Below are positions 1 through 60,333 of a stretch of 60,333 nucleotides of DNA, piece after piece. Numbering within the stretch: the first letter of the stretch is position 1; each line of letters starts with the position of its first letter. This stretch comes from an uncultured Acidobacteriota bacterium (GTDB lineage Bacteria; Acidobacteriota; Thermoanaerobaculia; Gp7-AA8), in NCBI GenBank assembly GCA_937870635.1, contig CALMZP010000064.1, forward strand, positions 1-60,333, in the 5' to 3' direction. A model generated the notes under the pieces. The model was given only the letters and a program-made list of their open reading frames with translations, did not search any database and was not told where the DNA came from. Position numbers and translations under genes: made by a program.

Positions 1-347
1 GGCTCCCACTCGTTCCCCCCCCCCGCGGGGTCGCGCACCCGCCCGGCGACGACGGGCACCGGGCGCGCGGGCGCGGGACCGGTGCCGGCCAGGAAGTCCG
101 GGCCCCCGGCGAACTCGATCGCCGCGCGCGCACCGCGATGCAGCACGCCGAGCGCGTGCAGCGCGCCGTCCGCGGGATGGATGCAGGGCAGCGAGACCCA
201 GTGGTTTCCCGTGACCTGCCAGGGCACGGAGGGGAGCGGAAGGGTCGTCACGAGGGGTGCGGTTTCGTTGACAAGTGGCTGGGCACAATGGTAATCTAGC
301 CCGCGGTCGGTAGCGACCGCTCCAGCCTCGACGTTCCTCTCAGGCAA
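1..347 (-). CDS. Partial protein of unknown function running off the left edge
   Basis: The minus strand is open from about 347 to the window edge, with strongly G/C third codon positions as in the real genes here. The product contains [19 protein letters not shown] and later [15 protein letters not shown] recognise no family. A TTG at 345-347 preceded by GGAGGAG is a possible start, but no ATG is near, so the 5' end is uncertain. It is divergent from the signal-peptide start at 374. The pair probably belongs to a different genomic context from the uvrB sequence beyond about 490 (see the uvrB entry). The product is truncated by the window. Confidence 0.4.
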
Positions 348-373
348 ACTCCTCCACCGCGCGGAGAACCTTC

Positions 374-1915
374 ATGCGACGTCTCACGGCCCGGGTGAGC
401 ACCCTGGCTCTGGTCCTTCTTGCAGCCGCATCCACGGAGGCATCCGCGCAGCGGGTGCTCGGCCCCGGCGACGACGCACTCGTGCTGCCGCGCGGCGTGT
501 TCCGCGTGCGCGGCGACGTTCTCGAAGTGTGGCCGGCGTACGAGGACGACGCGGTGCGCATCGAGTTCTTCGGCGACGAGATCGACAAGATGTCGCGGAT
601 CGATCCCGTTACCGGCCGCACGAGCGGATCGTTCGATCGCCTGGCGATCTATCCGCGAACCCATTACGTGACTCCGCGCGAGCGCCTGATGGAGGCGATG
701 GAGAACATCCGTGTCGAGCTCGACGAGCGGGTGGCGTTCCTGCGCGCGAACGACCGCCTTCTCGAAGCGCAGCGGCTGTCGCAGCGGACAATGTTCGACC
801 TGGAGATGATCGCGGAGCTCGGATACTGCAACGGGATCGAGAACTACTCGCGGCATCTGTCGGGCCGGGCGCCCGGACAGCCGCCGCCGACGTTGATCGA
901 TTACTTTCCCAAAGACTTTCTACTCGTTGTAGACGAATCGCATCAGACCATTCCGCAGGTACGGGGGATGTGGGGCGGCGACCGCGCTCGAAAAGAGAAC
1001 CTGGTCGAGTACGGTTTCCGGCTGCCGAGCGCCATCGACAACCGTCCGCTTAGTTTCGACGAATTCGAGGGAAAGATTCACCAGGCGCTGTATGTCTCGG
1101 CAACGCCCGGGACCTACGAGCTGGAGAAAACGGGGGGACACTTCGTCGAGCAGGTCATCCGTCCGACGGGACTCCTCGATCCGGAGATCATCATCCGCCC
1201 GGTGAAAGGGCAGGTCGACGACCTCATCGCCGTCATCCGCGAACGCATCGCGAAGAACGAACGTGTCATGGTCACGACGCTCACCAAGAGGATGGCCGAG
1301 GATCTGACGCGGTATCTGATGGAGCTGGGGATCAAGGTGAACTACCTCCACTCGGATGTGGAGACGCTGGAGCGCATCGCCATCCTCCGCGACTTCCGCC
1401 TCGGCACGTACGATGTCATCGTCGGCATCAACCTTCTGCGGGAAGGGCTGGATCTGCCGGAGGTTTCGGCGGTGGCCATCCTCGACGCCGACAAGGAAGG
1501 GTTCCTCCGCTCGCAGACGTCGCTCATTCAGACCATCGGCCGCGCGGCGCGCAATCTCAATGGCGTGGCCATCCTGTACGCGGACAAGATGACCGATTCC
1601 CTGAAGGCCGCCATCGACGAGACCAACCGCCGCCGCGACATCCAGCGGACGTACAACGAGGAGCACGGGATCGAGCCGGCGTCGATCATCAAGGCCATCG
1701 ATTCGGACCTGGTGAAGATGGCCAACCTCGATTACTTCGAGATCCCCGGCTCACCGAAGTCGAAGCTGGAGCAGATCGAAGGCGAGGACATCGACAAGAC
1801 GATCAGCCGCCTGCAGAAAGAGATGAAGGACGCAGCGAAGAATCTCGATTTCGAGAAGGCCGCCGAGATCAGGGACCGCCTGCGCGAGCTGAAAGAGCTG
1901 CGCATCTTCGTATAG
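374..1915 (+). pseudogene. uvrB: UvrB lacking its N-terminal third, fused to a foreign signal peptide
   Basis: From about residue 40 to the end (513 aa) this is UvrB, the damage-verifying ATPase of nucleotide excision repair: [18 protein letters not shown], the helicase motif DESH at residues 187-190, [10 protein letters not shown], the motif-VI region QTIGRAARN and a C-terminal UVR coiled coil ([15 protein letters not shown]). Family members are about 660-700 aa. Roughly the first 190 residues, including the Walker A loop, are absent. Residues 1-26 instead look like a Sec signal peptide (hydrophobic core, then ASAQ), which makes no sense for a cytoplasmic repair protein. The junction lies near 450-495. 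It is either an assembly chimera or a real rearrangement. As written it cannot bind ATP. uvrC is present at 9344. Confidence 0.85.
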
Positions 1916-2249
1916 CCACGCACTGGACCAAACTCGGCCCGGCGTATAGGAGGGCGGTGGTCACGAAGGGGATGGAGGCGCCGGAACGCTCATGATTGAA
2001 CGACACGCCGAGCGCAGCCCAATTGCAATCAGCGGGACGGCAGGACGCCATGCAACCGCCGTTTTCTGAAGGGAATGCAGCGTTCCAGGGCGCGATCTGA
2101 TCGATTGAGCGAGCCTCGTTTCGCATGTTTGAAAATGTTAGGCTGGTCAGGTCAATTAAGAGTTGAACGACCGAGGCGCGCCGCGTGCAGCGCCTGCCTT
2201 CTTGGACGTACCGACTTAGGAATGCGTACTTCTTGAGGAGGCCTTCGTA
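1916..2249. other. Gene-free stretch between the uvrB fragment and the first cassette-like gene
   Basis: I see no convincing coding region here; the 85-aa minus-strand frame at 1869-2126 is low quality. Composition falls towards A/T after about 2090. A GTTAGGC at 2137-2143 matches the GTTRRRY core of integron recombination sites, but no partner RYYYAAC with complementary arms was found upstream, so it is not called a site. A purine-rich ribosome site (TTGAGGAGG) ends the stretch just before the next gene. Confidence 0.4.
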
Positions 2250-3065
2250 ATGTTTTCGGATCGGCTTATACCTATCAATTTGTCAGCCTTCTCTGTCCCT
2301 CAGCCAAGTGTGGGACGGAGCCGAACCGTAGTATTCGCAACCTTCATACTTTTTTTGGTGGCGACGCCATGTCGTTCGCAGGACCTCACCGGGTTCGAAC
2401 GCATTTTCATACCGTTCGCTCAAGCCGACTTATCAGGGGTTGGAGGATCGCAGTTTCGTGTCGTTGGAGCCTCGATACCCCGAGAGCCTTACTCATACTG
2501 GCCGCACTGCGAACCTTTTTCTTCCGCGGCTACTATCGGACGCGTCGAGATCGACCGTGGGACTCGAATGCCTTCCATTTGCCCCGGTGGAGCGATGGGT
2601 CGCATCCTTCACGTCGACAAGGGGACTGCCGACGCGGTTTCGTTCGGCTTCGTCATTCAAAGTCGGGCAGCCGAAAGCAATTCGGATATTTATCATGTGT
2701 CGGTTCCGGTCGTTCGAGAGCGCGAATTCAAGCGAAACCGGTTCCACGTAGTCGTCCCCTTTGGCGAAGGTCGCGTCACGCTGCGCGTCTACGAACTCAG
2801 CGGCCAGGCAAATCCGGCGGTGCGCGTTAGCTTGCGCGCAAGTATTGTCGGTTGGGGTGGCGTGCCGGGCGGCGGCACGCTGCCGCTCGCAAGTCGCGAA
2901 GCGACAGACCGTAGCTACCCGTCCTTCGGCGAAATGCCGCTCAATCTCGACTGCTTGCTGACGACACCACGCACGTGCCAAGAATGGGTCGCTGGCGTTG
3001 AGATTGAACCGCTTGTTGAAGGTGACTACTGGGCCGTGATCAGCCGAACCCATAACACGACCTAG
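2250..3065 (+). CDS. Secreted protein of unknown function, paralogue of the gene at 45863
   Basis: This 271-aa product has an N-terminal hydrophobic segment (about residues 28-43) followed by CRSQ, so export is likely. The start is supported by GAGGAGG 9-15 bases upstream. It shares a layout with the minus-strand gene at 45863-46672: an F/L-E-R/A-x-x-P start, a VPVVREREF versus MPVVRQSEF block, LRVYELSG versus LRVYSLDL, and an ending WAVISRTHNTT versus WAFVSETDNTT. The paralogue continues QHIQLMFSQ after NTT. Here NTT is followed by TAG and then, in frame, QVTLYWPP and TAA at 3090-3092, so the natural C-terminus seems to be cut by an amber codon. Composition and position suggest it arrived with the neighbouring cassettes. 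Function unknown. Confidence 0.7.
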   Translation: MFSDRLIPINLSAFSVPQPSVGRSRTVVFATFILFLVATPCRSQDLTGFERIFIPFAQADLSGVGGSQFRVVGASIPREPYSYWPHCEPFSSAATIGRVEIDRGTRMPSICPGGAMGRILHVDKGTADAVSFGFVIQSRAAESNSDIYHVSVPVVREREFKRNRFHVVVPFGEGRVTLRVYELSGQANPAVRVSLRASIVGWGGVPGGGTLPLASREATDRSYPSFGEMPLNLDCLLTTPRTCQEWVAGVEIEPLVEGDYWAVISRTHNTT

Positions 3066-3107
3066 CAGGTCACGCTTTACTGGCCGCCGTAAAGCTGCTT
3101 CGGCGCG

Positions 3108-3208
3108 GCCCAACTCCGCGCTGCACCCGGCGCCAACCGCAGCGGTATTTCGCGAGAGCTATACTTCAGCGCGCGCGGTTGGCGCGGGTGAGCGCTGAAC
3201 CGTTGGGC
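3108..3208 (+). repeat. attC-like recombination hairpin (integron cassette site)
   Basis: The element starts with GCCCAAC (3108-3114, matching RYYYAAC) and ends with GTTGGGC (3202-3208, matching GTTRRRY). Between them two long arms pair imperfectly: GCGCT-CACCC-GCGCCAACCGC on the left mirrors GCGGTTGGCGCGGGTGAGCGC on the right, with a few unpaired bases, around a central loop. This is the layout of a 59-base element. It lies 15 bases after the restored end of the preceding gene and 8 bases before the next ATG, which is how cassette boundaries look. No integrase gene is in the window. Confidence 0.65.
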
Positions 3209-3216
3209 TGACGCGA

Positions 3217-3783
3217 ATGACAGGCTTGCTGCGAGGGTTCGCTGGCTCGATTCTCGTCGGCGTAATTTCCGCTCTCGCTGGCAACGTCATCATCTGGTCG
3301 CTTCTGCTTCTCTTCGACCCAACTAGCGAACCACAGTACGCAGTGGTTCGTGCGTTCTGGCTAACGGCGTGCTTAGGAGCCTACCTGCTCGCCTTCGGCG
3401 TGGTGCTCGGTGCCACTTTCAGATCCGTTCCGCGGAAACCGGTGCTCCGATTGGTGCTCATCGCAGTTTTGTCGGTCGTCGGAGCTACCGGAGCGACTCT
3501 TGGCTTCCAGATGTATGAGGTTAGGCGGTGGGAAAGGCGCTTCATGGACCCGCAGTTCGCGAAGGGAACGACCGAGGCGGAGATCGTTCGCGCTCTTGGT
3601 CCGCCAAGTCATCTAGATCGGCTAGGTCCGCAGCGCTCCGCTGAACGTCCGTGTTTCGATGAGTCGGTTCGAACTACGCTTACGTACGCACATCCATCGA
3701 CCGGGCCATTTCGGTCGTTTCACTTCAGTGATAGCGGCAGGCTCGTTTGCGAGAGTATCGGGTGGCGACATCTATGGTCGTGA
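3217..3783 (+). CDS. Membrane protein with a BamE/SmpA-like C-terminal segment
   Basis: This 188-aa protein has three predicted membrane segments (about residues 10-34, 45-68 and 77-97) and a soluble C-terminal part. The motif KGTTEAEIVRALGPPSH (about residues 112-128) resembles the start of BamE/OmlA-like domains, where a small helix is followed by a G-x-P turn. It begins 8 bases after the attC-like site and ends 12 bases before another GCCCAACTCC sequence, so it reads as one gene cassette. No obvious ribosome site precedes it, which is common for cassette genes. Function unknown. Confidence 0.65.
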   Translation: MTGLLRGFAGSILVGVISALAGNVIIWSLLLLFDPTSEPQYAVVRAFWLTACLGAYLLAFGVVLGATFRSVPRKPVLRLVLIAVLSVVGATGATLGFQMYEVRRWERRFMDPQFAKGTTEAEIVRALGPPSHLDRLGPQRSAERPCFDESVRTTLTYAHPSTGPFRSFHFSDSGRLVCESIGWRHLWS

Positions 3784-3795
3784 TTGCGCAACACA

Positions 3796-3890
3796 GCCCA
3801 ACTCCACGCAGCAGCTGTCGCGGCCCCTCTCTGGCCCAATCAGCGTAAACTTGAGAAGCCACGGCTTCGGCACGCGGAACCAGACGCAGG
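3796..3890. repeat. Degenerate cassette-boundary repeat, copy A
   Basis: It starts with GCCCAACTCCACGCAGCAG, close to the left end of the attC-like site at 3108 (GCCCAACTCCGCGCTGCA). It then shares GGCC, AGCGTAAACTTG, TTCGGCACGCGG and other blocks with copy B at 4428-4530. No GTTRRRY right end was found, so it may be a decayed recombination site. It contains a perfect 6-bp inverted repeat, GAAGCC-AC-GGCTTC. Confidence 0.5.
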
Positions 3891-3922
3891 ATCGACTGTG
3901 ATGCCGAGGTAAACTTCACCTC

Positions 3923-4159
3923 GTGCCGACGATCCGGCGAGAAGGTCGCTACCGTTTCTATTTCTTCAGCGGCGACCTCGGAGAACCACCCCACGTGCAT
4001 GTCGATGCCGGCGGGTCCACGGCGAAGTTTTGGCTTGAGCCGGTGGCTCTTCACTACAATATTGGCTTCTCGGCACGTGAGCTGCGTGTGATCGAGCGGG
4101 TAGTACTTGACCAACAGAGCGCATTTCTAGAGGCATGGCATGCGTACTTTCGAACCTAG
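3923..4159 (+). CDS. DUF4160 family protein
   Basis: The 78-aa product begins MPTIRREGRYRFYFFSGD and has EPPHVHV followed by GxxAKFWLEPV, the recognisable DUF4160 pattern. The start is a GTG in the hairpin GAGGTaaacttcACCTC. It overlaps the DUF2442 gene by 20 bases. These two families commonly travel as a pair in mobile regions and cassette arrays and are often suspected to be a toxin-antitoxin-like module, although their activity is not established as far as I know. The pair sits between two diverged direct repeats. Confidence 0.8.
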   Translation: MPTIRREGRYRFYFFSGDLGEPPHVHVDAGGSTAKFWLEPVALHYNIGFSARELRVIERVVLDQQSAFLEAWHAYFRT

Positions 4160-4409
4160 AGCAGGCGAGAAGATCAAAGCAGTCCGAGTCGACGAAGATA
4201 ACCTGACGGTCGACCTGGCAGACGGACGTACGCTCAGCACGCCGTTGGCCTGGTATCCGCGTCTTTTGCACGCTACTCCGGAGCAGCGCAACAACTTTGA
4301 GATTTCTCACGCAGGGTTCGGAGTTCATTGGCCGGACCTGGACGAAGATCTCAGTGTTCAGGGAATGCTGGCGGGAGCCGCGGCTCCGGGGGTCAACGTC
4401 GCAGTCTGA
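4140..4409 (+). CDS. DUF2442 family protein
   Basis: The 89-aa product carries the DUF2442 core: an N-terminal strand pattern (LTVDLADGRTLSTPLAWYPR) and ISHAGFGVHWPDLDEDLSV near the end. The ATG lies inside the 3' end of the DUF4160 gene, implying translational coupling. The partner relationship is known from many genomes. The direction of any toxin/antitoxin role is unknown. Confidence 0.8.
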   Translation: MRTFEPRAGEKIKAVRVDEDNLTVDLADGRTLSTPLAWYPRLLHATPEQRNNFEISHAGFGVHWPDLDEDLSVQGMLAGAAAPGVNVAV

Positions 4410-4427
4410 ACTTGCGGCGTGGCGCTG

Positions 4428-4530
4428 GCTGACTCCACGCAGCAGTTGTCGGGCCCGGCAGCCCAGCTGCCTCGAGCGGCGTAAACTTGGCGGGTCACGG
4501 ATTCGGCACGCGGGCCTGGCCGCGCAGCTG
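4428..4530. repeat. Degenerate cassette-boundary repeat, copy B
   Basis: It is a diverged direct copy of 3796-3890 (shared CTCCACGCAGCAG, GCGTAAACTTG, ATTCGGCACGCGG). Together the copies bracket the DUF4160/DUF2442 pair. This is consistent with a cassette inserted or duplicated with its boundary. Confidence 0.5.
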
Positions 4531-4628
4531 AGCGCGAGATACGTATCCTCAATTCTCAATTCCCCGCCATCGGCGCGCCCCGGGCGGGTCTATACTCATC
4601 GCTTCCCGGACAATCTGAAGGAGGCAGC

Positions 4629-5102
4629 ATGATCTCTCCCCGGTCGCTCCTCGTTCTCTGCTCCATCGCGGTGGCATGCGCCAGCTCCTACACGCCGCGC
4701 TCCAACACTCGGCCCGAACTCCAGCGGTATGTCGAGCGTGCCGCCGCGCTCGTGCGCGAACAGGGTCCGGCTGCCTGCGAAACCTTCAAAAGTCCGGCGT
4801 GGATGGCGGGGGAGTACTACATCTTCGTCAACGAGGCCGACTCCGACGTGATGGTCTGCCATCCGATGCGGCCGGATCTCATCGGGCAGAGCCAGACGAA
4901 CCTGCAGGACGCCAACGGGACGTACATCGCGCGCCAGATGCGCGCCGCGGCGACATCCCCGGCAGGTGTCGGCTGGGTCGAATACGTCTGGCCTCGGCCC
5001 GGACAGACGAGCCCCGTTCCGAAGAGCAGCTACGTCGTCTCCGTGACCGGTCCCGATGGGAAGCGTTACGTGGTCGGCAGCGGCGGATACGAGATGCGCT
5101 GA
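4629..5102 (+). CDS. Lipoprotein with a single Cache sensor domain
   Basis: A 157-aa product with a short signal and a lipobox-like AVAC (Cys17), so it is probably anchored at the envelope. The rest matches the single Cache fold seen in extracellular ligand sensors: a long helix (RYVERAAALVREQGPAA), YYIFVNEADSDVMVCHP, then GWVEYVWPRPG and SYVVSVTGPDGKRYVVGSG. Cache domains usually feed kinases or chemoreceptors; here the domain is free-standing, so its partner is unknown. AAGGAGG sits 4 bases upstream of the ATG and a TATACT (-10-like) about 35 bases upstream. It precedes two TPM-domain genes. Confidence 0.75.
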   Translation: MISPRSLLVLCSIAVACASSYTPRSNTRPELQRYVERAAALVREQGPAACETFKSPAWMAGEYYIFVNEADSDVMVCHPMRPDLIGQSQTNLQDANGTYIARQMRAAATSPAGVGWVEYVWPRPGQTSPVPKSSYVVSVTGPDGKRYVVGSGGYEMR

Positions 5103-5161
5103 CGATCCCGGTTTCGTTGCGCCGCCGCTCGCGTTACGGGATAATTCCCCTCACCTCCAAA

Positions 5162-5581
5162 ATGCTCTCGCGAGAGGAACTCGACCGGCTGTCGGTGAAG
5201 ATCGCCGCCGCGGAGAAAATGACGTCCGCGGAGCTGTGCGTCGTGCTCACGAGATCGAGCTGGTTCGGCATCAAGAACAAAGCCCGCAGGCTCTTTCGCA
5301 GATACGGGCTGCACGAGACAGCCCAGCGCAACGCGGTGATGATCCTCGTCGATACGCGCAGCCGCGAGCTCCTGATTTACGGCGACGACGGTGTTCATCA
5401 GCGCGTCGGCGAGATGTTCTGGAGTGACGTCCGCGACGCGATGCTCGATGAGCTTCGCGCCGGCCGGCTCGCGCACGCGCTCGCGACCGGCATTCGCCTC
5501 GTCGGCGAAAAGCTCGCGGTGCTCTTCCCGGCCGCGGGAGATGATCGTAACGAGATCGCCCATGACGTCATTTTTGCGTAA
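5162..5581 (+). CDS. TPM-domain protein (soluble)
   Basis: The 139-aa product is mainly a TPM domain: SREELDRLSVKIAAAEKMT, then AELCVVLTRSS, AVMILVDTRSRELLIYGDDG and a helix ending RLVGEKLAVLFP. TPM domains occur in envelope quality-control proteins, and the plant homologue works in photosystem repair. It has no signal peptide. The start at 5162 (ATGCTCTCG) is chosen because upstream sequence in this frame overlaps the previous gene with poor composition. It overlaps the next gene, a second TPM protein, by 20 bases, as is usual for such pairs. Confidence 0.75.
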   Translation: MLSREELDRLSVKIAAAEKMTSAELCVVLTRSSWFGIKNKARRLFRRYGLHETAQRNAVMILVDTRSRELLIYGDDGVHQRVGEMFWSDVRDAMLDELRAGRLAHALATGIRLVGEKLAVLFPAAGDDRNEIAHDVIFA

Positions 5582-6332
5582 CGCGATCGCCGTTCTGGCC
5601 GTAACGCTGACGACCACGGCCGCGTCGTCACAGAACTACGCGCCGTATCCACAGCCCGACAGCGGCTACGTCACCGATCTGGCCGGTGTGCTCACAGACC
5701 GTCAGGAGGAGCGCCTCGAGCAGTGGCTGATCCAGACCGAGCACGGGACGAAGAACGAGATCATCGTCGTGACGATCCCGTCGATGAGCAGCTATCCCGG
5801 TTCGAGCAACAGCTCGATCGAGACGTTCGCCACAGGTCTCTTCAACAAGTGGGGCATCGGCAATCGGCCGAAGAACGACGGCATCCTGCTGCTCGTCAGC
5901 GTCGGTGACCGCAAAGCGCGCATCGAGCTGGGCGCCGGCCATGTTGCGGCTCGCGATGCCGAGGCGAGCCGCATCATGCAGAACACGATCGTGCCGGAGT
6001 TTCGCAGCGGAAACTACGCGGCCGGCATCGAGAAGGGCGTCAAGGAGATCATCTCTTCGTTCACCGACTATCGGGCCGGCGTCAACTGGCCGGTGGTCAT
6101 CTACCCGGCGCTGATCCTCGCCGCGGTCATCGTGGCGATCAGTCTGTTTCGCAACGGCCGCACCGGGTGGGGATGGGTCGTGGTCGGCCTCGTCCTTCTG
6201 CTGTTACTCGGATTGCTGCGCACACTCAAAGAGGTGACTCGCTTCGGCAGATCGAGCGACTGGTCTCCAGGCGGTCTCGGCGGATTCGGCGGAGGATCCT
6301 CGAGCGGCGGCGGTGCTACGGGGAGCTGGTGA
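5562..6332 (+). CDS. Membrane-anchored TPM-domain protein (YgcG family)
   Basis: The 256-aa product has a signal peptide (residues 1-23), a TPM domain (GYVTDLAGVLTDRQEERLEQ, IIVVTIPSM, WGIGNRPKNDGILLLVS, IELGAGH), two membrane helices at about residues 176-215 and a C-terminal Gly/Ser-rich tail (GGFGGGSSSGGGATGSW), the usual YgcG signature. The ATG at 5562 puts the signal peptide at the true N-terminus. It overlaps the upstream TPM gene and the downstream zinc-ribbon gene (TGATG), so the three are co-transcribed. Confidence 0.85.
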   Translation: MTSFLRNAIAVLAVTLTTTAASSQNYAPYPQPDSGYVTDLAGVLTDRQEERLEQWLIQTEHGTKNEIIVVTIPSMSSYPGSSNSSIETFATGLFNKWGIGNRPKNDGILLLVSVGDRKARIELGAGHVAARDAEASRIMQNTIVPEFRSGNYAAGIEKGVKEIISSFTDYRAGVNWPVVIYPALILAAVIVAISLFRNGRTGWGWVVVGLVLLLLLGLLRTLKEVTRFGRSSDWSPGGLGGFGGGSSSGGGATGSW

Positions 6333-6784
6333 TGAACTGCCCTCAATGCGCAGCGGCACTCGCCGAGAAGCGGCTCAAAGAACGCCCGACGGCCGTCGAC
6401 TACTGCGAGAAGTGCCACGGAGTCTGGTTCGATGACGCCGAGCTTTCGTCGTTTCTCGGCGTGCCCGCGCGGAACCTCAGCGCGCCGGCCAATGCGCGGA
6501 CGGGGACACTGCAGTGTCCGCGATGTGCAAAGCCGCTGGTGTTGTTCCCGTACCCGGGAACCATGACCGTGATCGACGGCTGCACGACGTGTCGCGGCGT
6601 ATGGCTCGGCGGAGGCGAGTATCAGGAGATTGCGAAGGCGCGGCCGGCAACGCCGGCACCGCAGCCACGCCCGAAACTTCCGTCGCCTGACCCGGCGAAG
6701 GTTGAGACGGCCGGCGTCAAGCGCCGGATGATCAACTTCATCGACCGCTCGATCGAGTCGCTCTGGGCAGGCATCCGGGGCTGA
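6332..6784 (+). CDS. Double zinc-ribbon protein (TFIIB-like zf)
   Basis: The 150-aa product has two zinc ribbons: CPQCAAAL...YCEKCHGVWFDDAEL (residues 3-48) and CPRCAKPL...GCTTCRGVWLGGGEY (about 65-105). Each ends in the GVW motif typical of zf-TFIIB proteins. A proline-rich linker follows and then a basic C-terminal helix. The ATG overlaps the stop of the TPM gene by one base. Small proteins of this type are often encoded with TPM/LemA genes. The binding partner is unknown. Confidence 0.8.
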   Translation: MNCPQCAAALAEKRLKERPTAVDYCEKCHGVWFDDAELSSFLGVPARNLSAPANARTGTLQCPRCAKPLVLFPYPGTMTVIDGCTTCRGVWLGGGEYQEIAKARPATPAPQPRPKLPSPDPAKVETAGVKRRMINFIDRSIESLWAGIRG

Positions 6785-6790
6785 TTCGAA

Positions 6791-7261
6791 TCACGGCTCG
6801 TGCGGTTTTTCCGGCACCAGTGCGATCTCGACGTCGCGCGGCTCGAGCACGTAGTCGGAGCCCGCCATCTTGTCCACGCCCCGCGCCGCGCCCCACAGGA
6901 TGCCTCCGAGTGCCACCGATATGAAGACATCGCTGAGACTGTCGCATTCGCCGCAGAGTGTGTCGATCGTCTCGATCAGGTACGCCGGATTTTCTGCGCG
7001 GCGGCGTTCCAGCATCACCCGGGCCGGTTCGTATCCTTCATGCAGCAACAGGATCGAGCATCGCTTCACCCGGCGCGGAATGAAAACCGTGACCGGCGTC
7101 TTCAGTCCGGCGTCCTTGACACCGCATCGCGGCAGTTCGACGGTGGCGCCCTCCGGCTCGCTCGCGATGTGCACGCGCTGCATCGGGCCGCGGTCGAGGG
7201 TCGAGCAGCCCATGGAAAGCACCAGCAGGAGACTCACCGCCGATCGAATCCGCATCTCCAT
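6791..7261 (-). CDS. Lipoprotein with a PEGA-like fold
   Basis: The 156-aa product has a signal peptide with lipobox LSMGC (Cys19). VHIASEPEGATVEL followed by TPVTVFIPRR and HEGYEPARVML fits a PEGA-type surface domain, a short beta repeat common on bacterial lipoproteins. A glycine-rich hydrophobic stretch (VFISVALGGILWGAARGV) lies near residues 112-130. It is convergent with the zinc-ribbon gene and 3 bases downstream of the glycosyltransferase on the same strand, so it is probably in one transcript with it. Confidence 0.7.
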   Translation of the reverse strand: MEMRIRSAVSLLLVLSMGCSTLDRGPMQRVHIASEPEGATVELPRCGVKDAGLKTPVTVFIPRRVKRCSILLLHEGYEPARVMLERRRAENPAYLIETIDTLCGECDSLSDVFISVALGGILWGAARGVDKMAGSDYVLEPRDVEIALVPEKPHEP

Positions 7262-7264
7262 ATT

Positions 7265-7999
7265 CTAGGGCCGGTAGGCGCGGTGGATCTTTCGGAGGTC
7301 GTTCAGCGCCCTGAGGAAGTCGAGGGCGCGCACCTTCGACCCCGGGACGTCATGCCACTCCTTGATCGGCAGTTCGTAGATGGCCCTGGCCGCGGCGTCG
7401 CGGCCATTGGCCTGGACGTACCGCGCGATCAATTCCACGTCGAAGATCCAGGGAGAGATGAACGGCTTCTCGAAAATCTTCCGGATCGCGGGCGTCAGCC
7501 GGAAGAGCTTCGCTCCACACTGGGTGTCGTAAACGGCCAGGCCGAGAGAGGAAGAGATGAGCGTCGCGCCGACACGGCCGACGTAGTGCCGCGCCGGTCT
7601 CCGGCTGATGCGCCGTCCGAGGAGCCGGACGCGCGCGGCGAACACCATCTCGATCTCCGGTTTCGTCCGGAAGATGTCGAAGAAGGACGGCAGCTCGGTG
7701 AGGGGAGTGGCGAGATCGGCATCCCAGAAGCCGACGAAATCAGGGTTCCGATCCATGGACGCCACCACGCCGCGCCGCACCGCCTCCGCTTTTCCGCTGT
7801 TCCGCTCCAGATCGAGGAGAGTGAAGCGCGCTGGATCTTCCTGCTGCAGCGACTGAAGGAGGCGCAGCGTGCCGTCCCTGCTCCCGTCGTTGACGAAACA
7901 GAACTCGATGCGGTCCGTCTCGGAGCGGAACCGCTGGAACGCATCGGCCGGAAGCCGGCGCTCCTCGTTGTAACAGGGGACGACGATGATCGCGTGCAC
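7265..7999 (-). CDS. Family 2 glycosyltransferase, dolichyl/polyprenyl-phosphate type
   Basis: The 244-aa product has a GT-A fold: VVPCYNEERRLP at the N-terminus, FVNDGSRDGT (nucleotide binding), FWDADLATP containing the DxD metal motif, and YDTQCGAKLFR, a signature of ALG5/DPM-like enzymes that transfer a sugar to a polyprenyl phosphate. It has no membrane helices. Likely role: supplying lipid-linked sugar for the envelope. The start lies 17 bases from a palindromic element separating it from the divergent esterase. Confidence 0.85.
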   Translation of the reverse strand: MHAIIVVPCYNEERRLPADAFQRFRSETDRIEFCFVNDGSRDGTLRLLQSLQQEDPARFTLLDLERNSGKAEAVRRGVVASMDRNPDFVGFWDADLATPLTELPSFFDIFRTKPEIEMVFAARVRLLGRRISRRPARHYVGRVGATLISSSLGLAVYDTQCGAKLFRLTPAIRKIFEKPFISPWIFDVELIARYVQANGRDAAARAIYELPIKEWHDVPGSKVRALDFLRALNDLRKIHRAYRP

Positions 8000-8016
8000 G
8001 CGAACGGCAGTTTACA

Positions 8017-8088
8017 GTGGAGCGTGGGCGACCTCGCCCGCGGGCATGATGCGATCAGAAATCGCGGGCGAGATCGCCCGCGCTCCAC
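8017..8088. repeat. GGAGCG palindrome, full copy, between divergent genes
   Basis: Left arm GTGGAGCGTGGGCGACCTCG and right arm CGAGATCGCCCGCGCTCCAC enclose a loop of about 15 bases. It separates the 5' ends of the glycosyltransferase (-) and the esterase (+), so it is not a terminator in this place. Same family as 9235, 12735, 14229, 19399, 22698, 32853, 34170, 37480 and 56133. Confidence 0.85.
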
Positions 8089-8100
8089 TAGACTCGAATC

Positions 8101-8739
8101 ATGGAAGTGCGCACCATCGAAGCGGTCGTTCATGGCCGCGTCCTCTATGAACGCCGCTCCGACGCGCGGCTTCTCGTGGGGTTTCACGGCTACGCCGAGA
8201 ATGCCGAGCGGCACATGCTCGAGCTGCAGAAGATCCCAGGCATCGACTCCTGGTCGGTCGCGGCCGTCCAGGCACTCCATCCCTTCTATCCGAAGCGGGG
8301 AGGCGGCGACGACATCGTCGCCAGCTGGATGACCCGCCTCGACCGCGAGATGGCGATCGCCGAGAACGTCGAATACGTGCGCCGCGCGCTCGCCGCGATC
8401 TGGCGCGACGCCAGTGGTGAGCCCCGCGTCGTTTTTGCCGGCTTCTCGCAGGGCGTGGCCATGGCCTATCGCGCCGCCGCCTTCGCCGCGCCCGCGAGCG
8501 GCGTGATCGCGCTCGCCGGCGACGTGCCGCCCGACGTGGCCGCGGCAGAGGTGAAGCTGCCGCCGGTGCTCGTCGGCCGGGGAAAGCGCGACGACTGGTA
8601 CAGCGCCGATCGCATGGAGCGCGACATCGCCTACCTGCGCGGCGTCACCGACCTGACGGTCTCGATCTTCGACGGCGCTCACGAATGGAGCGACGAATTC
8701 CGCACCGCCGCCGGCGAGTTCCTCAGCCGATTCTCTTGA
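8101..8739 (+). CDS. Alpha/beta hydrolase, carboxylesterase/phospholipase type
   Basis: The 212-aa product has an esterase fold: LLVGFHGYAENAERHM (oxyanion region), nucleophile Ser116 in GFSQG, an acid in GKRDDWY and His in FDGAHEW. The length fits small carboxylesterases/lysophospholipases. The substrate is unknown. The last 17 bases overlap the convergent PadR regulator gene. Confidence 0.85.
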   Translation: MEVRTIEAVVHGRVLYERRSDARLLVGFHGYAENAERHMLELQKIPGIDSWSVAAVQALHPFYPKRGGGDDIVASWMTRLDREMAIAENVEYVRRALAAIWRDASGEPRVVFAGFSQGVAMAYRAAAFAAPASGVIALAGDVPPDVAAAEVKLPPVLVGRGKRDDWYSADRMERDIAYLRGVTDLTVSIFDGAHEWSDEFRTAAGEFLSRFS

Positions 8740-9193
8740 GGGCGGCGGCAGCCCATTTCGCCCGGGCCGCGTAGAGCGCCGCGTCGTGCTGCGCCGCCAG
8801 GCCGGACGTGCCCTTCAGTTCCTCGGCGCACTGCGCACTCAGACGGGCGTACTCCTCGAGAAACGCCTGCGCGGCCATCCCTTCCAGGAAGCGCAGCCGC
8901 GCCGCCACCCCCTGCGGGTCTCGCCGCATCTCGTCCAGCGTGGGACGCTCGAGCCCATCCCTGAGCGCCCTCCGTCCGGCCGCCGTCGCGTGGAACATCT
9001 CCTTCTTCCGCGCTCCGGTGGCCTCGCTCCGTCCTTCGAGGAGCCCCGCCGCCGCAAGCCTTTTCACGGCGGGGTAGATCGCGCCCGGACTCGCCGCGAG
9101 CAGCTTCCGGAGATCGTACCCGCTCCGTGGCGATTCGCGGATGAGGCCGAGAATCCGGAGCTCGAGGGCGGAGAGCACTGGCGTGTGGCGCAT
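8723..9193 (-). CDS. PadR-family transcriptional repressor
   Basis: The 156-aa product has an N-terminal winged helix: ALELRILGLIRESPRSGYDL, the recognition helix region ASPGAIYPAVKRL, and wing GARKKEMFHAT. A C-terminal helical dimerisation region follows, as in PadR proteins that sense phenolics or drugs. Two identical palindromes directly upstream (9196 and 9220) probably form its own operator. No transporter is adjacent, so the regulon is unclear. Confidence 0.9.
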   Translation of the reverse strand: MRHTPVLSALELRILGLIRESPRSGYDLRKLLAASPGAIYPAVKRLAAAGLLEGRSEATGARKKEMFHATAAGRRALRDGLERPTLDEMRRDPQGVAARLRFLEGMAAQAFLEEYARLSAQCAEELKGTSGLAAQHDAALYAARAKWAAAALKRIG

Positions 9194-9195
9194 CG

Positions 9196-9230
9196 TACGA
9201 ATCGTAGCATGAGTGTTGATACGAATCGTA
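9196..9230. promoter_or_regulatory. Twin 11-bp operator palindromes of the PadR gene
   Basis: TACGAATCGTA occurs at 9196-9206 and again at 9220-9230. The centres are 24 bp apart, about two helical turns, starting 3 bases upstream of the PadR start codon. Two perfectly matched palindromes at this spacing suggest two regulator dimers on the same DNA face and autorepression. Confidence 0.75.
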
Positions 9231-9234
9231 TGGT

Positions 9235-9295
9235 TGGAGTCGCGGGCGATCTCGCCCGCTCAAATCATGGCGGGCGGGGTCGCCCGCGGCTCCAC
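9235..9295. repeat. GGAGCG palindrome, full copy upstream of uvrC
   Basis: Left arm around GGAGTCGCGGGCGATCTCGCCCGC, right arm GCGGGCGGGGTCGCCCGCGGCTCCAC, loop about 9 bases. It lies between divergent padR and uvrC. Confidence 0.8.
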
Positions 9296-9343
9296 CAGAT
9301 TCACGGATGACATCCGCCCTCCATCGCGTTTACCTTGCCGCCG

Positions 9344-11275
9344 ATGGATCGTCTGGAACGCCTCAAGGCTCGGCTCAAAGAGCTGCCCGCCCGCCCGGGC
9401 GTCTACCTCCATAAGAATGCCGAGGGTGAGGTGATCTACGTCGGGAAGGCGCGAAACCTCAAGAATCGCGTGAACTCGTACCTCGTGGGGAAGGGGGCTC
9501 GCGACACCAAGACGATGACCCTCGCCGGCGAGATCGACTCCATCGACTTCGTCACGACGAACAACGAGCTCGAGGCCATCCTCCTCGAGAACAACCTCAT
9601 CAAGACCCATCAGCCCCGCTACAACATCCTCCTGCGCGACGACAAGACCTATCCCTATCTGAAGGTCACGCTGTCGGAGGACTACCCCCGCGTGGTCTTC
9701 ACCCGGCGCGTCGACCGGAAGAAGGGCGATCTCTTCTACGGTCCGTTCTTCGCCGGCACCGCGCGGCGCCTCCTCAAGCTCGTGGCCGATCAGTTCAAGC
9801 TTCGCAGCTGCGACCTCGAGATCAAGGCGGGAAAGAGCGCGCTCTCCCGCCCCTGTCTCTACTACGACATGCACCAGTGCCTCGGTCCCTGCGTGGTCGA
9901 GCTGACCACGCCCGAAGCGTATCGGGAGATGGTCGACGACGTGGTGCTCTTTCTCGGCGGCAAGACCCGCCAGCTCCAGGAACGGCTGAGCGAGCGGATG
10001 TCCCGCGCCGCGGAAGAGGAGAATTTCGAAGTGGCGCGGTATTACCGCGATCTCATCCGCACCGTCGAGCGCGTGCAGGCCGAGCAGCAGGTCGCCTCCG
10101 CGGGCGAGGAAGACGTCGATGTGTGGGGCCTGTGGGAAGAGGGCGGAGACGTCGCCGTGCAGCTGTTCGTCATCCGCGACGGAAACGTCGTCGACCGGCG
10201 GGAGCTGTTCTGGGAGAAAGTCGACTTCGATCATCCCGGTTACTTCCTGAGTGAGGTCCTTCAGCGCTACTACCAGGACAACCTCTTCATCCCGTCCGAC
10301 GTCCTCATCCCGTTTCCGATCGAGGATGAGGAGCTGATGAGCGCGTGGCTCTCCCAGCAGGCCAGCCACAAAGTGTCCTTGCGCGCGCCCCAGCGGGGGA
10401 AGGGAGTGGACCGGATCGAGCTGGCGAACCGCAACGCGCGTCTCTCGCACGAGTCGCGGTTCAGGAAGGCTCAGCAGGACCGCCTCCAGATCGCCGCCGA
10501 ACGGCTCGGCCGGATCCTCGGAGCGCCGGGAGACATTCAGAAGATCGAGTCCTTTGACATTTCGAACATCCAGGGCTCCGACTCAGTCGCGGGGATGGTC
10601 GTTCTCGAGCGGGGGAAGTTCGACAAGAACCAGTACCGCATCTTCAACATCCGCACGGTGGTCGGCGCGGACGACTTTCGGTCGATGGCCGAGGCGGTCG
10701 ACCGGCGCTATCGGAGAGTGCTGGAGGAGGAGAAGCCGCTTCCCGATCTCATCCTGATCGATGGAGGCCGCGGACAGTTGAACGCCGCACTCACGGCACT
10801 GAACCGGCTGGGGATCGAAGGGATCACGATCGCGGGTCTCGCAAAACGTGAAGAAGAACTTTATGTTCCGGATCAGGAGGAGCCGATCCGCCTCGAGCGC
10901 CGCGACCCCGCGCTGCAGCTCCTGCAGATGGTGCGCGACGAGACGCATCGCTTTTCGGTTGCGTCGCACCGGCGCCGCCGTTCGAAGCGCACGCTGAAGA
11001 GCGAGCTCGACGACCTGCCCGGCATCGGCGACAAGCGCAAGCGCCTGCTGATCGAACGGTTCGGCAGTGTGTCCGGCATCAGACAGGCATCAGCGCACGA
11101 CTTGATCAACGTGCTCGGAAAGAAAGTAGGGCAGTCGCTCTACGATGAACTGCATACTGGCTCTTCACTCTTAGCTCTTGGCTCCAGGCTCCGGGGACGC
11201 GATAATCGACCGCAGGTCCGAGAGCCAAAGCCCAGAGCCGAGAGCCAAGAGCGGGGTGGGCGGGAGGGCGAGTGA
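9344..11275 (+). CDS. uvrC: UvrC, excinuclease ABC subunit C, with repeat-derived tail
   Basis: Makes the two incisions around UvrB-bound DNA damage. Domains: GIY-YIG nuclease (RPGVYLHKNAEGEVIYVGKA), the Cys-rich segment (CLYYDMHQCLGPC), a UVR coiled coil (EENFEVARYYRDL), the RNase H-like endonuclease (SFDISNIQGSD, ILIDGGRGQLNAA) and tandem helix-hairpin-helices (DDLPGIGDKRKRLLIERFGS). The ATG at 9344 is preferred over a TTG at 9335. The last 35 or so residues (from SSLLALGSRL to the end) are translated from an inverted heptad array and are not part of the family. The stop overlaps the GTG of the next gene. Confidence 0.95.
   Translation: MDRLERLKARLKELPARPGVYLHKNAEGEVIYVGKARNLKNRVNSYLVGKGARDTKTMTLAGEIDSIDFVTTNNELEAILLENNLIKTHQPRYNILLRDDKTYPYLKVTLSEDYPRVVFTRRVDRKKGDLFYGPFFAGTARRLLKLVADQFKLRSCDLEIKAGKSALSRPCLYYDMHQCLGPCVVELTTPEAYREMVDDVVLFLGGKTRQLQERLSERMSRAAEEENFEVARYYRDLIRTVERVQAEQQVASAGEEDVDVWGLWEEGGDVAVQLFVIRDGNVVDRRELFWEKVDFDHPGYFLSEVLQRYYQDNLFIPSDVLIPFPIEDEELMSAWLSQQASHKVSLRAPQRGKGVDRIELANRNARLSHESRFRKAQQDRLQIAAERLGRILGAPGDIQKIESFDISNIQGSDSVAGMVVLERGKFDKNQYRIFNIRTVVGADDFRSMAEAVDRRYRRVLEEEKPLPDLILIDGGRGQLNAALTALNRLGIEGITIAGLAKREEELYVPDQEEPIRLERRDPALQLLQMVRDETHRFSVASHRRRRSKRTLKSELDDLPGIGDKRKRLLIERFGSVSGIRQASAHDLINVLGKKVGQSLYDELHTGSSLLALGSRLRGRDNRPQVREPKPRAESQERGGREGE
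11158..11262. repeat. AGCCAAG-family inverted heptad array inside the uvrC 3' end
   Basis: The left arm is a run of GGCTCTT-like units (11158-11192); the right arm is AGAGCCA/AGAGCCG-like units (11220-11252). Period 7. It replaces the natural end of uvrC and is read through in frame until the stop at 11273. Second copy at 53816. Confidence 0.8.
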
Positions 11276-13062
11276 ATTACGAAGGCGAAATCCGCGAGAT
11301 CAATCTGGTCGAGCGTCTCATCGAATTGTGGCGCGACCAGTTCACGGGCGCGATCCGATTCGAGAACGACGGCATCATCAAGATTGTGTACTTCAAGGGA
11401 GGAGACATCCTCTCCGCGAGCACGAACGACAGAGCCGACAGCGTCGACGAGATCCTCATGCGCGCCGGCAAGGTGAGCAAGGAGCACGTCAAACAGGCTC
11501 TCACCAAGCGCAAGGAAAACGAGACCCTCGGCGATGCGCTCCTGAATCTCGGATTCATCACCCGCAAGGAGCTGACGTGGGCGCGTCGGATTCAGGTCAT
11601 CAACGTCCTCCGCTCGCTGGAAGGATGGACGGCCGGAACCTTCACCGTGGTCGCCGACTATCTCCCGAAGCGCGAAGAGGGGACGATCTTTCCTCTGCCC
11701 CAGCTTCTCGTGGAGATGATCGTGACCGATCCGGACCGCGGAAAGTTCGAGAAGCTGCTCGAGAGCGGTGCGGCGGTGTTCACCAGGGCGCCGGGTCACG
11801 AGGAGACGTTCCGGAAGCTCGGCCTCAACGAGGATGCCGAAGCGATCATGGCCCAGGTGGATGGCGAGCGCCAGGCTACGGAAGTCGCCGCCGCGTCGAG
11901 CCAGGAAACGTTCAACGCGTTCAAGCTACTTCACGCGCTTTCGATTCTGGGAATCCTCGAACGGAAGAAGCCCGCCGGCCCTCCGCCCAGCTTCGAGACG
12001 GCGGGCGTCGCGGACGCCGCGGACATGTGGAGTGGCGGCGGTTCGACTGGTGCGCAGTTCGAGCTCGATGACATCGGCAGCGCCGAGCCGTCCTCGTTCG
12101 ACTCCTCCGACGAGATCGCGATCAGTCCCGTTCCGGGGCTGGCCGATCCGTCGGCGGGCGACGCCGACACGTCATGGGATTCGACCAGGTCCGAGCCGGC
12201 GAGCGCGCCGGCGTACTCTGTTGCACCCGTGACCCCGGCCCCCAAGCCTGAGCCGGAGTGGGGATTCGACGAAGCGCAGGTCGAGACGGCGCGCAAAGCC
12301 ACGAGCGCGCAGGCGATTCCCACCCCGAAGATGCCGCCGGTGTTCACGCCGCCCCCTGTCACGCCGTCTGCGTCACGCACGTACGGGGATGGGACGCTGA
12401 CGCGGCGCGGGATCGGGGAGAGCACGACCACGCGCCGGGTACTCGCGCCGCAGAAGAAGCGAGCGCCGCGGTACGGCCTCCTCATCGGGGCCATGGCGCT
12501 CTTCATTCTCGCGGCAGGCGGCTATTACGGGTTCCTCTGGTGGCGGGGGCGGCAGGATGCGACTGCACAAGCCGTTGTGCAGCCCGTTGCCGCGCCGCCG
12601 ACAACAGCTACGACGGCCGCGACGGGTACGGCGGCAACCGCGACCATCGTTCCGGCAACAGAGAGCGCGCCTCCTTTGGCCACACAGACGGTTCCGGCCA
12701 GAACGGGGACCGTTGCGGGCAGAACGGGGACCGCCGCGGGCGAGGTCGCCCGCGCTCCACAGGGCGGCGCGGTTGCCCAGGCCGAGCGTGCGCGATTCGA
12801 CGCGATGGCGCGCGACTTTGCAGCGAACCCGGCGGGAAACTTCACGGTGCAGTTCGCCATCGTCTGCGACCCGTCAAACGTGACGAAAGCGCTTGGCACG
12901 AGCAGCGACGTCTGGTTCGGGCCGATCACCCTGAAAGAACGGAAGTGCTTCCGCATGTTCTGGGGTCGTTATGCAACCCGGGCCGAGGCAGAGGCTGCGC
13001 TGCCGCGGTTGCCGGGGTCGCTTCGTGAATCACGACCAGCAGTAGTGGGGATCCCGCGATGA
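11272..13062 (+). CDS. DUF4388 protein with membrane anchor and SPOR-like C-terminus
   Basis: A 596-aa protein. Residues 1-160 form a DUF4388 (PATAN-like) domain: EGEIREINLVERLIELWRD, TGAIRFENDGIIKIVYFKGG. These domains occur in regulatory and motility proteins. A second helical region follows and then a long disordered Pro/Ala/Thr segment. A membrane helix is at about 401-424 (LLIGAMALFILAAGGYYGF). Residues 523-593 (FTVQFAIVC, ending in FWGRYATRAEAEAALPRLP) look like a SPOR domain, which binds denuded peptidoglycan. The DUF4388 part would be cytoplasmic and SPOR periplasmic. Residues about 488-498 ([11 protein letters not shown]) come from a half palindrome. GTG start overlapping the uvrC stop. 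Confidence 0.75.
   Translation: MNYEGEIREINLVERLIELWRDQFTGAIRFENDGIIKIVYFKGGDILSASTNDRADSVDEILMRAGKVSKEHVKQALTKRKENETLGDALLNLGFITRKELTWARRIQVINVLRSLEGWTAGTFTVVADYLPKREEGTIFPLPQLLVEMIVTDPDRGKFEKLLESGAAVFTRAPGHEETFRKLGLNEDAEAIMAQVDGERQATEVAAASSQETFNAFKLLHALSILGILERKKPAGPPPSFETAGVADAADMWSGGGSTGAQFELDDIGSAEPSSFDSSDEIAISPVPGLADPSAGDADTSWDSTRSEPASAPAYSVAPVTPAPKPEPEWGFDEAQVETARKATSAQAIPTPKMPPVFTPPPVTPSASRTYGDGTLTRRGIGESTTTRRVLAPQKKRAPRYGLLIGAMALFILAAGGYYGFLWWRGRQDATAQAVVQPVAAPPTTATTAATGTAATATIVPATESAPPLATQTVPARTGTVAGRTGTAAGEVARAPQGGAVAQAERARFDAMARDFAANPAGNFTVQFAIVCDPSNVTKALGTSSDVWFGPITLKERKCFRMFWGRYATRAEAEAALPRLPGSLRESRPAVVGIPR
12735..12760. repeat. GGAGCG palindrome, right half, inside a coding region
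   Basis: CGCGGGCGAGGTCGCCCGCGCTCCAC is present without its left arm. It is translated A-G-E-V-A-R-A-P in the disordered linker of the DUF4388-SPOR protein, the same frame as in the UDG gene. Confidence 0.85.
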
Positions 13063-13619
13063 TGAGCACACTTCTGACCGCTGTCGGACTTGGGTTGGGT
13101 GCGGGCGTCAATGCGTACGCGACGCTGCTCGTGTTCGGGCTGGTCTCACGGTGGCGCCCGACGATGTTCGAAGGGGAGCTGGCGACGTTTTTCTCTTCGA
13201 CGCCGGTGCTGATCGCTCTCGGCGTGCTGTACGCGATCGAGTTCATCGCCGACAAGGTGCCGGCGGTCGATCATGTCTGGGACGTGATCCACACCTTCGT
13301 CCGTCCCGCCGCCGGTGCGCTGGTGGGATGGGCGGCCTCGGCGAATCAGCTGCCGCAGGGCGCGGTGGTTCTCGCCACTGTGATTGCGGGTGGGGCGGCG
13401 CTGAGCACGCATGCAGCGAAGGCATCGGTTCGCCTGGCCAGCACGACCACGACGGCGGGGTCGGTGAATCCGATTCTTTCGCTCGTCGAAGATGTGTTCG
13501 CCATTGGCACGTCGCTCATCGCGGTCCTGCTGCCGTGGCTGGTCGCGGCGGTGGTAGTGATCGTGGCCGTATTCTTTTTCCTGTTGATCCGTCGTGTCAG
13601 AAAACCGCAGACTTTATGA
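13059..13619 (+). CDS. DUF4126 membrane protein
   Basis: The 186-aa product has 4-5 hydrophobic segments and the DUF4126 pattern: LGLGAGVNAYATLLVFGLVSR, IEFIADKVPAVDHVWD, FVRPAAGALVGWA, and GGAALSTHAAKASVRLAS. Function unknown; an inner-membrane protein. The ATGATG start overlaps the preceding stop, so it is coupled to the DUF4388-SPOR gene. A terminator hairpin directly follows. Confidence 0.85.
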   Translation: MMSTLLTAVGLGLGAGVNAYATLLVFGLVSRWRPTMFEGELATFFSSTPVLIALGVLYAIEFIADKVPAVDHVWDVIHTFVRPAAGALVGWAASANQLPQGAVVLATVIAGGAALSTHAAKASVRLASTTTTAGSVNPILSLVEDVFAIGTSLIAVLLPWLVAAVVVIVAVFFFLLIRRVRKPQTL

Positions 13620-13644
13620 TGTCGGCCTGCCGACATTGTTTGTA
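13619..13644 (+). terminator. Rho-independent terminator after the DUF4126 gene
   Basis: ATGTCGGC-CT-GCCGACAT forms a perfect 8-bp stem with a 2-base loop, followed by TGTTTGT. It overlaps the stop codon of the DUF4126 gene and isolates the uvrC operon from rnpB. Confidence 0.7.
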
Positions 13645-13722
13645 AGTGCTAAAAAACACAGATATTTAATTGAAATGATTTCCCCCGGGATTCTCCGAGG
13701 CCCGGACGTGGTTACATGGGGA
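13645..13722 (+). promoter_or_regulatory. AT-rich upstream region of rnpB
   Basis: 13645-13682 is sharply A/T-rich (AAAAAACACAGATATTTAATTG) in a GC-rich genome, as expected for a strong promoter or its upstream activating element. A -10-like TTACAT lies at about 13711. The exact promoter hexamers are not certain. Confidence 0.4.
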
Positions 13723-14106
13723 GCGTAGAGCGGATCGGAGGATCGCCGCGGTCCCGCTTGCGGGGATGCGGAGGAAAGTCCGAACTCCAACGGGCAGCAG
13801 GCTGGATAACGTCCAGGCGCGGCGACGCGACGGAAAGTGCAACAGAAAGATACCGCCCCTCGTCGTTCGCAAGAGCGGCGGGAGGTAAGGGTGAAATGGT
13901 GCGGTAAGAGCGCACCGCGTCCCGCGTGAGCGGCGACGGCACGGCAAACCCCCTGCGGAGCAAGACCAAATAGGGAAGCGAGGACCCGCCCGTGTCCTTC
14001 CGAGCTTCCGGGTAGGTTGCTCGACCACCGCGGCAACGCGAGTGGCAGACGAATGATCCTCGCCCCGCAAGGGGAACAGGATTCGGCTTACAGATCCGCT
14101 CTACGC
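13723..14106 (+). ncRNA. rnpB: RNase P RNA, bacterial type A
   Basis: The catalytic RNA that matures tRNA 5' ends. The conserved cores are present: GAGGAAAGTCCGAACTCC (about 13771), ACAGAAAGATACCGCC (13842), GGTAAGGGTGAAATGGTGCG (13883), AGAGCGCACCGC, and near the 3' end the GGCTTACA element. The P1 helix is perfect over 14 bp: GCGTAGAGCGGATC at 13723 pairs with GATCCGCTCTACGC ending at 14106. The length, 384 nt, is normal for type A. Confidence 0.97.
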
Positions 14107-14172
14107 ACTTTCCGCCCGCCCCCCCGCTTCGACTTCGGGCGTCGCCAGCAACTCGGTCCTCTGCTTCGGCAC

Positions 14173-14333
14173 GATTCAACCTTCGACCTTCGACCTTGGA
14201 CCCTCAAACCCGCTTCCCGGCAGGACAAGTGGAGCGCGGGCGACCTCGCCCGCGGGGCGGGGGACGCGGGCGAGGTCGCCCGCGCTCCACTGAGAGTTCC
14301 AGGGTCCAGGGTCCAAGGTCCAAGGTCCAATCG
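14173..14333. repeat. TTCGACC heptad arms enclosing a GGAGCG palindrome (nested element)
   Basis: Outer left arm 14173-14205 is ATTCAACCTTCGACCTTCGACCTT-like (period 7). The outer right arm 14295-14333 is GGTCCAA units. Between them, at 14229-14290, sits a complete GGAGCG palindrome (left GTGGAGCGCGGGCGACCTCG, right CGAGGTCGCCCGCGCTCCAC). It fills the gap between rnpB and the LD-carboxypeptidase. Confidence 0.85.
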
Positions 14334-14363
14334 CCGCGACTGATGAATCCGTGTTCCGGTACC

Positions 14364-15287
14364 ATGCGCCCGCCAAGCATGCTCACCAGGCCCCGCGCCC
14401 TTCCTCCCAACGCACGCATCGCCGTCCTCGCCGCCTCGGGGCCGAGCGACGTGCAGCGCATCGAACAGGCGGCGAGGCATCTCGAAGCGCGCGGGATGAG
14501 CGTCACGCTCGCTTCGAACATCGGCGCGCGGCATCGGCACTACCTCGCCGGCGATGACGACTTTCGCGTCGCAGAGCTCAACCGTCACTTGAGGTCTAAT
14601 CAGTTCGACGGATTCTTCTTCGCGCGCGGCGGCTATGGAGCGATGCGCATCCTCGACCGGATCGACTACGAGGCGATCGCCGCCAACCCGCGGCCGATCG
14701 TCGGATTCAGCGACGTCACCGCGCTGCACCAGGCCGTGGCCATCCACTCCCGCGTCGCGTCGTTTCACGGTCCGATGCTCAACCTCGACTTCCACGATCG
14801 CCTCTCGGTGCCGCACGAACAGTGGCTCTGGTCACTTCTCGGCGGCGACGCTCCTGTTACCTTCTCTTTCGAGGGGTCCGATGTTCTGTTTCCCGGCGAT
14901 GTGGAAGGAGTGTTGTTCGGCGGCTGCCTGTCGATCACGGCGGCGCTCGTCGGAACTCCGTATGACTTCTGGATCGACGATGGGATCTGGTTCTGGGAAG
15001 ACGTCGATGAGCCGACGTATCGCATCGACCGTATGTTGACCCACCTGAGGCTGTCTGGCAGAATGAAACGCATCCGCGGTGTAGTGATCGGGAGGCTGAA
15101 GGGGTGTGGGAGCGAGGAGGAAATCGAAGCTCTGCTGCGCGATTTCTTCGCCTCCATGGGGATCCCCGTGATCCGCAACGTGCCCTTCGGCCATTTCGGG
15201 GACAACCTGCTGATGCCGATCGGCGCCCCGGTCCGTCTCAGTACCAGCGAACGTTCACTCACCATCACCGCACCGGTCGTGTCCTGA
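14364..15287 (+). CDS. LD-carboxypeptidase (peptidase family S66, LdcA/MccF type)
   Basis: The 307-aa product cleaves L,D-peptide bonds in murein tetrapeptides during recycling, or inactivates microcin-like compounds. Signatures: RIAVLAASGPSDVQRIEQA, the nucleophile-elbow region FARGGYGAMRILDRIDY, PIVGFSDVTALH, GCLSITAALVGTPYDF, WFWEDVDEPTYRIDRMLTHL and a C-terminal NVPFGHFGDN with the catalytic His. In-frame ATGs at 14343, 14364 and 14379 are all possible and none has a good ribosome site. 14364 is used here. Confidence 0.85.
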   Translation: MRPPSMLTRPRALPPNARIAVLAASGPSDVQRIEQAARHLEARGMSVTLASNIGARHRHYLAGDDDFRVAELNRHLRSNQFDGFFFARGGYGAMRILDRIDYEAIAANPRPIVGFSDVTALHQAVAIHSRVASFHGPMLNLDFHDRLSVPHEQWLWSLLGGDAPVTFSFEGSDVLFPGDVEGVLFGGCLSITAALVGTPYDFWIDDGIWFWEDVDEPTYRIDRMLTHLRLSGRMKRIRGVVIGRLKGCGSEEEIEALLRDFFASMGIPVIRNVPFGHFGDNLLMPIGAPVRLSTSERSLTITAPVVS

Positions 15288-15324
15288 TGTCCATGCCGAG
15301 CCCGACGATGAGGATCAACAGCCG

Positions 15325-16107
15325 ATGAAGGCCGTGTTCAAGAGCACAGGCGGGAAAGATCCCGTCCGTGACTCGACCCTGACCTTCTCCGCCGGCGACC
15401 TGATCTTCTCGCAGGGCGACCTCGGCACCGACATGTTCATCATCCAGGACGGCGAGGTCGACATCATCAAGCACATCCAGGGAGAGTCGCACCTGCTCTC
15501 CCATCTGGAGAAGGGCGACTTCTTCGGCGAGATGGCGCTGATGGAGAACTCGCCGCGGACGGCCGACGCCCTCGCAAAGACCGACGTCAAGGTCGTCGCC
15601 ATCAACGGATCGCGCTTCGACGAGATGCTGCGCAAGAACCCCGAGATCGCGGTCCGCATCATCCGCAAGTATTCGAAACGGCTGCGCGAGGCGAACGCGC
15701 TCCTCGAGCGCCTCGTCGGCCGCGAAGTCGACGCCGACCAGATGTCGCTCGACTCGACGGTGATCCGCCCGTCGGAGAAGATGACGCGCCACCGCCTCGT
15801 CGACGTCGCCACGGGAACCGCGTTCTTCTTTAGCAGCGGCGACGAGACGATGATCGGCCGCGCCGATCCGGTCACCGGCATCCTTCCCGACATCGACCTC
15901 ACGCCCGTTGATACGAATCGATCCGTATCGCGCCGCCACGCCAAGATCATCCGATCGGACGACGAGTACCACGTCCTCGAAGAGGTCGGCACCGTCAACG
16001 GCACCTACGTCAATGATCAGCGCATCCCCACCGGAGTCCCGGTCACGCTCCATAACGGGGATCTTGTGAAGATCGGGCTTATTGCTATGAAGGTTGTCTT
16101 CGACTAG
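15325..16107 (+). CDS. Cyclic-nucleotide-binding plus FHA-domain regulator
   Basis: A 260-aa protein with two signalling modules. Residues 20-130 are a CNB domain: FSAGDLIFSQGDLGTDMFII, then KGDFFGEMALMENSPRTA, the phosphate-binding cassette, which here has R-T-A as in cNMP-binding members. Residues about 155-258 are an FHA domain, which binds phosphothreonine peptides: TMIGRADP, SVSRRHAKI, NGTYVNDQRI. No DNA-binding or kinase domain is present, so it may act as an adaptor. The short 15288-15324 gap contains no gene. Confidence 0.85.
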   Translation: MKAVFKSTGGKDPVRDSTLTFSAGDLIFSQGDLGTDMFIIQDGEVDIIKHIQGESHLLSHLEKGDFFGEMALMENSPRTADALAKTDVKVVAINGSRFDEMLRKNPEIAVRIIRKYSKRLREANALLERLVGREVDADQMSLDSTVIRPSEKMTRHRLVDVATGTAFFFSSGDETMIGRADPVTGILPDIDLTPVDTNRSVSRRHAKIIRSDDEYHVLEEVGTVNGTYVNDQRIPTGVPVTLHNGDLVKIGLIAMKVVFD

Positions 16108-16117
16108 CGCACAGATC

Positions 16118-16180
16118 GATTTTGGATTTTGGATTTTGGATTTAGTTCCCGTGGAATCCAAAATCCAAAATCTAAAATCC
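16118..16180. repeat. GATTTTG-family inverted heptad array
   Basis: The left arm is GATTTTG tandem units, with a short loop (TTCCCGTGG) and a right arm of CCAAAAT units. It lies between the CNB-FHA gene and recG. Confidence 0.9.
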
Positions 16181-16220
16181 GCCAGAGCCCACCACCCGTA
16201 GAGTCGTTCACAATGGCGGC

Positions 16221-18284
16221 GTGATCGACAGTCCGTTGAAGTTTCTCAAGGGCGTCGGGCCCGGGCGCGCCGAGGCGCTCTCCGCGGCCGGTCTCGATAC
16301 GGTCCGCGATCTTCTCTTCTTCTTCCCCTACCGTTACGAGGATCGGCGCCATCCGGCGCGCATCGCCGACCTCGGGCGGCTCGTCGACAGTCCCGTCCTT
16401 CTCCGCGGCAAGGTCGTCTCCGCCGGGGCGAAGGTCTCTCCGGTCAAACGGATGAAGATCTTCGAAGTCATGTTCGACGACGGCAGCGGGACGGTGATGC
16501 TGGTCTGGTTCAATCAGCCGTACCTCGCCGATCAGATCGAGCGCGGTGACCGCCTGGCCATCTACGGTGTGCCGAAGACTTCAGGCCGGGGCGGACGCCT
16601 GCAGATCGAGAGCCCCGACTGGGAAAAGATCGAGGAGGGGGAGGTCGAGGGAGCGATCGTTCCCATCTATTCGAAGGTGGCCAACATCCCGCCGAAGGCC
16701 TTCCGCAGGATCATGGCGCAGGCCCTCGATTCGATCGGCGATCTCGAAGATCCCATGCCTGTTACCACGCGCGAACTCCTCGGGGTCGTCGGCCTCGCGG
16801 AGGCGGTCGAAGCGATTCATCGTCCACCGGAGCTGACGCCGGGATTTCTGCGCTACCGCTCGCCCGCGCACCTTCGCGTGGTGATGCAGGAGTTCTTCAC
16901 CTTCCAGCTGGCCCTGCGCGTGCGGCGCGCGACGGAAGAGGTCACGAAGAAAACGCGGCGCATCACCATCGACGACGACCTGCGGGCCGAGGTGAAGAAG
17001 GTCCTTCCATTCCGGCTGACCGGTGCACAGAAACGTGTGCTGCGCGAGATCGCCGACGACCTGCGCGAGGACCGCCCCATGTACCGGCTGCTGCAGGGCG
17101 ACGTCGGCAGCGGCAAGACCATCGTGGCCCTGATCGCGGCCATGATCATGATCCGCAACGGGCATCAGGTTGCCCTTCTCGCGCCGACGGAGATCCTCGT
17201 CGAGCAGCATTACCAGCGCATTCGTCAACTACTTGACCACTCCGTCGTGGTGGCCCGCGCCACGGGATCGATGACTGCCGGCGAGCGCCGCACGCTGCAG
17301 GCCGGCCTGCGCGACGGCTACATCCAGCTGGTCGTCGGCACGCACGCCATCCTCGAAGAGAAGATCTCCTTCCGCTCCCTCGGCCTGGCCATCGTGGACG
17401 AGCAGCATCGTTTCGGAGTGGAGCAACGTCAGAAACTCTTCTCGAAGGGCGAGACGCCCGACATCCTGGTGATGACGGCAACTCCGATCCCCCGTTCGCT
17501 GGCGCTGGCCATGTACGGAGACCTCGAGCTGTCGGTCATCGACGAACTGCCGCCGGGACGCCAGCGCATCAAGACCGCGGTTCGCGGCGCGAGCGAGATC
17601 GAGCGCGTCTACCAGTTCGCCGATCGCGAGATCGCGGGCGGTGCGCAGGTCTACGTCGTCTATCCGATCATCGAGGAGTCGGTGAAGCTCAACCTCAAGC
17701 CGTTGTCCGAGGGGTATGAGCACATTCAGAAGAGGTTCCCGGGGAGGAGGGTGGCCATGATGCACGGCCGCATGAAATCGGACGAGAAGGACGAGACGAT
17801 GGTCCGCTTCAAGCGGGGAGAGATCGACATCCTCGTCGCCACGACGGTCATCGAGGTCGGCATCGACGTCCCGAACGCGTCGATCATGATCATCATGGAT
17901 GCGGATCGATTCGGACTCTCGCAGCTGCATCAGCTTCGCGGGCGGGTGGGCCGCGGAGAGAGAAAGTCGTACTGCATCCTCATCCGCAACTCGAAGGCGG
18001 CGCCCGACGCGTCGGCGCGCCTGGACATGTTCGAGGCGACGAAGGATGGCTTCGAGGTCGCCGAGCGCGATCTCGCCCTGCGCGGTCCGGGCGAGTTCCT
18101 CGGTACACGGCAGTCGGGCGTGGCGCGCTTCCGCTTCGGCAACATCCTGCGCGACCACGATCTGATGGAGAAGTCGCGCGACGCCGCGATCGGCGTCATC
18201 GAGAGCGAAGGCGTCGAGGCCGCGGACGCGCTCACGCGCCGGCTTCTGGGCGCCGCCGCAAACGTGGCAACCTCCCGGGACTGA
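16221..18284 (+). CDS. recG: RecG, ATP-dependent branch-migrating DNA helicase
   Basis: A 687-aa protein that remodels stalled forks and Holliday junctions. N-terminal wedge/OB region (LVDSPVLLRGKVVSAGAKVS). Helicase motifs: Walker A LLQGDVGSGKT (near residue 290), DEQH (393-396), TATPIPRSLALAMYGDLE, then TTVIEVGIDVPNASIMIIMD, QLRGRVGRG, and the C-terminal TRP motif region. Length normal. The GTG start at 16221 matches family N-termini (LKFLKGVGPGRAEAL). Confidence 0.96.
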   Translation: MIDSPLKFLKGVGPGRAEALSAAGLDTVRDLLFFFPYRYEDRRHPARIADLGRLVDSPVLLRGKVVSAGAKVSPVKRMKIFEVMFDDGSGTVMLVWFNQPYLADQIERGDRLAIYGVPKTSGRGGRLQIESPDWEKIEEGEVEGAIVPIYSKVANIPPKAFRRIMAQALDSIGDLEDPMPVTTRELLGVVGLAEAVEAIHRPPELTPGFLRYRSPAHLRVVMQEFFTFQLALRVRRATEEVTKKTRRITIDDDLRAEVKKVLPFRLTGAQKRVLREIADDLREDRPMYRLLQGDVGSGKTIVALIAAMIMIRNGHQVALLAPTEILVEQHYQRIRQLLDHSVVVARATGSMTAGERRTLQAGLRDGYIQLVVGTHAILEEKISFRSLGLAIVDEQHRFGVEQRQKLFSKGETPDILVMTATPIPRSLALAMYGDLELSVIDELPPGRQRIKTAVRGASEIERVYQFADREIAGGAQVYVVYPIIEESVKLNLKPLSEGYEHIQKRFPGRRVAMMHGRMKSDEKDETMVRFKRGEIDILVATTVIEVGIDVPNASIMIIMDADRFGLSQLHQLRGRVGRGERKSYCILIRNSKAAPDASARLDMFEATKDGFEVAERDLALRGPGEFLGTRQSGVARFRFGNILRDHDLMEKSRDAAIGVIESEGVEAADALTRRLLGAAANVATSRD

Positions 18285-18286
18285 CC

Positions 18287-18319
18287 CAATCCAAAATCCA
18301 AAATCGAAAATCCAAAATC
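18287..18319. repeat. GATTTTG-family heptads, single arm
   Basis: AATCCAAAATCCAAAATCG-type units occur without an opposite arm, 3 bases after the recG stop. It is the only unpaired copy of this family in the window. Confidence 0.8.
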
Positions 18320-18375
18320 AGCTAAACTCCCGCCTCCATCAAGACCCCGACACCGGCGTCCCCAAGAGATTTGAT

Positions 18376-19383
18376 TTGAATCAGAAGACCCAGTTCGTCC
18401 TCAGCGGCCTCCGGCCCACCGGCCGCGTCCACCTCGGCAACTATTTCGGAGCGATTCGCAACTGGGTGCGGTTGCAGGACTCCTACCGCGCCTACTACTT
18501 CGTCGCCGACTGGCACGCGCTGACCTCCGACTATGCCGATCCGCAGAACGTCCGCCAGGCGACGTTCGACGCGGTCGCCGACTGGCTGGCCGCCGGACTC
18601 GACCCGAAGAAGTGCTCGATCTTCGTGCAGTCGGAGGTGAAGGAGCACGCCGAGCTTCATCTTCTTCTATCGATGATCACGCCGCTGCCCTGGCTCGAGC
18701 GCGTCCCGACGTTCAAGGACCAGCAGGCTCAGCTCGTCGAGAAAGACTTGAATACCTACGGGTTTCTCGGGTACCCGCTGCTGCAGACGGCCGACATCAT
18801 CGTTTACCGGGCGAACTTCGTGCCGGTGGGCGAGGACCAGGCGTCGCATCTGGAACTATCCCGCGAGATCGTCCGGCGCTTCAACAATTTCTATGGTGAC
18901 GTTTTCCCGGAGCCGCAGCCGCTCTTCACCGAGTCGCCGAAGGTGCCCGGGCTCGACGGCCGCAAGATGTCGAAGTCGTACGGAAACACGATTCCGCTGA
19001 GTGCGCCGGCGGACGAGATCCGCGCCCTGGTCATGACGATGTTCACCGACCCAAACCGGATCCGCCGCAAGGACCCCGGCAACCCTGACATCTGCAACCT
19101 CTTTCAGTTCCATAAGCTCTTCTCCGACCAGGAGACGGTCGCCCGCGTCGATCACGAGTGCCGCACGGCCCAGATCGGTTGTGTGGACGACAAGAAGCTG
19201 CTCGCCGAGATCATGGTCGAGAACTTGCGTCCCATCCGGGAGCGCCGCGAAGCCATCGACCGAGATCCGTCGGTCGTCTGGGATGCATTGCGCGAAGGCA
19301 ACCGCAGCGCGCGCGAGCGCGCCGCGGAAACGCTCGAGCAGGTACGCCGGGCCATGAAGATCGACTACCCCGAGTTCCGATGA
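18376..19383 (+). CDS. trpS: Tryptophanyl-tRNA synthetase
   Basis: A 335-aa class I synthetase charging tRNA-Trp. The HIGH-equivalent is GRVHLGNYFG (residues 16-25) and KMSKSYGN is at about 197. VLSGLRPTGRVH fits family N-termini. The start appears to be TTG at 18376, because no in-frame ATG gives a complete N-terminus. The stop overlaps the ATG of scpA (ATGA). Confidence 0.95.
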   Translation: MNQKTQFVLSGLRPTGRVHLGNYFGAIRNWVRLQDSYRAYYFVADWHALTSDYADPQNVRQATFDAVADWLAAGLDPKKCSIFVQSEVKEHAELHLLLSMITPLPWLERVPTFKDQQAQLVEKDLNTYGFLGYPLLQTADIIVYRANFVPVGEDQASHLELSREIVRRFNNFYGDVFPEPQPLFTESPKVPGLDGRKMSKSYGNTIPLSAPADEIRALVMTMFTDPNRIRRKDPGNPDICNLFQFHKLFSDQETVARVDHECRTAQIGCVDDKKLLAEIMVENLRPIRERREAIDRDPSVVWDALREGNRSARERAAETLEQVRRAMKIDYPEFR

Positions 19384-20273
19384 CCGAAGAAGAAAACAGT
19401 GGAGCGCGGGCGATCTCGCCCGCGGAAACCGGAGCGCGGGCGACCTCGCCCGCGGAAGCCGGATCGCATGTGGCCGCGCCCCCGGAAGCCGGCGCTCCCA
19501 TGGCCGAGGAGCAGGAGCCCGAGGGATACAAGATCACCCTCCCGACGTTTCACGGGCCGCTCGACCTCCTTCTCCATCTGATCCGCCAGCAGAAGGTCGA
19601 TATCTACGACATCCCCATCGTGCCGATCACGCAGCAGTACACGGCGTACCTCGACGCGATGGAAGAGCTCGACCTCGAGGTCGCGGCCGACTACATCTAC
19701 ATGGCCGCGCTCCTGATCCACATCAAGTCGAAGATGCTCCTGCCGCGCGACGAGAACGCGGAGGTGCCGCTCGAGGATCCACGCCAGGAGCTGGTGGACC
19801 GCCTGCTCGAGTACCAGCGTTTCAAGGCGGTGGCGGAGAGTTTCGCCGAGCTCGACGTCGTGCGCATGGGCATGTGGCCGCGGCCGAGTGTGCCGAAGCC
19901 GGGGATGGACGCCTCCGAGATCGACATGAGCGAAGTGTCGCTCTTCGATCTCATCGACGCGTTCCGGTCCGCGCTCAATCGATACAAGGAAGCGCATCCG
20001 CAGTCGATCGAGCTGCAGCGGACGGTTCACAAGGTTTCCGACAAGATGCGGGAGCTGTATGCGAAGCTGAAGGAGAAGTCTCCGATTCGCCTGCAGTGGT
20101 TCCTGGAAGGCCGCGACCGCAACGAGCTGATCGCCGTCTTCCTCGGCATGCTCGAGCTGGTGCGTCTCGGCGGCATCGGAATGAAACAGGGCGACAACTT
20201 CGGAGAGATCCTGATCACGAAATCGGACCAGGAGATCGACGAGTCGACGTTCGCTCTGTTCGACAATTCCTAG
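19380..20273 (+). CDS. scpA: ScpA, condensin kleisin subunit, with repeat-derived N-terminus
   Basis: Kleisin of the SMC-ScpAB complex that organises and segregates chromosomes. The core starts at YKITLPTFHGPLDLLLHLIR, continues through VDIYDIPIVPITQQY, AADYIYMAALLIHIKSKMLLP, and ends in the winged helix (ELIAVFLGMLELVRLG). Residues 7-28 ([19 protein letters not shown]) are translated from two tandem left halves of the GGAGCG palindrome. An ATG at 19500 would exclude them. The 19380 start is favoured by the ATGA overlap with trpS. Confidence 0.93.
   Translation: MTEEENSGARAISPAETGARATSPAEAGSHVAAPPEAGAPMAEEQEPEGYKITLPTFHGPLDLLLHLIRQQKVDIYDIPIVPITQQYTAYLDAMEELDLEVAADYIYMAALLIHIKSKMLLPRDENAEVPLEDPRQELVDRLLEYQRFKAVAESFAELDVVRMGMWPRPSVPKPGMDASEIDMSEVSLFDLIDAFRSALNRYKEAHPQSIELQRTVHKVSDKMRELYAKLKEKSPIRLQWFLEGRDRNELIAVFLGMLELVRLGGIGMKQGDNFGEILITKSDQEIDESTFALFDNS
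19399..19463. repeat. GGAGCG palindrome, two tandem left halves inside scpA
   Basis: GTGGAGCGCGGGCGATCTCG and GGAGCGCGGGCGACCTCGCC occur one after the other, both read G-A-R-A-I/T-S-P-A. A decayed third unit may follow (GGATCGCATGTGGCCGCG). Confidence 0.85.
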
Positions 20274-20295
20274 AAGGATCGAATGACTGAGGGAC

Positions 20296-20398
20296 AATCC
20301 ACGTCACCCTGAGCAGCGAAGACTGCGAAGGGCCTCAAGATGCCTGAGTGGCGCATCCTGAGGCCCAACGCCCGCGCTTCGCCGGCTCAGGGGTGAGG
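20296..20398. repeat. TCCTGAGCGAAGCGAAGG-family inverted element
   Basis: CACCCTGAGCAGCGAAG...AAGGGCCTCAAGATGC is mirrored by GCATCCTGAGGCCC...CTTCGCCGGCTCAGGGGTG. It occupies the scpA-scpB gap. Related copies are at 37354, 43011, 58405 and 60324. Confidence 0.75.
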
Positions 20399-20405
20399 GT
20401 GAACT

Positions 20406-21074
20406 ATGGACAACAACGAATTACGCGCGGCGCTGGAGGCCATCCTCTTCGTCAGCAACGAGCCGGTCAAGGTCGAGGAGTTCGCCGAGGCGTTCACCGA
20501 TTCCGACGTGCCGTCGATCACGGCGCAGCTGGAGGAGATCAGGAAGAACCTCGAAAGCTGCATCGGCGGCTTCATCCTCGAGCAGGCGGCCGGCGGTTGG
20601 CGTCTCGCGACGAGGCCGGAGCACGACGGCGTCCTGAAGAAGTACTTTTCGAAGAAGGGCGAGAACCGCCTCTCCATCGCTGCGCTTGAGACGCTGGCCA
20701 TCGTTGCGTACCGTCAGCCGATCACGGCGCCGGAAGTCTCCGACATCCGCGGAGTGAACTCGACGCAGACGATCCGCACGCTGCTGGAGCGGCGCATGAT
20801 CCGCGTCTCGGGACGCAAGAACGTGGTCGGGAGTCCGTTTCTTTATCGCACGACGCGCGAGTTCCTCGTGCACTTCGGACTCAATGACATTCGCGATCTT
20901 CCGCAGCTCGAGGAGTTCGGTGATCTGATCGGCGAGCAGCTCAACGAAGAGCTGGTGGCGAACATCGCCGCGGCCGATGTGACGCCCGACACCAGCGAGA
21001 TTCCGCTCGCCGAAGGCGAAGAGATTGCAGAAGTCGAGTTAGAATCGTCTGAGGCTGCTGAACATCAACAGTGA
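20406..21074 (+). CDS. scpB: ScpB, condensin accessory subunit
   Basis: The 222-aa partner of ScpA. It has two winged-helix domains: LRAALEAILFVSNEPVKVEEFAE, then LSIAALETLAIVAYRQPITAPEVSDIRGVNS (the family hallmark), LLERRMIRVSGRKNVVGSPFLYRTT and FGLNDIRDLPQLEEF. An acidic C-terminal tail follows. It overlaps rluB (GTGATG). Confidence 0.95.
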   Translation: MDNNELRAALEAILFVSNEPVKVEEFAEAFTDSDVPSITAQLEEIRKNLESCIGGFILEQAAGGWRLATRPEHDGVLKKYFSKKGENRLSIAALETLAIVAYRQPITAPEVSDIRGVNSTQTIRTLLERRMIRVSGRKNVVGSPFLYRTTREFLVHFGLNDIRDLPQLEEFGDLIGEQLNEELVANIAAADVTPDTSEIPLAEGEEIAEVELESSEAAEHQQ

Positions 21075-21943
21075 TGCAACTCGAGCGACTGCAGAAGATC
21101 ATTGCCCACGCCGGCTTCGCGTCGCGGAGAGAAGCCGAGACGATGATTCGCGAAGGGCGGGTCACCGTGAACGGGCAGGTCATCACCGAGCTCGGGTCGC
21201 GCGCCAACGCCGACAAGGATCACATCAAGGTCGACGGCAAGCTGATCACGCACGCTGAGCCTCACCGTTACATCCTCCTCTACAAGCCGAAAGAGGTGAT
21301 GACCACCGTGGAAGACCCGCAGGGACGCCGCACGGTCATCGACCTGGTTCGCGGCATCCGCGAGCGCATCTATCCGGTCGGGCGCCTCGATTTTCATTCG
21401 GAAGGCCTTGTGCTGCTGACCAACGACGGCGACCTGGCGTTCAAGGTTTCCCATCCGACGCACGGATCGGTGAAGACCTACCACGTGAAAGTTCGCGGCG
21501 TTCCCGAAGAGCGGATCATCGACAAGCTGCAGCGCGGGATCACCCTCGAAGGCAAACGAACGCTGCCGTGCGAGATCGAGCGCCTCAAGACCACCGGCCG
21601 CAACGACGAAGAAGGCAACAGCTGGTTCGAGGTCAAGCTCCGCGAGGGCCGGACGCAGCAGATCCGCAAGATGTTCCAGGCCGTCGGCCACCCGGTCTCG
21701 AAGCTCCGGCGCGTGGCCATCGGTCCGATTGCCGATCCCAAGCTGACTCCCGGAGTCTGGCGCGAGCTCACGAAGCAGGAAGTGAAGATGCTCGCGACGA
21801 TGAAGGATCTCAAACCGAAGACGAAGCCGCGCCGCGCCACGAAGCGCCCGACGTCGCGCAAGGCCGCTTCGAAGAAGAAAACCGGAGCGAAGCCTGCCGC
21901 GCGCACGACTTCGAAGCCGCGCCGAGCGGCACGCCAGCGGTGA
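21071..21943 (+). CDS. rluB: RluB-type 23S rRNA pseudouridine synthase
   Basis: The 290-aa RsuA-family enzyme has an N-terminal S4 domain (RLQKIIAHAGFASRREAETMI) and the catalytic motif VGRLDFHSEGLVLLTNDGDLA, whose Asp forms the covalent intermediate, followed by EGRTQQIRKMFQAVGHPV. The last 45 residues are a Lys/Arg/Ala-rich tail. Whether it modifies position 2605 (RluB) or another uridine cannot be told from sequence. It is encoded just after scpB, a common arrangement. Confidence 0.92.
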   Translation: MMQLERLQKIIAHAGFASRREAETMIREGRVTVNGQVITELGSRANADKDHIKVDGKLITHAEPHRYILLYKPKEVMTTVEDPQGRRTVIDLVRGIRERIYPVGRLDFHSEGLVLLTNDGDLAFKVSHPTHGSVKTYHVKVRGVPEERIIDKLQRGITLEGKRTLPCEIERLKTTGRNDEEGNSWFEVKLREGRTQQIRKMFQAVGHPVSKLRRVAIGPIADPKLTPGVWRELTKQEVKMLATMKDLKPKTKPRRATKRPTSRKAASKKKTGAKPAARTTSKPRRAARQR

Positions 21944-22608
21944 GTGACGCGCTCATCGTCGCCATCGACGGCCCCTCGGGCGTCGGCAAGACCACGGCGA
22001 GCCGCCTCGTCGCCCGCGAGCTGAACATCCCTCACATCGACACCGGGGCCATGTATCGAGCCATCGGTGTCGCCGCGCTCCGCGAAGGAATCTCCGTTCA
22101 CGACGCGGCCGCCCTCGAGGAGCTGACGGGGAGGACGCGCATCGAGTTCCTGCCCGGCGAGCGTCCCCGGGTCATCCTCAATGGTGAGGACATCACCGGC
22201 ATGATCCGGACCCCCGAGATCAGCATGGCCGCGAGCCATGTCTCTGCCGTGCCGGCAGTTCGGCGCGCTCTGGTCCGCCTCCAGCAGGCCATGGGGCGGG
22301 CGGGCGGCGGGGTGCTGGAGGGGCGTGACATCGGGACGAAGGTCTTTCCGGAGACCCCGCACAAGTTCTTCCTGACCGCGACGCCGAAAGTGCGGGCCGA
22401 CCGCCGTTACCGCGAGCTCCTGGCGAAGGGGCAGAACATCCCCTTCGAAACGGTCTTAGCCGAGGCCAGTCAAAGAGATGAGCAGGATTCGAGTCGGGCC
22501 GATTCGCCCCTCACGTATGACGAAACCTATACGGTGATCGATACCTCCGAGCTTTCCATCACCGAGGTCGTGCAGTGGATCGTCGACGAGGTCCGCTCGG
22601 GCCGTTGA
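21940..22608 (+). CDS. cmk: Cytidylate kinase
   Basis: The 222-aa CMP/dCMP kinase has the P-loop AIDGPSGVGKTT, IDTGAMYRAIGVAAL, EGRDIGTKVFP and the C-terminal DSSRADSPL region. GTG start at 21940, overlapping the end of rluB. The TGA stop lies inside the first unit (CCGTTGACC) of the heptad array that follows. Confidence 0.95.
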   Translation: MSDALIVAIDGPSGVGKTTASRLVARELNIPHIDTGAMYRAIGVAALREGISVHDAAALEELTGRTRIEFLPGERPRVILNGEDITGMIRTPEISMAASHVSAVPAVRRALVRLQQAMGRAGGGVLEGRDIGTKVFPETPHKFFLTATPKVRADRRYRELLAKGQNIPFETVLAEASQRDEQDSSRADSPLTYDETYTVIDTSELSITEVVQWIVDEVRSGR

Positions 22609-22895
22609 CCGTTAACCGTTAACCGTTAACCGTTAACCGTTAACCGTTAAGGAGCGTAATCCGTCCCCTCGTCACGTCAACACAAGCCGGCGAAACAGTG
22701 GAGCCGCGGGCGATCCGCCCGCGGTGGCGACATGCCACACTCAGAGCTGTCAAGACGGCGAAGGGTCTCAGGATCCGCGGGCGAGGTCGCCCGCGCTCCA
22801 ACATGCGTCGCACAAACGAAAGCACCGCGGGCGGGATCGCCCGCGGCTCCACGGAGTCGGCCGGCTTATGCAGAGCTTCCTTTAACGGTTAACGG
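22604..22895. repeat. CCGTTAA heptad arms enclosing three GGAGCG palindrome units (nested element)
   Basis: The left arm 22604-22650 is six to seven CCGTTAA units; the right arm 22881-22895 is a short TTTAACGGTTAACGG. Inside, at 22698-22852, are GTGGAGCCGCGGGCGATCCG, then ATCCGCGGGCGAGGTCGCCC, then GCGGGATCGCCCGCGGCTCC. No gene is seen in 22609-23089. Confidence 0.85.
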
Positions 22896-22998
22896 ATCAG
22901 GGCTCCTCGCCAGATGCCGCCCCTGGTTCGGGACAGCGGCCAGAAGGGTCCCATTGACCGCAATTCACGCGACCGCTAAACTCCCGATTTCAGCGCGT

Positions 22999-23021
22999 AT
23001 CAACAATTTACGTTGATTTTT
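22999..23021 (+). promoter_or_regulatory. Small hairpin with T-run in the rpsA leader
   Basis: ATCAAC-AATTTAC-GTTGAT followed by TTTTTG about 70 bases before rpsA. It is a weak terminator or attenuator candidate in the S1 leader; the stem is only 6 bp. Confidence 0.3.
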
Positions 23022-23089
23022 GCGTCGCGAGTGAAGCGGGGGCTCCGGACCGGTTTGCCGGGACCCGCACCAGGGAGGTTTCCCAGTCC

Positions 23090-24829
23090 ATGGCGTCCAA
23101 CGACGATCCGAATAAGCAGAAGCCGCAGCGGAGTCCTGCGGACGCCAACAACCTCGAAGGATTGGGGATGGACGAGCTCCTGAACCTTTACGACCAGAAG
23201 ATGGCCACCTTCGCGGAGGGCGAGATCGTTCGCGGCCGCGTCGTCAAAGTCACATCGACAGAAGTAGTTGTAGACATTGGCTACAAATCGGAAGGCCTGC
23301 TTCCCATCAACCAGGTCACCGGCTACAACGGCGAAGTCACGGTCAAGAGGGGTGACGAGATCGACGTTTTCGTCGAGCGCCTCGAAGACGTCTCCGGTTA
23401 CGTCCAGCTCTCCCGCGAAAAAGCCGAGCGCATGCTCGTGTGGGACCGGATCGAAGCAGCCTACAAGGCAGACGAGGCCATCACTGGCCGCGTGGTGGAC
23501 CGGGTCAAGGGCGGCCTCTCTGTCGACGTCGGCGGGGTGAAGGCGTTTCTGCCGGGCTCGCTGATCGACACGAAGCCCATCAAGAACCTCGATGTCCTGC
23601 GCGGTCAGGAGTTCCGCTTCAAGATCGTGTCGTTCGACAAGAAGCGCAGCAACATCGTCCTGTCCCGCCGCGCGCTCGTGGAAGTGGAACAGTCGAAGCA
23701 GAAGCTGGAGACCTTCGGCCGCCTCGAAGAGGGCAAGCTCACGCACGGCGTGGTCAAGAACATCACCGACTACGGGGTCTTCGTCGACCTCGGCGGCGTC
23801 GACGGGCTGCTGCACATCACGGACATCTCCTGGGGCCGCGTCAACCATCCCAGTGAGTACTTCAACGTCGGCGACGAGATCGAAGTCATGGTCCTGAAGT
23901 TCGATCCGTCCGCCGAGCGCGTTTCTCTCGGATACAAGCAGAAGTCGCCCGATCCCTGGTCGGACGTGGTCCATCGCTATCCGCTGGGCAGCCGCGTGCA
24001 TGGCAAGGTCGTGTCGCTGGCGGACTACGGTGCGTTCGTGGAGCTCGAGGACGGCGTCGAAGGCCTCATTCACGTCAGCGAGATGTCGTGGACCAAGAAG
24101 GTCCGTAATCCGGCGAAGCTGCTCTCCATCGGCGCGGATGTCGAAGCGGTCGTCTCCGACGTCAACATTCCGAACCGGCGCATCTCGCTCTCGCTGAAGG
24201 CGCTCGAAGAGAATCCGTGGGACACGATCGCGCAGCGCTACCCGGTGGGCGCGGTCATCACGGGCAAGGTGCGCAACCTGACGGACTTCGGCGCGTTCGT
24301 CGAAGTGGAAGAGGGGATCGACGGCCTGATCCACATCTCCGACATGTCGTGGAACCGGCGTCTCAAGCACCCGAGCGAGGTCCTCAAGAAGGGCGATACG
24401 GTGCAGGCGCGCGTGATCAGCGTCGACGGCGAGAACCAGAGGCTCTCGCTGTCGGTCCGCGAGTTCCTGCCGAACGAGTGGGATGCGTTCGCGAAGACGC
24501 ACAAGATCGGCGACGAGCTCGTGGGCACGATCGCGAAGATCACCGATTTCGGACTGTTCATCCGCGTTGCGGACGGCGTGGAAGGTCTCGCGCACGTTTC
24601 GGAAGTGCAGCGTGATCCGAAAGCGAAACTCGACAAGACGTTCACCCCGGGCGAGGCCATTCGCGCGCGGATCATCAAGCTCGATCCGCAGGATCGGAAG
24701 ATCGGCCTGACCACCCGCGACGTCGAGCCTCTCACCGATGAGGAGCGCGCGCAGGCGGGCGGCGCCGCCGAGCATCACGAGCATCCGGCAGCACCGCAGG
24801 CGCCCGACGAAGAGACGCCGGAAAGCTGA
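23090..24829 (+). CDS. rpsA: 30S ribosomal protein S1
   Basis: The 579-aa protein that brings mRNA to the 30S subunit. Six S1 OB-fold repeats are visible. They start at about residues 44 (EIVRGRVVKV), 129 (ITGRVVDRV), 216 (THGVVKNITDYGVFV), 301 (VHGKVVSLADYGAFV), 388 (ITGKVRNLTDFGAFV) and 475 (LVGTIAKITDFGLFI). An acidic, His/Pro-containing tail ends the protein. GGGAGGTTTCCC lies upstream of the ATG. The cmk-rpsA order is widely conserved. Confidence 0.96.
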   Translation: MASNDDPNKQKPQRSPADANNLEGLGMDELLNLYDQKMATFAEGEIVRGRVVKVTSTEVVVDIGYKSEGLLPINQVTGYNGEVTVKRGDEIDVFVERLEDVSGYVQLSREKAERMLVWDRIEAAYKADEAITGRVVDRVKGGLSVDVGGVKAFLPGSLIDTKPIKNLDVLRGQEFRFKIVSFDKKRSNIVLSRRALVEVEQSKQKLETFGRLEEGKLTHGVVKNITDYGVFVDLGGVDGLLHITDISWGRVNHPSEYFNVGDEIEVMVLKFDPSAERVSLGYKQKSPDPWSDVVHRYPLGSRVHGKVVSLADYGAFVELEDGVEGLIHVSEMSWTKKVRNPAKLLSIGADVEAVVSDVNIPNRRISLSLKALEENPWDTIAQRYPVGAVITGKVRNLTDFGAFVEVEEGIDGLIHISDMSWNRRLKHPSEVLKKGDTVQARVISVDGENQRLSLSVREFLPNEWDAFAKTHKIGDELVGTIAKITDFGLFIRVADGVEGLAHVSEVQRDPKAKLDKTFTPGEAIRARIIKLDPQDRKIGLTTRDVEPLTDEERAQAGGAAEHHEHPAAPQAPDEETPES

Positions 24830-24831
24830 AC

Positions 24832-25875
24832 ATGTCCGAATACGATCCGACACAACCCCCTCCGCGTCCCGCCGTAGAAGAGCCGGTGACGAGCCAGGGG
24901 ACTTACACGCCGCCGCCGCCCGCGACGGTCATCGTCGAGCAGCCGCGCAAATCGCGAACGGGGATGTTCCTGTTCGGGGCGTTCACGGGATGCCTGGTGC
25001 TGATCGCCGGGATCTTTTTCCTGATGATCGCCTTCGCGGCGTCGCGCGGCGACTCGGGAACCTTCAGTCTCTCCACGCATCGCGTCGCCGTCGTGCCGAT
25101 CGAAGGTCCGATCATGGACGCGCGCGAGACCGTGGACAAGCTCGAGGAGTACGCCGAGAGCTCCACGGTCAAGGCGATCGTGGTCCGCATCAACAGCCCC
25201 GGCGGCGCGATCGCACCTTCGCAGGAGATCTATTCGCAGATCCTGCGTATCCGCGAAGAGACCGACAAGCCGGTCGTGGCATCTTTCGACAGCATCGCCG
25301 CGTCCGGCGGCTTTTACATCGCCTCGGCGTGTGACCAGATCGTCGCCAATCCGGGATCGATCACCGGCTCCATCGGCGTGATCCTGCAGTGGCTCGAGTT
25401 CGAAGATCTGATCAAGTGGGCGAAGATGCGCCCCGAAACGATCACCAGCGGCGCCCTGAAGTCTGCCGGGTCGCCGTTCCAGAAGCTGAGCGACGAAGAG
25501 CGCCAGTATCTGCAGCGCGTCGTCAACCAGCTCCACCAGCAGTTCGTGAAGGCCGTGGCCGCGGGGCGCAAGGGAAAGATCAGCGAGGCCGACGTGGCGC
25601 GCCTCGCCGATGGCCGCGTGTTCACCGGCGAAGAGGCGCTCGCCCTCAAGCTCGTCGATCGTCTCGGCACCCTGCGCGATGCGGTGCGGGTCGCCGGGGA
25701 GCTCGGCGGCATCGAGGGCGAGCCGACCATGGTTTATCCGAAACCGAGGCGTCCGACGCTCGTCGACATGCTCGGCAGCGGCGAAACGAAAACGCTCGTT
25801 GACAAAGTGATGGGCCGTAACGCGGCACAGTTTCTATACCTGTGGGAAGCAGCCGAAGCTGCATCAGTGAAGTGA
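24832..25875 (+). CDS. sppA: SppA, signal peptide peptidase (protease IV type)
   Basis: A 347-aa membrane serine protease that degrades cleaved signal peptides. It has a Pro-rich cytoplasmic N-terminus, one membrane helix (about residues 43-66), then RINSPGGAIAPSQEIY, the nucleophile Ser in SIAASGGFYIAS, PGSITGSIGVI and a basic residue in SGALKSAGSPF. It uses the Ser-Lys mechanism of this family. Starts 2 bases after the rpsA stop. Confidence 0.93.
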   Translation: MSEYDPTQPPPRPAVEEPVTSQGTYTPPPPATVIVEQPRKSRTGMFLFGAFTGCLVLIAGIFFLMIAFAASRGDSGTFSLSTHRVAVVPIEGPIMDARETVDKLEEYAESSTVKAIVVRINSPGGAIAPSQEIYSQILRIREETDKPVVASFDSIAASGGFYIASACDQIVANPGSITGSIGVILQWLEFEDLIKWAKMRPETITSGALKSAGSPFQKLSDEERQYLQRVVNQLHQQFVKAVAAGRKGKISEADVARLADGRVFTGEEALALKLVDRLGTLRDAVRVAGELGGIEGEPTMVYPKPRRPTLVDMLGSGETKTLVDKVMGRNAAQFLYLWEAAEAASVK

Positions 25876-25885
25876 GGAGGCTACT

Positions 25886-26269
25886 TTGGAGCATCTGAAC
25901 GATCTCGAAGATTCCGAGACCAGCGCCAAAGCGGGTGTGATGACGAAGGCTGAGCTCGTCGACGAGGTGGCTCGTGTCGTACAACTCACCAAGAAACAGG
26001 CGGAGACGATCGTGAACATCGTCTTCGACTCGATCGTCGACTCTCTCCGCGCCGGGCAGAAGATCGAGCTCCGCGGCTTCGGAAGCTTCCGGCTGCGCAG
26101 CAGAAAATCGCGCACCGGCCGCAATCCCAAGACGGGTGAGAAGGTCGAAGTGCCTTCCAAGAAGATCCCGTATTTCAAGCCCGGCAAGGAACTGAAGGAG
26201 CTGATCAACAAGGCATTGGCCGACGCGGGCGTCCCGGACGGCGGGACGGATCGCGAACCAGCCGAATGA
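25886..26269 (+). CDS. HU/IHF-family DNA-bending protein
   Basis: The 127-aa product has the complete HU/IHF fold: MTKAELVDEVARVVQLTKKQA, IVDSLRAGQKIELRGFGSF, and the DNA arm RNPKTGEKVEVPSKKIPYFKPGK. An 18-residue acidic extension precedes the usual Met if the TTG at 25886 is used, which is well placed after GTGAGGAGG. An ATG at 25940 would give the standard length. Whether it acts as IHF or HU is not decidable here. Confidence 0.9.
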   Translation: MEHLNDLEDSETSAKAGVMTKAELVDEVARVVQLTKKQAETIVNIVFDSIVDSLRAGQKIELRGFGSFRLRSRKSRTGRNPKTGEKVEVPSKKIPYFKPGKELKELINKALADAGVPDGGTDREPAE

Positions 26270-26275
26270 CCTGAA

Positions 26276-26345
26276 AATTTTGGATTTTGGATTTTGGATT
26301 TTGGATTGGTCTCAAATCCAAAATCCAAAATCCAAAATCCAAAAT
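26276..26345. repeat. GATTTTG-family inverted heptad array
   Basis: Four GATTTTG units, a loop (GATTGGTCTCAA) and four CCAAAAT units. The end of the right arm, CCAAAATGG, provides the ATG of the HIT gene. Confidence 0.9.
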
Positions 26346-26838
26346 GGAAATCCTTTTCACGCCGTGGAGGTATCCCTACTTGACGTCGCCCCGAAGCGAC
26401 GCGCCTCAGCCATGCATCTTCTGCGTGGCCGCGCGTTCCAGCGAACCCAGAGAGACCCTGACGCTGTTCCGCAATGAGCGCGCGCTGGTGATGCTCAACC
26501 GGTATCCCTACACCAACGGTCACCTCATGGTTGCGCCGATCGCGCACGAGGCACGCCTCTTCGACAGCAGCGAAGGCTCACTGCGTGCGCTGATCGGGCT
26601 CACCGCGGCCGCTCAGCGGATCCTGTCGGATGTCTACCGGCCGGACGGGTTCAACGTCGGGATGAACTTCGGGCAGGTCGCCGGCGCAGGAGTCGCCGAT
26701 CACTATCACATGCACATCGTGCCCCGCTGGAGCGGCGACTCGAACTTCATGACCGTCACCGCGCAGACGCGGCTCGTTCCCGAAGATCTCGAAGTCACAT
26801 TCGACAAGCTCGCACCCTTGTTCAATGACATCCAATGA
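26344..26838 (+). CDS. HIT-family nucleotide hydrolase/transferase
   Basis: The 164-aa product has the histidine triad HYHMHIVPRW near residue 119, PCIFCVAA (zinc-binding pair) and LNRYPYTNGHLMVAP. It resembles the AP4A phosphorylase-like HIT proteins with the extended HxHxHxxxRW motif. The ATG lies at the tip of the preceding heptad array; upstream in-frame sequence is only repeat (MDFGFWI...) and is excluded. Overlaps the next gene by 4 bases. Confidence 0.92.
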   Translation: MEILFTPWRYPYLTSPRSDAPQPCIFCVAARSSEPRETLTLFRNERALVMLNRYPYTNGHLMVAPIAHEARLFDSSEGSLRALIGLTAAAQRILSDVYRPDGFNVGMNFGQVAGAGVADHYHMHIVPRWSGDSNFMTVTAQTRLVPEDLEVTFDKLAPLFNDIQ

Positions 26839-27203
26839 ATAAACGATCCCTTCTGGCGATGATCCTCGCTTACGTAATCCCCGGCGCCGGTCACGTCTAC
26901 CTCGGCTATCGACGGCGGGCGGCCGCCTTTTTTGCGATCATCTTCCTCATGTTCGTGATCGGCCTCTCGATCGACGGCAATCTCTACACGCTCGAACGCG
27001 GTCAGCCGATCCTCCGCCTTCTGGCGAGCCTCGGATCCATGGGTGCCGGCATCCTCTACTTCGTCGCCCGCGCGATGGGCCCGTACGGCGACATCACATC
27101 GATCACCTACGAGTACGGCACCACGTTCACGCTCACTGCCGGTCTCATGAACCTCCTGCTCGTCCTCGACTGCTTCGACATTGCCGAGGGGCGCAAGCAG
27201 TGA
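26835..27203 (+). CDS. DUF6677-like small membrane protein
   Basis: The 122-aa product has 3-4 hydrophobic segments and the start LLAMILAYVIPGAGHVYLGYRRRA, a TM2-like motif shared with DUF6677 proteins. It sits in an ATGA-linked chain HIT, this gene, a 61-aa protein, lpxB and the msbA-like gene. Function unknown; the context suggests an envelope role. Confidence 0.75.
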   Translation: MNKRSLLAMILAYVIPGAGHVYLGYRRRAAAFFAIIFLMFVIGLSIDGNLYTLERGQPILRLLASLGSMGAGILYFVARAMGPYGDITSITYEYGTTFTLTAGLMNLLLVLDCFDIAEGRKQ

Positions 27204-27385
27204 GCCTGTTGCGGAATCATGTGGTGCTGATGTTCCTCTATGCTCTCGGCACGGCGCTGTTCTTCACGCTGTTGTGGAAGCACGGCCGGACGGACCGGGT
27301 CCGGTTCTTTCTCTTCGTCTTCCTGTCCCTCTTCCTCGGCGGCATCGCCCTCGGCTGGGCGATGTTCGCCTTCCCGCTGCGATGA
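27200..27385 (+). CDS. Small membrane protein (61 aa)
   Basis: Two hydrophobic segments (VVLMFLYALGTALFFTLLW and FFLFVFLSLFLGGIALGWAMF) separated by a basic loop. It overlaps both neighbours by 4 bases (GTGA at the start, ATGA at the end), which strongly supports it as a real gene of the lpxB operon. No family recognised. Confidence 0.7.
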   Translation: MSLLRNHVVLMFLYALGTALFFTLLWKHGRTDRVRFFLFVFLSLFLGGIALGWAMFAFPLR

Positions 27386-28482
27386 AGATCGCGGTCGTCG
27401 CAGGCGAGGCATCGGGAGACCTTCACGCCGGCAGCGTCCTTCGGGAGCTCAAAGCGCTCGATCCGGCGATCCGCCTGTTCGGCATCGGCGGTGACCACAT
27501 GCGGAAAGAGGGCGCGGAGCTGCTGTATCACGCGCGCGACCTCGGTTTCGTCGGGCTCTTCAACGTCCTTCGCCACATCGGCATGTTCCGGCGCGTCTTC
27601 CGCGACCTGATGGCGCGGATCGAAGCCGAGCGCCCCGATGCCGTCCTGCTCGTCGATTATCCCGGATTCAATCTCCGCGTCGCGCGACGGGCCAGAGAGC
27701 TCGGACTGAAAGTCATCTATTTCATCTCACCGCAGGTCTGGGCCTGGCACCGCCGGCGGATTCACGAGATCGAGCGGAACGTCGATCACATGATCGTGAT
27801 CTTGCCGTTCGAGGAGAAGTTCTACCGCGACCACAACGTGCGGGTGACGTACGTCGGCCATCCTCTCATCGATCAGGTGGCCGGCGTCGGCCGTTCCGCG
27901 AAGCGCGACGGCATCGTCCGGATCGCGCTCATGCCCGGCTCGCGCAAGCGCGAAGTGGACGATGTGCTGCCGGCGATGCTCGACGCGGTGCGCATCCTTC
28001 GCTCCGAGCGGGCCATCGAGCCGTTCATCGTCCAGGCGCCCACCATCGAGCACGATCACCTCGAAGGCCTCGTTTCGAAGAGCGGAGAGAAGGTGCCCAT
28101 TCTGCCGCGCGACCGGGGAGAAGGGCTCGCGGCGGCCGACATCGCCATCTCGTCATCCGGAACGGCGACGCTGGAGTCCGCCGTCCTCGGCACGCCCGTC
28201 GTCGTGATGTACCGCCTCGGGCGGCTCACGTACAGGATCGCCCGGCGCCTGGTGAAGCTCCCGTACTTCAGCCTCGTCAACATCGTGGCCGGACGAAAAG
28301 TCGTCCCGGAGCTGATGCAGGACGAAGTCACCGGAAAGAACATCGCCGCGGCAGTTCGCGAGATGCTCGAGCCGGCACGCTACGCCCAGGCCAGGACGGA
28401 TATGGCCGAGGTGAGGGCGAAGCTTGGGGAGCAGGGGGCGAGCCGGCGGGCCGCAGAGGCGATAATGGCGACTCTGCGATGA
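27382..28482 (+). CDS. lpxB: Lipid-A-disaccharide synthase
   Basis: The 366-aa GT19 enzyme joins UDP-diacylglucosamine and lipid X. Signatures: IAVVAGEASGDLHAGSVLREL, GIGGDHMRKEG, the VDYPGFNLRVARRAR region, YFISPQVWAWHRRR, YVGHPLID, and ISSSGTATLESAVLGTPVVVMYR for the donor site. It is direct evidence for lipid A and so a Gram-negative envelope. Linked by ATGA to the exporter gene. Confidence 0.95.
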   Translation: MKIAVVAGEASGDLHAGSVLRELKALDPAIRLFGIGGDHMRKEGAELLYHARDLGFVGLFNVLRHIGMFRRVFRDLMARIEAERPDAVLLVDYPGFNLRVARRARELGLKVIYFISPQVWAWHRRRIHEIERNVDHMIVILPFEEKFYRDHNVRVTYVGHPLIDQVAGVGRSAKRDGIVRIALMPGSRKREVDDVLPAMLDAVRILRSERAIEPFIVQAPTIEHDHLEGLVSKSGEKVPILPRDRGEGLAAADIAISSSGTATLESAVLGTPVVVMYRLGRLTYRIARRLVKLPYFSLVNIVAGRKVVPELMQDEVTGKNIAAAVREMLEPARYAQARTDMAEVRAKLGEQGASRRAAEAIMATLR

Positions 28483-30386
28483 GTGTCCTCGGGCGTCTTT
28501 ACAGGTACATCGGCCGCTACAAGACGTGGGCCGCGATCGCGTTTGCCGCGATGATCACGTTCGCCGCGACGCAGGCCGCGCTGATGGGACTCATCCGGCC
28601 GCTCTTCGACGAGGTGCTCACTCCGCCGGGAAGGCAGGTCGAGCGCGTCCAGCGCGATGACCCGACGGAACGGCGCCTGGTCGATCTGATGCTGCGCCGC
28701 GATCAGCCGGAAGGGCAGCGTGGCGCGGTCATCAACTTCGTCGACCGCTCGAGCGGAAGTTTTCTGCGGTGGTGGAACGAGAAGCCGTCCGAGAAGTGGC
28801 GAAAAGTGCTGTTCGCTTTTCTGCTCGTGTTCATCATCCGCGCCTTCGCGTCGTTCTTCGCGGAGTACGCGTTCCAGAAGGTGGGGCTGAACACGGTCCG
28901 CGATCTGCGAAACGAGCTTTACGAGCGGATCATCAATCAGAGTCACAGCTTCTTCTCGGAGCGTCCGACGGGGGAGATGGTGAGCCGCGTCGTCTCCGAC
29001 GCCGACGCCATTCAGGCCGCGGTCTCGACGCGGATGGGCGATCTCTTTCAGGAATCGATCACGCTGTTCGGCCTGCTGCTGTTCGTGTTCATCATGAACA
29101 CGGAGCTGGCCATCCTCAGCCTGATCGTGGCGCCGGTGATCATCCTGCCGGTCGTGCAGTTCGGACGGCGCCTTCGGGGAACGACGCACCGTTCGCAGGA
29201 GCGAATGGCCGACATCGCCACGCAGCTCGAAGAGACGATCCGGGGCGTGCGCATCGTGAAGGCCTTCACGATGGAGAAGTTTGAGATCGGCCGGTTCAAC
29301 GAGGCCACGCAACGTCACCTGCGCGCGAATCTCAAAGCCCAGCGCATTCAGGCAGCCACGTCGCCGGTACTCGAACTGCTGGCCGGCGTGTGCACGCTCC
29401 TGCTGCTCCTCTATGCGCACCGCCGGATCACCAACGGATCGCTAACGCTCGGTGAGTTCGTCAGCTTCGTCGGCGCGCTGGCGATGATGTACGCGCCGAT
29501 CAAGAAGCTGAACAAAGTGAACCTCTCGCTCAACGCCGCGCTCTCGGCGGCGGAACGCGTCTTCCGGATGCTCGACGTCGACAATCCGGTCAAGGAAAAA
29601 CCGGGAGCGGAAGTCCTGCGCGGCGTCGGCGAGGGCGTGAAGTACGAGAACGTCACGTTCACGTATGGCCGCGAGGGCGATCCCGTCCTGGCGAACATCA
29701 GCATCGACGTGCATCCGGGCGAGATCGTGGCGCTCGTCGGGGGGAGCGGGGCGGGCAAATCGACTTTCGTCAACCTCCTCCCTCGCTTCTACGACGTGAC
29801 GTCCGGGCGCATCACCGTAGCGGGCCGCGACGTCCGTGACGTAACCCTGCCATCGCTCCGCGGGCTCATGGGATTCGTGACGCAGGAAGTGGTGCTGTTC
29901 AACGACACGGTGCGCAACAACATCGCGTACGGCCGGACGGATGCCGAGGAATCGAAGGTGATCGCGGCGGCGAAGGCGGCGCATGCGCATGATTTCATCA
30001 GCGCGCTCCCGCAGGGATACGACACCGTGATCGGAGAGAGCGGCGTGCTCCTCTCCGGCGGGCAGCGTCAGCGTCTCGCCATCGCCCGCGCGCTCTTCAA
30101 AGATCCCCCGATTCTGATCCTCGACGAAGCGACCTCCGCCCTCGACACCGAATCGGAGCGGCTCGTGCAGCAGGCTCTCAACAACCTCATGCGCGGGCGG
30201 ACGACCCTCGTCATCGCCCATCGCCTGTCCACGATCCGCAGCGCCGACAAGATCGTCGTGCTCGACAAGGGACAGATCGTCGAGTTCGGACGCCACGACG
30301 AGCTGCTCGCGCGCAAAGGCGTCTACCGGCGCCTCTACGATCTGCAGTTCGCCGAAGAAGACCGGCCCGCGGGGGCCATCGCATGA
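28479..30386 (+). CDS. MsbA-like ABC exporter (lipid A flippase type)
   Basis: A 635-aa half-transporter with six predicted membrane helices in the first 340 residues and a nucleotide-binding domain after: Walker A GGSGAGKST (about 421), Q-loop FVTQEVVLF, signature LSGGQRQR (about 525), Walker B ILILDEATSALD and the H-loop IAHRLST. An unusual charged insert of about 45 residues (PGRQVERVQRDDPTERRL...) lies between TM1 and TM2. Position between lpxB and an acyltransferase supports lipid A transport, but substrate is inferred. Confidence 0.88.
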   Translation: MSVLGRLYRYIGRYKTWAAIAFAAMITFAATQAALMGLIRPLFDEVLTPPGRQVERVQRDDPTERRLVDLMLRRDQPEGQRGAVINFVDRSSGSFLRWWNEKPSEKWRKVLFAFLLVFIIRAFASFFAEYAFQKVGLNTVRDLRNELYERIINQSHSFFSERPTGEMVSRVVSDADAIQAAVSTRMGDLFQESITLFGLLLFVFIMNTELAILSLIVAPVIILPVVQFGRRLRGTTHRSQERMADIATQLEETIRGVRIVKAFTMEKFEIGRFNEATQRHLRANLKAQRIQAATSPVLELLAGVCTLLLLLYAHRRITNGSLTLGEFVSFVGALAMMYAPIKKLNKVNLSLNAALSAAERVFRMLDVDNPVKEKPGAEVLRGVGEGVKYENVTFTYGREGDPVLANISIDVHPGEIVALVGGSGAGKSTFVNLLPRFYDVTSGRITVAGRDVRDVTLPSLRGLMGFVTQEVVLFNDTVRNNIAYGRTDAEESKVIAAAKAAHAHDFISALPQGYDTVIGESGVLLSGGQRQRLAIARALFKDPPILILDEATSALDTESERLVQQALNNLMRGRTTLVIAHRLSTIRSADKIVVLDKGQIVEFGRHDELLARKGVYRRLYDLQFAEEDRPAGAIA

Positions 30387-31029
30387 AGTGGCTCCTGCCG
30401 TTTTTCGGGTCACTCGTCATACGAGGCCTCCACGCCTCGCTGCGGGTGCGCCACGTCCGCGTCGAGAAGATCAACAATTCGAAGCAGTACGTGCTGACGT
30501 TCTGGCATCAGCACCTCCTGCTCATGCTGCACGCCCGTTACCGCAAGCCGATCTCCGCGCTGGTGTCGCAGTCGAAAGACGGCGAGATCATCGCGCGCGT
30601 CTTCGATCATTACGGCGTCGAGAGCGCCCGCGGTTCCTCGACGCGCGGCGGCCAGGCGGGCATGCGGGACCTCATGCGGCAGGCCCGCGCCGGTCAGAAC
30701 ATCGCCATTACGCCCGACGGCCCGAAAGGTCCTCCGCGCATCGCCAAGGATGGAGTGATCTTCGCCGCTCAGGCGACCGGGCTCCCGATTCTCCCGGTGG
30801 CATTCGCCGCCAAAAAAAAAAGTTACTGCGCTCCTGGGATCGCATGATCGTTCCGCTTCCGTTCAGCCGGGCGATCTATCTCTACGGCGACCCCATCGAA
30901 GTGCCGCGCCGCGGCGATGTCGAAGAATGGCGCCTCCGCGTGGAACAGACGCTGAACGAACTTGCCGCGACGGCGGAAGAACAATTCGAAGAGCTATGGA
31001 AGGAGAAAAGGATGAAGGATGAAGGATGA
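30383..31029 (+). pseudogene. DUF374 lysophospholipid-acyltransferase-like protein with an A10 frameshift
   Basis: The first frame (30383-30847) encodes the N-terminal part: YVLTFWHQHLLLMLHARYR, the catalytic-type block QSKDGEIIARVFDHYG, the RGSSTRGG motif and ITPDGPKGPPRIAK. It then stops shortly after a run of ten A at 30812-30821. The other frame continues the family exactly (KLLRSWDRMIVPLPFSRAI, then YLYGDPIEVP) to a stop at 31029, giving about 215 aa in all, the normal length. One more A, two fewer, or slippage on the run would restore it. It could be a sequencing error, a real pseudogene or programmed transcriptional slippage. Confidence 0.8.
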
Positions 31030-31080
31030 AGGATGAAGGCAGCACGACTTCATCCTTCATCCTTCATCCTTCATCCTTCC
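31009..31080. repeat. GGATGAA-family inverted heptad array
   Basis: Left arm AAGGATGAAGGATGAAGG-type units, loop CAGCACGA, right arm of TTCATCC units. The left arm overlaps the last codons of the DUF374 gene and contains its stop. It is followed after 4 bases by yicC. Confidence 0.9.
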
Positions 31081-31084
31081 AAAG

Positions 31085-31975
31085 ATGATCAACTCAATGA
31101 CCGGCTTCGGCCGCGCCGCCGGTGCGATCTCGCAGCGCTACTTCGTCGCCGTCACGGCCAAGAGCGTCAACCACCGCTTTCTCGAAGCTTCCGTGAGGCT
31201 GCCCGAGTACCTCTGGGAGCTCGAGCCCGCCCTGCGCGCGATTGCGTCCGAGACCTTCTCGCGCGGAAAGGTGGACCTCTCCGTGCGCGTGCAGCGCACG
31301 CAGCAGCCGGAATACAACGTCCGCATCAATCAGCAGATCGCCAACTCCGTGGTCCCGCAGCTCAAGACCATCGCCAACGAGCTCGGCCTCGGCAGCACCT
31401 TCTCCGGGAGTGACCTTCTTCGCGTCCCCGATCTACTCCAGGTGGAGGCCATCGAGAACGAGGTTCAGGACGAGGAGCGTGAAGCTCTGGCCGCGTTGAC
31501 CAGGGAGGCCTTCGGGCAGCTCGTGGCGATGAGGAAGCGCGAAGGGGAGTCCCTCCACGCCGACATCGTCGCCCGCCTGGAGTCGATCCGTTCGCTCCAG
31601 GAGCGGCTCTCCGCGCACCGGGATGAGATCCGCGGCGAGCTTCTGGCCTCGTTCCAGCAACGGGTGCAGGAGATTGCGGCATCGGCCGGCGTCGAGGTCT
31701 CGCAGGACCGGATCGCCCAGGAGGTCGTGATGATGGTGGAAAAGGGCGACATCGCCGAGGAGCTGACCCGGCTCACGCACCACGTCCAGCAGATGGATGC
31801 GGCCGTGGCGGGGAAGGAGCCGGCCGGCAAGAAGCTCGATTTCCTCTCTCAGGAGATGCTGCGCGAGATCAACACCATGGGCTCGAAGTCCCGCGCCGCT
31901 ACCATTCGTAGCCTGGTTGTAGAATTGAAGACCGAGGTCGAGCGGATTCGCGAACAGGTACAGAATGTCGAATAG
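31085..31975 (+). CDS. yicC: YicC-family endoribonuclease
   Basis: A 296-aa protein with the complete family pattern: MINSMTGFGRA at the N-terminus, KSVNHRFLEASVRLPE, then the DUF1732 C-terminal part TRLTHHVQQMDAAVAGKEPAGKKLDFLSQEM and REINTMGSKS. Family members cleave RNA and contribute to sRNA turnover and stationary-phase survival. It overlaps gmk by 11 bases, the classical yicC-gmk-rpoZ-coaBC order. Confidence 0.94.
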   Translation: MINSMTGFGRAAGAISQRYFVAVTAKSVNHRFLEASVRLPEYLWELEPALRAIASETFSRGKVDLSVRVQRTQQPEYNVRINQQIANSVVPQLKTIANELGLGSTFSGSDLLRVPDLLQVEAIENEVQDEEREALAALTREAFGQLVAMRKREGESLHADIVARLESIRSLQERLSAHRDEIRGELLASFQQRVQEIAASAGVEVSQDRIAQEVVMMVEKGDIAEELTRLTHHVQQMDAAVAGKEPAGKKLDFLSQEMLREINTMGSKSRAATIRSLVVELKTEVERIREQVQNVE

Positions 31976-32654
31976 CAGTAACTTCCACTCGGATGGGACT
32001 TTATTCATCGTTTCCGGTCCCTCCGGGGCGGGGAAGACGACGCTCATCAACCGCGTCCGCGAGCAGCTGAAACCGATCGGGGTCCGCCTCTACTTTTCCG
32101 TCTCCCACACGACCCGTCAGGCCCGCGCCGGCGAGCAGGAAGGCATCAACTATTACTACGTTTCAGAAGAAGGGTTTACGGGCATGGCCGAGCGGGGGGA
32201 ATTTCTCGAATACGCTCACGTTCATGCCCACCGGTACGGAACCTCCCGCGCAGAGGTCCTCGGCCGCATGAGTCGCGGCGAGGACGTCATCCTCGACATC
32301 GACTATCAGGGAGCGCGGCAGATCGCAGAGGATCCCGCCCTGAAGCAGCGCTCTTTGAACATCTTCATTTTCCCGCCGAGCATCGAGGCGCTGGAGCGGA
32401 GGCTGCGCGATCGCGGTCTCAACACCGACGGCGACATCGAGCTGCGCCTGCGCAAGGCGCTCGACGAGATCGATGCGGGAAAAGAGTTCTACGACTACAT
32501 CATCATCAACGATGATCTCGACGAGGCCACCGAGTGTCTCAAGGCCGCGATCATCGCCAGGAAGCTCAAGACGAAGACGGCCCTCGACGCCATCCACCGG
32601 ATGGCCGAGCGGTTCAAGGAGGAACGTGATGGAAGGTTTGCCCGAGGGCATTGA
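31965..32654 (+). CDS. gmk: Guanylate kinase
   Basis: The 229-aa GMP kinase has P-loop VSGPSGAGKTTL, SVSHTTRQARAGEQEGINYYYV (GMP site), FLEYAHVHAHRYGT and DIDYQGARQI. The ATG overlaps yicC. The 3' end overlaps rpoZ by 26 bases. Confidence 0.95.
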   Translation: MSNSSNFHSDGTLFIVSGPSGAGKTTLINRVREQLKPIGVRLYFSVSHTTRQARAGEQEGINYYYVSEEGFTGMAERGEFLEYAHVHAHRYGTSRAEVLGRMSRGEDVILDIDYQGARQIAEDPALKQRSLNIFIFPPSIEALERRLRDRGLNTDGDIELRLRKALDEIDAGKEFYDYIIINDDLDEATECLKAAIIARKLKTKTALDAIHRMAERFKEERDGRFARGH

Positions 32655-32838
32655 CAGCAAATTTCGCTACGTGCTGCTGGTTTCCAAGCGCGCGGAGCAG
32701 CTCATTCAGGGAGCACAGTCCAAAGTGAAGTCGCGTCACGCCAAGCCGACGCGCATCGCGATGGAAGAGGTCGAGAAGGACCTCATCAAATGGCAGCTCA
32801 CGGCGCCGGTCGAAGAGACCACCGCGCTCACCGAGTAA
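32629..32838 (+). CDS. rpoZ: RNA polymerase omega subunit
   Basis: The 69-aa product has the omega core: FRYVLLVSKRAEQLIQGA and a MEEVEKDLIKW motif near the end. It assists assembly of the beta-prime subunit. The ATG at 32629 lies inside gmk and has AAGGAGG 6 bases upstream. Gene order gmk-rpoZ-coaBC is conserved. Confidence 0.9.
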   Translation: MEGLPEGIDSKFRYVLLVSKRAEQLIQGAQSKVKSRHAKPTRIAMEEVEKDLIKWQLTAPVEETTALTE

Positions 32839-32852
32839 GCACAACAACACGA

Positions 32853-32879
32853 CGCGGGCGGGGTCGCCCGCGCTCCACT
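32853..32879. repeat. GGAGCG palindrome, right half, upstream of coaBC
   Basis: CGCGGGCGGGGTCGCCCGCGCTCCAC without a left arm, between rpoZ and coaBC. Confidence 0.8.
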
Positions 32880-32889
32880 GGAGACGAAC

Positions 32890-34074
32890 GTGAACATCGT
32901 CCTGGGCGTGTCGGGAGGAATCGCGGCCTACAAGGCGCCGGAGCTCGTCCGGCGGCTCCAGGACCTCGGCGCGGCAGTTCGGGTGATTCTCACTCCGAAC
33001 GCCGCGCGTTTTGTTTCCCCGCTCTCCCTCGCCGCCGTATCGCACCACGGCGTGATCACCGATCAATGGGGTGATCCGGCGAAGGGCGGCGTCGATCACA
33101 TCGAGATGGCCCGCTGGGCGGAGCTTCTCCTCATCGCTCCGGCCACGGCGAACGTGATCGCCAAGCTCGCCGTCGGCATCGCCGACGACGCGCTGACGAC
33201 CTATTCCGTCGCGCACCGCACCGCGATCATGGTGGCGCCGGCGATGAACTGGTCGATGCTGCAGCACGCCACGGTCGTCCAGAACCTGGCCACGCTGCGC
33301 TCCCGTGGCGTGGAGATCATCGACCCCGAGTCCGGCTACCTGGCCGAGGGGGAAGAGGGCGAGGGGCGCCTGGCGGCCATTCCGGCGATCGTCGAACGGG
33401 TGAAGATGCATCGCGGCACCCGCGATCTCGAAGGAAAGCGCGTCCTCGTGACCGCCGGACCGACGCGCGAAGCGATCGACCCCGTCCGGTACCTTTCGAA
33501 CCGTTCCTCGGGGCGCATGGGCTACGCGATTGCCGATGCGGCGCGTCGCCGGGGCGCGACGGTCACACTGGTCTCGGGGCCGACTTCACTGGAGGTGCCG
33601 CCCGGCGTGGACATCACGCGCATCGATACGGCGAAGGAGATGCTCGAAGCCGTGATGGCGAAGGCCGCGTCGCATCAGATCGTGATCAAGGCCGCCGCGG
33701 TGGCTGACTTCGCGCCGGAGACGGTCGCCGACCGCAAGATCAAGAAACCGGCCGACCGCGGCACCATCGAGCTTTCCCTCCGCAAGAACCCCGACATTCT
33801 CGCCTCGCTCGCGACCGTGCATCCGAGGCCGTTCATCGTGGCCTTTGCCGCCGAGACCGATTCGGTCGAGAAAAACGCACGGGAGAAACTCGAGCGTAAA
33901 GGCGCGGATCTCATCGTGGCCAACGACGTCAGCGACACCACCATCGGCTTCGACTCCGACGAGAACGAAGTCCTGATCCTCGGCCGCGACGGCTCGTCGG
34001 TCCGCGTCGAGCGGTCGCCGAAGCTCGTGATCGCCAACCGCATCCTCGACGCGGTCGTGGCGCGGCTCGGATAG
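32890..34074 (+). CDS. coaBC: CoaBC, bifunctional phosphopantothenoylcysteine synthetase/decarboxylase
   Basis: A 394-aa coenzyme A biosynthesis enzyme. The CoaC half is a flavoprotein decarboxylase: [18 protein letters not shown], then [19 protein letters not shown] and PAMNWSML. The CoaB half starts at about residue 178: [43 protein letters not shown] and VANDVSD. Length and order are normal. GTG start at 32890. Confidence 0.95.
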
Positions 34075-34090
34075 CAGATAATCCCCCGCG

Positions 34091-34837
34091 ATGACTGACG
34101 ACCTCCGGCGTGAGCTGGCGCTGCTGCGCGAATTCGGATTCACGCATCTGGATCTGAGTGGAGCGACCAGTGGAGCGCGGGCGACCTCGCCCGCGTCCGT
34201 TCCATCAGATCCGAACCCCGCGGCAGACGCGGGCGAGGTCGCCCGCGCTCCACTCGGTCCGGATACCGCCGCGATCCTCGAGGCGCCGTCGCTCGACGAG
34301 CTCGCGGTCATCGCCGCACCGTGCATGCGCTGCCGGCTGGCGAAGAGCCGCACGCAGGTCGTGTTCGGCGCCGGCAACCCGAACGCCGACCTCATGTTCA
34401 TCGGCGAAGCGCCCGGGCGCGATGAAGACCTGCAGGGCGAGCCCTTCGTCGGCCGCGCGGGGCAGCTCCTCACCGACATCATCAGGGCGATGAAGCTGAC
34501 GCGCCAGCAGGTTTACATCGCGAACGTGATCAAGTGCCGTCCGCCCGAAAATCGCAATCCCGAGCCCGACGAGCTCGACGCCTGCCGCCCGTACATCCGC
34601 CAGCAGGTGGAGATGATCAGGCCGAAAGTCATCGTGACGCTCGGCAAGTTCGGCCTGAACAGCCTCCTCGAGCAGGCCTATCCGATCTCGTCGGTTCGAG
34701 GCAGCTGGCTCGAGTACCGCGGCGTGAAGGTCATGCCGACGTACCATCCCGCGTATCTCCTGCGCACACCGTCGGCGAAGAAGGACGTCTGGAACGACAT
34801 GAAGAAGGTGATGGCGGAGCTGGAGATTCAATTTTAG
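34091..34837 (+). CDS. Type 4 uracil-DNA glycosylase with an inserted palindrome peptide
   Basis: A 248-aa iron-sulfur UDG that removes uracil from DNA. The catalytic motif is [20 protein letters not shown] and the second motif is [11 protein letters not shown]. Likely [4Fe-4S] ligands are C78 and C81 (CMRC), then Cys in [11 protein letters not shown] and DACRPY. Residues about 27-55 ([10 protein letters not shown]...[10 protein letters not shown]) are a complete translated GGAGCG palindrome placed between the N-terminal helix and the cluster domain, where family members have a variable linker. The TAG stop lies in the first unit of the following heptad array. Confidence 0.93.
34170..34253. 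repeat. GGAGCG palindrome, full copy inside the UDG gene
   Basis: Left arm GTGGAGCGCGGGCGACCTCG, loop TCCGTTCCATCAGATCC..., right arm CGAGGTCGCCCGCGCTCCAC. Both arms stay in the frames seen in other genes ([16 protein letters not shown]). A partial extra left start (GTGGAGCGACC) precedes it at 34158. Confidence 0.9.
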
Positions 34838-34917
34838 ATTTTGGATTTTGGATTTTGGATTTCTACGAGGACTAGATTTCCGCCCAAATCCAAAATCCAA
34901 AATCTAAAATCCAAAAT
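34831..34917. repeat. GATTTTG-family inverted heptad array between UDG and priA
   Basis: The left arm ATTTTAGATTTTGG... carries the UDG stop codon (TAG at 34835-34837). The loop is TTCTACGAGGACTAGATTTCCGCC and the right arm is CCAAAAT units ending 4 bases before the priA ATG. Confidence 0.9.
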
Positions 34918-34921
34918 AGAA

Positions 34922-37351
34922 ATGCCGGGTCTTTCCCAGTTCGCCGAGATCGCCGTGCCGGTGGCGGTCCACGGAACCTTCACCTACGCGCTCCCCGAGG
35001 AGCTGCGCGATTCGGTGCGGCTGGGGTCGCGCGTCGAAGTTCTCATCGGCAACAAGTTGACGACGGGGTTCGTGGTCGGCTTTCCTGACGCGGCGCCCGA
35101 AGCGGCGAAGATCAAGCCGATCCGCGCGCTCCTCGATGAGGACGAAGCGCCGCTCATCCCCGAGATCATCCAGCTCTGCCGATGGGCCGCGGAGTACTAC
35201 ATCGCCCCCCTCGGCGAGATGCTGCGGGTGGCGCTGCCGGCCAACATGGGCTCGCGAGGAAGACGGGAAGCGGCCCTCATCGCAGACGACGCGATGATCG
35301 AAACGGCACTCGCATCGAAACAGATTCTCGACGCAGACCGCGAGATCGTCCGCGAGCTCCGCAACCGGCCGCTGCTCGTGGCATCGCTCCTCGACGACAT
35401 GAAGGTGACGCGCAGCGCCATCGAACGGCTGCGCGATGCCGGGATCATCGCCATCACCGACCGCCTCCAGGACGCGAAGGGCGTCCGCTATGACCGCTTC
35501 GTGATCCTCGAGTCATCGCCGGGCGGACTCACCGAAAAGCAGGAGACCGCGGTGTCGCTGCTTCAGGCCCGCGGCGGCGAGATGGCGGTCCGCGCGCTCG
35601 ATCACGCCGGCATCAGCTCCGCGGTTCTCAGCGCGCTCGTGAAGAAGGGCGTCGTGCGCGTCGAGCGACGGCCGCGCCGCCACACGCTCGACGCATTTCT
35701 GGCCGGTCTCGGTGAAGTCCCGACGGGTGAGCTTACATACTCGGCACAGCAGTCGCGCTCGATCGATGCCATCCGCGCTTCGCTCGGTCGCTTCGGAGCG
35801 TTCCTCCTCCAGGGTGTCACCGGCAGCGGCAAGACCGAGGTGTATATCGAGGTGATGAGGGAGGTGGTGAAGCGGGGAGAGCAGGCTCTGCTGCTCGTCC
35901 CGGAGATCTCGCTCACTCCCGTATTCGCTTCGCGTTTGCGCGAGCGCTTCGGCGAGCGCATCGCCATTCTCCACAGCAGCCTCTCCGCGAGCGAGCGTTA
36001 CGACCAGTGGTGGCGCTGCCGCCGCGGCGAGGTCGACGTAGCCATCGGTCCGAGGTCGGCGCTTTTCACGCCGTTCCAGAGGCTGGGGATCATCGTCGTC
36101 GACGAAGAGGGTGACGGCGCCTACAAGCAGGAGGAGACCCCTCGCTACAACGCGCGTGACCTCGCTGTCGTCCGCGCCCAGTTCGCAAAGATCCCCATCG
36201 TCCTGGGCTCCGCCACTCCGTCGCTCGAGAGCCGCGAGAACGCGGCGCGCGGCAAATACACGCATCTGGTGATGAGCGACCGCGTCGAAGAACGCCCGCT
36301 GCCCGATGTGGAAGTGATCGACCTCCGCAAGGAACGAGCGGAGAAGGAAGACCGCGGCTTCGTCATCTTCAGCACGCCGATGAAAGAGGCGCTGCAGCGG
36401 ACGTTCGACGCCGGCGAGCAGGCCATCATCCTCATGAACCGCCGCGGATACGCGCCGTATCTTCTGTGCCGCGAGTGCGGACACGAGTTCCGCTGCCGCG
36501 ACTGCAGCGTCACGCTGACCGTCCACAAGAGCAAAGGGCTGCTCATGTGCCACTACTGCGGCCTGCGCAAGCCGATCCCGCCCAAGTGTCCGATCTGCGC
36601 CGGCGAGGTGCTCCAGCCGATCGGCTTCGGGACGGAAAAGGTCGCGGAGCGTTTCGTCCGCGATTTTCCGAATGTGGCCATGGAGGTGCTCGATCGCGAT
36701 TCGACGCGCAGGAAGGGTGAGCTGGTTCGCATCCTCGATCGCTTTCGCGCCGCGAAGACGCAGGCGCTCATCGGAACGCAGATGCTCAGCAAGGGCCATC
36801 ACTTCCCGAGCGTCACTCTCACCGCGGTTCTCAACGCCGACTCCATCCTCGGCTATCCCGATTTCCGTTCCGCGGAGAAGACGTTCTATCTGCTGACGCA
36901 GGTCGCCGGGCGCTCGGGGCGGGGAGAGCTGCGCGGCCGCGTGCTCATTCAGACCGCGTTTCCGACGCATTACGCGATTCAGCACGCTCTGCGTCACGAC
37001 TACGAAGCGTTCTACGAATCAGAGATTCAGTTCCGGAAGACGTTTCACTATCCGCCCGTCACGTCGATGATCGCGCTGCTCTTTCGAGGGGAGCAGGAGC
37101 AACTCGTGTCACGAGCTGCAGGGGAGTGCGCGCAGCGCCTCGAGGAGCTGGTTCAGCCGCTCCCCGGCACGCGGATCCAGGGGCCCGCGCCGGCGCCGCT
37201 CGCCCGAATCAAGGGCGTGTTCCGCTATCAGATCCTGCTGCGTTCATCGCAGCGGGCCGGCCTGAGACGCGCGGTGGAAGCGGCGGTCGTAGGAAAGAAG
37301 TGGCGCGGGGTCGACCTGGCGATCGATGTCGATCCGATCAATATCCTTTGA
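34922..37351 (+). CDS. priA: PriA, primosomal replication-restart helicase
   Basis: A 809-aa helicase that reloads DnaB at collapsed forks. N-terminal DNA-binding part (VAVHGTFTYALPEEL, GSRVEVLIGNKLTTGFVVG). Walker A GVTGSGKT at 298-305, ASERYDQWWRCRRGEVDVAIGPRSALF, motif II, then eight zinc cysteines in CRECGHEFRCRDC and CHYCGLRKPIPPKCPIC, and GTQMLSKGHHFP. Motif II reads DEEG (394-397) where PriA normally has DEEH. The ATG at 34922 is used because the upstream frame (MDFGFWI...) is only repeat. Confidence 0.95.
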   Translation: MPGLSQFAEIAVPVAVHGTFTYALPEELRDSVRLGSRVEVLIGNKLTTGFVVGFPDAAPEAAKIKPIRALLDEDEAPLIPEIIQLCRWAAEYYIAPLGEMLRVALPANMGSRGRREAALIADDAMIETALASKQILDADREIVRELRNRPLLVASLLDDMKVTRSAIERLRDAGIIAITDRLQDAKGVRYDRFVILESSPGGLTEKQETAVSLLQARGGEMAVRALDHAGISSAVLSALVKKGVVRVERRPRRHTLDAFLAGLGEVPTGELTYSAQQSRSIDAIRASLGRFGAFLLQGVTGSGKTEVYIEVMREVVKRGEQALLLVPEISLTPVFASRLRERFGERIAILHSSLSASERYDQWWRCRRGEVDVAIGPRSALFTPFQRLGIIVVDEEGDGAYKQEETPRYNARDLAVVRAQFAKIPIVLGSATPSLESRENAARGKYTHLVMSDRVEERPLPDVEVIDLRKERAEKEDRGFVIFSTPMKEALQRTFDAGEQAIILMNRRGYAPYLLCRECGHEFRCRDCSVTLTVHKSKGLLMCHYCGLRKPIPPKCPICAGEVLQPIGFGTEKVAERFVRDFPNVAMEVLDRDSTRRKGELVRILDRFRAAKTQALIGTQMLSKGHHFPSVTLTAVLNADSILGYPDFRSAEKTFYLLTQVAGRSGRGELRGRVLIQTAFPTHYAIQHALRHDYEAFYESEIQFRKTFHYPPVTSMIALLFRGEQEQLVSRAAGECAQRLEELVQPLPGTRIQGPAPAPLARIKGVFRYQILLRSSQRAGLRRAVEAAVVGKKWRGVDLAIDVDPINIL

Positions 37352-37353
37352 GG

Positions 37354-37447
37354 GTTCATCCCGTAAGGCTTTATCCCGAGCGGTAGCGAGAGATCTCCGG
37401 AAGCACCCAGGAGTTCATCCCGAGCGAAGCGAGGGATCTCCGGTACC
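37354..37447. repeat. TCCTGAGCGAAGCGAAGG-family direct pair
   Basis: TTCATCCCGTAAGGCTTTATCCCGAGCGGTAGCGAGAGATCTCCGG-like sequence is followed by TTCATCCCGAGCGAAGCGAGGGATCTCCGG in the same orientation. Here the copies are direct rather than inverted. It follows priA. Confidence 0.75.
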
Positions 37448-37479
37448 ACCGGCAGGATTACGCCCGAAGCCTAGAACTG

Positions 37480-37548
37480 GTGGAGCGCGGGCGACCTCGC
37501 CCGCGGTGCTCGAGGCTCAGGGACGCGGGCGAGGTCGCCCGCGCTCCA
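37480..37548. repeat. GGAGCG palindrome, full copy, between convergent genes
   Basis: Left arm GTGGAGCGCGGGCGACCTCG, loop GTGCTCGAGGCTCAGGG, right arm CGAGGTCGCCCGCGCTCCA. It lies between the 3' ends of priA and the minus-strand gene at 37581, where a hairpin could stop transcription from both sides. Confidence 0.9.
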
Positions 37549-37580
37549 AGGATTTTCGCCTGTGGCACATGGGATGAACT

Positions 37581-38135
37581 TCACGCAATCGGATTCAGCA
37601 TCCGCTCATCCACCGGGTTCTCGAGCACCACCAGCCCTTCCATCAGCCGTTCGTCCAGATCGGGCTCGATTGCCCTCGCGAGGGGGATGAGACGGTCGAC
37701 AACGCGCAGGACCACGAGCAGCGCGGCATAGAGCGGTTCGGCTTTCGATCGCTCGAAGGTCTGGAACGGAAAGCGGCGTCCGATCAGGTCGGCGTCGAGT
37801 GAGCGGAGGTTCTCGACGGCGTGATCGAGAGCGGCCTCCACGCGGTGAGGGAGATCTCCCTGCCGGCCGTTCGGATGCCCGTGCCGCGCTACCTCGGCCA
37901 TCCGCTCCAGTGCCTTGCAGACCGCTCTCAGTTCCTCCTCGGCCCTCTGCCGGCGGGGGTCCTCGGACGGAATGCCGAGGATGGGAGTCATCGATTTCTC
38001 GATGCGGGAGCGTGCGTCGACGTCGATCTTGCGGATCATCCAGTCCACGGTCGGGACGTGGCGCATCCGCTCGTTTCCTTCCCACGATTCGAGCAAAGAC
38101 GATTTCGGGGCTTCTGTTGCCAGTGTACTGTCCAT
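37581..38135 (-). CDS. Hypothetical helical cytoplasmic protein
   Basis: The 184-aa product starts MDSTLATEAPKSSLLESWEG (ATG at 38133-38135, chosen because the longer frame runs antisense into accA). It is mostly helical and charged: EDPRRQRAEEELRAVCKALERMAEVARHG, then LYAALLVVLRVVDRLIPLARAIEPDLDERLMEGL. There is no signal peptide or known motif. It is divergent from accA with an 18-base gap, so the promoters overlap. Confidence 0.55.
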   Translation of the reverse strand: MDSTLATEAPKSSLLESWEGNERMRHVPTVDWMIRKIDVDARSRIEKSMTPILGIPSEDPRRQRAEEELRAVCKALERMAEVARHGHPNGRQGDLPHRVEAALDHAVENLRSLDADLIGRRFPFQTFERSKAEPLYAALLVVLRVVDRLIPLARAIEPDLDERLMEGLVVLENPVDERMLNPIA

Positions 38136-38153
38136 TTTGTTAGGGTCACCGCC

Positions 38154-39107
38154 GTGAGTGCCGACCCCTCTCAGTTCGAAGAGCCGATTCTGCGGATCCG
38201 GAAGCAGATCGAAGAACTTTCTGCCCAGGAACCCGAGCCTGCACGGCTTGCGGAGATTGCCGAGCTCCAATCGAAGCTTACCAAAGTCTCCTCAGAAATT
38301 TACTCGAAGCTGACGCCCTGGCAGAAGACGCTCGTCGCCCGCCATCCGCAGCGCCCCTATACGCTCGACTTCGTCTCTCTCCTTTTCGAGGATTTCCTCG
38401 AGGTCCATGGCGACCGCAAGTTCGGGGATGACGCCGCGGTCGTGGCCGGCTTGGCCTCGTTCCGCGGGCAGGCCTGCGCCGTCGTCGGGCACCAGAAAGG
38501 TCGCAACACGAAAGAGAAAGTCATCCGCAACTTCGGCCAGCCGCGGCCGGAAGGCTTCCGCAAGGCGCTGCGCGTCATGAAGATGGCTGCGAAGTTCAAG
38601 CTGCCGGTTTTCAGCTTCATCGATACCCAGGGTGCGTATCCAGGTGTCGGTGCCGAGGAGCGGGGACAGGCGGAAGCGATCGCGGTCAATCTGCGGGAGA
38701 TGGCTGCGCTTCCGGTTCCGATCGTCGTGACCGTTCTCGGCGAAGGCGGCAGCGGTGGTGCGCTGGCCCTCGGCGTCGGTGATCGCGTGAACATGCTCGA
38801 ATACTCGGTGTACTCGGTGATCTCGCCCGAAGGATGCGCGGCCATTCTCTGGAAGAGTGCGGCGTCGGCGCCCGAAGCGGCGGCCGCGATGAAGATCACC
38901 GCACAGGATCTCAAGCGCCTCGGCGTCATCGACGAGATCGTCCCGGAGCCCGTCGGCGGCGCGCATGCCGATCCGGCGAAGGCAGGGGAGCTTCTCTCGC
39001 CGTATCTGGAGAAGGCGATGAAGGAACTGATGAAGCTCAAACCCGCTCTACTCCTTGAAGAGAGATACAAGAAGTTCCGGAAGATGGGCTTCTACGAGAA
39101 GGGGTAA
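38154..39107 (+). CDS. accA: Acetyl-CoA carboxylase carboxyltransferase subunit alpha
   Basis: The 317-aa subunit of the enzyme making malonyl-CoA for fatty acids. Signatures: EIYSKLTPWQKTLVARHPQRPYTLDF, HGDRKFGDDAAVVAGLA, VGHQKGRNTKEK, IDTQGAYPGVGAEERGQAEAIAVNL, GEGGSGGALALGVGD, EYSVYSVISPEGCAAILWKS. The GTG at 38154 is preferred since upstream frame sequence overlaps the divergent gene. No accD is in the window. Confidence 0.95.
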   Translation: MSADPSQFEEPILRIRKQIEELSAQEPEPARLAEIAELQSKLTKVSSEIYSKLTPWQKTLVARHPQRPYTLDFVSLLFEDFLEVHGDRKFGDDAAVVAGLASFRGQACAVVGHQKGRNTKEKVIRNFGQPRPEGFRKALRVMKMAAKFKLPVFSFIDTQGAYPGVGAEERGQAEAIAVNLREMAALPVPIVVTVLGEGGSGGALALGVGDRVNMLEYSVYSVISPEGCAAILWKSAASAPEAAAAMKITAQDLKRLGVIDEIVPEPVGGAHADPAKAGELLSPYLEKAMKELMKLKPALLLEERYKKFRKMGFYEKG

Positions 39108-39110
39108 GTC

Positions 39111-39183
39111 GTTGCCCGTTAACCGTTAACCGTTGACCGAGTTCGAAGCACGGTTAACGGTGAACGGTGAACGGTGAACGATT
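39111..39183. repeat. CCGTTAA-family inverted heptad array
   Basis: Left arm GCCCGTTAACCGTTAACCG, loop TTGACCGAGTTCGAAGCA, right arm CGGTTAACGGTGAACGGTG repeated. It lies between accA and recJ. Confidence 0.9.
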
Positions 39184-39201
39184 GACCTGTAACCTAGTGC
39201 A

Positions 39202-40869
39202 GTGATTTACGACCAATGGGTCATGGCGGACCCGCCGCTGAATCGCGGGTGGATTCCCGTCGCCAACGAGACTCTCGGCGCGGTTTTCGCGCGCCGCGGC
39301 ATCGACAACGAGGCGAGCTACCGGCAGTTCATCGCCCCCTCGATCGACGACCTGCACGATCCCGCATCCATCCACGGCATCGATCACGCCTGCGAGCGCA
39401 TCGCGCGCGCGATCCGCGATGGTGAAGCGATCGCCATCTACGGCGATTACGACGTCGATGGCGTGACGTCGATCGTCCTGCTGCAGACCGTGATCCGGAC
39501 GCTGGGCGGCGATGTCGGTTTCGTCGTGCCGCACCGCCTCGTCGACGGCTACGGCCTGAAGATGGAGGTGCTCGAGCGCGTGCTCACCGAGCGCGACGTC
39601 AAGCTCGTCATCACCGTCGATTGCGGGATCACGAGCATCGAGCCGGTGCGCCGCGCCATCGAGCGCGGGATCGACGTCATCATCACCGATCACCATCTCC
39701 CGCCCGGCGAGCTGCCCGCCGCAGCGGCGGTGCTCAACCCGAAGCAGCCGGGATGCGAGTACCCGTTCAAGGAGCTGGCCGGTGTCGGCGTCGCATTCAA
39801 ACTCTGCTGCGAACTGATCCGGCGCAGTGGAAGGAAGATGTCGACGGAGTCGCTTCTGAAGATCGCTGCGATCGGAACGATCGCAGACGTGGCCCCGCTC
39901 ATCGGCGAGAACCGGACGATCGCCCGGCTCGGGCTCGACGGTCTCGCCGACACCCGCAACCACGGTCTCCGCGCTCTTCTACGGCGCCTCGGTCTTCACG
40001 GCAAGCCTCTCCGCGCGAGCGATGTCGGCTTCAAGATCGGACCGCGCATCAATGCGGCGGGACGGCTCGCATCCGCGAATACGGCCATCGATCTCTTCGC
40101 CGCCGCCAGCGAGGAGGAGGCCTGGACGATCTGCGCGGAGCTCGATCGCATGAATGCGGCGAGGCAGGACATCGAGGCCGCGGTGCGCGACGCCGCCACG
40201 CGTCAGATCGGCGGCGATGAGCGCATCCTCATCCTCGCCGGCGAAGGGTGGCACCGCGGCGTCCTCGGCCTCGCCGCGGGCAGGATCGCGCAGCAGTGGC
40301 ATCGACCGACGCTGGTCATCGCCATCGACGGCGATACCTGCGTCGGCTCCGGCCGCAGCATCCGTACGATCAACCTTCACGAAGCGCTGGACAGCGCCGG
40401 CGATCTGTTCACGCACTTTGGCGGACACGAATTCGCGTGCGGCTTCTCGTTCCCTGTCTCTCGCCTTCCGGTCCTGCGGGAAAGGCTGACAGCGCGATTC
40501 GCCGGGATGCCCGGCGACGTCTTCGATCGGCATGTCACGATCGACGGCTGGCTCGAACTGGCGGACGTCGACCGCGAATTCGTCGCCGCCCATGAGCTTC
40601 TGCAGCCATTCGGTGCGGCCAACGACCAGCCTCTCTTCGGCATCCGGGGCGTCCGCGTGAAGGGCAAGAGGCATTTCGCCGAGGATTGCTGTGAGCTGAC
40701 GATCGAGGACAGATCGGGGAGCGGTTCGGCCGTCGTCTGGCCCTCGGTCAAGCAGCTAACCGCCGCCGCGGATGGCGAGCCGCTCGATCTGCTCGTCCGG
40801 ATCGAGCCCGACTCCTGGTCGAAGACCGGCGGCCGCCTGGTGCTCGCCGACCTGCGCGCGGCGGAATAG
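39202..40869 (+). CDS. recJ: RecJ, single-strand-specific 5'-3' exonuclease
   Basis: A 555-aa DHH-family nuclease. The DHH motifs are IYGDYDVDGVTS, VDCGITS and ITDHHLPPGELP, then a DHHA1 domain (FTHFGGHEFACGFSF with the GGH motif) and a C-terminal OB fold (DVDREFVAAHELLQPFGAANDQPLF). Works in recombination and mismatch repair. GTG start 39202 follows the heptad array. Confidence 0.94.
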   Translation: MIYDQWVMADPPLNRGWIPVANETLGAVFARRGIDNEASYRQFIAPSIDDLHDPASIHGIDHACERIARAIRDGEAIAIYGDYDVDGVTSIVLLQTVIRTLGGDVGFVVPHRLVDGYGLKMEVLERVLTERDVKLVITVDCGITSIEPVRRAIERGIDVIITDHHLPPGELPAAAAVLNPKQPGCEYPFKELAGVGVAFKLCCELIRRSGRKMSTESLLKIAAIGTIADVAPLIGENRTIARLGLDGLADTRNHGLRALLRRLGLHGKPLRASDVGFKIGPRINAAGRLASANTAIDLFAAASEEEAWTICAELDRMNAARQDIEAAVRDAATRQIGGDERILILAGEGWHRGVLGLAAGRIAQQWHRPTLVIAIDGDTCVGSGRSIRTINLHEALDSAGDLFTHFGGHEFACGFSFPVSRLPVLRERLTARFAGMPGDVFDRHVTIDGWLELADVDREFVAAHELLQPFGAANDQPLFGIRGVRVKGKRHFAEDCCELTIEDRSGSGSAVVWPSVKQLTAAADGEPLDLLVRIEPDSWSKTGGRLVLADLRAAE

Positions 40870-40899
40870 GTTCAATCCTTTCAACAGTTGCGGACGGGG

Positions 40900-41002
40900 A
40901 TCGACCTTCGACCTTCGACCTTCGACCTTCGGATCCATCAAACGACACCTGTGTCGCTCGGCGTGATCTCAAGGTCGAAGGCCGAAGGTCGAAGGTCGAA
41001 TC
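40900..41002. repeat. TTCGACC-family inverted heptad array
   Basis: Left arm of four TTCGACC units (40900-40931), a loop of about 38 bases, right arm of AAGGTCG units ending GAATCG (40971-41002). It lies between recJ and the lptC/lptA-like gene. Confidence 0.9.
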
Positions 41003-41012
41003 GCCAAGTCTG

Positions 41013-42968
41013 ATGACCAGAACGGTGCGAATCCTCCGCGTGGCCCTGCCGATCGCGTTCGTCGCGTTTGTGGCCCTGCTCGTTCTGAGCTGGAACCGGT
41101 CCGGCACCCGGCGCAATGACGGCGACGCGGATCCCGTCACCTCCACGCAGCGTCCGGAAGACAAGCCGCAGGCCGAGGCGATCAAGTTCGAGGATGTGCA
41201 GACGATCGGGGGGAGGGTGGTCTCGCGGATCCGCGCCACGCGCGTGGTCGGCTTCGAATCGGGCTGGAGCACGCTCGAGGGCGTCCACCTCACGATCTAC
41301 CGCGCGAACGGTCAGACCTACGAGCTCTCCTGTCCGCAGGCGCAGTACAACAGCGAGACCAAGGAAGCGGACGTCAAAGGCGGCGTGAAACTGACCTCGA
41401 GCGACGGCATCGAGGTGCAGACCGCGGAGATGCGCTTCGACGGCACGCGCCTCACCAACAGGATTCCGGTGCGGTTCCGCGTCGACCGCTGGCGAGGAAA
41501 CGGCGGCGCGCTCGACCTCGACGTTCCGGCCGAGACGCTCAAACTCTTTCAGAAGGTGACGGCGACGATGGAGCCGGAGCAGCCGGCCGAACCTCCGCTC
41601 GTCATCAACGCTGAGGATGCGCTCTTCCGCAGGACCGAGAACGACGTGACGTTCTCGAAGGACGTGGTGGGCACCCGTGCAGCGGATCGCATGAGCTCCG
41701 ATCGCGTCATCGGCCGATTCACCACCGATCGCAAGAGACTCCTCGGCCTCGAAGGCCACCAGGCCGTCGAGATCATCATGGCCGCGGCAGCGAACGCCGG
41801 CGAAGACCTCGGAGGCCGCAAGCGGATCACCGGCGATCGCTTCTTCACCGAGTTCACAGCCGCTGGCGACGTCCTGGCAATCAACGTCGTGGGCGAGAGC
41901 GGCCCGGCTCGTGCGCTGCTCGACGGACCGCCGCGCCGCGAGATCGAAGCTTCGTCGTTCCGCGTCGCGGTCGCGAACCGCGCCGTCAGCGAGATGAAGG
42001 CTGAAGGGCAGGTGGTGATGGTGGAGACCGCTCCGGCGCGCCGCGAGGTCCGCGTCGATACGGCCACGATCAGCTTCGATCCCGTGCGCCATCGCGCGTC
42101 GACCGGATTCTTCGAAGGCAACTTCAAGTATCGCGATCCGAAGACCCAGGCCAGCTCCATCCGTGCGCATTACGACATCACCAACGATCAGATCGTGCTC
42201 ACGGCATCGCCGGGATTCGATCCGACAGTCGTCTCCGATGGCCAGACCCTCAAAGCCAAGCAGATCGAGTTCTCGCCGAAATCGGGCGTGGCGAAGGCGA
42301 CGGGTTCCGTCGTCGCGGAGCTGGTGTCGAAGGGCGGCGTGTCGGCCGAGTCGACCAATCTCTTTCCCGCCGGCAAGCCGGTGTTCGTCAACTCGGACCT
42401 TCTGGTGATGCGTCAGCTCGAAAAGACCGCGGCGTTCAGCGGAAACGTCCGCGCGTGGCAGGACCAGAACACGCTGTTCGCCAGCGAGCTCACCGTGCAG
42501 GGGACGGGGCAGACACTCACCGCGCGCGGGAACGTCCGCACGGTCCTCTACAACACGGGCACCGAGGTGCGGCGTGTGCCGCTGCGGTCGAAGAGCGATC
42601 AGCTGCTGGCGCGGCGCGCCGAGCGCGACGTCGAGCTGTCCGGCTCGGTGACGATCGAGGACGAGAGCCGCACCATGAGCGGCGAGAAGGCCACCCTCTT
42701 CTTCGATGCGCAGCGCAAGATCGAGCGGATCGAGGCGAGTGAGAAAGTGGTCCTTGTCGAGAAGACCGCCAATCGCAAGGGCACCGGCGATAAGGTGATC
42801 TACCAGCTCAAACAGAAGATGGCTTATCTGCACGGCTCGCCGGCGACAGCCACCGACCCGCAAGGCTCACTGAGCGGCCAGCAGATCGTGTTCGACCTGG
42901 CCCGCAACCGGGTGCAGGTCCTGTCCCCGACCGGCGAGACGCAGGGCACGTTCAAGCAGCAGCCGTAA
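41013..42968 (+). CDS. LptC-LptA fusion-like lipopolysaccharide transport protein
   Basis: A 651-aa protein with one N-terminal membrane anchor (VALPIAFVAFVALLVLSW), then an LptC-like beta region (IKFEDVQTIGGRVVSRIRATRVVG, residues about 55-180), and then repeated OstA/LptA-type strands (ANGQTYELSCPQAQYNSETKEADVKGGVKL and many D-x-L/A-x-x-x-G-x-V patterns) to the end. In most bacteria LptC (190 aa) and LptA (180 aa) are separate and form the periplasmic bridge for LPS. Directly upstream of lptB, which supports the role. Confidence 0.85.
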   Translation: MTRTVRILRVALPIAFVAFVALLVLSWNRSGTRRNDGDADPVTSTQRPEDKPQAEAIKFEDVQTIGGRVVSRIRATRVVGFESGWSTLEGVHLTIYRANGQTYELSCPQAQYNSETKEADVKGGVKLTSSDGIEVQTAEMRFDGTRLTNRIPVRFRVDRWRGNGGALDLDVPAETLKLFQKVTATMEPEQPAEPPLVINAEDALFRRTENDVTFSKDVVGTRAADRMSSDRVIGRFTTDRKRLLGLEGHQAVEIIMAAAANAGEDLGGRKRITGDRFFTEFTAAGDVLAINVVGESGPARALLDGPPRREIEASSFRVAVANRAVSEMKAEGQVVMVETAPARREVRVDTATISFDPVRHRASTGFFEGNFKYRDPKTQASSIRAHYDITNDQIVLTASPGFDPTVVSDGQTLKAKQIEFSPKSGVAKATGSVVAELVSKGGVSAESTNLFPAGKPVFVNSDLLVMRQLEKTAAFSGNVRAWQDQNTLFASELTVQGTGQTLTARGNVRTVLYNTGTEVRRVPLRSKSDQLLARRAERDVELSGSVTIEDESRTMSGEKATLFFDAQRKIERIEASEKVVLVEKTANRKGTGDKVIYQLKQKMAYLHGSPATATDPQGSLSGQQIVFDLARNRVQVLSPTGETQGTFKQQP

Positions 42969-43175
42969 CGGCGAGTAACGAGTGACGAGTAACGGGTGGC
43001 GACACGTTTGTCATCCCGAGCGTGAGCGAGGGACCTGGGGGCCGGGCGGCGCGCAGTCCGATCTTCGTGCCGCCCTTCACACCCAGGTCCCTCGCTCACG
43101 CTCGGGATGACACGTTGGCCACCCACTCGTCACTCGTTACTCGTGACTCGTCACTTCCCTCGTCACCCGTCACTC
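42965..43175. repeat. ACGAGTA heptad arms enclosing a TCCCGAGCGTGAGCGAGG palindrome (nested element)
   Basis: Outer left arm is ACGAGTA/ACGAGTG units at 42971-42999. Outer right arm is CACTCGT/TACTCGT units at about 43121-43175. Inside, GTCATCCCGAGCGTGAGCGAGGGACCTGGG (43011 on) mirrors CCCAGGTCCCTCGCTCACGCTCGGGATGAC (to 43111). It lies between the lptC/lptA-like gene and lptB. Confidence 0.9.
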
Positions 43176-43202
43176 GTTCCTATACCATTCCGCCCCGGAA
43201 CC

Positions 43203-43985
43203 ATGGCCGACCACGACCACACAGTGCTCCCGTTTACCCCTGACCGCGAGAAGGCGGAGACGTTGCGGCTTGCCGCGAGCGGCCTGGAGAAGGTGTATCG
43301 CGGCCGGAAAGTCGTGCGCGGTGTGTCGGTCGACATCCGGCAGGGAGAGATCGTCGGGCTGCTGGGCCCGAACGGCGCGGGGAAGACGACGACCTTCTAC
43401 ATGATCGTCGGCCTGGTGCGTCCAGACGGCGGCAAGGTCACCCTCGGCTCCCACGACATCACGCAGCTGCCGATGTACCTCCGCGCGCAGCGAGGCATCA
43501 GCTACCTCCCGCAGGAGCCCTCGGTGTTCCGCAAGCTGACGGTGGAGGAGAACCTGCTTTCGGTCTTCGAAACGATGTCGCTGCCCCTTGCGGAACGCGA
43601 GCGGCGCACGCGTGCGCTGCTCGAGGAGTTCGGGATCACGCACATCGCGCGGAACCGGGCCTATTCGCTTTCGGGGGGAGAACGGCGTAGGGTGGAGATC
43701 GCACGGAGCCTTGCGATCAATCCGGCATTCATTTTGCTAGATGAGCCGTTTGCAGGAATCGATCCAATCGCCGTGTTCGAGATTCAACGCATCGTCTCGC
43801 AGCTTCGCGCCCGCGGGATAGGAATCCTCATCACGGACCATAACGTACGGGAAACATTGAAGATCACCGATCGCGCCTATATCATCAAAGAAGGGGAGAT
43901 CTTCCGACAGGGAGTCCCGGAGGAGCTGTCCGCCGATGCCGAAGTCAGGCGGATCTACCTCGGCGAGAGCTTCAATCTGAATTGA
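43203..43985 (+). CDS. lptB: LptB, LPS export ABC ATPase
   Basis: The 260-aa ATPase powers LPS extraction from the inner membrane with LptFG. Walker [11 protein letters not shown] (about residue 55), Q-loop [18 protein letters not shown], signature [15 protein letters not shown], Walker [17 protein letters not shown] and [10 protein letters not shown], all typical for LptB. The 25-residue N-terminal extension is longer than in E. coli. The next gene is rpoN, the conserved order. Confidence 0.95.
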
Positions 43986-43995
43986 TCCATTTCGA

Positions 43996-45459
43996 ATGGC
44001 ACTAGAACAGAAACTTCACCTCAAACTCTCCCAGAAGCTCATCATGACGCCTTCGCTGCAGCAGGCGATCAAGCTGCTGCAATTGTCCAAACTCGAGCTT
44101 CAGGAAGTCCTCAACCAGGAGCTTCTCGAGAACCCCCTTCTCGAAGAAACCGCCGAAGAAGTGAAGGCCGAAGAGGCCGAGGCGGAGGCTCAGGAGGCGA
44201 AGGCAGCCGACGGACAGGAAGAGCCGAAGAAGACCGAGACCGCCGAGCAGGAGAAGGAGAAGGATTCCTTCGACGAGATCGACTACGACGCCTACTTCCA
44301 GGACTACATCGAGTACGGCTACAACCCCCGCGGGATGGGGGAGGAGCACGAAGAGTTTCCGATCGAGAACACGCTCACCCGCCCGCCCAACCTCACCGAT
44401 CACCTCACCTGGCAGCTGAGCATGAGCGACGCGTCGCCCAACGTGAAAGAGATCGGTGCCTTCATCATCGGCAACATCGACGAGGACGGCTACCTCCGCG
44501 CCACCAACGAGGAGATTGCCTCCTCGGGCAACCACGATCCGGCGGAAGTCGAAAAAGCGGTCAAGGCCATCCAGAGCCTCGACCCGATCGGCGTCGGCGC
44601 GCGCGACCTCCGCGAGTGCCTGCTTCTGCAGCTCGAGTTCCTCGAGCTCGACGTGCCGCTGGTCGAGGAGATCATCCGCGACCACTGGGACATGTTCATG
44701 CAGCGCCACTTCGTGCAGCTGGCGAAGGCGCTCGGCATCGACATGAAGACGCTCGAGGGCGTGGTCGAGATCATCAAGCATCTCGATCCGAAGCCGGGCC
44801 GGAAGTACTCGAACGAGCGCGCCATCTACGTCGAGCCCGACGTTTACGTCCAGAAGGTCGGCGACGAATACGTGATCGTTCTCAACGAGGACGGCATGCC
44901 GAAGCTGCGCATCAACGGCAGCTACCGGGCCATGCTCAACTCGATGGACTCAAAGCAGGACGGCGAGACGGTCAACTACATCAAGGACAAGATCCGCTCG
45001 GCGGTGTGGCTCATCAAGTCACTCGACCAGCGCCAGCGCACGATCTACAAGGTTGCCGAGTCGATCGTGAAGCATCAGCGCGAGTTCCTGGAGAAGGGGA
45101 TCGACTTCCTCCGGCCGCTCGTCCTCCGTGACGTGGCCGACGACATCCAGATGCACGAGTCGACCGTGTCCCGCGTCGTGTCGAACAAGTACATGCACAC
45201 GCCGCGCGGGCTCTTCCTGATGAAGTACTTCTTCCACAGCGGCATCGACTCCGACACGGGTGAGGACATCTCGAGCCTGACCGTGAAGAAGAAGATTCAG
45301 AGCTTCATCGACGCCGAGGACCCGCGGAAGCCGCTGTCCGATTCGAAGATCATGAAGATCCTGAACGACGAGGGCATCAACATCGCCCGGCGCACGGTGG
45401 CGAAGTACCGCGACGAGCTGAACATTCCGTCGTCCACGGATCGGAAGCAGATTTTCTAA
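43996..45459 (+). CDS. rpoN: RNA polymerase sigma-54 factor
   Basis: The 487-aa alternative sigma factor depends on AAA+ activators. Region I has the Gln/Leu-rich activator-binding sequence (LKLSQKLIMTPSLQQAIKLLQLSKLELQ). Region II is acidic (EEVKAEEAEAEAQEAKAADG). The core-binding domain starts at DHLTWQLSMSD. The C-terminal DNA-binding part contains the HTH (VADDIQMHESTVSRVVSNK) and the RpoN box ARRTVAKYRDE (about 465). The last 489 bases are duplicated at 48220-48708. Confidence 0.96.
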   Translation: MALEQKLHLKLSQKLIMTPSLQQAIKLLQLSKLELQEVLNQELLENPLLEETAEEVKAEEAEAEAQEAKAADGQEEPKKTETAEQEKEKDSFDEIDYDAYFQDYIEYGYNPRGMGEEHEEFPIENTLTRPPNLTDHLTWQLSMSDASPNVKEIGAFIIGNIDEDGYLRATNEEIASSGNHDPAEVEKAVKAIQSLDPIGVGARDLRECLLLQLEFLELDVPLVEEIIRDHWDMFMQRHFVQLAKALGIDMKTLEGVVEIIKHLDPKPGRKYSNERAIYVEPDVYVQKVGDEYVIVLNEDGMPKLRINGSYRAMLNSMDSKQDGETVNYIKDKIRSAVWLIKSLDQRQRTIYKVAESIVKHQREFLEKGIDFLRPLVLRDVADDIQMHESTVSRVVSNKYMHTPRGLFLMKYFFHSGIDSDTGEDISSLTVKKKIQSFIDAEDPRKPLSDSKIMKILNDEGINIARRTVAKYRDELNIPSSTDRKQIF

Positions 45460-45537
45460 GACTTCTGCCTTCGTTGTTGCCTGCGCTCTCTTCTGGCGTT
45501 CTCGCCGCGATTCGACCTTGGACCTTGGACCTTGGGC
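44971..45537. repeat. Direct repeat, left copy: rpoN 3' half plus downstream sequence
   Basis: 44971-45459 equals 48220-48708 with about three base changes and no gaps (offset exactly 3249). Similarity continues past the stop at lower identity, through CTTCTGCCTTCGT and CTCGCCGCGATTCGACCTT, to about 45537. Confidence 0.9.
45510..45537. repeat. TTCGACC-family heptads, left arm only
   Basis: ATTCGACCTTGGACCTTGGACCTTGGG-type units after rpoN. The matching right arm is missing here but present after the second rpoN copy (48760-48853), as if the accessory insert cut the array. Confidence 0.75.
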
Positions 45538-45720
45538 TTATCGGCCCATGGCCTTCAGCATCTGCGGCCAGAGGTCCTCGACCTCGTCGATTCCGAACCA
45601 GCAGGCCGGACCGCTCGGAGGGATCACGTCGCAGCATTTCACTGGCGCGAAGACCCCGATTATTTTCCCGTCACGTCGGCGCAGCCTCGAGCCGGCGCTC
45701 ACCGCGTTCGGCGGATAGGT
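45538..45720 (-). pseudogene. Remnant of an unrecognised gene (C-terminal part)
   Basis: The minus frame from about 45720 to a TAA at 45538-45540 reads like a real protein end: GSRLRRRDGKIIGVFAPVKC, then CDVIPPSGPACWFGIDEVED and LWPQMLKAMGR. An in-frame TGA lies immediately upstream at about 45731 and no start is present, so only a fragment survives. Family unknown. Confidence 0.5.
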
Positions 45721-45827
45721 GTCAGGTCTTCATGGCCGGCCACTGCTGGATTGCTGACGGCACGATCCTGTCGAGTACACGACGGCCGGCTTTCGAGGCG
45801 CTTGGGGGCCTTACCCGGCGATCGACT

Positions 45828-45855
45828 GGCCGCGAGAACACTTGTTCTCGCGGCC
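45828..45855 (-). terminator. Perfect 13-bp hairpin at the 3' end of the secreted-protein gene
   Basis: GGCCGCGAGAACA-CT-TGTTCTCGCGGCC is a flawless stem with a 2-base loop, 8 bases beyond the stop of the minus-strand gene. It has no T-run, so it may act as an mRNA 3' stabiliser or a Rho-aided stop. Confidence 0.6.
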
Positions 45856-45862
45856 ATGATTG

Positions 45863-46672
45863 TCACTGGGAAAACATCAACTGAATGTGCTGAGTGGTGT
45901 TGTCTGTCTCCGAAACAAACGCCCAGAGTTTGGCTCCGTCGGTCAGCGGTGTCAACACGATGATATAAGGCCCTGATGAGCGACTGGCGTCGAACAACGG
46001 ATCAAGGGCGATTTGCGTCGCCCACGGTCTGACAGGTAGGGGCCGGTCGTACGGCCAGAGGCTGGTCCGCTGCTTGACGTCAAGGTCGATGGTCGCATCG
46101 TGAACGACGCGCCACGTGAACTGGGCATTCGGCGCAAGAATTTGAAATCGAACGGCGATTCGCGACAGATGGAGATCGAGCGAATAGACACGTAAATGCG
46201 TTCGCTCGTCAACATTGTCCTGCAAGCCAAGGAAATAGATCGGGCGGCTGACGAACTCGCTTTGTCGCACGACAGGCATGGAGATCTCATCAGGCAAGCT
46301 TGCGCCATCCTGTCGAATCACGATCGCCATGTTCACGTCGTCGGACGCCTCTTTCGGTACGTAGATGATCGACCCGGGAGCCTCGAAGTCGCGGGTGGGG
46401 ATGGGCGACGCACTCCAGGGAAGGCCAGCAGGCAGGGGAAGTACCGGGTTGACGTAGTTGAGGCCGTAGACCAGCACGCCGTCACGGCCATTCAGGCCGA
46501 CAAGCGTAGCCGACCAGCGGGAGCCGAATGCGCCAGGGACATCCCGTACAGCAAGCGGTACTAATCGGGCCTCGAGATCAGCAGGTACGTCCTGCGCAAA
46601 AAGACCGCGCATCGCCCCGAGCAGGAGCAATCCAGTCACGACTCGTGTCATCGGTAGCACGGCTAGTTTCAT
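45863..46672 (-). CDS. Secreted protein of unknown function, paralogue of the gene at 2250
   Basis: The 269-aa product has a signal peptide (residues 1-26, ending GLFAQ). It matches the 2250 gene in layout (see that entry) and keeps the full C-terminus TDNTTQHIQLMFSQ. No enzyme motif is visible; the pattern of short hydrophobic strands suggests a beta-rich exported protein. It lies 12 bases downstream of a subtilase gene on the same strand, so it may be co-exported or a substrate or inhibitor of the protease. Lower GC than the flanking rpoN operon. Confidence 0.75.
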   Translation of the reverse strand: MKLAVLPMTRVVTGLLLLGAMRGLFAQDVPADLEARLVPLAVRDVPGAFGSRWSATLVGLNGRDGVLVYGLNYVNPVLPLPAGLPWSASPIPTRDFEAPGSIIYVPKEASDDVNMAIVIRQDGASLPDEISMPVVRQSEFVSRPIYFLGLQDNVDERTHLRVYSLDLHLSRIAVRFQILAPNAQFTWRVVHDATIDLDVKQRTSLWPYDRPLPVRPWATQIALDPLFDASRSSGPYIIVLTPLTDGAKLWAFVSETDNTTQHIQLMFSQ

Positions 46673-46684
46673 GGAGGCGACCTC

Positions 46685-48016
46685 TCAGTAGCTACAGCAG
46701 ATTCGCGTGCGTGGCTGCATCGTGTACAGCAGCAGGTTCGGCGAATTCGCCGGAAGATTCGTCAAGACATTTGACGTCGCCCACGACTTGATCGAGCTTT
46801 CAACCGCGGCCGGATCAAGGAAACCATACTTCTCAAGGCGAATCGCAGCTAATCCGGCAACGTGTGGTGTGGCCGCCGATGTACCCTGAAAAGTGATCTG
46901 CGTACCATAGCGACCGGTCGCTCGAAGGTCATGGCCGGGAGCGAAGATGTCAACGCACTGACCTCCGTTCGATGCCCACGAGACCGGTTCTCCATTGGTA
47001 TTAGCAAACGTAACGACCGAGTCGAACCGGTTCGTAGCTCCTACTGTGATCGCGCTGAACCCATTCGGATTCGACGGAATCATGTTTGGATTTCCAGCCC
47101 TTGCGGGAGATCTCGTACAAGCGTCAACTCCGTCGTTTCCTGCTCCTACGACGACGGTGATACCAGCTGCGACGGCGTCCCGTACGGCAATATCGACCGC
47201 ATCGTAAGTACCGGGGTACTGATGACTGATATTGGCAACCGATTTTGCCATTCCGCTAGCGTCCCGACCCACATGATCATTGACCACCCAATTTAGTGCC
47301 TTGATCAGGTTGTTGGTGTTGCTCCAACTCTGACCCACACCGGCTGACCAGATTTGCACGTCTTTGAATCGCACCGTACGTGCCACCCCGAAAAGTGATC
47401 CGCCGAGGATGCTCGCGACCGGCGTGCCATGGCCGTCATAGTCGACATCGAACTCGCCGTACGTCGCACCCCATGTAGACGACTGGCACGAAGCATCAGC
47501 GGACCAGCACTGCATGTGAGCATCGATTCGCCCAGCGAGGTCCCCGACGTTGTTTATCCCGCTGTCGAGTACGTACGCGACGACGCCGTCGCCAGAATAT
47601 GACCACGCGTACTGGCCGTCCATTTCTGCTTGATATCTCACGTCGACCCGATCGAGGCCCCATGACCGAGCCGTGTCCAAGCCGCTACCCGTTGGATACA
47701 TGCGCACGACCTCGTGGACACTGTCAACTCCGGGTTCCTCGCTGAGTTTGATCGCGACTGCCTCGGGCAGTTCAACTCCGAATCAACCGAGCACGCGGTC
47801 AAAGAGGCCTATGACTTTTCCGTTATGCTTCTTCGATAGCGATTGAGCCAGCGAAGCTGCATGGGGTTTGTGTGTCTCCGCAAGGACAACGATGTACTGT
47901 CCCGGGACATTGTCGTGATAGCGGCGAAACTTCGCACCCGATTGACCGGCCGCGATAGTAGCCCAAGCGAACAACATGACCACTGTTACACATCTATAAA
48001 GGAATTTGGTTGACAT
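46685..48016 (-). pseudogene. Secreted subtilisin-like serine protease interrupted by an in-frame TGA
   Basis: The reading frame is continuous from ATG 48016 to the stop at 46685 except for one TGA at 47783-47785. The first part (77 aa) has a signal peptide and an I9 propeptide (VPGQYIVVLAETHKPHAASL). After the TGA the propeptide continues (FGVELPEAVAIKLSEEPGVDSVHEV), then the S8 domain: Asp in VVAYVLDSGI, His in DGHGTPVASILGG, Asn in VVVGAGNDG, Ser in GTSAATPHVAGLAAI. Family members usually have Gly before the F, so GGA to TGA is the simplest event. Cys-rich end (RTRICCSY). A distal restart at 47707 would lack secretion and propeptide. Confidence 0.85.
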
Positions 48017-48147
48017 CGGATCTCCAGGTTGGATTTGTCCGCGCGCTTGAATTACCGCGTGGATGCGAGACGTAACTATGTCGTGGCTCGTCGTATTCCA
48101 CGGATGTACGGCCAGGAATAGGGAATGAGTGAGGGCACTGCTGAGCC
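48017..48147. other. Upstream region of the subtilase gene, lower GC
   Basis: A short region between the protease start and the truncated second rpoN copy. A GGAG ribosome site lies upstream of the protease ATG on the minus strand. No further gene is seen. Confidence 0.35.
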
Positions 48148-48708
48148 GTGAAGGACGCGGTCACTCGACCCGTAGCGCCACGGTGCGACTCATTGGCGGA
48201 TTGCTCGCTCGACGCCACCGTCAACTACATCAAGGACAAGATCCGCTCCGCGGTGTGGCTCATCAAGTCACTCGACCAGCGCCAGCGCACGATCTACAAG
48301 GTTGCCGAGTCGATCGTGAAGCATCAGCGCGAGTTCCTGGAGAAGGGGATCGACTTCCTCCGGCCGCTCGTCCTCCGTGACGTGGCCGACGACATCCAGA
48401 TGCACGAGTCGACCGTGTCCCGCGTCGTGTCGAACAAGTACATGCACACGCCGCGCGGGCTCTTCCTGATGAAGTACTTCTTCCACAGCGGCATCGACTC
48501 CGACACGGGTGAGGACATCTCGAGCCTGACCGTGAAGAAGAAGATTCAGAGCTTCATCGACGCCGAGGACCCGCGGAAGCCGCTGTCCGATTCGAAGATC
48601 ATGAAGATCCTGAACGACGAGGGCATCAACATCGCCCGGCGCACGGTGGCGAAGTACCGCGACGAGCTCAACATTCCGTCGTCGACGGATCGGAAGCAGA
48701 TTTTCTAA
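48148..48708 (+). pseudogene. Duplicated C-terminal fragment of sigma-54 (rpoN)
   Basis: From 48220 on it repeats the last 163 residues of RpoN including the HTH and RpoN box (ARRTVAKYRDELNIPSS), identical in protein apart from the junction. The first 24 residues come from unrelated sequence. A GTG at 48148 could allow translation into a 186-aa promoter-binding fragment without core-binding or activator regions. It is most simply the severed native 3' end, or a copy brought by the insert. Confidence 0.85.
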
Positions 48709-48795
48709 GGTCTTCTGCCTTCGTCCCTCGCCAGCGCGCTTCTTTTGGCGATCTCGCCGCGATTCGACCTTCGACCTCCGACCCTCGACCTTCGG
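48220..48795. repeat. Direct repeat, right copy: rpoN 3' half plus downstream sequence
   Basis: Partner of 44971-45537. The repeats bracket 45538-48219, which holds the protease, the secreted protein and the remnant. Confidence 0.9.
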
Positions 48796-48853
48796 GCCGC
48801 TTCACCTGAAACAGCCCGGAACGCCCGAAGGTCCAAGGTCGAAGGTCGAATCC
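48760..48853. repeat. TTCGACC-family inverted heptad array
   Basis: Left arm ATTCGACCTTCGACCTCCGACC..., loop TTCGGGCCGCTTCACCTGAAACAGCCCGGAACG, right arm GAAGGTCCAAGGTCGAAGGTCGAATC. It separates the rpoN copy from hpf. Confidence 0.9.
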
Positions 48854-48912
48854 CCCCGGAGCCGGAAAGGTTCCGAACCACCTTGGCCCGAGGTTCGCTA
48901 CTCCGTTAAGGC

Positions 48913-49251
48913 ATGTCGACCGAAATCACTGCCCGCAATTTCGACCTCACTCCTGACATCCGCCAGCTGCTCGAGTCGAAGCTCAGCAAAATCGAGGATC
49001 GTCTCTTCGACGATGTCATCGAAACCCGCGTCGTCCTCGACGTGCAGAAATACCGTTTCATCTGCGAGATCATGATGGTCGGGAAGGATCACGACGTGAA
49101 AGTGGTCCAGGAATCCGACAACTCCATGCAGGACGCCGTGAACGCGGCGATCGACCATGCCCGGCGCCAGGCCTCGAAGCACCGCGAGCGCATCACAGAC
49201 CACCGCCGGAACGAGGCTTCACCCGACGCTCTCGACACCTCCGGGCGGTGA
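48913..49251 (+). CDS. Short HPF/RaiA-type ribosome hibernation factor
   Basis: The 112-aa product consists of the N-terminal ribosome-binding domain only: ITARNFDLTPDIRQLLESKLSKIEDRL, VVLDVQKYRFICEIMMVGKDHDVKV, SMQDAVNAAIDHARRQASKHRERI. It occupies the mRNA/tRNA channel of resting ribosomes. It is about 75% identical to the first domain of the long HPF that follows, so the two arose by tandem duplication. Confidence 0.9.
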   Translation: MSTEITARNFDLTPDIRQLLESKLSKIEDRLFDDVIETRVVLDVQKYRFICEIMMVGKDHDVKVVQESDNSMQDAVNAAIDHARRQASKHRERITDHRRNEASPDALDTSGR

Positions 49252-49330
49252 CCCCCGGCACTGGCCGCCCACCCTTCCCGGCATTAGGATAAGGGTGTGT
49301 ATCGAAATGTTCCTTGAAAGAGGTGCCTGA

Positions 49331-49906
49331 ATGCCTACAGAGATCTCCGGCCGGAATTACGACGTCAGCCCGAAAATCCGCGACCTGATCACGTCAAAGC
49401 TGTCGAAGGTCGAGGAGCGGCTCTTCGATGACGTCATCGACGTACGCGTCGTCCTCGACGTTCAGAAGTACCGGAACATCTGCGAGATCATCATCGTCGG
49501 CAAGGATCACGATGTGAAGGCCGTCCAGGAGTCGGAAGACTCGATGCAGGACGCCATCAACGCCGCCATCGACCACGTCAAACGGCAGGCCCAGAAAAAC
49601 CGCAACAAGATCCGCGACCACCGGAATGGCGGCCGCGCCAAAGGCGCCGGCAAGACGACCATCGACGAATGGGCGGTGCAGGTCTTCGAGCCGGGACGTT
49701 TCCGCGAGGAAGCGGACCAGAGCCGCCGGCGGATCATCAAGACGAGCAATCTGCCCATCCGCCCGATGTCGATCGAGCACGCCGCGCTGCTGCTCGACGA
49801 CTCGAAGAACGAGTTCATCGTCTTCCGCGACCTCGATACCGACAAGGTGTCGGTGATCTACAAGCGGAAAGACAGCAACCTGGGCCTCATTTCGCCGGAG
49901 TTCTAG
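49331..49906 (+). CDS. hpf: Long-form ribosome hibernation promoting factor
   Basis: The 191-aa product has the ribosome-binding domain (residues 1-100, ISGRNYDVSPKIRDLITSKLSKVEERL) and, after a basic linker (GGRAKGAGKTT), the C-terminal dimerisation domain (RIIKTSNLPIRPMSIEHAALLLDDSKNEFIVFRD...VIYKRKDSNLGLISPEF). Long HPF dimerises ribosomes into 100S particles. AGAGGTGCC upstream is a modest ribosome site. Position behind rpoN is conserved. Confidence 0.95.
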   Translation: MPTEISGRNYDVSPKIRDLITSKLSKVEERLFDDVIDVRVVLDVQKYRNICEIIIVGKDHDVKAVQESEDSMQDAINAAIDHVKRQAQKNRNKIRDHRNGGRAKGAGKTTIDEWAVQVFEPGRFREEADQSRRRIIKTSNLPIRPMSIEHAALLLDDSKNEFIVFRDLDTDKVSVIYKRKDSNLGLISPEF

Positions 49907-49925
49907 TCCAGTCCTCGGAGCGGGA

Positions 49926-49997
49926 GATTTTGGATTTTGGATTTTGGATTTTGGATTGCGCACAAATGCAAAATCGGCGATCCAAAATCCAAAATCC
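49926..49997. repeat. GATTTTG-family inverted heptad array
   Basis: Left arm GATTTTG units, loop GCGCACAAATGC, right arm CCAAAAT units with one decayed unit (AAAATCGGCGA). It lies between hpf and hprK. Confidence 0.9.
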
Positions 49998-50032
49998 CCC
50001 CGGTTCCCGGTCCGCGCTAAACTGGGCGAATC

Positions 50033-51109
50033 ATGACACCGGAGGACTTTGTCCAGACGAGCGTGAGGTCCCTGGTGACGGACGATCACCTCGAGGATCT
50101 GGCGCTGCGCCTCATCGTCGGCGACGACGGCCTGGACCGGATCATCGCCCGCCCGCGCGTCCAGAAACCGGGTCTGGCCTTCGCCGGCTACTACGAGTAC
50201 ATCAAGCCGTGGCGCGTGCAGATCATCGGCGAGTCGGAAACGAAGTATCTGCAGAGCCTCCCTCCGCGCCTGCGCGAGAAACGCGTTCGCGACGTGGCCG
50301 GCCTCGACGTCTCCTGCTTCGTGGTCACGAAGGGCATCATTCCCCTCGACGAATTCCGGCAGGAGTGCGAGAAGCGCTCGGTGCCTCTCTTCTCCACGCC
50401 CTCGCTCTCGTCGACGACGATCAACCGCATCACGTACTTCCTCGAAGAGACGATGGCGCCGCGGGTGACCATGCACTCCGGCCTCCTCGACGTCTACGGG
50501 ATCGGCGTGCTGCTCCTCGGTGAGAGCGGCATCGGCAAGAGCGAATGCGCGCTCGACCTCGTCTATCGCGGCCACCGCCTGATCGCCGACGACATGGTCG
50601 TCATCCGCCGCCACCCGAACGATGTGCTCCTCGGCTATTCGAACGATCTGCTGCGCCACCACATGGAGCTGCGCGGCATCGGCATCATCGACATCAAGGA
50701 TCTCTTCGGCGTCGCGTCCACGCGGGACGTGAAGCCGATCGACCTCGTGGTCCGCCTCGAGAAGTGGGTGGAAGGCACCGAATACGACCGCCTCGGCGTC
50801 ATCGGCGAACAGTACGAGCTCCTCGGTGTCACCAAACCGTTCGTCCGGCTGCCCGTCGCCTCGGGCCGCAATCTCGCACTGCTCGTGGAGATCGCCGCGC
50901 GCAACCATCTGATGAAGCTTCAGGGATACGATTCGGCGCGCGAATTCACGCGCCGGATCGACGAGCAGATCGCCAGGAAGGGGAGCGCCGTTTCGGAGTC
51001 GCTGCCCACCGCGCCGCCGGAATCGGCGGTCAGCTCCGAGATTCGCAGCGTGCACACGCGCACGCGATTCAACCCTGATGTTCTCGACCGCACCCGACGG
51101 CAGAGATAG
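50033..51109 (+). CDS. hprK: HPr kinase/phosphorylase
   Basis: A 358-aa bifunctional enzyme that phosphorylates and dephosphorylates Ser46 of HPr. The catalytic P-loop is GESGIGKSE (163-171), then LVYRGHRLIADDMVVIRR and MELRGIGIIDIKDLFGVAS, the K/P-loop and signature region. The N-terminal DRTGG-like half (residues 1-130) is present. The C-terminal 45 residues are an extra, weakly conserved tail. HPr at 53539 keeps the Ser46 target. Confidence 0.95.
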   Translation: MTPEDFVQTSVRSLVTDDHLEDLALRLIVGDDGLDRIIARPRVQKPGLAFAGYYEYIKPWRVQIIGESETKYLQSLPPRLREKRVRDVAGLDVSCFVVTKGIIPLDEFRQECEKRSVPLFSTPSLSSTTINRITYFLEETMAPRVTMHSGLLDVYGIGVLLLGESGIGKSECALDLVYRGHRLIADDMVVIRRHPNDVLLGYSNDLLRHHMELRGIGIIDIKDLFGVASTRDVKPIDLVVRLEKWVEGTEYDRLGVIGEQYELLGVTKPFVRLPVASGRNLALLVEIAARNHLMKLQGYDSAREFTRRIDEQIARKGSAVSESLPTAPPESAVSSEIRSVHTRTRFNPDVLDRTRRQR

Positions 51110-51118
51110 GAGTCAACG

Positions 51119-52048
51119 ATGATCCGCAGCATCGCCCTTGTCGCTATTTTTGTCTTGATCGCAGGCTGCCAGCAGGAGAAGCCCGCCCCCACGGCCACGA
51201 CGCCGGAACCGGCGCCGACCGCTACACAACCGGCGAAGGCCGCGCCGATCGTGCTTTCCGAAGGCTTCAGCACGCCGGAGTCGGTCCTTTACGACGCCGA
51301 GAAGGACGTCTACTACGTCAGCAACATCAACGGCAGTCCCGTGGAGCAGGACGGCAATGGGTACATCTCGCGCGTGAATCCGGAGACGCTCGCGGTCGAA
51401 GCGAAGTGGATCGAAGGCGGCCGCAACAGCGCACAGCTCGGAGCGCCGAAGGGGATGGCCATCGTCGGCGACGAGCTGTGGGTCAGCGACATCACCTTCA
51501 TCCGCAAGTTCGACCGCAAGACGGGCGCGTGGAAATCTTCGGTCACCATCCCGGGAGCGACTTTCCTCAACGACATGGCCGCCGATGGCAGCAACGTCTA
51601 CGTGTCCGACAGCGGCATGAAGATGGAGGGCGGCAACTTCGTCGGGACGAATACTGACGCGGTGTGGTCGCTGGCCGGAGCGCAGCCGAAGCGCTTCGCG
51701 GCGGCGATGAATCTGAATCGGCCCAACGGGCTCGCCGTCAGCGGGGGCAAGTTGTGGGCCGTGTCGTTCGCGGGGTCGGAGCTCTACGACATCACGGACG
51801 GCAAGAAGGGACAGGTCACCACACTGCCCGCGGGAAGCCTCGACGGACTCGTCCCGATTCCTGACGGTTCCTTCCTCGTCTCGAGCTGGGATGCGAAGAC
51901 GGTGTTCCGCGGAACGCCCGGCGGGACGTTCCAGCCGGTGGTGCAGAACGTCGAGTCGCCGGCCGACATCGGCTTCGATTCGAAGCGCAGCCGCATCCTG
52001 ATTCCTCACTTCACGGAGAACCGCGTCTCGATTCATCCGCTCGAATGA
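51119..52048 (+). CDS. NHL/SMP-30-like beta-propeller lipoprotein
   Basis: The 309-aa product has a lipobox LIAGC (Cys17), a Pro/Thr/Ala-rich spacer, then a six-bladed-type propeller: ESVLYDAEKDVYYVSNINGS, GMAIVGDELWVSDITFIRKF, LNDMAADGSNVYVSDSGMK, NGLAVSGGKLWAVSFAGSELY. Family members include gluconolactonase-like enzymes and ligand-binding propellers. It stands between hprK and rapZ, where no envelope protein is expected. The stop overlaps the rapZ ATG. Confidence 0.8.
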   Translation: MIRSIALVAIFVLIAGCQQEKPAPTATTPEPAPTATQPAKAAPIVLSEGFSTPESVLYDAEKDVYYVSNINGSPVEQDGNGYISRVNPETLAVEAKWIEGGRNSAQLGAPKGMAIVGDELWVSDITFIRKFDRKTGAWKSSVTIPGATFLNDMAADGSNVYVSDSGMKMEGGNFVGTNTDAVWSLAGAQPKRFAAAMNLNRPNGLAVSGGKLWAVSFAGSELYDITDGKKGQVTTLPAGSLDGLVPIPDGSFLVSSWDAKTVFRGTPGGTFQPVVQNVESPADIGFDSKRSRILIPHFTENRVSIHPLE

Positions 52049-52911
52049 AAGCTCCTGAGTACCTGGTCATCATCACCGGGCTCTCCGGCTCCGGTAAGTC
52101 GTACGTCCAGTCGACGCTCGAAGACCTCGGCTTCTACTGCACGGACAATCTGCCGGTCGCTCTGATCGAGCCGTTTCTGCAGGAGGTCTCTGAGCACGAG
52201 AAGGCGACGCGCGTCGGCATCGTCGCCGACGTTCGGACGCACGATTTCGCGACGATCTTTCCAGACTTCTATCGCGATCGGCTGCAGAAGCTCGTGCCGC
52301 ACGCGATCCTGATCTTCCTCGAGGCGACGGATGAAGTGCTCGCTCGCCGGTTCTCGGAGACGCGCCGTCCACATCCGCTGGCCAAGGATCTGCCGATCGA
52401 GGAGGCCATCCGCGCCGAGCGTCTGGCCCTCACCGAGGTGAAGTCGATCGCGAATCTCGTGCTCGACACGTCGCAGTTCTCCGTGCACGAGTTGAAAGCG
52501 GAGGTGATGAAGCGCTTCCAGCTCGACGGCAATGACGTGTCGATGCTCATCACGCTGATCAGCTTCGGCTTCAAGTACAGCCAGCCTTACAACCTCGATC
52601 TCCTCTTCGACGTCCGTTTTCTCCCGAACCCGCATTTCGTCCCCGAGCTCAGGCCGAAAACCGGAGTCGATCCGGAGATCATCGAGTACCTCCGGCAGCA
52701 GCCCGAATACGAGGAGTTCTACCGCCGTCTCCGCGATTTCGTGGGTTACCTTTTGCCGCAGTACCGCAAGGAGATGAAGAGTTACCTGACCATCGGAATC
52801 GGTTGCACTGGCGGACGCCACCGCAGCGTCGCCATCGCCCAGCGCCTCGGCGAGGACCTCGAGAAAGAGGGCCATACTGTCGAGATCGTGCACCGTGACT
52901 GCCGGAGATAG
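52045..52911 (+). CDS. rapZ: RapZ-family nucleotide-binding RNA adapter
   Basis: The 288-aa product has a Walker A GLSGSGKS (12-19), YCTDNLPVALIEPFLQEV, VADVRTHDF, and the C-terminal IGCTGGRHRSVAIAQRLGEDL with DVRFLPNPHFVPELRPKTGVD. In E. coli RapZ controls glucosamine-6-phosphate synthase mRNA through an sRNA. In other phyla it is linked to PTS regulation, as the genes here suggest. Confidence 0.94.
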   Translation: MKAPEYLVIITGLSGSGKSYVQSTLEDLGFYCTDNLPVALIEPFLQEVSEHEKATRVGIVADVRTHDFATIFPDFYRDRLQKLVPHAILIFLEATDEVLARRFSETRRPHPLAKDLPIEEAIRAERLALTEVKSIANLVLDTSQFSVHELKAEVMKRFQLDGNDVSMLITLISFGFKYSQPYNLDLLFDVRFLPNPHFVPELRPKTGVDPEIIEYLRQQPEYEEFYRRLRDFVGYLLPQYRKEMKSYLTIGIGCTGGRHRSVAIAQRLGEDLEKEGHTVEIVHRDCRR

Positions 52912-52921
52912 AACGGGAACC

Positions 52922-52989
52922 ATTTTGGATTTTGGATTTTGGATTTATTCTGGATTGATGCTTTCAATCCAAAATCCAAAATCCAAAAT
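52922..52989. repeat. GATTTTG-family inverted heptad array
   Basis: Left arm ATTTTGGATTTTGGATTT, loop ATTCTGGATTGATGCTTTC, right arm CCAAAAT units. It lies between rapZ and the EIIA gene. Confidence 0.9.
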
Positions 52990-53016
52990 ATCCCGGCCGG
53001 CGCCACGTCACGAACC

Positions 53017-53080
53017 TTGGGAGCTCGGCCTCGTTCTCCCAAGCTCCAAGGTCCAACAAGGTCCAACGAGGTCCAAACAC
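53017..53080. repeat. GGTCCAA heptads, single arm, with a small hairpin
   Basis: CTTGGGAGCTCGGCCTCGTTCTCCCAAG forms a hairpin, followed by CAAGGTCCAACAAGGTCCAA-type units. It is an irregular, decayed relative of the TTCGACC/GGTCCAA arrays. Confidence 0.6.
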
Positions 53081-53116
53081 GGGCTATGATTGCCCTGCAC
53101 GCGGAGGGAGAGCCCA

Positions 53117-53542
53117 TTGATCGGGGCGTTGATCGTTACCCACGGAAATCTCGCACACGAGCTGCTGAACGCGGCGCACCAGATTGAAGCAGATGTGACC
53201 GGCATCGAAGCCGTGCCCCTCGAGTGGACGGATTCGGTTGATGACGCCCGGGAGAAGATCCGTCTCGCCCTGGAGCGCATCGGACGCGACCGCGACGTCA
53301 TCATCTTCACCGACATGTTCGGCGGCACGCCCAGCAACCTCAGCCTGTCCTTCCTCGAGAAGGGCCACGTCGAGATCGTCACCGGGGTGAACCTCCCGAT
53401 GATCGTCAAGTTCGCCACCGTCAAGCAGGAGGCGAAGGACGTCTCCACGCTCGCGCATGTGATCAGCGAAAAGGGGATGAAGGCGATCCGCGTGGCGTCG
53501 GAGTTCCTGACCACGGTCGCCGGGGCGGGAGCGAACGGTTGA
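53117..53542 (+). CDS. PTS EIIA component, mannose family
   Basis: The 141-aa product MIGALIVTHGNLAHELLNAA has the phospho-accepting His9, then FTDMFGGTPSNLSLSF and VTGVNLPMIVKFATVKQE. TTG start at 53117, 7 bases after GGAGGGAG. No EIIB, EIIC or EIID gene is near, so it is likely a phosphate-relay regulator. Stop overlaps the TTG of the HPr gene. Confidence 0.92.
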   Translation: MIGALIVTHGNLAHELLNAAHQIEADVTGIEAVPLEWTDSVDDAREKIRLALERIGRDRDVIIFTDMFGGTPSNLSLSFLEKGHVEIVTGVNLPMIVKFATVKQEAKDVSTLAHVISEKGMKAIRVASEFLTTVAGAGANG

Positions 53543-53808
53543 TCTCGCGCGACATCGAAATCAAGAACAAGCTGGGGCTTCACGCGCGCGCGGCGGCGAA
53601 GCTCGTCCATTGCGCGGCGCGGTTCAAGTCCGACATCAAGGTCCGCAAAGGTGACGAGGAAGTCGACGGCAAGAGCATCCTCGGCATCCTCCTGCTCGCG
53701 GCCGGCCGCGGAACGGTGATCACCATCAAGGCGGACGGCGCGGATGAGCGCGCCGCGCTCGACGCGGTCGAGAACCTCATCGACTCGAAATTCGATGAAG
53801 TAGAATGA
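53539..53808 (+). CDS. HPr phosphocarrier protein
   Basis: The 89-aa product has His15 in NKLGLHARAAAKLV, the site phosphorylated by EI, and Ser46 in VDGKSILGILLL, the target of HprK. It therefore integrates both phosphorylations. TTG start at 53539 overlapping the EIIA stop. Length normal. Confidence 0.95.
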   Translation: MISRDIEIKNKLGLHARAAAKLVHCAARFKSDIKVRKGDEEVDGKSILGILLLAAGRGTVITIKADGADERAALDAVENLIDSKFDEVE

Positions 53809-53815
53809 CTTAGCT

Positions 53816-53900
53816 GGCTCTGGGCTCTTGGCTCTTGGCTCTTGGGGGGCCCGTGACAAAGGCCTCCCAAAAGCCAGGAGCCAAGAGCCAAGAGCCCAGT
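53816..53900. repeat. AGCCAAG-family inverted heptad array
   Basis: Left arm GGCTCTG-GGCTCTT-GGCTCTT-GGCTCTT, loop GGGGGGCCCGTGACAAAGGCCTCCC, right arm AGCCAGG-AGCCAAG-AGCCAAG-AGCCCAG. It lies between HPr and EI. Same family as the uvrC tail (11158). Confidence 0.92.
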
Positions 53901-53907
53901 TTCAGTC

Positions 53908-55713
53908 ATGCTGACCGACCGGATTCCACGCACTGCGGCCCAGGCCCGCAGCGACATCAGGACCTACAAGGGTATCGGTGCGTCTCCCGGCATCGCCATC
54001 GGCCGCGCGGTCATCGTCGAGAAGCGCACCGCCGCCGTCTACCGCGTTCCCATCCGCGACGAGGACGTGGCCGGAGAGGTCACCCGTTTCCTCGAATCGC
54101 TGGAGAACACCCGGACCGAGCTGCACGAGCTCAAGCAGAAGGTCAGCCGTTCGATGGGGGAGGAGTTCGCTTCGATCTTCGAGGCGCACGCCATGATCGT
54201 CAGCGACCCCTCGTTCGCCGACAAGGTCATCCAGAAGATCGAATCGGAGCAGGTCAACGCCGAATGGGCGCTCTCCGAAGTCCAGGAAGAATACGAGGCC
54301 CGCTTCCAGAGCTTCGAGGACGAATACCTGCGCGAGCGCATGGCCGACGTCAAAGACGTCGCCGAGCGCGTGCTCACGCATCTCTCCGGCATCGCCCATC
54401 ACGACCTCTCGGAGATCACGCACGACGTGATCATCGTCGCCGAGGACCTCACGCCGTCCGATGCGATTCACTTCAACCGCCGTCCAATCGTCGGATTCAC
54501 GACTGAGTCGGGCGGGCGCACCTCCCACACGTCGATCATCGCCAAGTCACTCTTCATGCCGGCGGTCATCGGCGTACCGAAGCTGACCCGCATCGTCGAC
54601 AACGACGAGCTGCTCATCGTCGATGGATACGAAGGGACGGTCATCGTCAGCCCGACCCCCGCGATGGTGTCGGAGTATCGCAACCGCGTCTCGCTCCACG
54701 AAGAAGCGGAGAAGACCCTCCTCGAGAACCGCCTCCTCAAGGCCGTCACGAAGGACAACCGCCAGATCTCCCTGCAGGCCAACATCGAGCTCACCGAGGA
54801 GCTGGACGACGCGGCGAAGTACGGCGCGGAAGGCATCGGCCTCTATCGCTCGGAGTTCCTCTACATCTCCAAAAGCCCCGATCTGCCGAACGAGGACGAG
54901 CACGTCGCCGTCTACCGGCAACTCGTCGAATCAACCGCGCCCGGCGGATGCGTCATCCGCACCTTCGACCTCGGCGGAAAGAAGCTCGCCCGCGAAGTCA
55001 TGGGCAGCAAGGAGGACAACCCGGTCCTCGGCCTGCGCGCTCTGCGTCTCTGCATGAAGCACCGCGACATGTTCAAGACCCAGCTTCGCGCTCTGCTGCG
55101 CGCTTCGGCCTTCGGACCGATGAAGATCATGTTCCCGCTCGTCAGCGGGGTCCAGGAACTGCGCCAGGTCAAGGCGCTTCTCCGCGAGATCAAGGCCGAG
55201 CTGGACGCCGAGGGTGTGGCGTACAACACGAACGTTCCCATCGGCATCATGATCGAGGTCCCCTCGGCCGCCGTGATCGCGGACATGCTCGCGACGGAAG
55301 CCGACTTCTTCGCCATCGGGACGAACGACCTCATTCAGTACTCGCTGGCCATCGATCGTTCGAACGAGAACGTCAGCTACCTCTACGAGCCGCTCCATCC
55401 GGCGCTGCTGCGCCTGATCAAGACCGTCATCGACGCCGGCAAGCGCGCCGGGATCCCGGTTTCGATGTGCGGCGAGATGGCCGCCGACCCAATCTACGCC
55501 ATCGTTCTCATCGGCCTCGGCCTCGAGATTTTTTCCATGAACCCGTCCAACATCCCGGTGATCAAGAACGTCATCCGCTCGGTCCGCTACCGCGACTGCC
55601 GCCGGATCGCCGAGGTCGCGCTGCAGAAGAAAACGGCACAGGAGATCGAAGAGTTCGTCATCGAGAGCGTGGCCATGCGCTTCCCCGAAGGACTCGTCCA
55701 GAAAAACCCATGA
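53908..55713 (+). CDS. ptsI: PTS enzyme I
   Basis: A 601-aa PEP-protein phosphotransferase. N-terminal HPr-binding helices (EVTRFLESLENTRTELHELKQK), the phospho-His207 in GGRTSHTSIIAKSL, then the PEP-binding barrel: GIGLYRSEFLY, IRTFDLGGKK, FGPMKIMFPLVSG, GIMIEVPSAAVIAD, FFAIGTNDLIQYSLAIDR and the Cys in VSMCGEMA. Upstream residues (MLTDRIPRTAAQARSD) are not conserved. Overlaps the cupin gene by 4 bases. Confidence 0.96.
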   Translation: MLTDRIPRTAAQARSDIRTYKGIGASPGIAIGRAVIVEKRTAAVYRVPIRDEDVAGEVTRFLESLENTRTELHELKQKVSRSMGEEFASIFEAHAMIVSDPSFADKVIQKIESEQVNAEWALSEVQEEYEARFQSFEDEYLRERMADVKDVAERVLTHLSGIAHHDLSEITHDVIIVAEDLTPSDAIHFNRRPIVGFTTESGGRTSHTSIIAKSLFMPAVIGVPKLTRIVDNDELLIVDGYEGTVIVSPTPAMVSEYRNRVSLHEEAEKTLLENRLLKAVTKDNRQISLQANIELTEELDDAAKYGAEGIGLYRSEFLYISKSPDLPNEDEHVAVYRQLVESTAPGGCVIRTFDLGGKKLAREVMGSKEDNPVLGLRALRLCMKHRDMFKTQLRALLRASAFGPMKIMFPLVSGVQELRQVKALLREIKAELDAEGVAYNTNVPIGIMIEVPSAAVIADMLATEADFFAIGTNDLIQYSLAIDRSNENVSYLYEPLHPALLRLIKTVIDAGKRAGIPVSMCGEMAADPIYAIVLIGLGLEIFSMNPSNIPVIKNVIRSVRYRDCRRIAEVALQKKTAQEIEEFVIESVAMRFPEGLVQKNP

Positions 55714-56096
55714 ACAGGGAAGACCTTTTCAGCACCCGGGACATCCGGCGCGTCCAGAAGCCGTGGGGCTACGAGCTCATTTTCGCGAAGACCGACCGTT
55801 ATGTCGGCAAGATCCTGCACGTGAACAAGGGGGAGTCGCTCAGCCTCCAGTATCACGAAATGAAAGACGAAACCCTCTACGTTGTCACCGGGGAGCTCCT
55901 GCTCACGATCGAGAGCGACGGCGACCGCCGTGAACTGCCCCTCCGCCAGGGGGAGGCCTTTCACATCCCGCCGCGGCTCATCCATCGGATGCTGGCGATC
56001 GTCGATACCGACGTTGCGGAGGTCTCGACACCGGAGCTCGAGGATGTCGTTCGACTCGAAGACCGGTACGGAAGGGCGGGGACGAAAGAACCATGA
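55710..56096 (+). CDS. Mannose-6-phosphate isomerase-type cupin
   Basis: The 128-aa single cupin: VQKPWGYELIFAKTDRYVGKILHV, LSLQYHEMKDETLYVVTGELLL with metal-binding His and Glu, and AFHIPPRLIHRMLAI with the second His. It resembles the C-terminal domain of bifunctional GDP-mannose pyrophosphorylase/isomerase or stand-alone sugar-binding cupins. ATGA overlap with ptsI links it to the PTS operon. Confidence 0.85.
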   Translation: MNREDLFSTRDIRRVQKPWGYELIFAKTDRYVGKILHVNKGESLSLQYHEMKDETLYVVTGELLLTIESDGDRRELPLRQGEAFHIPPRLIHRMLAIVDTDVAEVSTPELEDVVRLEDRYGRAGTKEP

Positions 56097-56611
56097 GAGC
56101 TGCGATCCTGTGTCTGGCGCTGATGCTGGCAAGTGGAGCGCGGGCGATCCCGCCCGCGTCTGAAAACTCGCAAGATCCCAAAGCGCCGACGAAGGATCTG
56201 GTCTCCGCCGCCAAAGACGCGAAGGGCAAGCGTAAGCAGCCTTCCACGAAGGTCCTCACCAACGCCGATGTGAAGAAGTCGAAGGGGAAGCTGATCGTCC
56301 TCTCATCGAAGGAAAAGGCCGAGGCGGAAACCGCTGCGAAAGAGGTCGATCCTCTGTCGCCGCTCCAGCGTCACGACGCCAGCTATCGCGAGCGCCTTGT
56401 CGTCGACGAGAAGACACGCGTGGCGCAGGCTCGCGTCGACGCGCTCGAGAAAGAGCTTCTCGACCTCGAGTCGCGTTACTACGAAGAGAACGATCCCGAT
56501 CGCCGCGACCGCGTGATCCGTACGAAGTTCGAAGAGGTTCAGGAGACGCTCAACGAGGCGAAGGCCGAGCTGGAAGCCGTGAGACCAAAAGACCCGGAGC
56601 CTGAAACCTAG
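56093..56611 (+). CDS. Exported coiled-coil protein with palindrome-derived residues in its signal region
   Basis: The 172-aa product has a hydrophobic N-terminus (ILCLALMLASGARA), a Lys-rich spacer and a coiled coil in the C-terminal half (QARVDALEKELLDLESRYYEE, then RTKFEEVQETLNEAKAELEAV). Residues 14-22 (SGARAIPPA) come from a half GGAGCG palindrome, which here also supplies the probable signal-peptidase site ARA. No family recognised. It overlaps both the cupin gene and miaB. Confidence 0.7.
   Translation: MRAAILCLALMLASGARAIPPASENSQDPKAPTKDLVSAAKDAKGKRKQPSTKVLTNADVKKSKGKLIVLSSKEKAEAETAAKEVDPLSPLQRHDASYRERLVVDEKTRVAQARVDALEKELLDLESRYYEENDPDRRDRVIRTKFEEVQETLNEAKAELEAVRPKDPEPET
56133..56159. 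repeat. GGAGCG palindrome, left half inside a coding region
   Basis: GTGGAGCGCGGGCGATCCCGCCCGCG, translated G-A-R-A-I-P-P-A, the same frame as the left arms in scpA and UDG. Confidence 0.85.
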
Positions 56612-57909
56612 TGTCAGACCAGACCTTCTTCATCGAGACGTGGGGCTGCCAGATGAACGATCTGGACACCCAGCGACTGTCCGGCAACCTCAAGTTGCGC
56701 GGGTGGACGCGCGTCGACGACGAGAGCGAAGCGTCGCTCATCCTGCTCAATACGTGCAGCATCCGCGACAAGGCCGAACAGAAAGTCTTTTCGCGCCTCG
56801 GCGAGCTTCGCGAGCTGAAGTCACGGAACGATGTCCGCATCGGCGTGGCCGGCTGCGTCGCGCAGCAGGAAGGCGACCGCATTCTCAAGCGCGCGCCGTG
56901 GGTCGATTTCGTGATGGGTCCGGGCAATGTCGGCCACCTCGACGAAGTGCTCGAAGGAAAGCGCGTGGCCACGGATTTCCCCGAGGACCGGCGGTACGAC
57001 TACCTGACGATGGACCGGCCGTCGGCGACGAAAGCGCAGGTCACGATCATCGAGGGTTGCAACAAGAACTGCACCTTCTGCATCGTTCCGACGACGCGCG
57101 GCCGCGAAGTGTCGCGCCCGTTCGACGACGTGGTAGCGGAAGTCCGCGCGGCGATCGACAGCGGGCGGGTGGAGATCGAGCTCCTCGGCCAGACCGTCAA
57201 CGCGTACCGCTGTCCCATCACCGGCCGCGATTTCGGCGCGCTGCTTTCAGCGGTGGCGGAGGTGCCGGGGGTGCTCCGCCTGCGGTTCATGACGTCGCAT
57301 CCGGCGGAAGTGAACGACAGCATGATCGCGGCGATGCGGGATCATCGGAACATCTCGCGCTACCTGCATCTGCCGGTGCAGTCGGGATCGTCGCGCGTGC
57401 TGCGGCGCATGAAGCGCCTCTACTCGCGCGAGAAGTATCTCGAGGTCATGGCCCGCATCCGCGAGGCGATTCCGGAGATTCATTTCTCGACGGACATCAT
57501 CGTCGGCTTCCCCGGCGAGACCGAAGAGGATTTCCAGGAAACGATTTCCCTCATCGAGGAAGTCGGATACGGATCGCTCTTCGCGTTCAAGTACTCGCCG
57601 AGGCCCGGAACGCCGTCGCTCAAGATCGGCGAGCCGGTGGACGACGCCATTGCCTCGGACCGCCTGACCAGGATTTTCGAGGCGCACGAGAGGATCAAGC
57701 GGGAACGCCTCGATTCCTATCGCGGGAAGGTCCTCCCGGTGCTCTACGACGGACCGAGCCGCAACGATCCTTCGATGATGACCGGCCGGACAGACGATAA
57801 TTGGGTGGTGAACTTCTCCGGCGACCCCGCTATCCCGCTCGGATCCCTGATCGGCGTACGGATCGACCACGCCCAGCACCACACGCTGCGCGGGGAGGCA
57901 GTGACATGA
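56611..57909 (+). CDS. miaB: MiaB, tRNA methylthiotransferase
   Basis: A 432-aa radical-SAM enzyme adding the 2-methylthio group to i6A37 of tRNA. N-terminal cluster cysteines: C13 in WGCQMN, LNTCSIRDKAEQK and AGCVAQQEGD. The SAM cluster motif is GCNKNCTFCIVP. A TRAM domain is at the end. GTG start overlapping the previous stop by one base. Confidence 0.94.
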   Translation: MSDQTFFIETWGCQMNDLDTQRLSGNLKLRGWTRVDDESEASLILLNTCSIRDKAEQKVFSRLGELRELKSRNDVRIGVAGCVAQQEGDRILKRAPWVDFVMGPGNVGHLDEVLEGKRVATDFPEDRRYDYLTMDRPSATKAQVTIIEGCNKNCTFCIVPTTRGREVSRPFDDVVAEVRAAIDSGRVEIELLGQTVNAYRCPITGRDFGALLSAVAEVPGVLRLRFMTSHPAEVNDSMIAAMRDHRNISRYLHLPVQSGSSRVLRRMKRLYSREKYLEVMARIREAIPEIHFSTDIIVGFPGETEEDFQETISLIEEVGYGSLFAFKYSPRPGTPSLKIGEPVDDAIASDRLTRIFEAHERIKRERLDSYRGKVLPVLYDGPSRNDPSMMTGRTDDNWVVNFSGDPAIPLGSLIGVRIDHAQHHTLRGEAVT

Positions 57910-58400
57910 CCGAGTCAGCACTCGTGGCGATGTCGATCAAAGGACTGATGCTCGACCCGGTGTCAAACTCACCGATCGTCGTGCTCAAGGACGAGGCGGA
58001 GAAGTTCTTCCTGCCGATCTGGGTGGGGATCTTCGAGGCGAATGCGATCGCGCTTCAGCTGGAGAACGTCACCACGCCGCGGCCGATGACGCACGACCTC
58101 CTGCGCAACATGATCTCCGAGCTCGACGCGCAGGTGACGCGCATCGTCATCAACGACCTCCGCGACAGCACCTTCTTCGCGCAGATCCGCGTGCTGACCG
58201 GCGGGAAGACCCTCGAGCTCGACGCCCGTCCGAGCGACGCCATCGCCCTGGCCCTCCGCACCGAAGCGCCGATCTTCGTAGCACAGTCCGTCCTCGAGCA
58301 GGCTCAGACGATCTCGCCGGAAGGCGACGAGCACGACGAGAAGATGAAGAAGTGGTTCGAGGGGCTGGGGCCGGAGGAGCTGGGGAAGTACAAGATGTAG
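57906..58400 (+). CDS. Bifunctional nuclease (BFN/DUF151 family)
   Basis: The 164-aa product has the DUF151 core MSIKGLMLDPVSNSPIVVLKDE, FLPIWVGIFEANAIALQLE, RPMTHDLLRNMI and ELDARPSDAIALALRTEAPIFV. A UVR-like charged C-terminus follows (DEKMKKWFEGLGPEELGKYKM). Plant and bacterial relatives have been reported with nuclease activity. ATGA overlap with miaB. Confidence 0.9.
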   Translation: MTESALVAMSIKGLMLDPVSNSPIVVLKDEAEKFFLPIWVGIFEANAIALQLENVTTPRPMTHDLLRNMISELDAQVTRIVINDLRDSTFFAQIRVLTGGKTLELDARPSDAIALALRTEAPIFVAQSVLEQAQTISPEGDEHDEKMKKWFEGLGPEELGKYKM

Positions 58401-58404
58401 TTTA

Positions 58405-58512
58405 AGTTTTATCCTGAGCGAAGCGAAGGATCTCCGGTGCACCTGCGACGCATGAAGTTCGCTCGCGGCAGGTGCACCGGAGATCCTTCGTCGCTTCGCT
58501 CCTCAGGATAAA
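58405..58512. repeat. Long TCCTGAGCGAAGCGAAGG-family palindrome
   Basis: TTATCCTGAGCGAAGCGAAGGATCTCCGGTGCACCTGC... is mirrored by ...GCAGGTGCACCGGAGATCCTTCGTCGCTTCGCTCCTCAGGATAA around a loop of about 24 bases. The stem is over 35 bp with two small bulges. It lies between the nuclease gene and parA. Confidence 0.9.
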
Positions 58513-58536
58513 CTGCACTAAGATTACGAGAACTGA

Positions 58537-59292
58537 ATGATCGTCACCGTCGCCAACCAGAAAGGCGGAGTCGGTAAGACCACGACTACCATCAACCTCG
58601 CCGCCGCCGTCGCTCACAAAGGCTTCAAGACACTCCTCATCGACCTCGATCCGCAGGCGAACTCCACCATGAGTTACATCGACCCCCGTTCGGTGCAGCG
58701 GTCGATGTTCGACGTTCTGGTCAGCGAGGAAGTGCCCTTCCGCGACGTCATCGTGCCGACGCCGGTGGTGAACCTCTGGGTGGCGCCGTCGAAGATCTCC
58801 CTGGCCAAGCTGGAGTCGAAGCTCATCGGCGAGCTCGACGGTCCATTCCGCCTCAAGGACAAGATCAAGGACGCGGTCGCCGAGTACGACTACATTTTCA
58901 TCGACACGCCTCCCACCCTCGGCATGATCACGGTCAACGCACTGGTCGCGTCCTCGCACGTGCTCGTGCCGATCCAGTCGTCCTACTTCGCACTGGAAGG
59001 AACGGACGACCTCCTCGAGACCATCGAGAAAATCAAGGCGCGCCCCAATCCGAACCTGCAGCTCCTCGGCGTCGTCATCACGATGCACGACAAGCGAACG
59101 ACGCTGGCGAAGGACATTCACGACCAGATCGGCCAGGTCTTCGGCGACCGCCTGTTCAACACCGTGATCACCAAGTCGATTCGCCTGGAGGAGAGCCCGG
59201 CCTACAAGGAGTCGATCTTCACGTTCGCGCCGAGGTCGAGTGGGGCGATGGAGTATTACTCGCTGTCGGAGGAGATTTTGTCCCGGGTATGA
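58537..59292 (+). CDS. parA: ParA-family chromosome partitioning ATPase
   Basis: A 251-aa deviant-Walker ATPase: VANQKGGVGKTTTTINLAAA (Lys9, Lys14), IDLDPQANSTM, then FIDTPPTLGMITVNAL. Standard Soj-type length without an N-terminal DNA-binding domain, so chromosomal. Pairs with parB downstream. Confidence 0.94.
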   Translation: MIVTVANQKGGVGKTTTTINLAAAVAHKGFKTLLIDLDPQANSTMSYIDPRSVQRSMFDVLVSEEVPFRDVIVPTPVVNLWVAPSKISLAKLESKLIGELDGPFRLKDKIKDAVAEYDYIFIDTPPTLGMITVNALVASSHVLVPIQSSYFALEGTDDLLETIEKIKARPNPNLQLLGVVITMHDKRTTLAKDIHDQIGQVFGDRLFNTVITKSIRLEESPAYKESIFTFAPRSSGAMEYYSLSEEILSRV

Positions 59293-59295
59293 ATC

Positions 59296-59358
59296 GATTT
59301 TGGATTTTGGATTTTGGATTGGGTCAAATCCAAAATCCAAAATCCAAAATCTAAAATG
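59296..59358. repeat. GATTTTG-family inverted heptad array
   Basis: Left arm GATTTTG units, loop GGGTC, right arm CCAAAAT units. It lies between parA and parB, which are usually directly coupled. Confidence 0.9.
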
Positions 59359-59378
59359 GCTTTGCGAGGAACGAGCCC

Positions 59379-60215
59379 ATGGCAATGAAAAGAGGCCTGC
59401 CGCAGAAACCGATGATGCGCCATGACTCGCATTACGTCGAAGAGCTGACGAAGCGATCGGGGAGGCACATCGGCTCGATGCTGCCGCTCAGCATGATCGA
59501 GCCCAACGCCGAGCAGCCCCGCACGAACCTCGGCAACATCGAGGAGTTGGCCGCGTCGATCCGCGAGAAGGGCGTGCTCGAGCCGATCCTCGTGCGCAAC
59601 GTCGCGCCGAACCGGTACCAGATCATCTCCGGCGAGCGCCGCTACCGCGCCGCGACGCTGGCCGATCTCGACGAGATTCCGGCCATCGAGCTCGACGTCG
59701 ACGACAAGGAGATGCTCGAGATCGCGCTGATCGAGAACATCCAGCGCAAAGACCTGACCGCGTTCGAAGAAGCGGAAGGCTTCCTGCTTCTGCAGCAGCG
59801 GTTCAACTACACGCACGAGAGGATCGCGCAGGTCATCGGCAAGTCGCGAACGACGATCACCGAGACGCTCACGATCAACGAGATTCCGGACCGCATCCGC
59901 GCGATGTGCCGGGAAGCGGGCATCTCCAACAAATCGGTGCTGGTGCAGATCGCGCGCGCGGGATCCGAAGAGGCGATGGAGGCGATCGTCCGCGGCTATG
60001 CAAGAGGGGAGATGTCGCGCGACGACGTCCGCAAGCAGACCGCCTCGAAGCCGCAGCCGAAAAAGGCCGGCCGCCCGAAGAACTTCACGTACGAGATCAA
60101 GGACAAGTCGCTGCCCTTCAAGCTCAATCTCAGCTTCAACAAGCCCGATGTCGATCGGGGAGAGGTGATCAGCGCCGTCCGGGAGCTGCTGCGGCGGCTC
60201 GAAGCTGAGAAGTGA
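59379..60215 (+). CDS. parB: ParB-family chromosome partitioning protein
   Basis: The 278-aa centromere-binding CTPase: NAEQPRTNLGNIEELAASIREKG, YQIISGERRYRAATLA (the GERR CTP-binding box), IENIQRKDLTAFEEAEGFLLL, HTH (THERIAQVIGKSRTTITETL) and a C-terminal dimerisation helix. No parS-like TGTTTCACGTGAAACA was seen in the window. The extra linker is Lys/Pro-rich. Confidence 0.94.
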   Translation: MAMKRGLPQKPMMRHDSHYVEELTKRSGRHIGSMLPLSMIEPNAEQPRTNLGNIEELAASIREKGVLEPILVRNVAPNRYQIISGERRYRAATLADLDEIPAIELDVDDKEMLEIALIENIQRKDLTAFEEAEGFLLLQQRFNYTHERIAQVIGKSRTTITETLTINEIPDRIRAMCREAGISNKSVLVQIARAGSEEAMEAIVRGYARGEMSRDDVRKQTASKPQPKKAGRPKNFTYEIKDKSLPFKLNLSFNKPDVDRGEVISAVRELLRRLEAEK

Positions 60216-60333
60216 CCGTTGACCGTTGACCGTTGACCGTTAACCGTTAACCGTTAACCGTTAACCGTTAACCGTTAACCGTTAACCGTTAACCGTTAAC
60301 CGCGAGAGCGTAGCCTGCCCACGTCATCCTGAG
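60213..60333. repeat. CCGTTAA heptad array followed by the start of an inner palindrome, cut by the window
   Basis: About 13 units of CCGTTGA/CCGTTAA (60213-60303) begin at the parB stop. At 60324 the sequence GTCATCCTGAG starts, identical to the left end of the TCCTGAGCGAAGCGAAGG family. By analogy with 14173, 22604 and 42965 this is the left half of a nested element. Confidence 0.85.

Follow-up and report, generated by a model that had tools for sequence, protein, structure and literature searches.

The window analysed here, a stretch of 60,333 nt, is one complete contig (G000:C64) of a Thermoanaerobaculia (Acidobacteriota) MAG of 4.52 Mb in 171 contigs, 98.7% complete, and it carries four sites at which arms of tandem 7-nt units (heptads) enclose a different palindrome (Table 1). 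A sequence-only reading had claimed these four nested sites, and all of them are present. At the first (14173-14333), an inverted GTGGAGCGCGGGCGA doublet lies between heptad arms, and the site folds as a single hairpin (z -11.8). Its upstream neighbour is not a stop codon but the gene for a class A (bacterial) RNase P RNA (13727-14106, 270 bits), which lies directly upstream, and the nested element may act at the 3' end of this RNA. The CCGTTAA arms of the second site (22602-22895) are unequal, with seven units on the left versus two on the right, and enclose three GGAGC(C)G units and a broken half of a TCCTGAG palindrome (GACGGCGAAGGGTCTCAGGAT); because P1 units and a broken P2 half (the palindromes are described below) both lie inside the arms, this nest appears to be three deep, with CCGTTAA arms outermost, a P2 relic within them and P1 units breaking up the relic. 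The third site (42971-43180) has a 100-nt TCATCCCGAGCG palindrome within ACGAGTA/ACGAGTG arms (z -15.9), and at the fourth (60213-60333) a CCGTTAA/CCGTTGA arm is followed by a 17-nt spacer, CACGTCATCCTGAG and the contig end. The mirrored half past 60333 is unreadable because the contig stops there; the mirrored half of the same CCGTTAA-P2 architecture is present at ~10 paralogous loci. Several contigs, that of the window included, end in heptad or palindrome repeats, a warning that such repeats break assemblies. An assembly artefact as the source of the nests is rejected, as nests are found inside contigs and in different words.

Table 1. Nested sites and heptad-only hairpins of the window
Feature	Position	Strand
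Left heptad arm, TTCAACC TTCGACC TTCGACC TTGGACC	14175..14205	+
Inner P1 palindrome (REPIN), inverted doublet GTGGAGCGCGGGCGACCTCGCCCGCG ... CGCGGGCGAGGTCGCCCGCGCTCCAC	14229..14291	
Right heptad arm GGTCCAG/GGTCCAA, inverted relative to left arm	14297..14330	+
Heptad-only hairpin, GGATTTT	16118..16185	
Left CCGTTAA arm, 7 units; includes TGA stop of upstream gene (ending 22608)	22602..22650	+
Inner P1 unit 1	22698..22725	+
Relic of P2 (TCCTGAG-type) half, apparently P1-interrupted, by comparison with P2 copies	22737..22776	+
Inner P1 units 2 and 3	22777..22853	
Right arm, TTAACGG x2	22882..22895	+
Heptad-only hairpin, GGATTTT, 6-nt tip	26277..26345	
Heptad-only hairpin, AAGGATG, 8-nt tip	31008..31079	
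Heptad-only hairpin, GGATTTT	34831..34921	
Heptad-only hairpin, CCGTTAA / AACGGTG, inner palindrome absent	39116..39180	
Heptad-only hairpin, TTCGACC	40901..41000	
Left ACGAGTA/ACGAGTG arm, directly 3' of stop of gene ending 42968	42971..42999	+
Inner P3 palindrome TGTCATCCCGAGCG...CGCTCGGGATGACA	43010..43111	
Right arm, CACTCGT/TACTCGT units	43122..43180	+
Heptad-only hairpin, GGATTTT	49926..49997	
Heptad-only hairpin, GGATTTT	52922..52989	
Heptad-only hairpin, GGCTCTT	53816..53896	
Heptad-only hairpin, GGATTTT, 5-nt tip	59296..59357	
Left CCGTTGA/CCGTTAA arm, ~12 units; begins on TGA stop of gene ending 60215	60213..60302	+
P2, first 14 nt (CACGTCATCCTGAG), up to contig end	60320..60333	+

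Heptad-armed hairpins: one period, several words

Tandem arrays of the window comprise 23 of period 7 and, for all other periods from 2 to 15, none except a period-14 harmonic. Across the 817 kb of the genome in which heptad arrays and hairpins were surveyed, 213 arrays have period 7, versus 0-16 for any other period from 1 to 30, and shuffled sequence contains essentially no period-7 arrays; scaled by length, the genome would hold >1000 of them. Exact matches to CCAAAATCCAAAATCC number 512 genome-wide, and those to its reversed control 0. The genome uses about ten common heptad words, the main ones being AAAATCC (73 arrays), AACCGTT, AAGGTCC, AAGGATG, AAGGTCG, AACATTC, ACCCTGG and AAGCACC, and in four of these (AAAATCC, AACCGTT, AAGGTCC and AAGGATG) a GGG tract is absent from either strand. 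The window also contains a direct duplication of 300 nt (44961-45260 and 48210-48509, 98% identical), and the duplicated spacers nearby contain TTGGACC units (45514) in one case and TTCGACC-like units (around 48765) in the other; a comparison of the two suggests that the heptad word changed after the duplication.

Neighbouring arrays face one another as hairpin arms in 77 pairs, whereas only 10 run in the same direction, and the hairpins fold as near-perfect stems around a tip that is usually 1-30 nt long and varies in sequence from locus to locus. The polarity of the 5' arm is constant for GGATTTT (32/32), TTGGACC (10/10), TTCGACC (8/8) and AAGGATG (7/7), with AATGTTG, present in both orientations, as the exception; in the genome-wide listing of CCAAAATCC arrays, paired matches likewise run minus strand, then plus strand. 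Boundary phase is narrow in the best-sampled word: forward GATTTTG arrays start on GATTTTG or ATTTTGG in 33/36 cases and end on TTGGATT or TGGATTT in 31/36. Unit number in one arm does not correlate with that in the other (rho -0.24, -0.10 and -0.07), and the two GATTTTG arms of a given hairpin are no closer to one another in sequence than shuffled arms are, two findings that argue against copying from arm to arm; this template-switching route is rejected, with the qualification that within-hairpin likeness of TTSGACC arms is slightly above that of shuffled ones. The arm data fit dispersal of a founder hairpin followed by independent gain and loss of units.

With genes called by a simple codon-bias script (655 genes, 85% coverage), the hairpins fall mostly into tandem and convergent gaps, and divergent gaps are depleted, holding only 5 of the 66 intergenic hairpins (p=0.0085). 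Within tandem gaps, hairpins keep closer to the preceding stop codon (median distance 10 nt) than to the following gene (38 nt; Wilcoxon p=0.0016), and at several genes, such as those ending at 22608 and 60215, the array itself supplies the stop codon. This tight placement and the very stable folds are what one would expect if each hairpin had arisen on its own and been selected as an RNA structure at the 3' end, whether terminator or mRNA stabiliser, and if nesting merely reflected a preference for long hairpins downstream of genes. We consider such an origin highly improbable, since independent formation leaves the exclusive use of period 7, the common words, the fixed polarity and phase and the copied spacers (see below) unexplained, and the flanks of the heptad hairpins hold no regular T run behind the stems. 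A search of Rfam returned no match for the heptad hairpins or the palindromes.

The inner palindromes P1, P2 and P3

Three palindromes recur inside heptad hairpins. P1, the GGAGCG palindrome (GTGGAGCGCGGGCGACCTCGCCCGCG and its inverse), forms 48 clusters in the 817 kb, and the element at 14173 gives 94 alignments genome-wide, a number in which both strands of each palindrome are counted. At locus L139 (G000:C139), P1 copies lie on both sides of a short ORF whose protein matches the REP-associated tyrosine transposase family NCBIfam NF047646 (104 bits against a cut-off of 80 bits); because it flanks this RAYT gene, P1 is a REP/REPIN with its own RAYT. The inverted doublet forms the hairpin at the first site, although some P1 copies are not doublets. 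P1 starts with GTGGAG, and the classical GTAG/CGTC end tag was not seen in an unsystematic look. P2, the TCCTGAG palindrome (CACGTCATCCTGAG...CTCAGGATGACGTG, about 85-95 nt), and P3, the TCCCGAG palindrome (TGTCATCCCGAGCG...CGCTCGGGATGACA, about 100 nt), are built as doublets like P1 and are probably elements of the same REPIN type, with no copy beside a RAYT gene at three Y1 loci, within 3.3 kb of each.

Two side observations concern the ends of these palindromes. P2 copies at L169, L174 and G000:C31:45019 are broken at the identical point, where CTGAG is followed by AGGCTGTG.AG; the shared break point suggests an insertion sequence or another element that would target P2. Heptad-free P3 copies at L197, L212, L217 and L219 are often bordered by AAAAAGCG / CGCTTTTT, which could possibly be a longer P3 terminus, and several of these copies adjoin GTGCGGCAGC palindromes.

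Nesting in both orders

Enclosure by heptads was scored for P2 in two ways, with a strict detector and by inspecting the flanks by eye. According to the detector, 14 of 29 distinct P2 loci have inverted heptads on both sides, 9 on one side and 6 on neither; by eye, about 20/29 are two-sided, and 0/29 lie between arrays of the same direction. The enclosing words are CCGTTAA, ACGAGTG, GGTGCTT, TTCGACC, TTGGACC, TGAACGA and TTGAGAA. Heptads on both sides were found at 10 of 4000 random intergenic positions, which rejects a shared preference for intergenic DNA as the sole cause of the co-location of P2 with heptads, and on one side at ~10%; given the latter figure, the 5 of 48 P1 clusters with heptads (strict count) are not above background. 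Any heptad accompanies 7 of 29 P3 copies by the strict count, and inspection adds a few further degenerate cases. Words differ in what their hairpins hold: P1-P3 palindromes lie inside 0 of 32 AAAATCC hairpins versus about 6 of 15 CCGTTAA hairpins, the latter counted by eye (p=5e-4), and this contrast rejects the idea that palindromes enter heptad hairpins without regard to their word. Taken together, the P2 counts, the intergenic control and this contrast between words show that P2 nesting is real, non-random and word-selective. AAAATCC hairpins are free of palindromes even though their tips look equally available, and insertion at tips would therefore be at least word-selective.

The claim that heptads always lie outside holds at the four sites of the window and fails genome-wide. 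In G000:C32 (44910-45140), a P3-type palindrome has a CATTCAA hairpin (C32:44949-45050) between its halves, and in G000:C91 (27779-27868) a GGATTTT hairpin (C91:27799-27848) lies within a GGAGTGCGGCAGCGAGA palindrome. In general, elements seem to land, or to be tolerated, at the tips of hairpins that were there before them.

The sequence-only reading had offered two histories: either palindromes entered the loops of heptad hairpins, or a mobile palindrome acquired heptads at its borders. The first is the better supported in general, because most heptad hairpins lack a palindrome, because the same palindrome is found within about seven words, and because P3 and P1 are mostly free of heptads. 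The second is generally less supported, and a version of it holds for one combination. CCGTTAA-P2 elements at different loci have inner spacers in common, such as GGGCTTGACGCGTTGGACGGACCGGTTACGCTCTC, which recurs with close variants at four of them; in pairwise comparison, 7.1% of inner spacers attain a local score of 12, versus 1.3% for the outer sequences and 0.3% for inner spacers after shuffling. Because the inner spacers are shared while the outer flanks are unrelated, the series CCGTTAA-spacer-P2-spacer-TTAACGG seems to have been copied whole, the composite spreading as a unit.

Such copying, along with fixed polarity and boundary phase, is also what would be seen if heptad arms were the terminal inverted repeats of MITE-like units with the palindrome as cargo, each composite being mobile whatever its word. 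We think this rather doubtful as a general account: the other words have no common P2 spacer and their tips vary between loci, a target-site duplication is not evident by eye in the flanks (inverted ends are present, and the array ends are ambiguous), and searches of the Y1 and RT families revealed no known partner transposase with heptad ends.

The main rival, on account of the regularity with which P2 is enclosed, is that heptads grow around palindromes: replication would stall, a 7-nt flank would slip into an array and a template switch would copy this array, inverted, across the base of the hairpin. As this route predicts, inverted copies of about seven words enclose P2 far more often than they do random intergenic positions, and heptads are outermost in most nests; the frequency of P2 enclosure, which counts against our own reading, allows a causal link from palindrome to heptads. 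Growth of this kind is nevertheless unlikely in our judgement, given that it does not lead one to expect a majority of palindrome-free heptad hairpins, uncorrelated arm lengths and GATTTTG arms without special likeness (TTSGACC arms being slightly more alike than shuffled ones), a polarity fixed over dozens of loci with unrelated flanks, or the two nests with heptads inside.

We favor, with somewhat better than even confidence, the reading that heptad hairpins are one kind of 3'-end element and REPINs another, that the two nest at each other's tips, and that one composite was then amplified. Two kinds of dispersed 3'-end hairpin would occupy the same intergenic slots. The first would have the form (word)n, a tip of about 1-30 nt and (reverse complement of word)m, each common word representing a lineage-founded family of fixed polarity in which the number of units drifts independently in each arm, presumably through replication slippage. 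The second would consist of the REPIN-type palindromes P1, tied to the RAYT of this genome, P2 and P3. An element would land, or survive only, in the tip of an existing hairpin, as a target or as a tolerated site, because the outer stem still pairs after insertion there, and landing or survival at tips would give rise to nests in both orders. A nest of CCGTTAA arms and P2 would later have been copied as a unit to several loci. Movement could proceed by RAYT-driven single-strand transposition, and the hairpins, if transcribed, could function at the 3' ends of mRNAs in the manner of REPs. If elements do insert at tips, the inner one is the later arrival, and each nest would therefore preserve the sequence of arrivals in a genome that has no close relatives.

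Known systems and relatives

Part of this organization has precedents. Xanthomonas genomes carry 183-186 GGGAATC arrays each, with 70-75 cases of convergent paired sites, and most of these heptamers lie <50 bp from stop codons, in part with overlap, while few are found between divergent ORFs (Rehm et al. 2015, PMC4692102). The Nostoc heptamer is GGGGA(C/T)T, the number of units differs between species, and for heptamers as a class, slippage of the polymerase at a 7-nt footprint has been put forward (PMC4692102). The present arrays resemble those of Xanthomonas and Nostoc in their tandem 7-nt units, in their convergent inverted pairs near stops and in their scarcity within divergent gaps; they differ in that a single G-rich, quadruplex-forming word is used there, whereas about ten mostly non-G4 words are used here, and in the REPIN-like palindromes at their tips. 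In Nostoc, small dispersed repeats (SDR), hairpin elements of 21-27 nt, are reported by Elhai and colleagues (2008) to be often embedded in tandem heptamers, with nested insertions; P2 and P3 doublets measure about 85-100 nt, and here, unlike in that arrangement, the heptads themselves make up the arms of a hairpin that encloses the element.

P1 matches the REP/REPIN-RAYT (TnpA-REP) systems as a high-copy hairpin of an inverted REP doublet that flanks a RAYT gene, from which P2 and P3 depart at the Y1 loci mentioned above. REPINs that insert into or next to REPINs are described in the relevant part of PMC3116915, in which nesting in heptad-armed hairpins is not found for those elements. Abundant intergenic tandem heptamers in many copies are likewise known from Beggiatoaceae, where TAACTGA arrays are mostly direct with only one inverted set in the genome (PMC4679880), and from Geobacter metallireducens, whose elements have 4-5 units (PMC2700814); the pertinent passages of these two sources report no palindrome nesting. 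Heptad hairpins and REPIN-in-REPIN insertion are known already, from Xanthomonas in the former case, and the present genome adds a variation on them, with several words side by side, constant polarity and REPIN-like doublets at the tips.

Period 7 is common in outline to Xanthomonas, Nostoc, Beggiatoaceae, Geobacter and the present genome, and a strict period 7 in many unrelated words sharpens the old question of why seven and opens it to testing, because any model must account for the polarity, the phase and the independence of arm lengths. A speculative answer, to which we give a low probability, would be a sequence-independent 7-nt ruler, an activity that makes or spreads hairpins with arms of exact tandem 7-nt units whatever the word, across unrelated phyla, with words and polarity peculiar to each lineage and with REPINs preferring the tips.

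The nearest named relatives of the present genome are Thermoanaerobaculia / Acidobacteria group-7 MAGs. The genomes available for comparison all lie outside the genus, and some, G007 among them, belong to the same family. In the orthologous cmk-rpsA spacer, no element is present in the distant relatives L059, L060, L063, L066, L069, L071, L072 and L073; L061 has a TCATCCTGAG palindrome without heptads, and L064 an unrelated palindrome. CCGTTAA hairpins recur in G007 (loci L222, L223, L224, L228 and L233) with the opposite polarity, TTAACGG first, and with tips that are similar to one another, and the stretches examined contain no P2 within them; these hairpins apparently go back to a separate founder in a sister genus.

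These hairpins bear on the notion of a dedicated enzyme, telomerase-like or otherwise, that extends both 3' ends of a break by 7-nt repeats before the ends are joined. If such an enzyme were at work, polarity should be fixed, the two arms should vary in length independently and tips should differ, as is indeed the case in the present genome. Its action would not lead one to expect the same word with opposite polarity and related tips in G007, and the copying of composites and the variant units common between loci indicate dispersal of existing arrays. A reverse-transcriptase origin is further disfavored because the 98.7% complete genome gives no RVT_1 match; for the same reason a telomerase- or retron-like origin is rejected, and we assign the dedicated enzyme a very slight probability.

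Richness in heptads recurs in the family with different words: the first 20 kb of G004:C1 (L236) contain nine period-7 arrays, with GGGAGTC, CGACCCC, ATCAGAG and others as words, and family members other than G007 have few heptad arrays or arrays of other words. What is common to the family is period 7; words and polarity are not. As a separate observation, an uncultured Ruminococcus (L100, a Firmicutes MAG) has four heptad arrays (GACAATT, GAAAATG) in 18 kb.

Follow-up and report, generated by a model that had tools for sequence, protein, structure and literature searches.

A tandem pair of short and long HPF genes in a family of Acidobacteriota

Two adjacent genes for hibernation factors (HPF), a short one (hpfS) followed by a long one (hpfL), have been identified in the window, i.e. 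the whole stretch of 60,333 bp analysed here (Table 1). The host is a soil acidobacterium, uncultured. Pfam detected in the hpfS product PF02482 alone (64.2 bits; cut-off 23.7), PF16321 being absent, and in the hpfL product both PF02482 (65.0 bits) and PF16321 (58.2 bits), the latter covering positions 3-57 of 57. Membership in the HPF/RaiA family is indicated for both by TIGR00741 (hpfS 51.9 bits, hpfL 59.4 bits; cut-off 40.9). The two proteins are 65% identical over 110 aa, and about 71% identical when the domain alone is compared (99 aligned codons). Coordinates, Pfam domains and identity confirm what the preliminary description had reported, a copy limited to domain 1 placed just before a very similar long HPF. 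In the entire genome (4.52 Mb, 98.7% complete, 171 contigs, 2.98% contamination) PF02482 has two matches, hpfS and hpfL. RMF (PF04957) has none across the same genome, the E. coli control being positive, and an E. coli-type system made of RMF and a short HPF was not encountered. Because RMF was not found in the genome, 100S formation should depend on hpfL. The hpfS product scored below the cut-off with the equivalog models of both RaiA/YfiA (NF007654; 29.6 bits, cut-off 158) and E. coli short HPF (NF007780; 41.1 bits, cut-off 125). By the NF007654 model it is not a RaiA, though it may work in a RaiA-like manner.

Table 1. Features of the rpoN-hpf-hprK region in the window
Feature	Coordinates	Strand	Description
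complete rpoN, 487 aa	43996..45459	+	full gene, 3.2 kb upstream of the partial copy
partial rpoN ORF	48148-48708	+	sigma-54 DNA-binding domain only (Pfam)
rpoN 3'-end duplicate plus ~75 bp past the stop	48217..48783	+	97% DNA identity over 567 bp to 44968-45531
hpfS, short HPF, 112 aa	48913..49251	+	S30AE (ribosome-binding) domain alone; 12-residue tail predicted disordered
intergenic gap hpfS-hpfL, 79 bp	49252..49330	+	Shine-Dalgarno GAGGTG and possible -10 TAGGAT (both by eye)
hpfL, long HPF, 191 aa	49331..49906	+	S30AE domain, then C-terminal dimerisation domain
hprK (HPr kinase/phosphorylase)	50033..51109	+	conserved neighbour; beyond hpf in most relatives' loci
rapZ	52045..52911	+	conserved neighbour

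The pair had been placed behind rpoN. This does not hold in the window, where the adjoining ORF is a fragment encoding the DNA-binding domain and the complete gene lies farther upstream, and it does hold in two relatives, G006 and G008, in which rpoN is intact and directly precedes the pair. The partial ORF matches complete rpoN at 163 of 163 aa. In the coding part the two copies show few differences, which are located at both ends, about 400 bp in the middle being identical; the sequence past the stop codon has drifted. Such a pattern suggests a duplication whose copies were later homogenised by gene conversion. If expressed, a sigma-54 DNA-binding domain on its own could sit on sigma-54 promoters without polymerase. 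Three minus-strand ORFs of 269, 340 and 77 aa reside between the rpoN copies (45863-48016). The 340- and 77-aa ORFs look by eye like two pieces of one subtilisin-type protease interrupted by a frame break. An hpf remnant was sought inside the inserted stretch (45400-48200), and not found. The gap from the stop of partial rpoN to hpfS measures 204 bp, versus 13-114 bp from rpoN to the first hpf gene at 16 loci of relatives. The partial rpoN copy and the intervening minus-strand ORFs therefore cut the hpf pair of the window off from rpoN. On the 3' side the pair is followed by hprK, a 309-aa ORF without Pfam match, and rapZ.

Repeated sequences are found in the window. About six copies of GATTTTGGATTTTGGATT, each trailed by an exact or near-exact reverse complement no more than tens of bases away, occur in the 60 kb, at 16118, 26283, 34837, 49926, 52928, 59296 and nearby; the copies at 49926 and 52928 are intergenic. 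Inverted repeats built on TTCGACCTTCGACC / GGTCGAAGGTCGAA are located at 48763-48850, just 5' of hpfS, and at 40907-41000.

The hpfL start is preceded by a good Shine-Dalgarno sequence, the GAGGTG spotted by eye, and by TAGGAT about 45 bp 5' of the ATG. The Shine-Dalgarno sequence of hpfS is poor (AAGG, one base from the ATG). Scanning 48100-50100 with the sigma-70 consensus revealed no plus-strand promoter, the 79-bp gap included. A sigma-54 promoter for hpfS at 48884-48899 (TGGCCCGAGGTTCGCT), which matches the -24/-12 consensus with two mismatches, was considered and discarded: its implied start site falls about 3 bases before the hpfS ATG, a similar site is absent by eye from the 13-29 bp gaps between rpoN and the short gene of relatives, and sigma-54-like matches in the window are 3, against 6.8 expected by chance. 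In both G006 and G008 the short gene begins 13-29 bp past the rpoN stop, a spacing which suggests co-transcription. In the same genomes, members of genus g5, the long gene may have its own promoter, since TACGATAG, a possible -10 element, is found 5 bp before its ATG at all the pair loci of the genus (G006, G008:C75 and G008:C125); in G009 it likewise precedes the long gene, which there is single. The motif, absent from the window, was spotted first and counted later. Six copies are present in the 154,585 bp of 20 loci, four just before the long gene (three in genus g5) and two before hprK; as about five matches are expected anyway in 154,585 bp, both strands included, it is notable by placement only.

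The AlphaFold2 model of the hpfS product (mean pLDDT 76.9) features the E-H-E-E-E-H order of the beta-alpha-beta-beta-beta-alpha HPF fold, pLDDT being under 50 in the tail past residue 100. Its best Foldseek match is Vibrio HPF (4hei, TMt 0.92), with E. coli and Coxiella HPF also among the best; judging by their titles, the 38 PDB chains matched at E <= 0.001 belong to HPF/YfiA-type proteins or to ribosome entries. Identity to the Vibrio and E. coli short HPF chains is only 27-29%. The best solved relatives of hpfL are the long HPFs of S. aureus (5nd8), Listeria (8uu4) and L. lactis (5myj). The last helix of hpfS retains R85, K89 and R91, and K84 is replaced by R; residues 77-100 carry a net charge of +4, versus +5 in hpfL. 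At 45 sites invariant in the long proteins of 13 relatives, the short proteins are changed at 7 (window), 7 (G006), 0 (G008:C75) and 2 (G008:C125) positions. Four of the seven changes in the window protein fall in the last helix (K84R, Q88S, N90H and R95T). Site N49 is F in the window short protein, and Y in that of G006. Given the changes at invariant sites, binding of the window short protein could be weaker. The tails of the four short proteins are net negative, from -1 to -4.

The tandem pair is rare in Acidobacteriota and lineage-specific. A survey of relatives, proposed along with the preliminary description, found it again, and the short gene conserved as a protein. S30AE matches are present in 16 of the 18 genomes of the family, and an adjacent pair in three, the window genome included. 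Carriers belong to two genera, g1 (window genome) and g5 (G006 and G008), and G007, also in g5, has the long gene only. In G008 the pair resides also in a second contig, broken by the contig end; as its identity to the first is 80% over 3.7 kb, it comes probably from a different species placed in one bin with it. The two loci (L035 and L036, i.e. G008:C75 and G008:C125) are two versions of the rpoN-hpf region in one metagenome bin. At the class level at least two S30AE matches were found in 12 of 147 genomes, adjacent to each other in those three only; at the phylum level, in 44 of 297 Acidobacteriota genomes, nearly all unlinked. Among the latter, the matches of 38 were positioned in one listing and none is adjacent; the other six are G000 and G006, with the pair, and G013, G029, G032 and G073, without it. 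To be considered in reading these counts, G008 is outside the phylum sample, the family, class and phylum samples overlap, and fragmented assemblies could hide pairs. In many Acidobacteriota the second S30AE match is divergent, unlinked and weak in score, and resides often in an open frame of about 110-190 aa (e.g. locus L051 in G013:C24). Opposing genomes with a long HPF to genomes with separate short forms is too sharp a division, considering these 44 genomes and Legionella, described as having both (PMC12977618). In the titles and abstract openings of the open-licence PMC papers retrieved no tandem short-long HPF pair is described, which is weak evidence of absence.

By sequence comparison hpfS is a local paralogue of hpfL, and short copies arose once or twice. 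In the domain tree (24 rows) the window short groups with the window long (support 86/79), and the three other shorts are placed apart from it (84/87); a single clade including all shorts was not rejected by the AU test (p 0.251). The branch of the window short is 0.33 long, that of the window long 0.073. Relative-rate counts point to the short as the faster copy with two outgroups out of four (19:4, 16:5), the other two giving 11:9 and 9:11. The G008:C75 short is a mosaic, as the second half of the protein is identical to that of C125, and the first half is not. For the pair of shorts from G006 and G008:C125, dN is 0.11 and dS 0.91 (dN/dS about 0.12); for the longs from G006 and G008:C75, dN is 0.087 and dS 0.80. 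The dN/dS of the shorts is similar to that of the longs, and the short gene is therefore kept as a protein; on these ratios, it is under purifying selection. Between the window short and its long dN is 0.215 and dS 0.94. In 5000 neutral simulations made for the window copy, no run at dS 0.47 and 0.3% of those at dS 0.25 ended with 29 or fewer amino-acid changes. Frames without stops were obtained in 12% of the neutral runs at dS 0.47, and the absence of stops alone is weak evidence.

The best explanation, to which we attach slightly better than even confidence, is that hpfS is a functional paralogue which silences 70S ribosomes as monomers, and lowers 100S formation by hpfL. The gene would derive from an S30AE domain duplicated in tandem within the rpoN-hpf-hprK locus, and would never have gained, or would have lost, the dimerisation domain. 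On the 30S subunit its product would occupy the decoding site, as the first domain of hpfL does, and would keep 70S ribosomes silent as monomers, like YfiA/RaiA. Because one site cannot hold both proteins, at rising hpfS abundance a smaller share of ribosomes should be joined into 100S by hpfL. Site, silencing and failure to dimerise are suggested by published work on relatives. In long HPFs the first domain binds the decoding site, and the second joins ribosomes. In S. aureus 100S formation is lost with HPF residues 1-100, and the N-terminal domain alone silences ribosomes much like YfiA, according to the authors (PMC5620080); in L. lactis dimerisation is abolished in a long HPF deprived of its C-terminal part (PMC5620043). 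In the light of these truncation experiments, a 70S silencer unable to dimerise ribosomes is the natural reading of hpfS. Antagonism between hpfS and hpfL is plausible; competition for the site, and any regulated switch, we only infer. E. coli RaiA holds 70S ribosomes monomeric and antagonises 100S (PMC5620043, PMC12977618). Legionella lacking raiA has more 100S, but the gain persists in the absence of long HPF (PMC12977618), and is hence not explained by competition with it. Moreover, a separate antagonist is not strictly needed, since too much long HPF by itself reduces 100S (PMC6177447). The poor Shine-Dalgarno sequence of hpfS, and the lack of a short gene in most relatives in the family, also count against the mechanism.

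Other scenarios can be envisaged. The short gene could be a plain second silencer, made under conditions other than those of the long gene (with rpoN in relatives), and provide added protection with no relevant antagonism of dimerisation in the cell. Its closeness to rpoN in G006 and G008, and a promoter possibly owned by the long gene, as hinted at by TACGATAG, fit this picture, which deserves serious consideration, yet is unlikely on the whole: any protein lodging in the site common to both would become a competitor when abundant, and the promoter reading is post hoc and finds no TACGATAG in the window. Somewhat more doubtful is a bolder version of events, in which the dimerisation domain was dropped twice independently, at the same locus and in one family, each time making a dedicated antagonist of ribosome dimerisation beside the parent gene, the short gene being attached to the rpoN operon and the long one served by a promoter of its own.

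Pseudogene and artefact readings are unlikely. The window short might be a relaxed duplicate which is being lost, kept for now, weakly made and of little function. The longer branch, the faster change seen with two of the four outgroups, the weak ribosome-binding site, the severing from rpoN by the insertion and the lack of the gene in most relatives are what one would expect of such a relic; amino-acid changes far below neutral in a frame which is still open, and shorts in relatives about as constrained as the longs, make it improbable. We give very little credit to the hypothesis that dimerisation is favoured by the short protein together with some RMF-like partner, on the model of short HPF and RMF in E. 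coli. Among solved structures the closest are indeed Vibrio, E. coli and Coxiella short HPFs, but the identity to the Vibrio and E. coli chains is low, no RMF match is present in the genome, and hpfS is by origin a local paralogue of a long HPF. Hardly credible is an error of the draft assembly as the origin of the pair or of its rpoN fragment. The number of contigs and the contamination leave some room for it, and the duplicated rpoN 3' end, in which about 400 bases are the same in both copies, is the kind of sequence which assemblers can misjoin. The pair, however, was seen again in two other assemblies and in one further diverged contig, and at about 71% protein identity over the domain the hpf genes are not one gene assembled twice.

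The significance of ribosome dimerisation remains unclear (PMC5620080), and why ribosomes should be dimerised when single silencing seems enough is an open question. Natural close paralogues with and without the dimerisation domain represent a matched set for testing silencing separately from dimerisation. The principle of a short S30AE silencer beside a dimerising form is already known in other bacteria, and the tandem is a rare, lineage-specific variant of it, a modest local elaboration.

Among known systems, the long HPFs of the S. aureus, L. lactis and T. thermophilus type share both domains with hpfL, and the first only with hpfS; the accounts drawn on here describe one long HPF, and mention no adjacent short paralogue (PMC5620080, PMC5620043, PMC6177447). 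The S. aureus HPF 1-100 comes near to hpfS in architecture and yields no 100S, but is a laboratory construct rather than a gene occurring in nature next to its full-length form (PMC5620080). E. coli YfiA/RaiA and short HPF have one S30AE domain, as hpfS. Yet, RaiA blocks RMF via its C terminus (PMC5620043), and the genome analysed here yielded no RMF match. In Legionella pneumophila, as reported, LhpF and RaiA are likewise a long and a short S30AE protein in the absence of RMF, competition for a single site has been proposed, and loss of the short protein raises 100S (PMC12977618). In contrast to the adjacent close paralogues described in this work, the two Legionella proteins are encoded by separate genes (Lpg1206 and Lpg0467), and the C-terminal domain of LhpF departs from that usual in long HPFs (PMC12977618).
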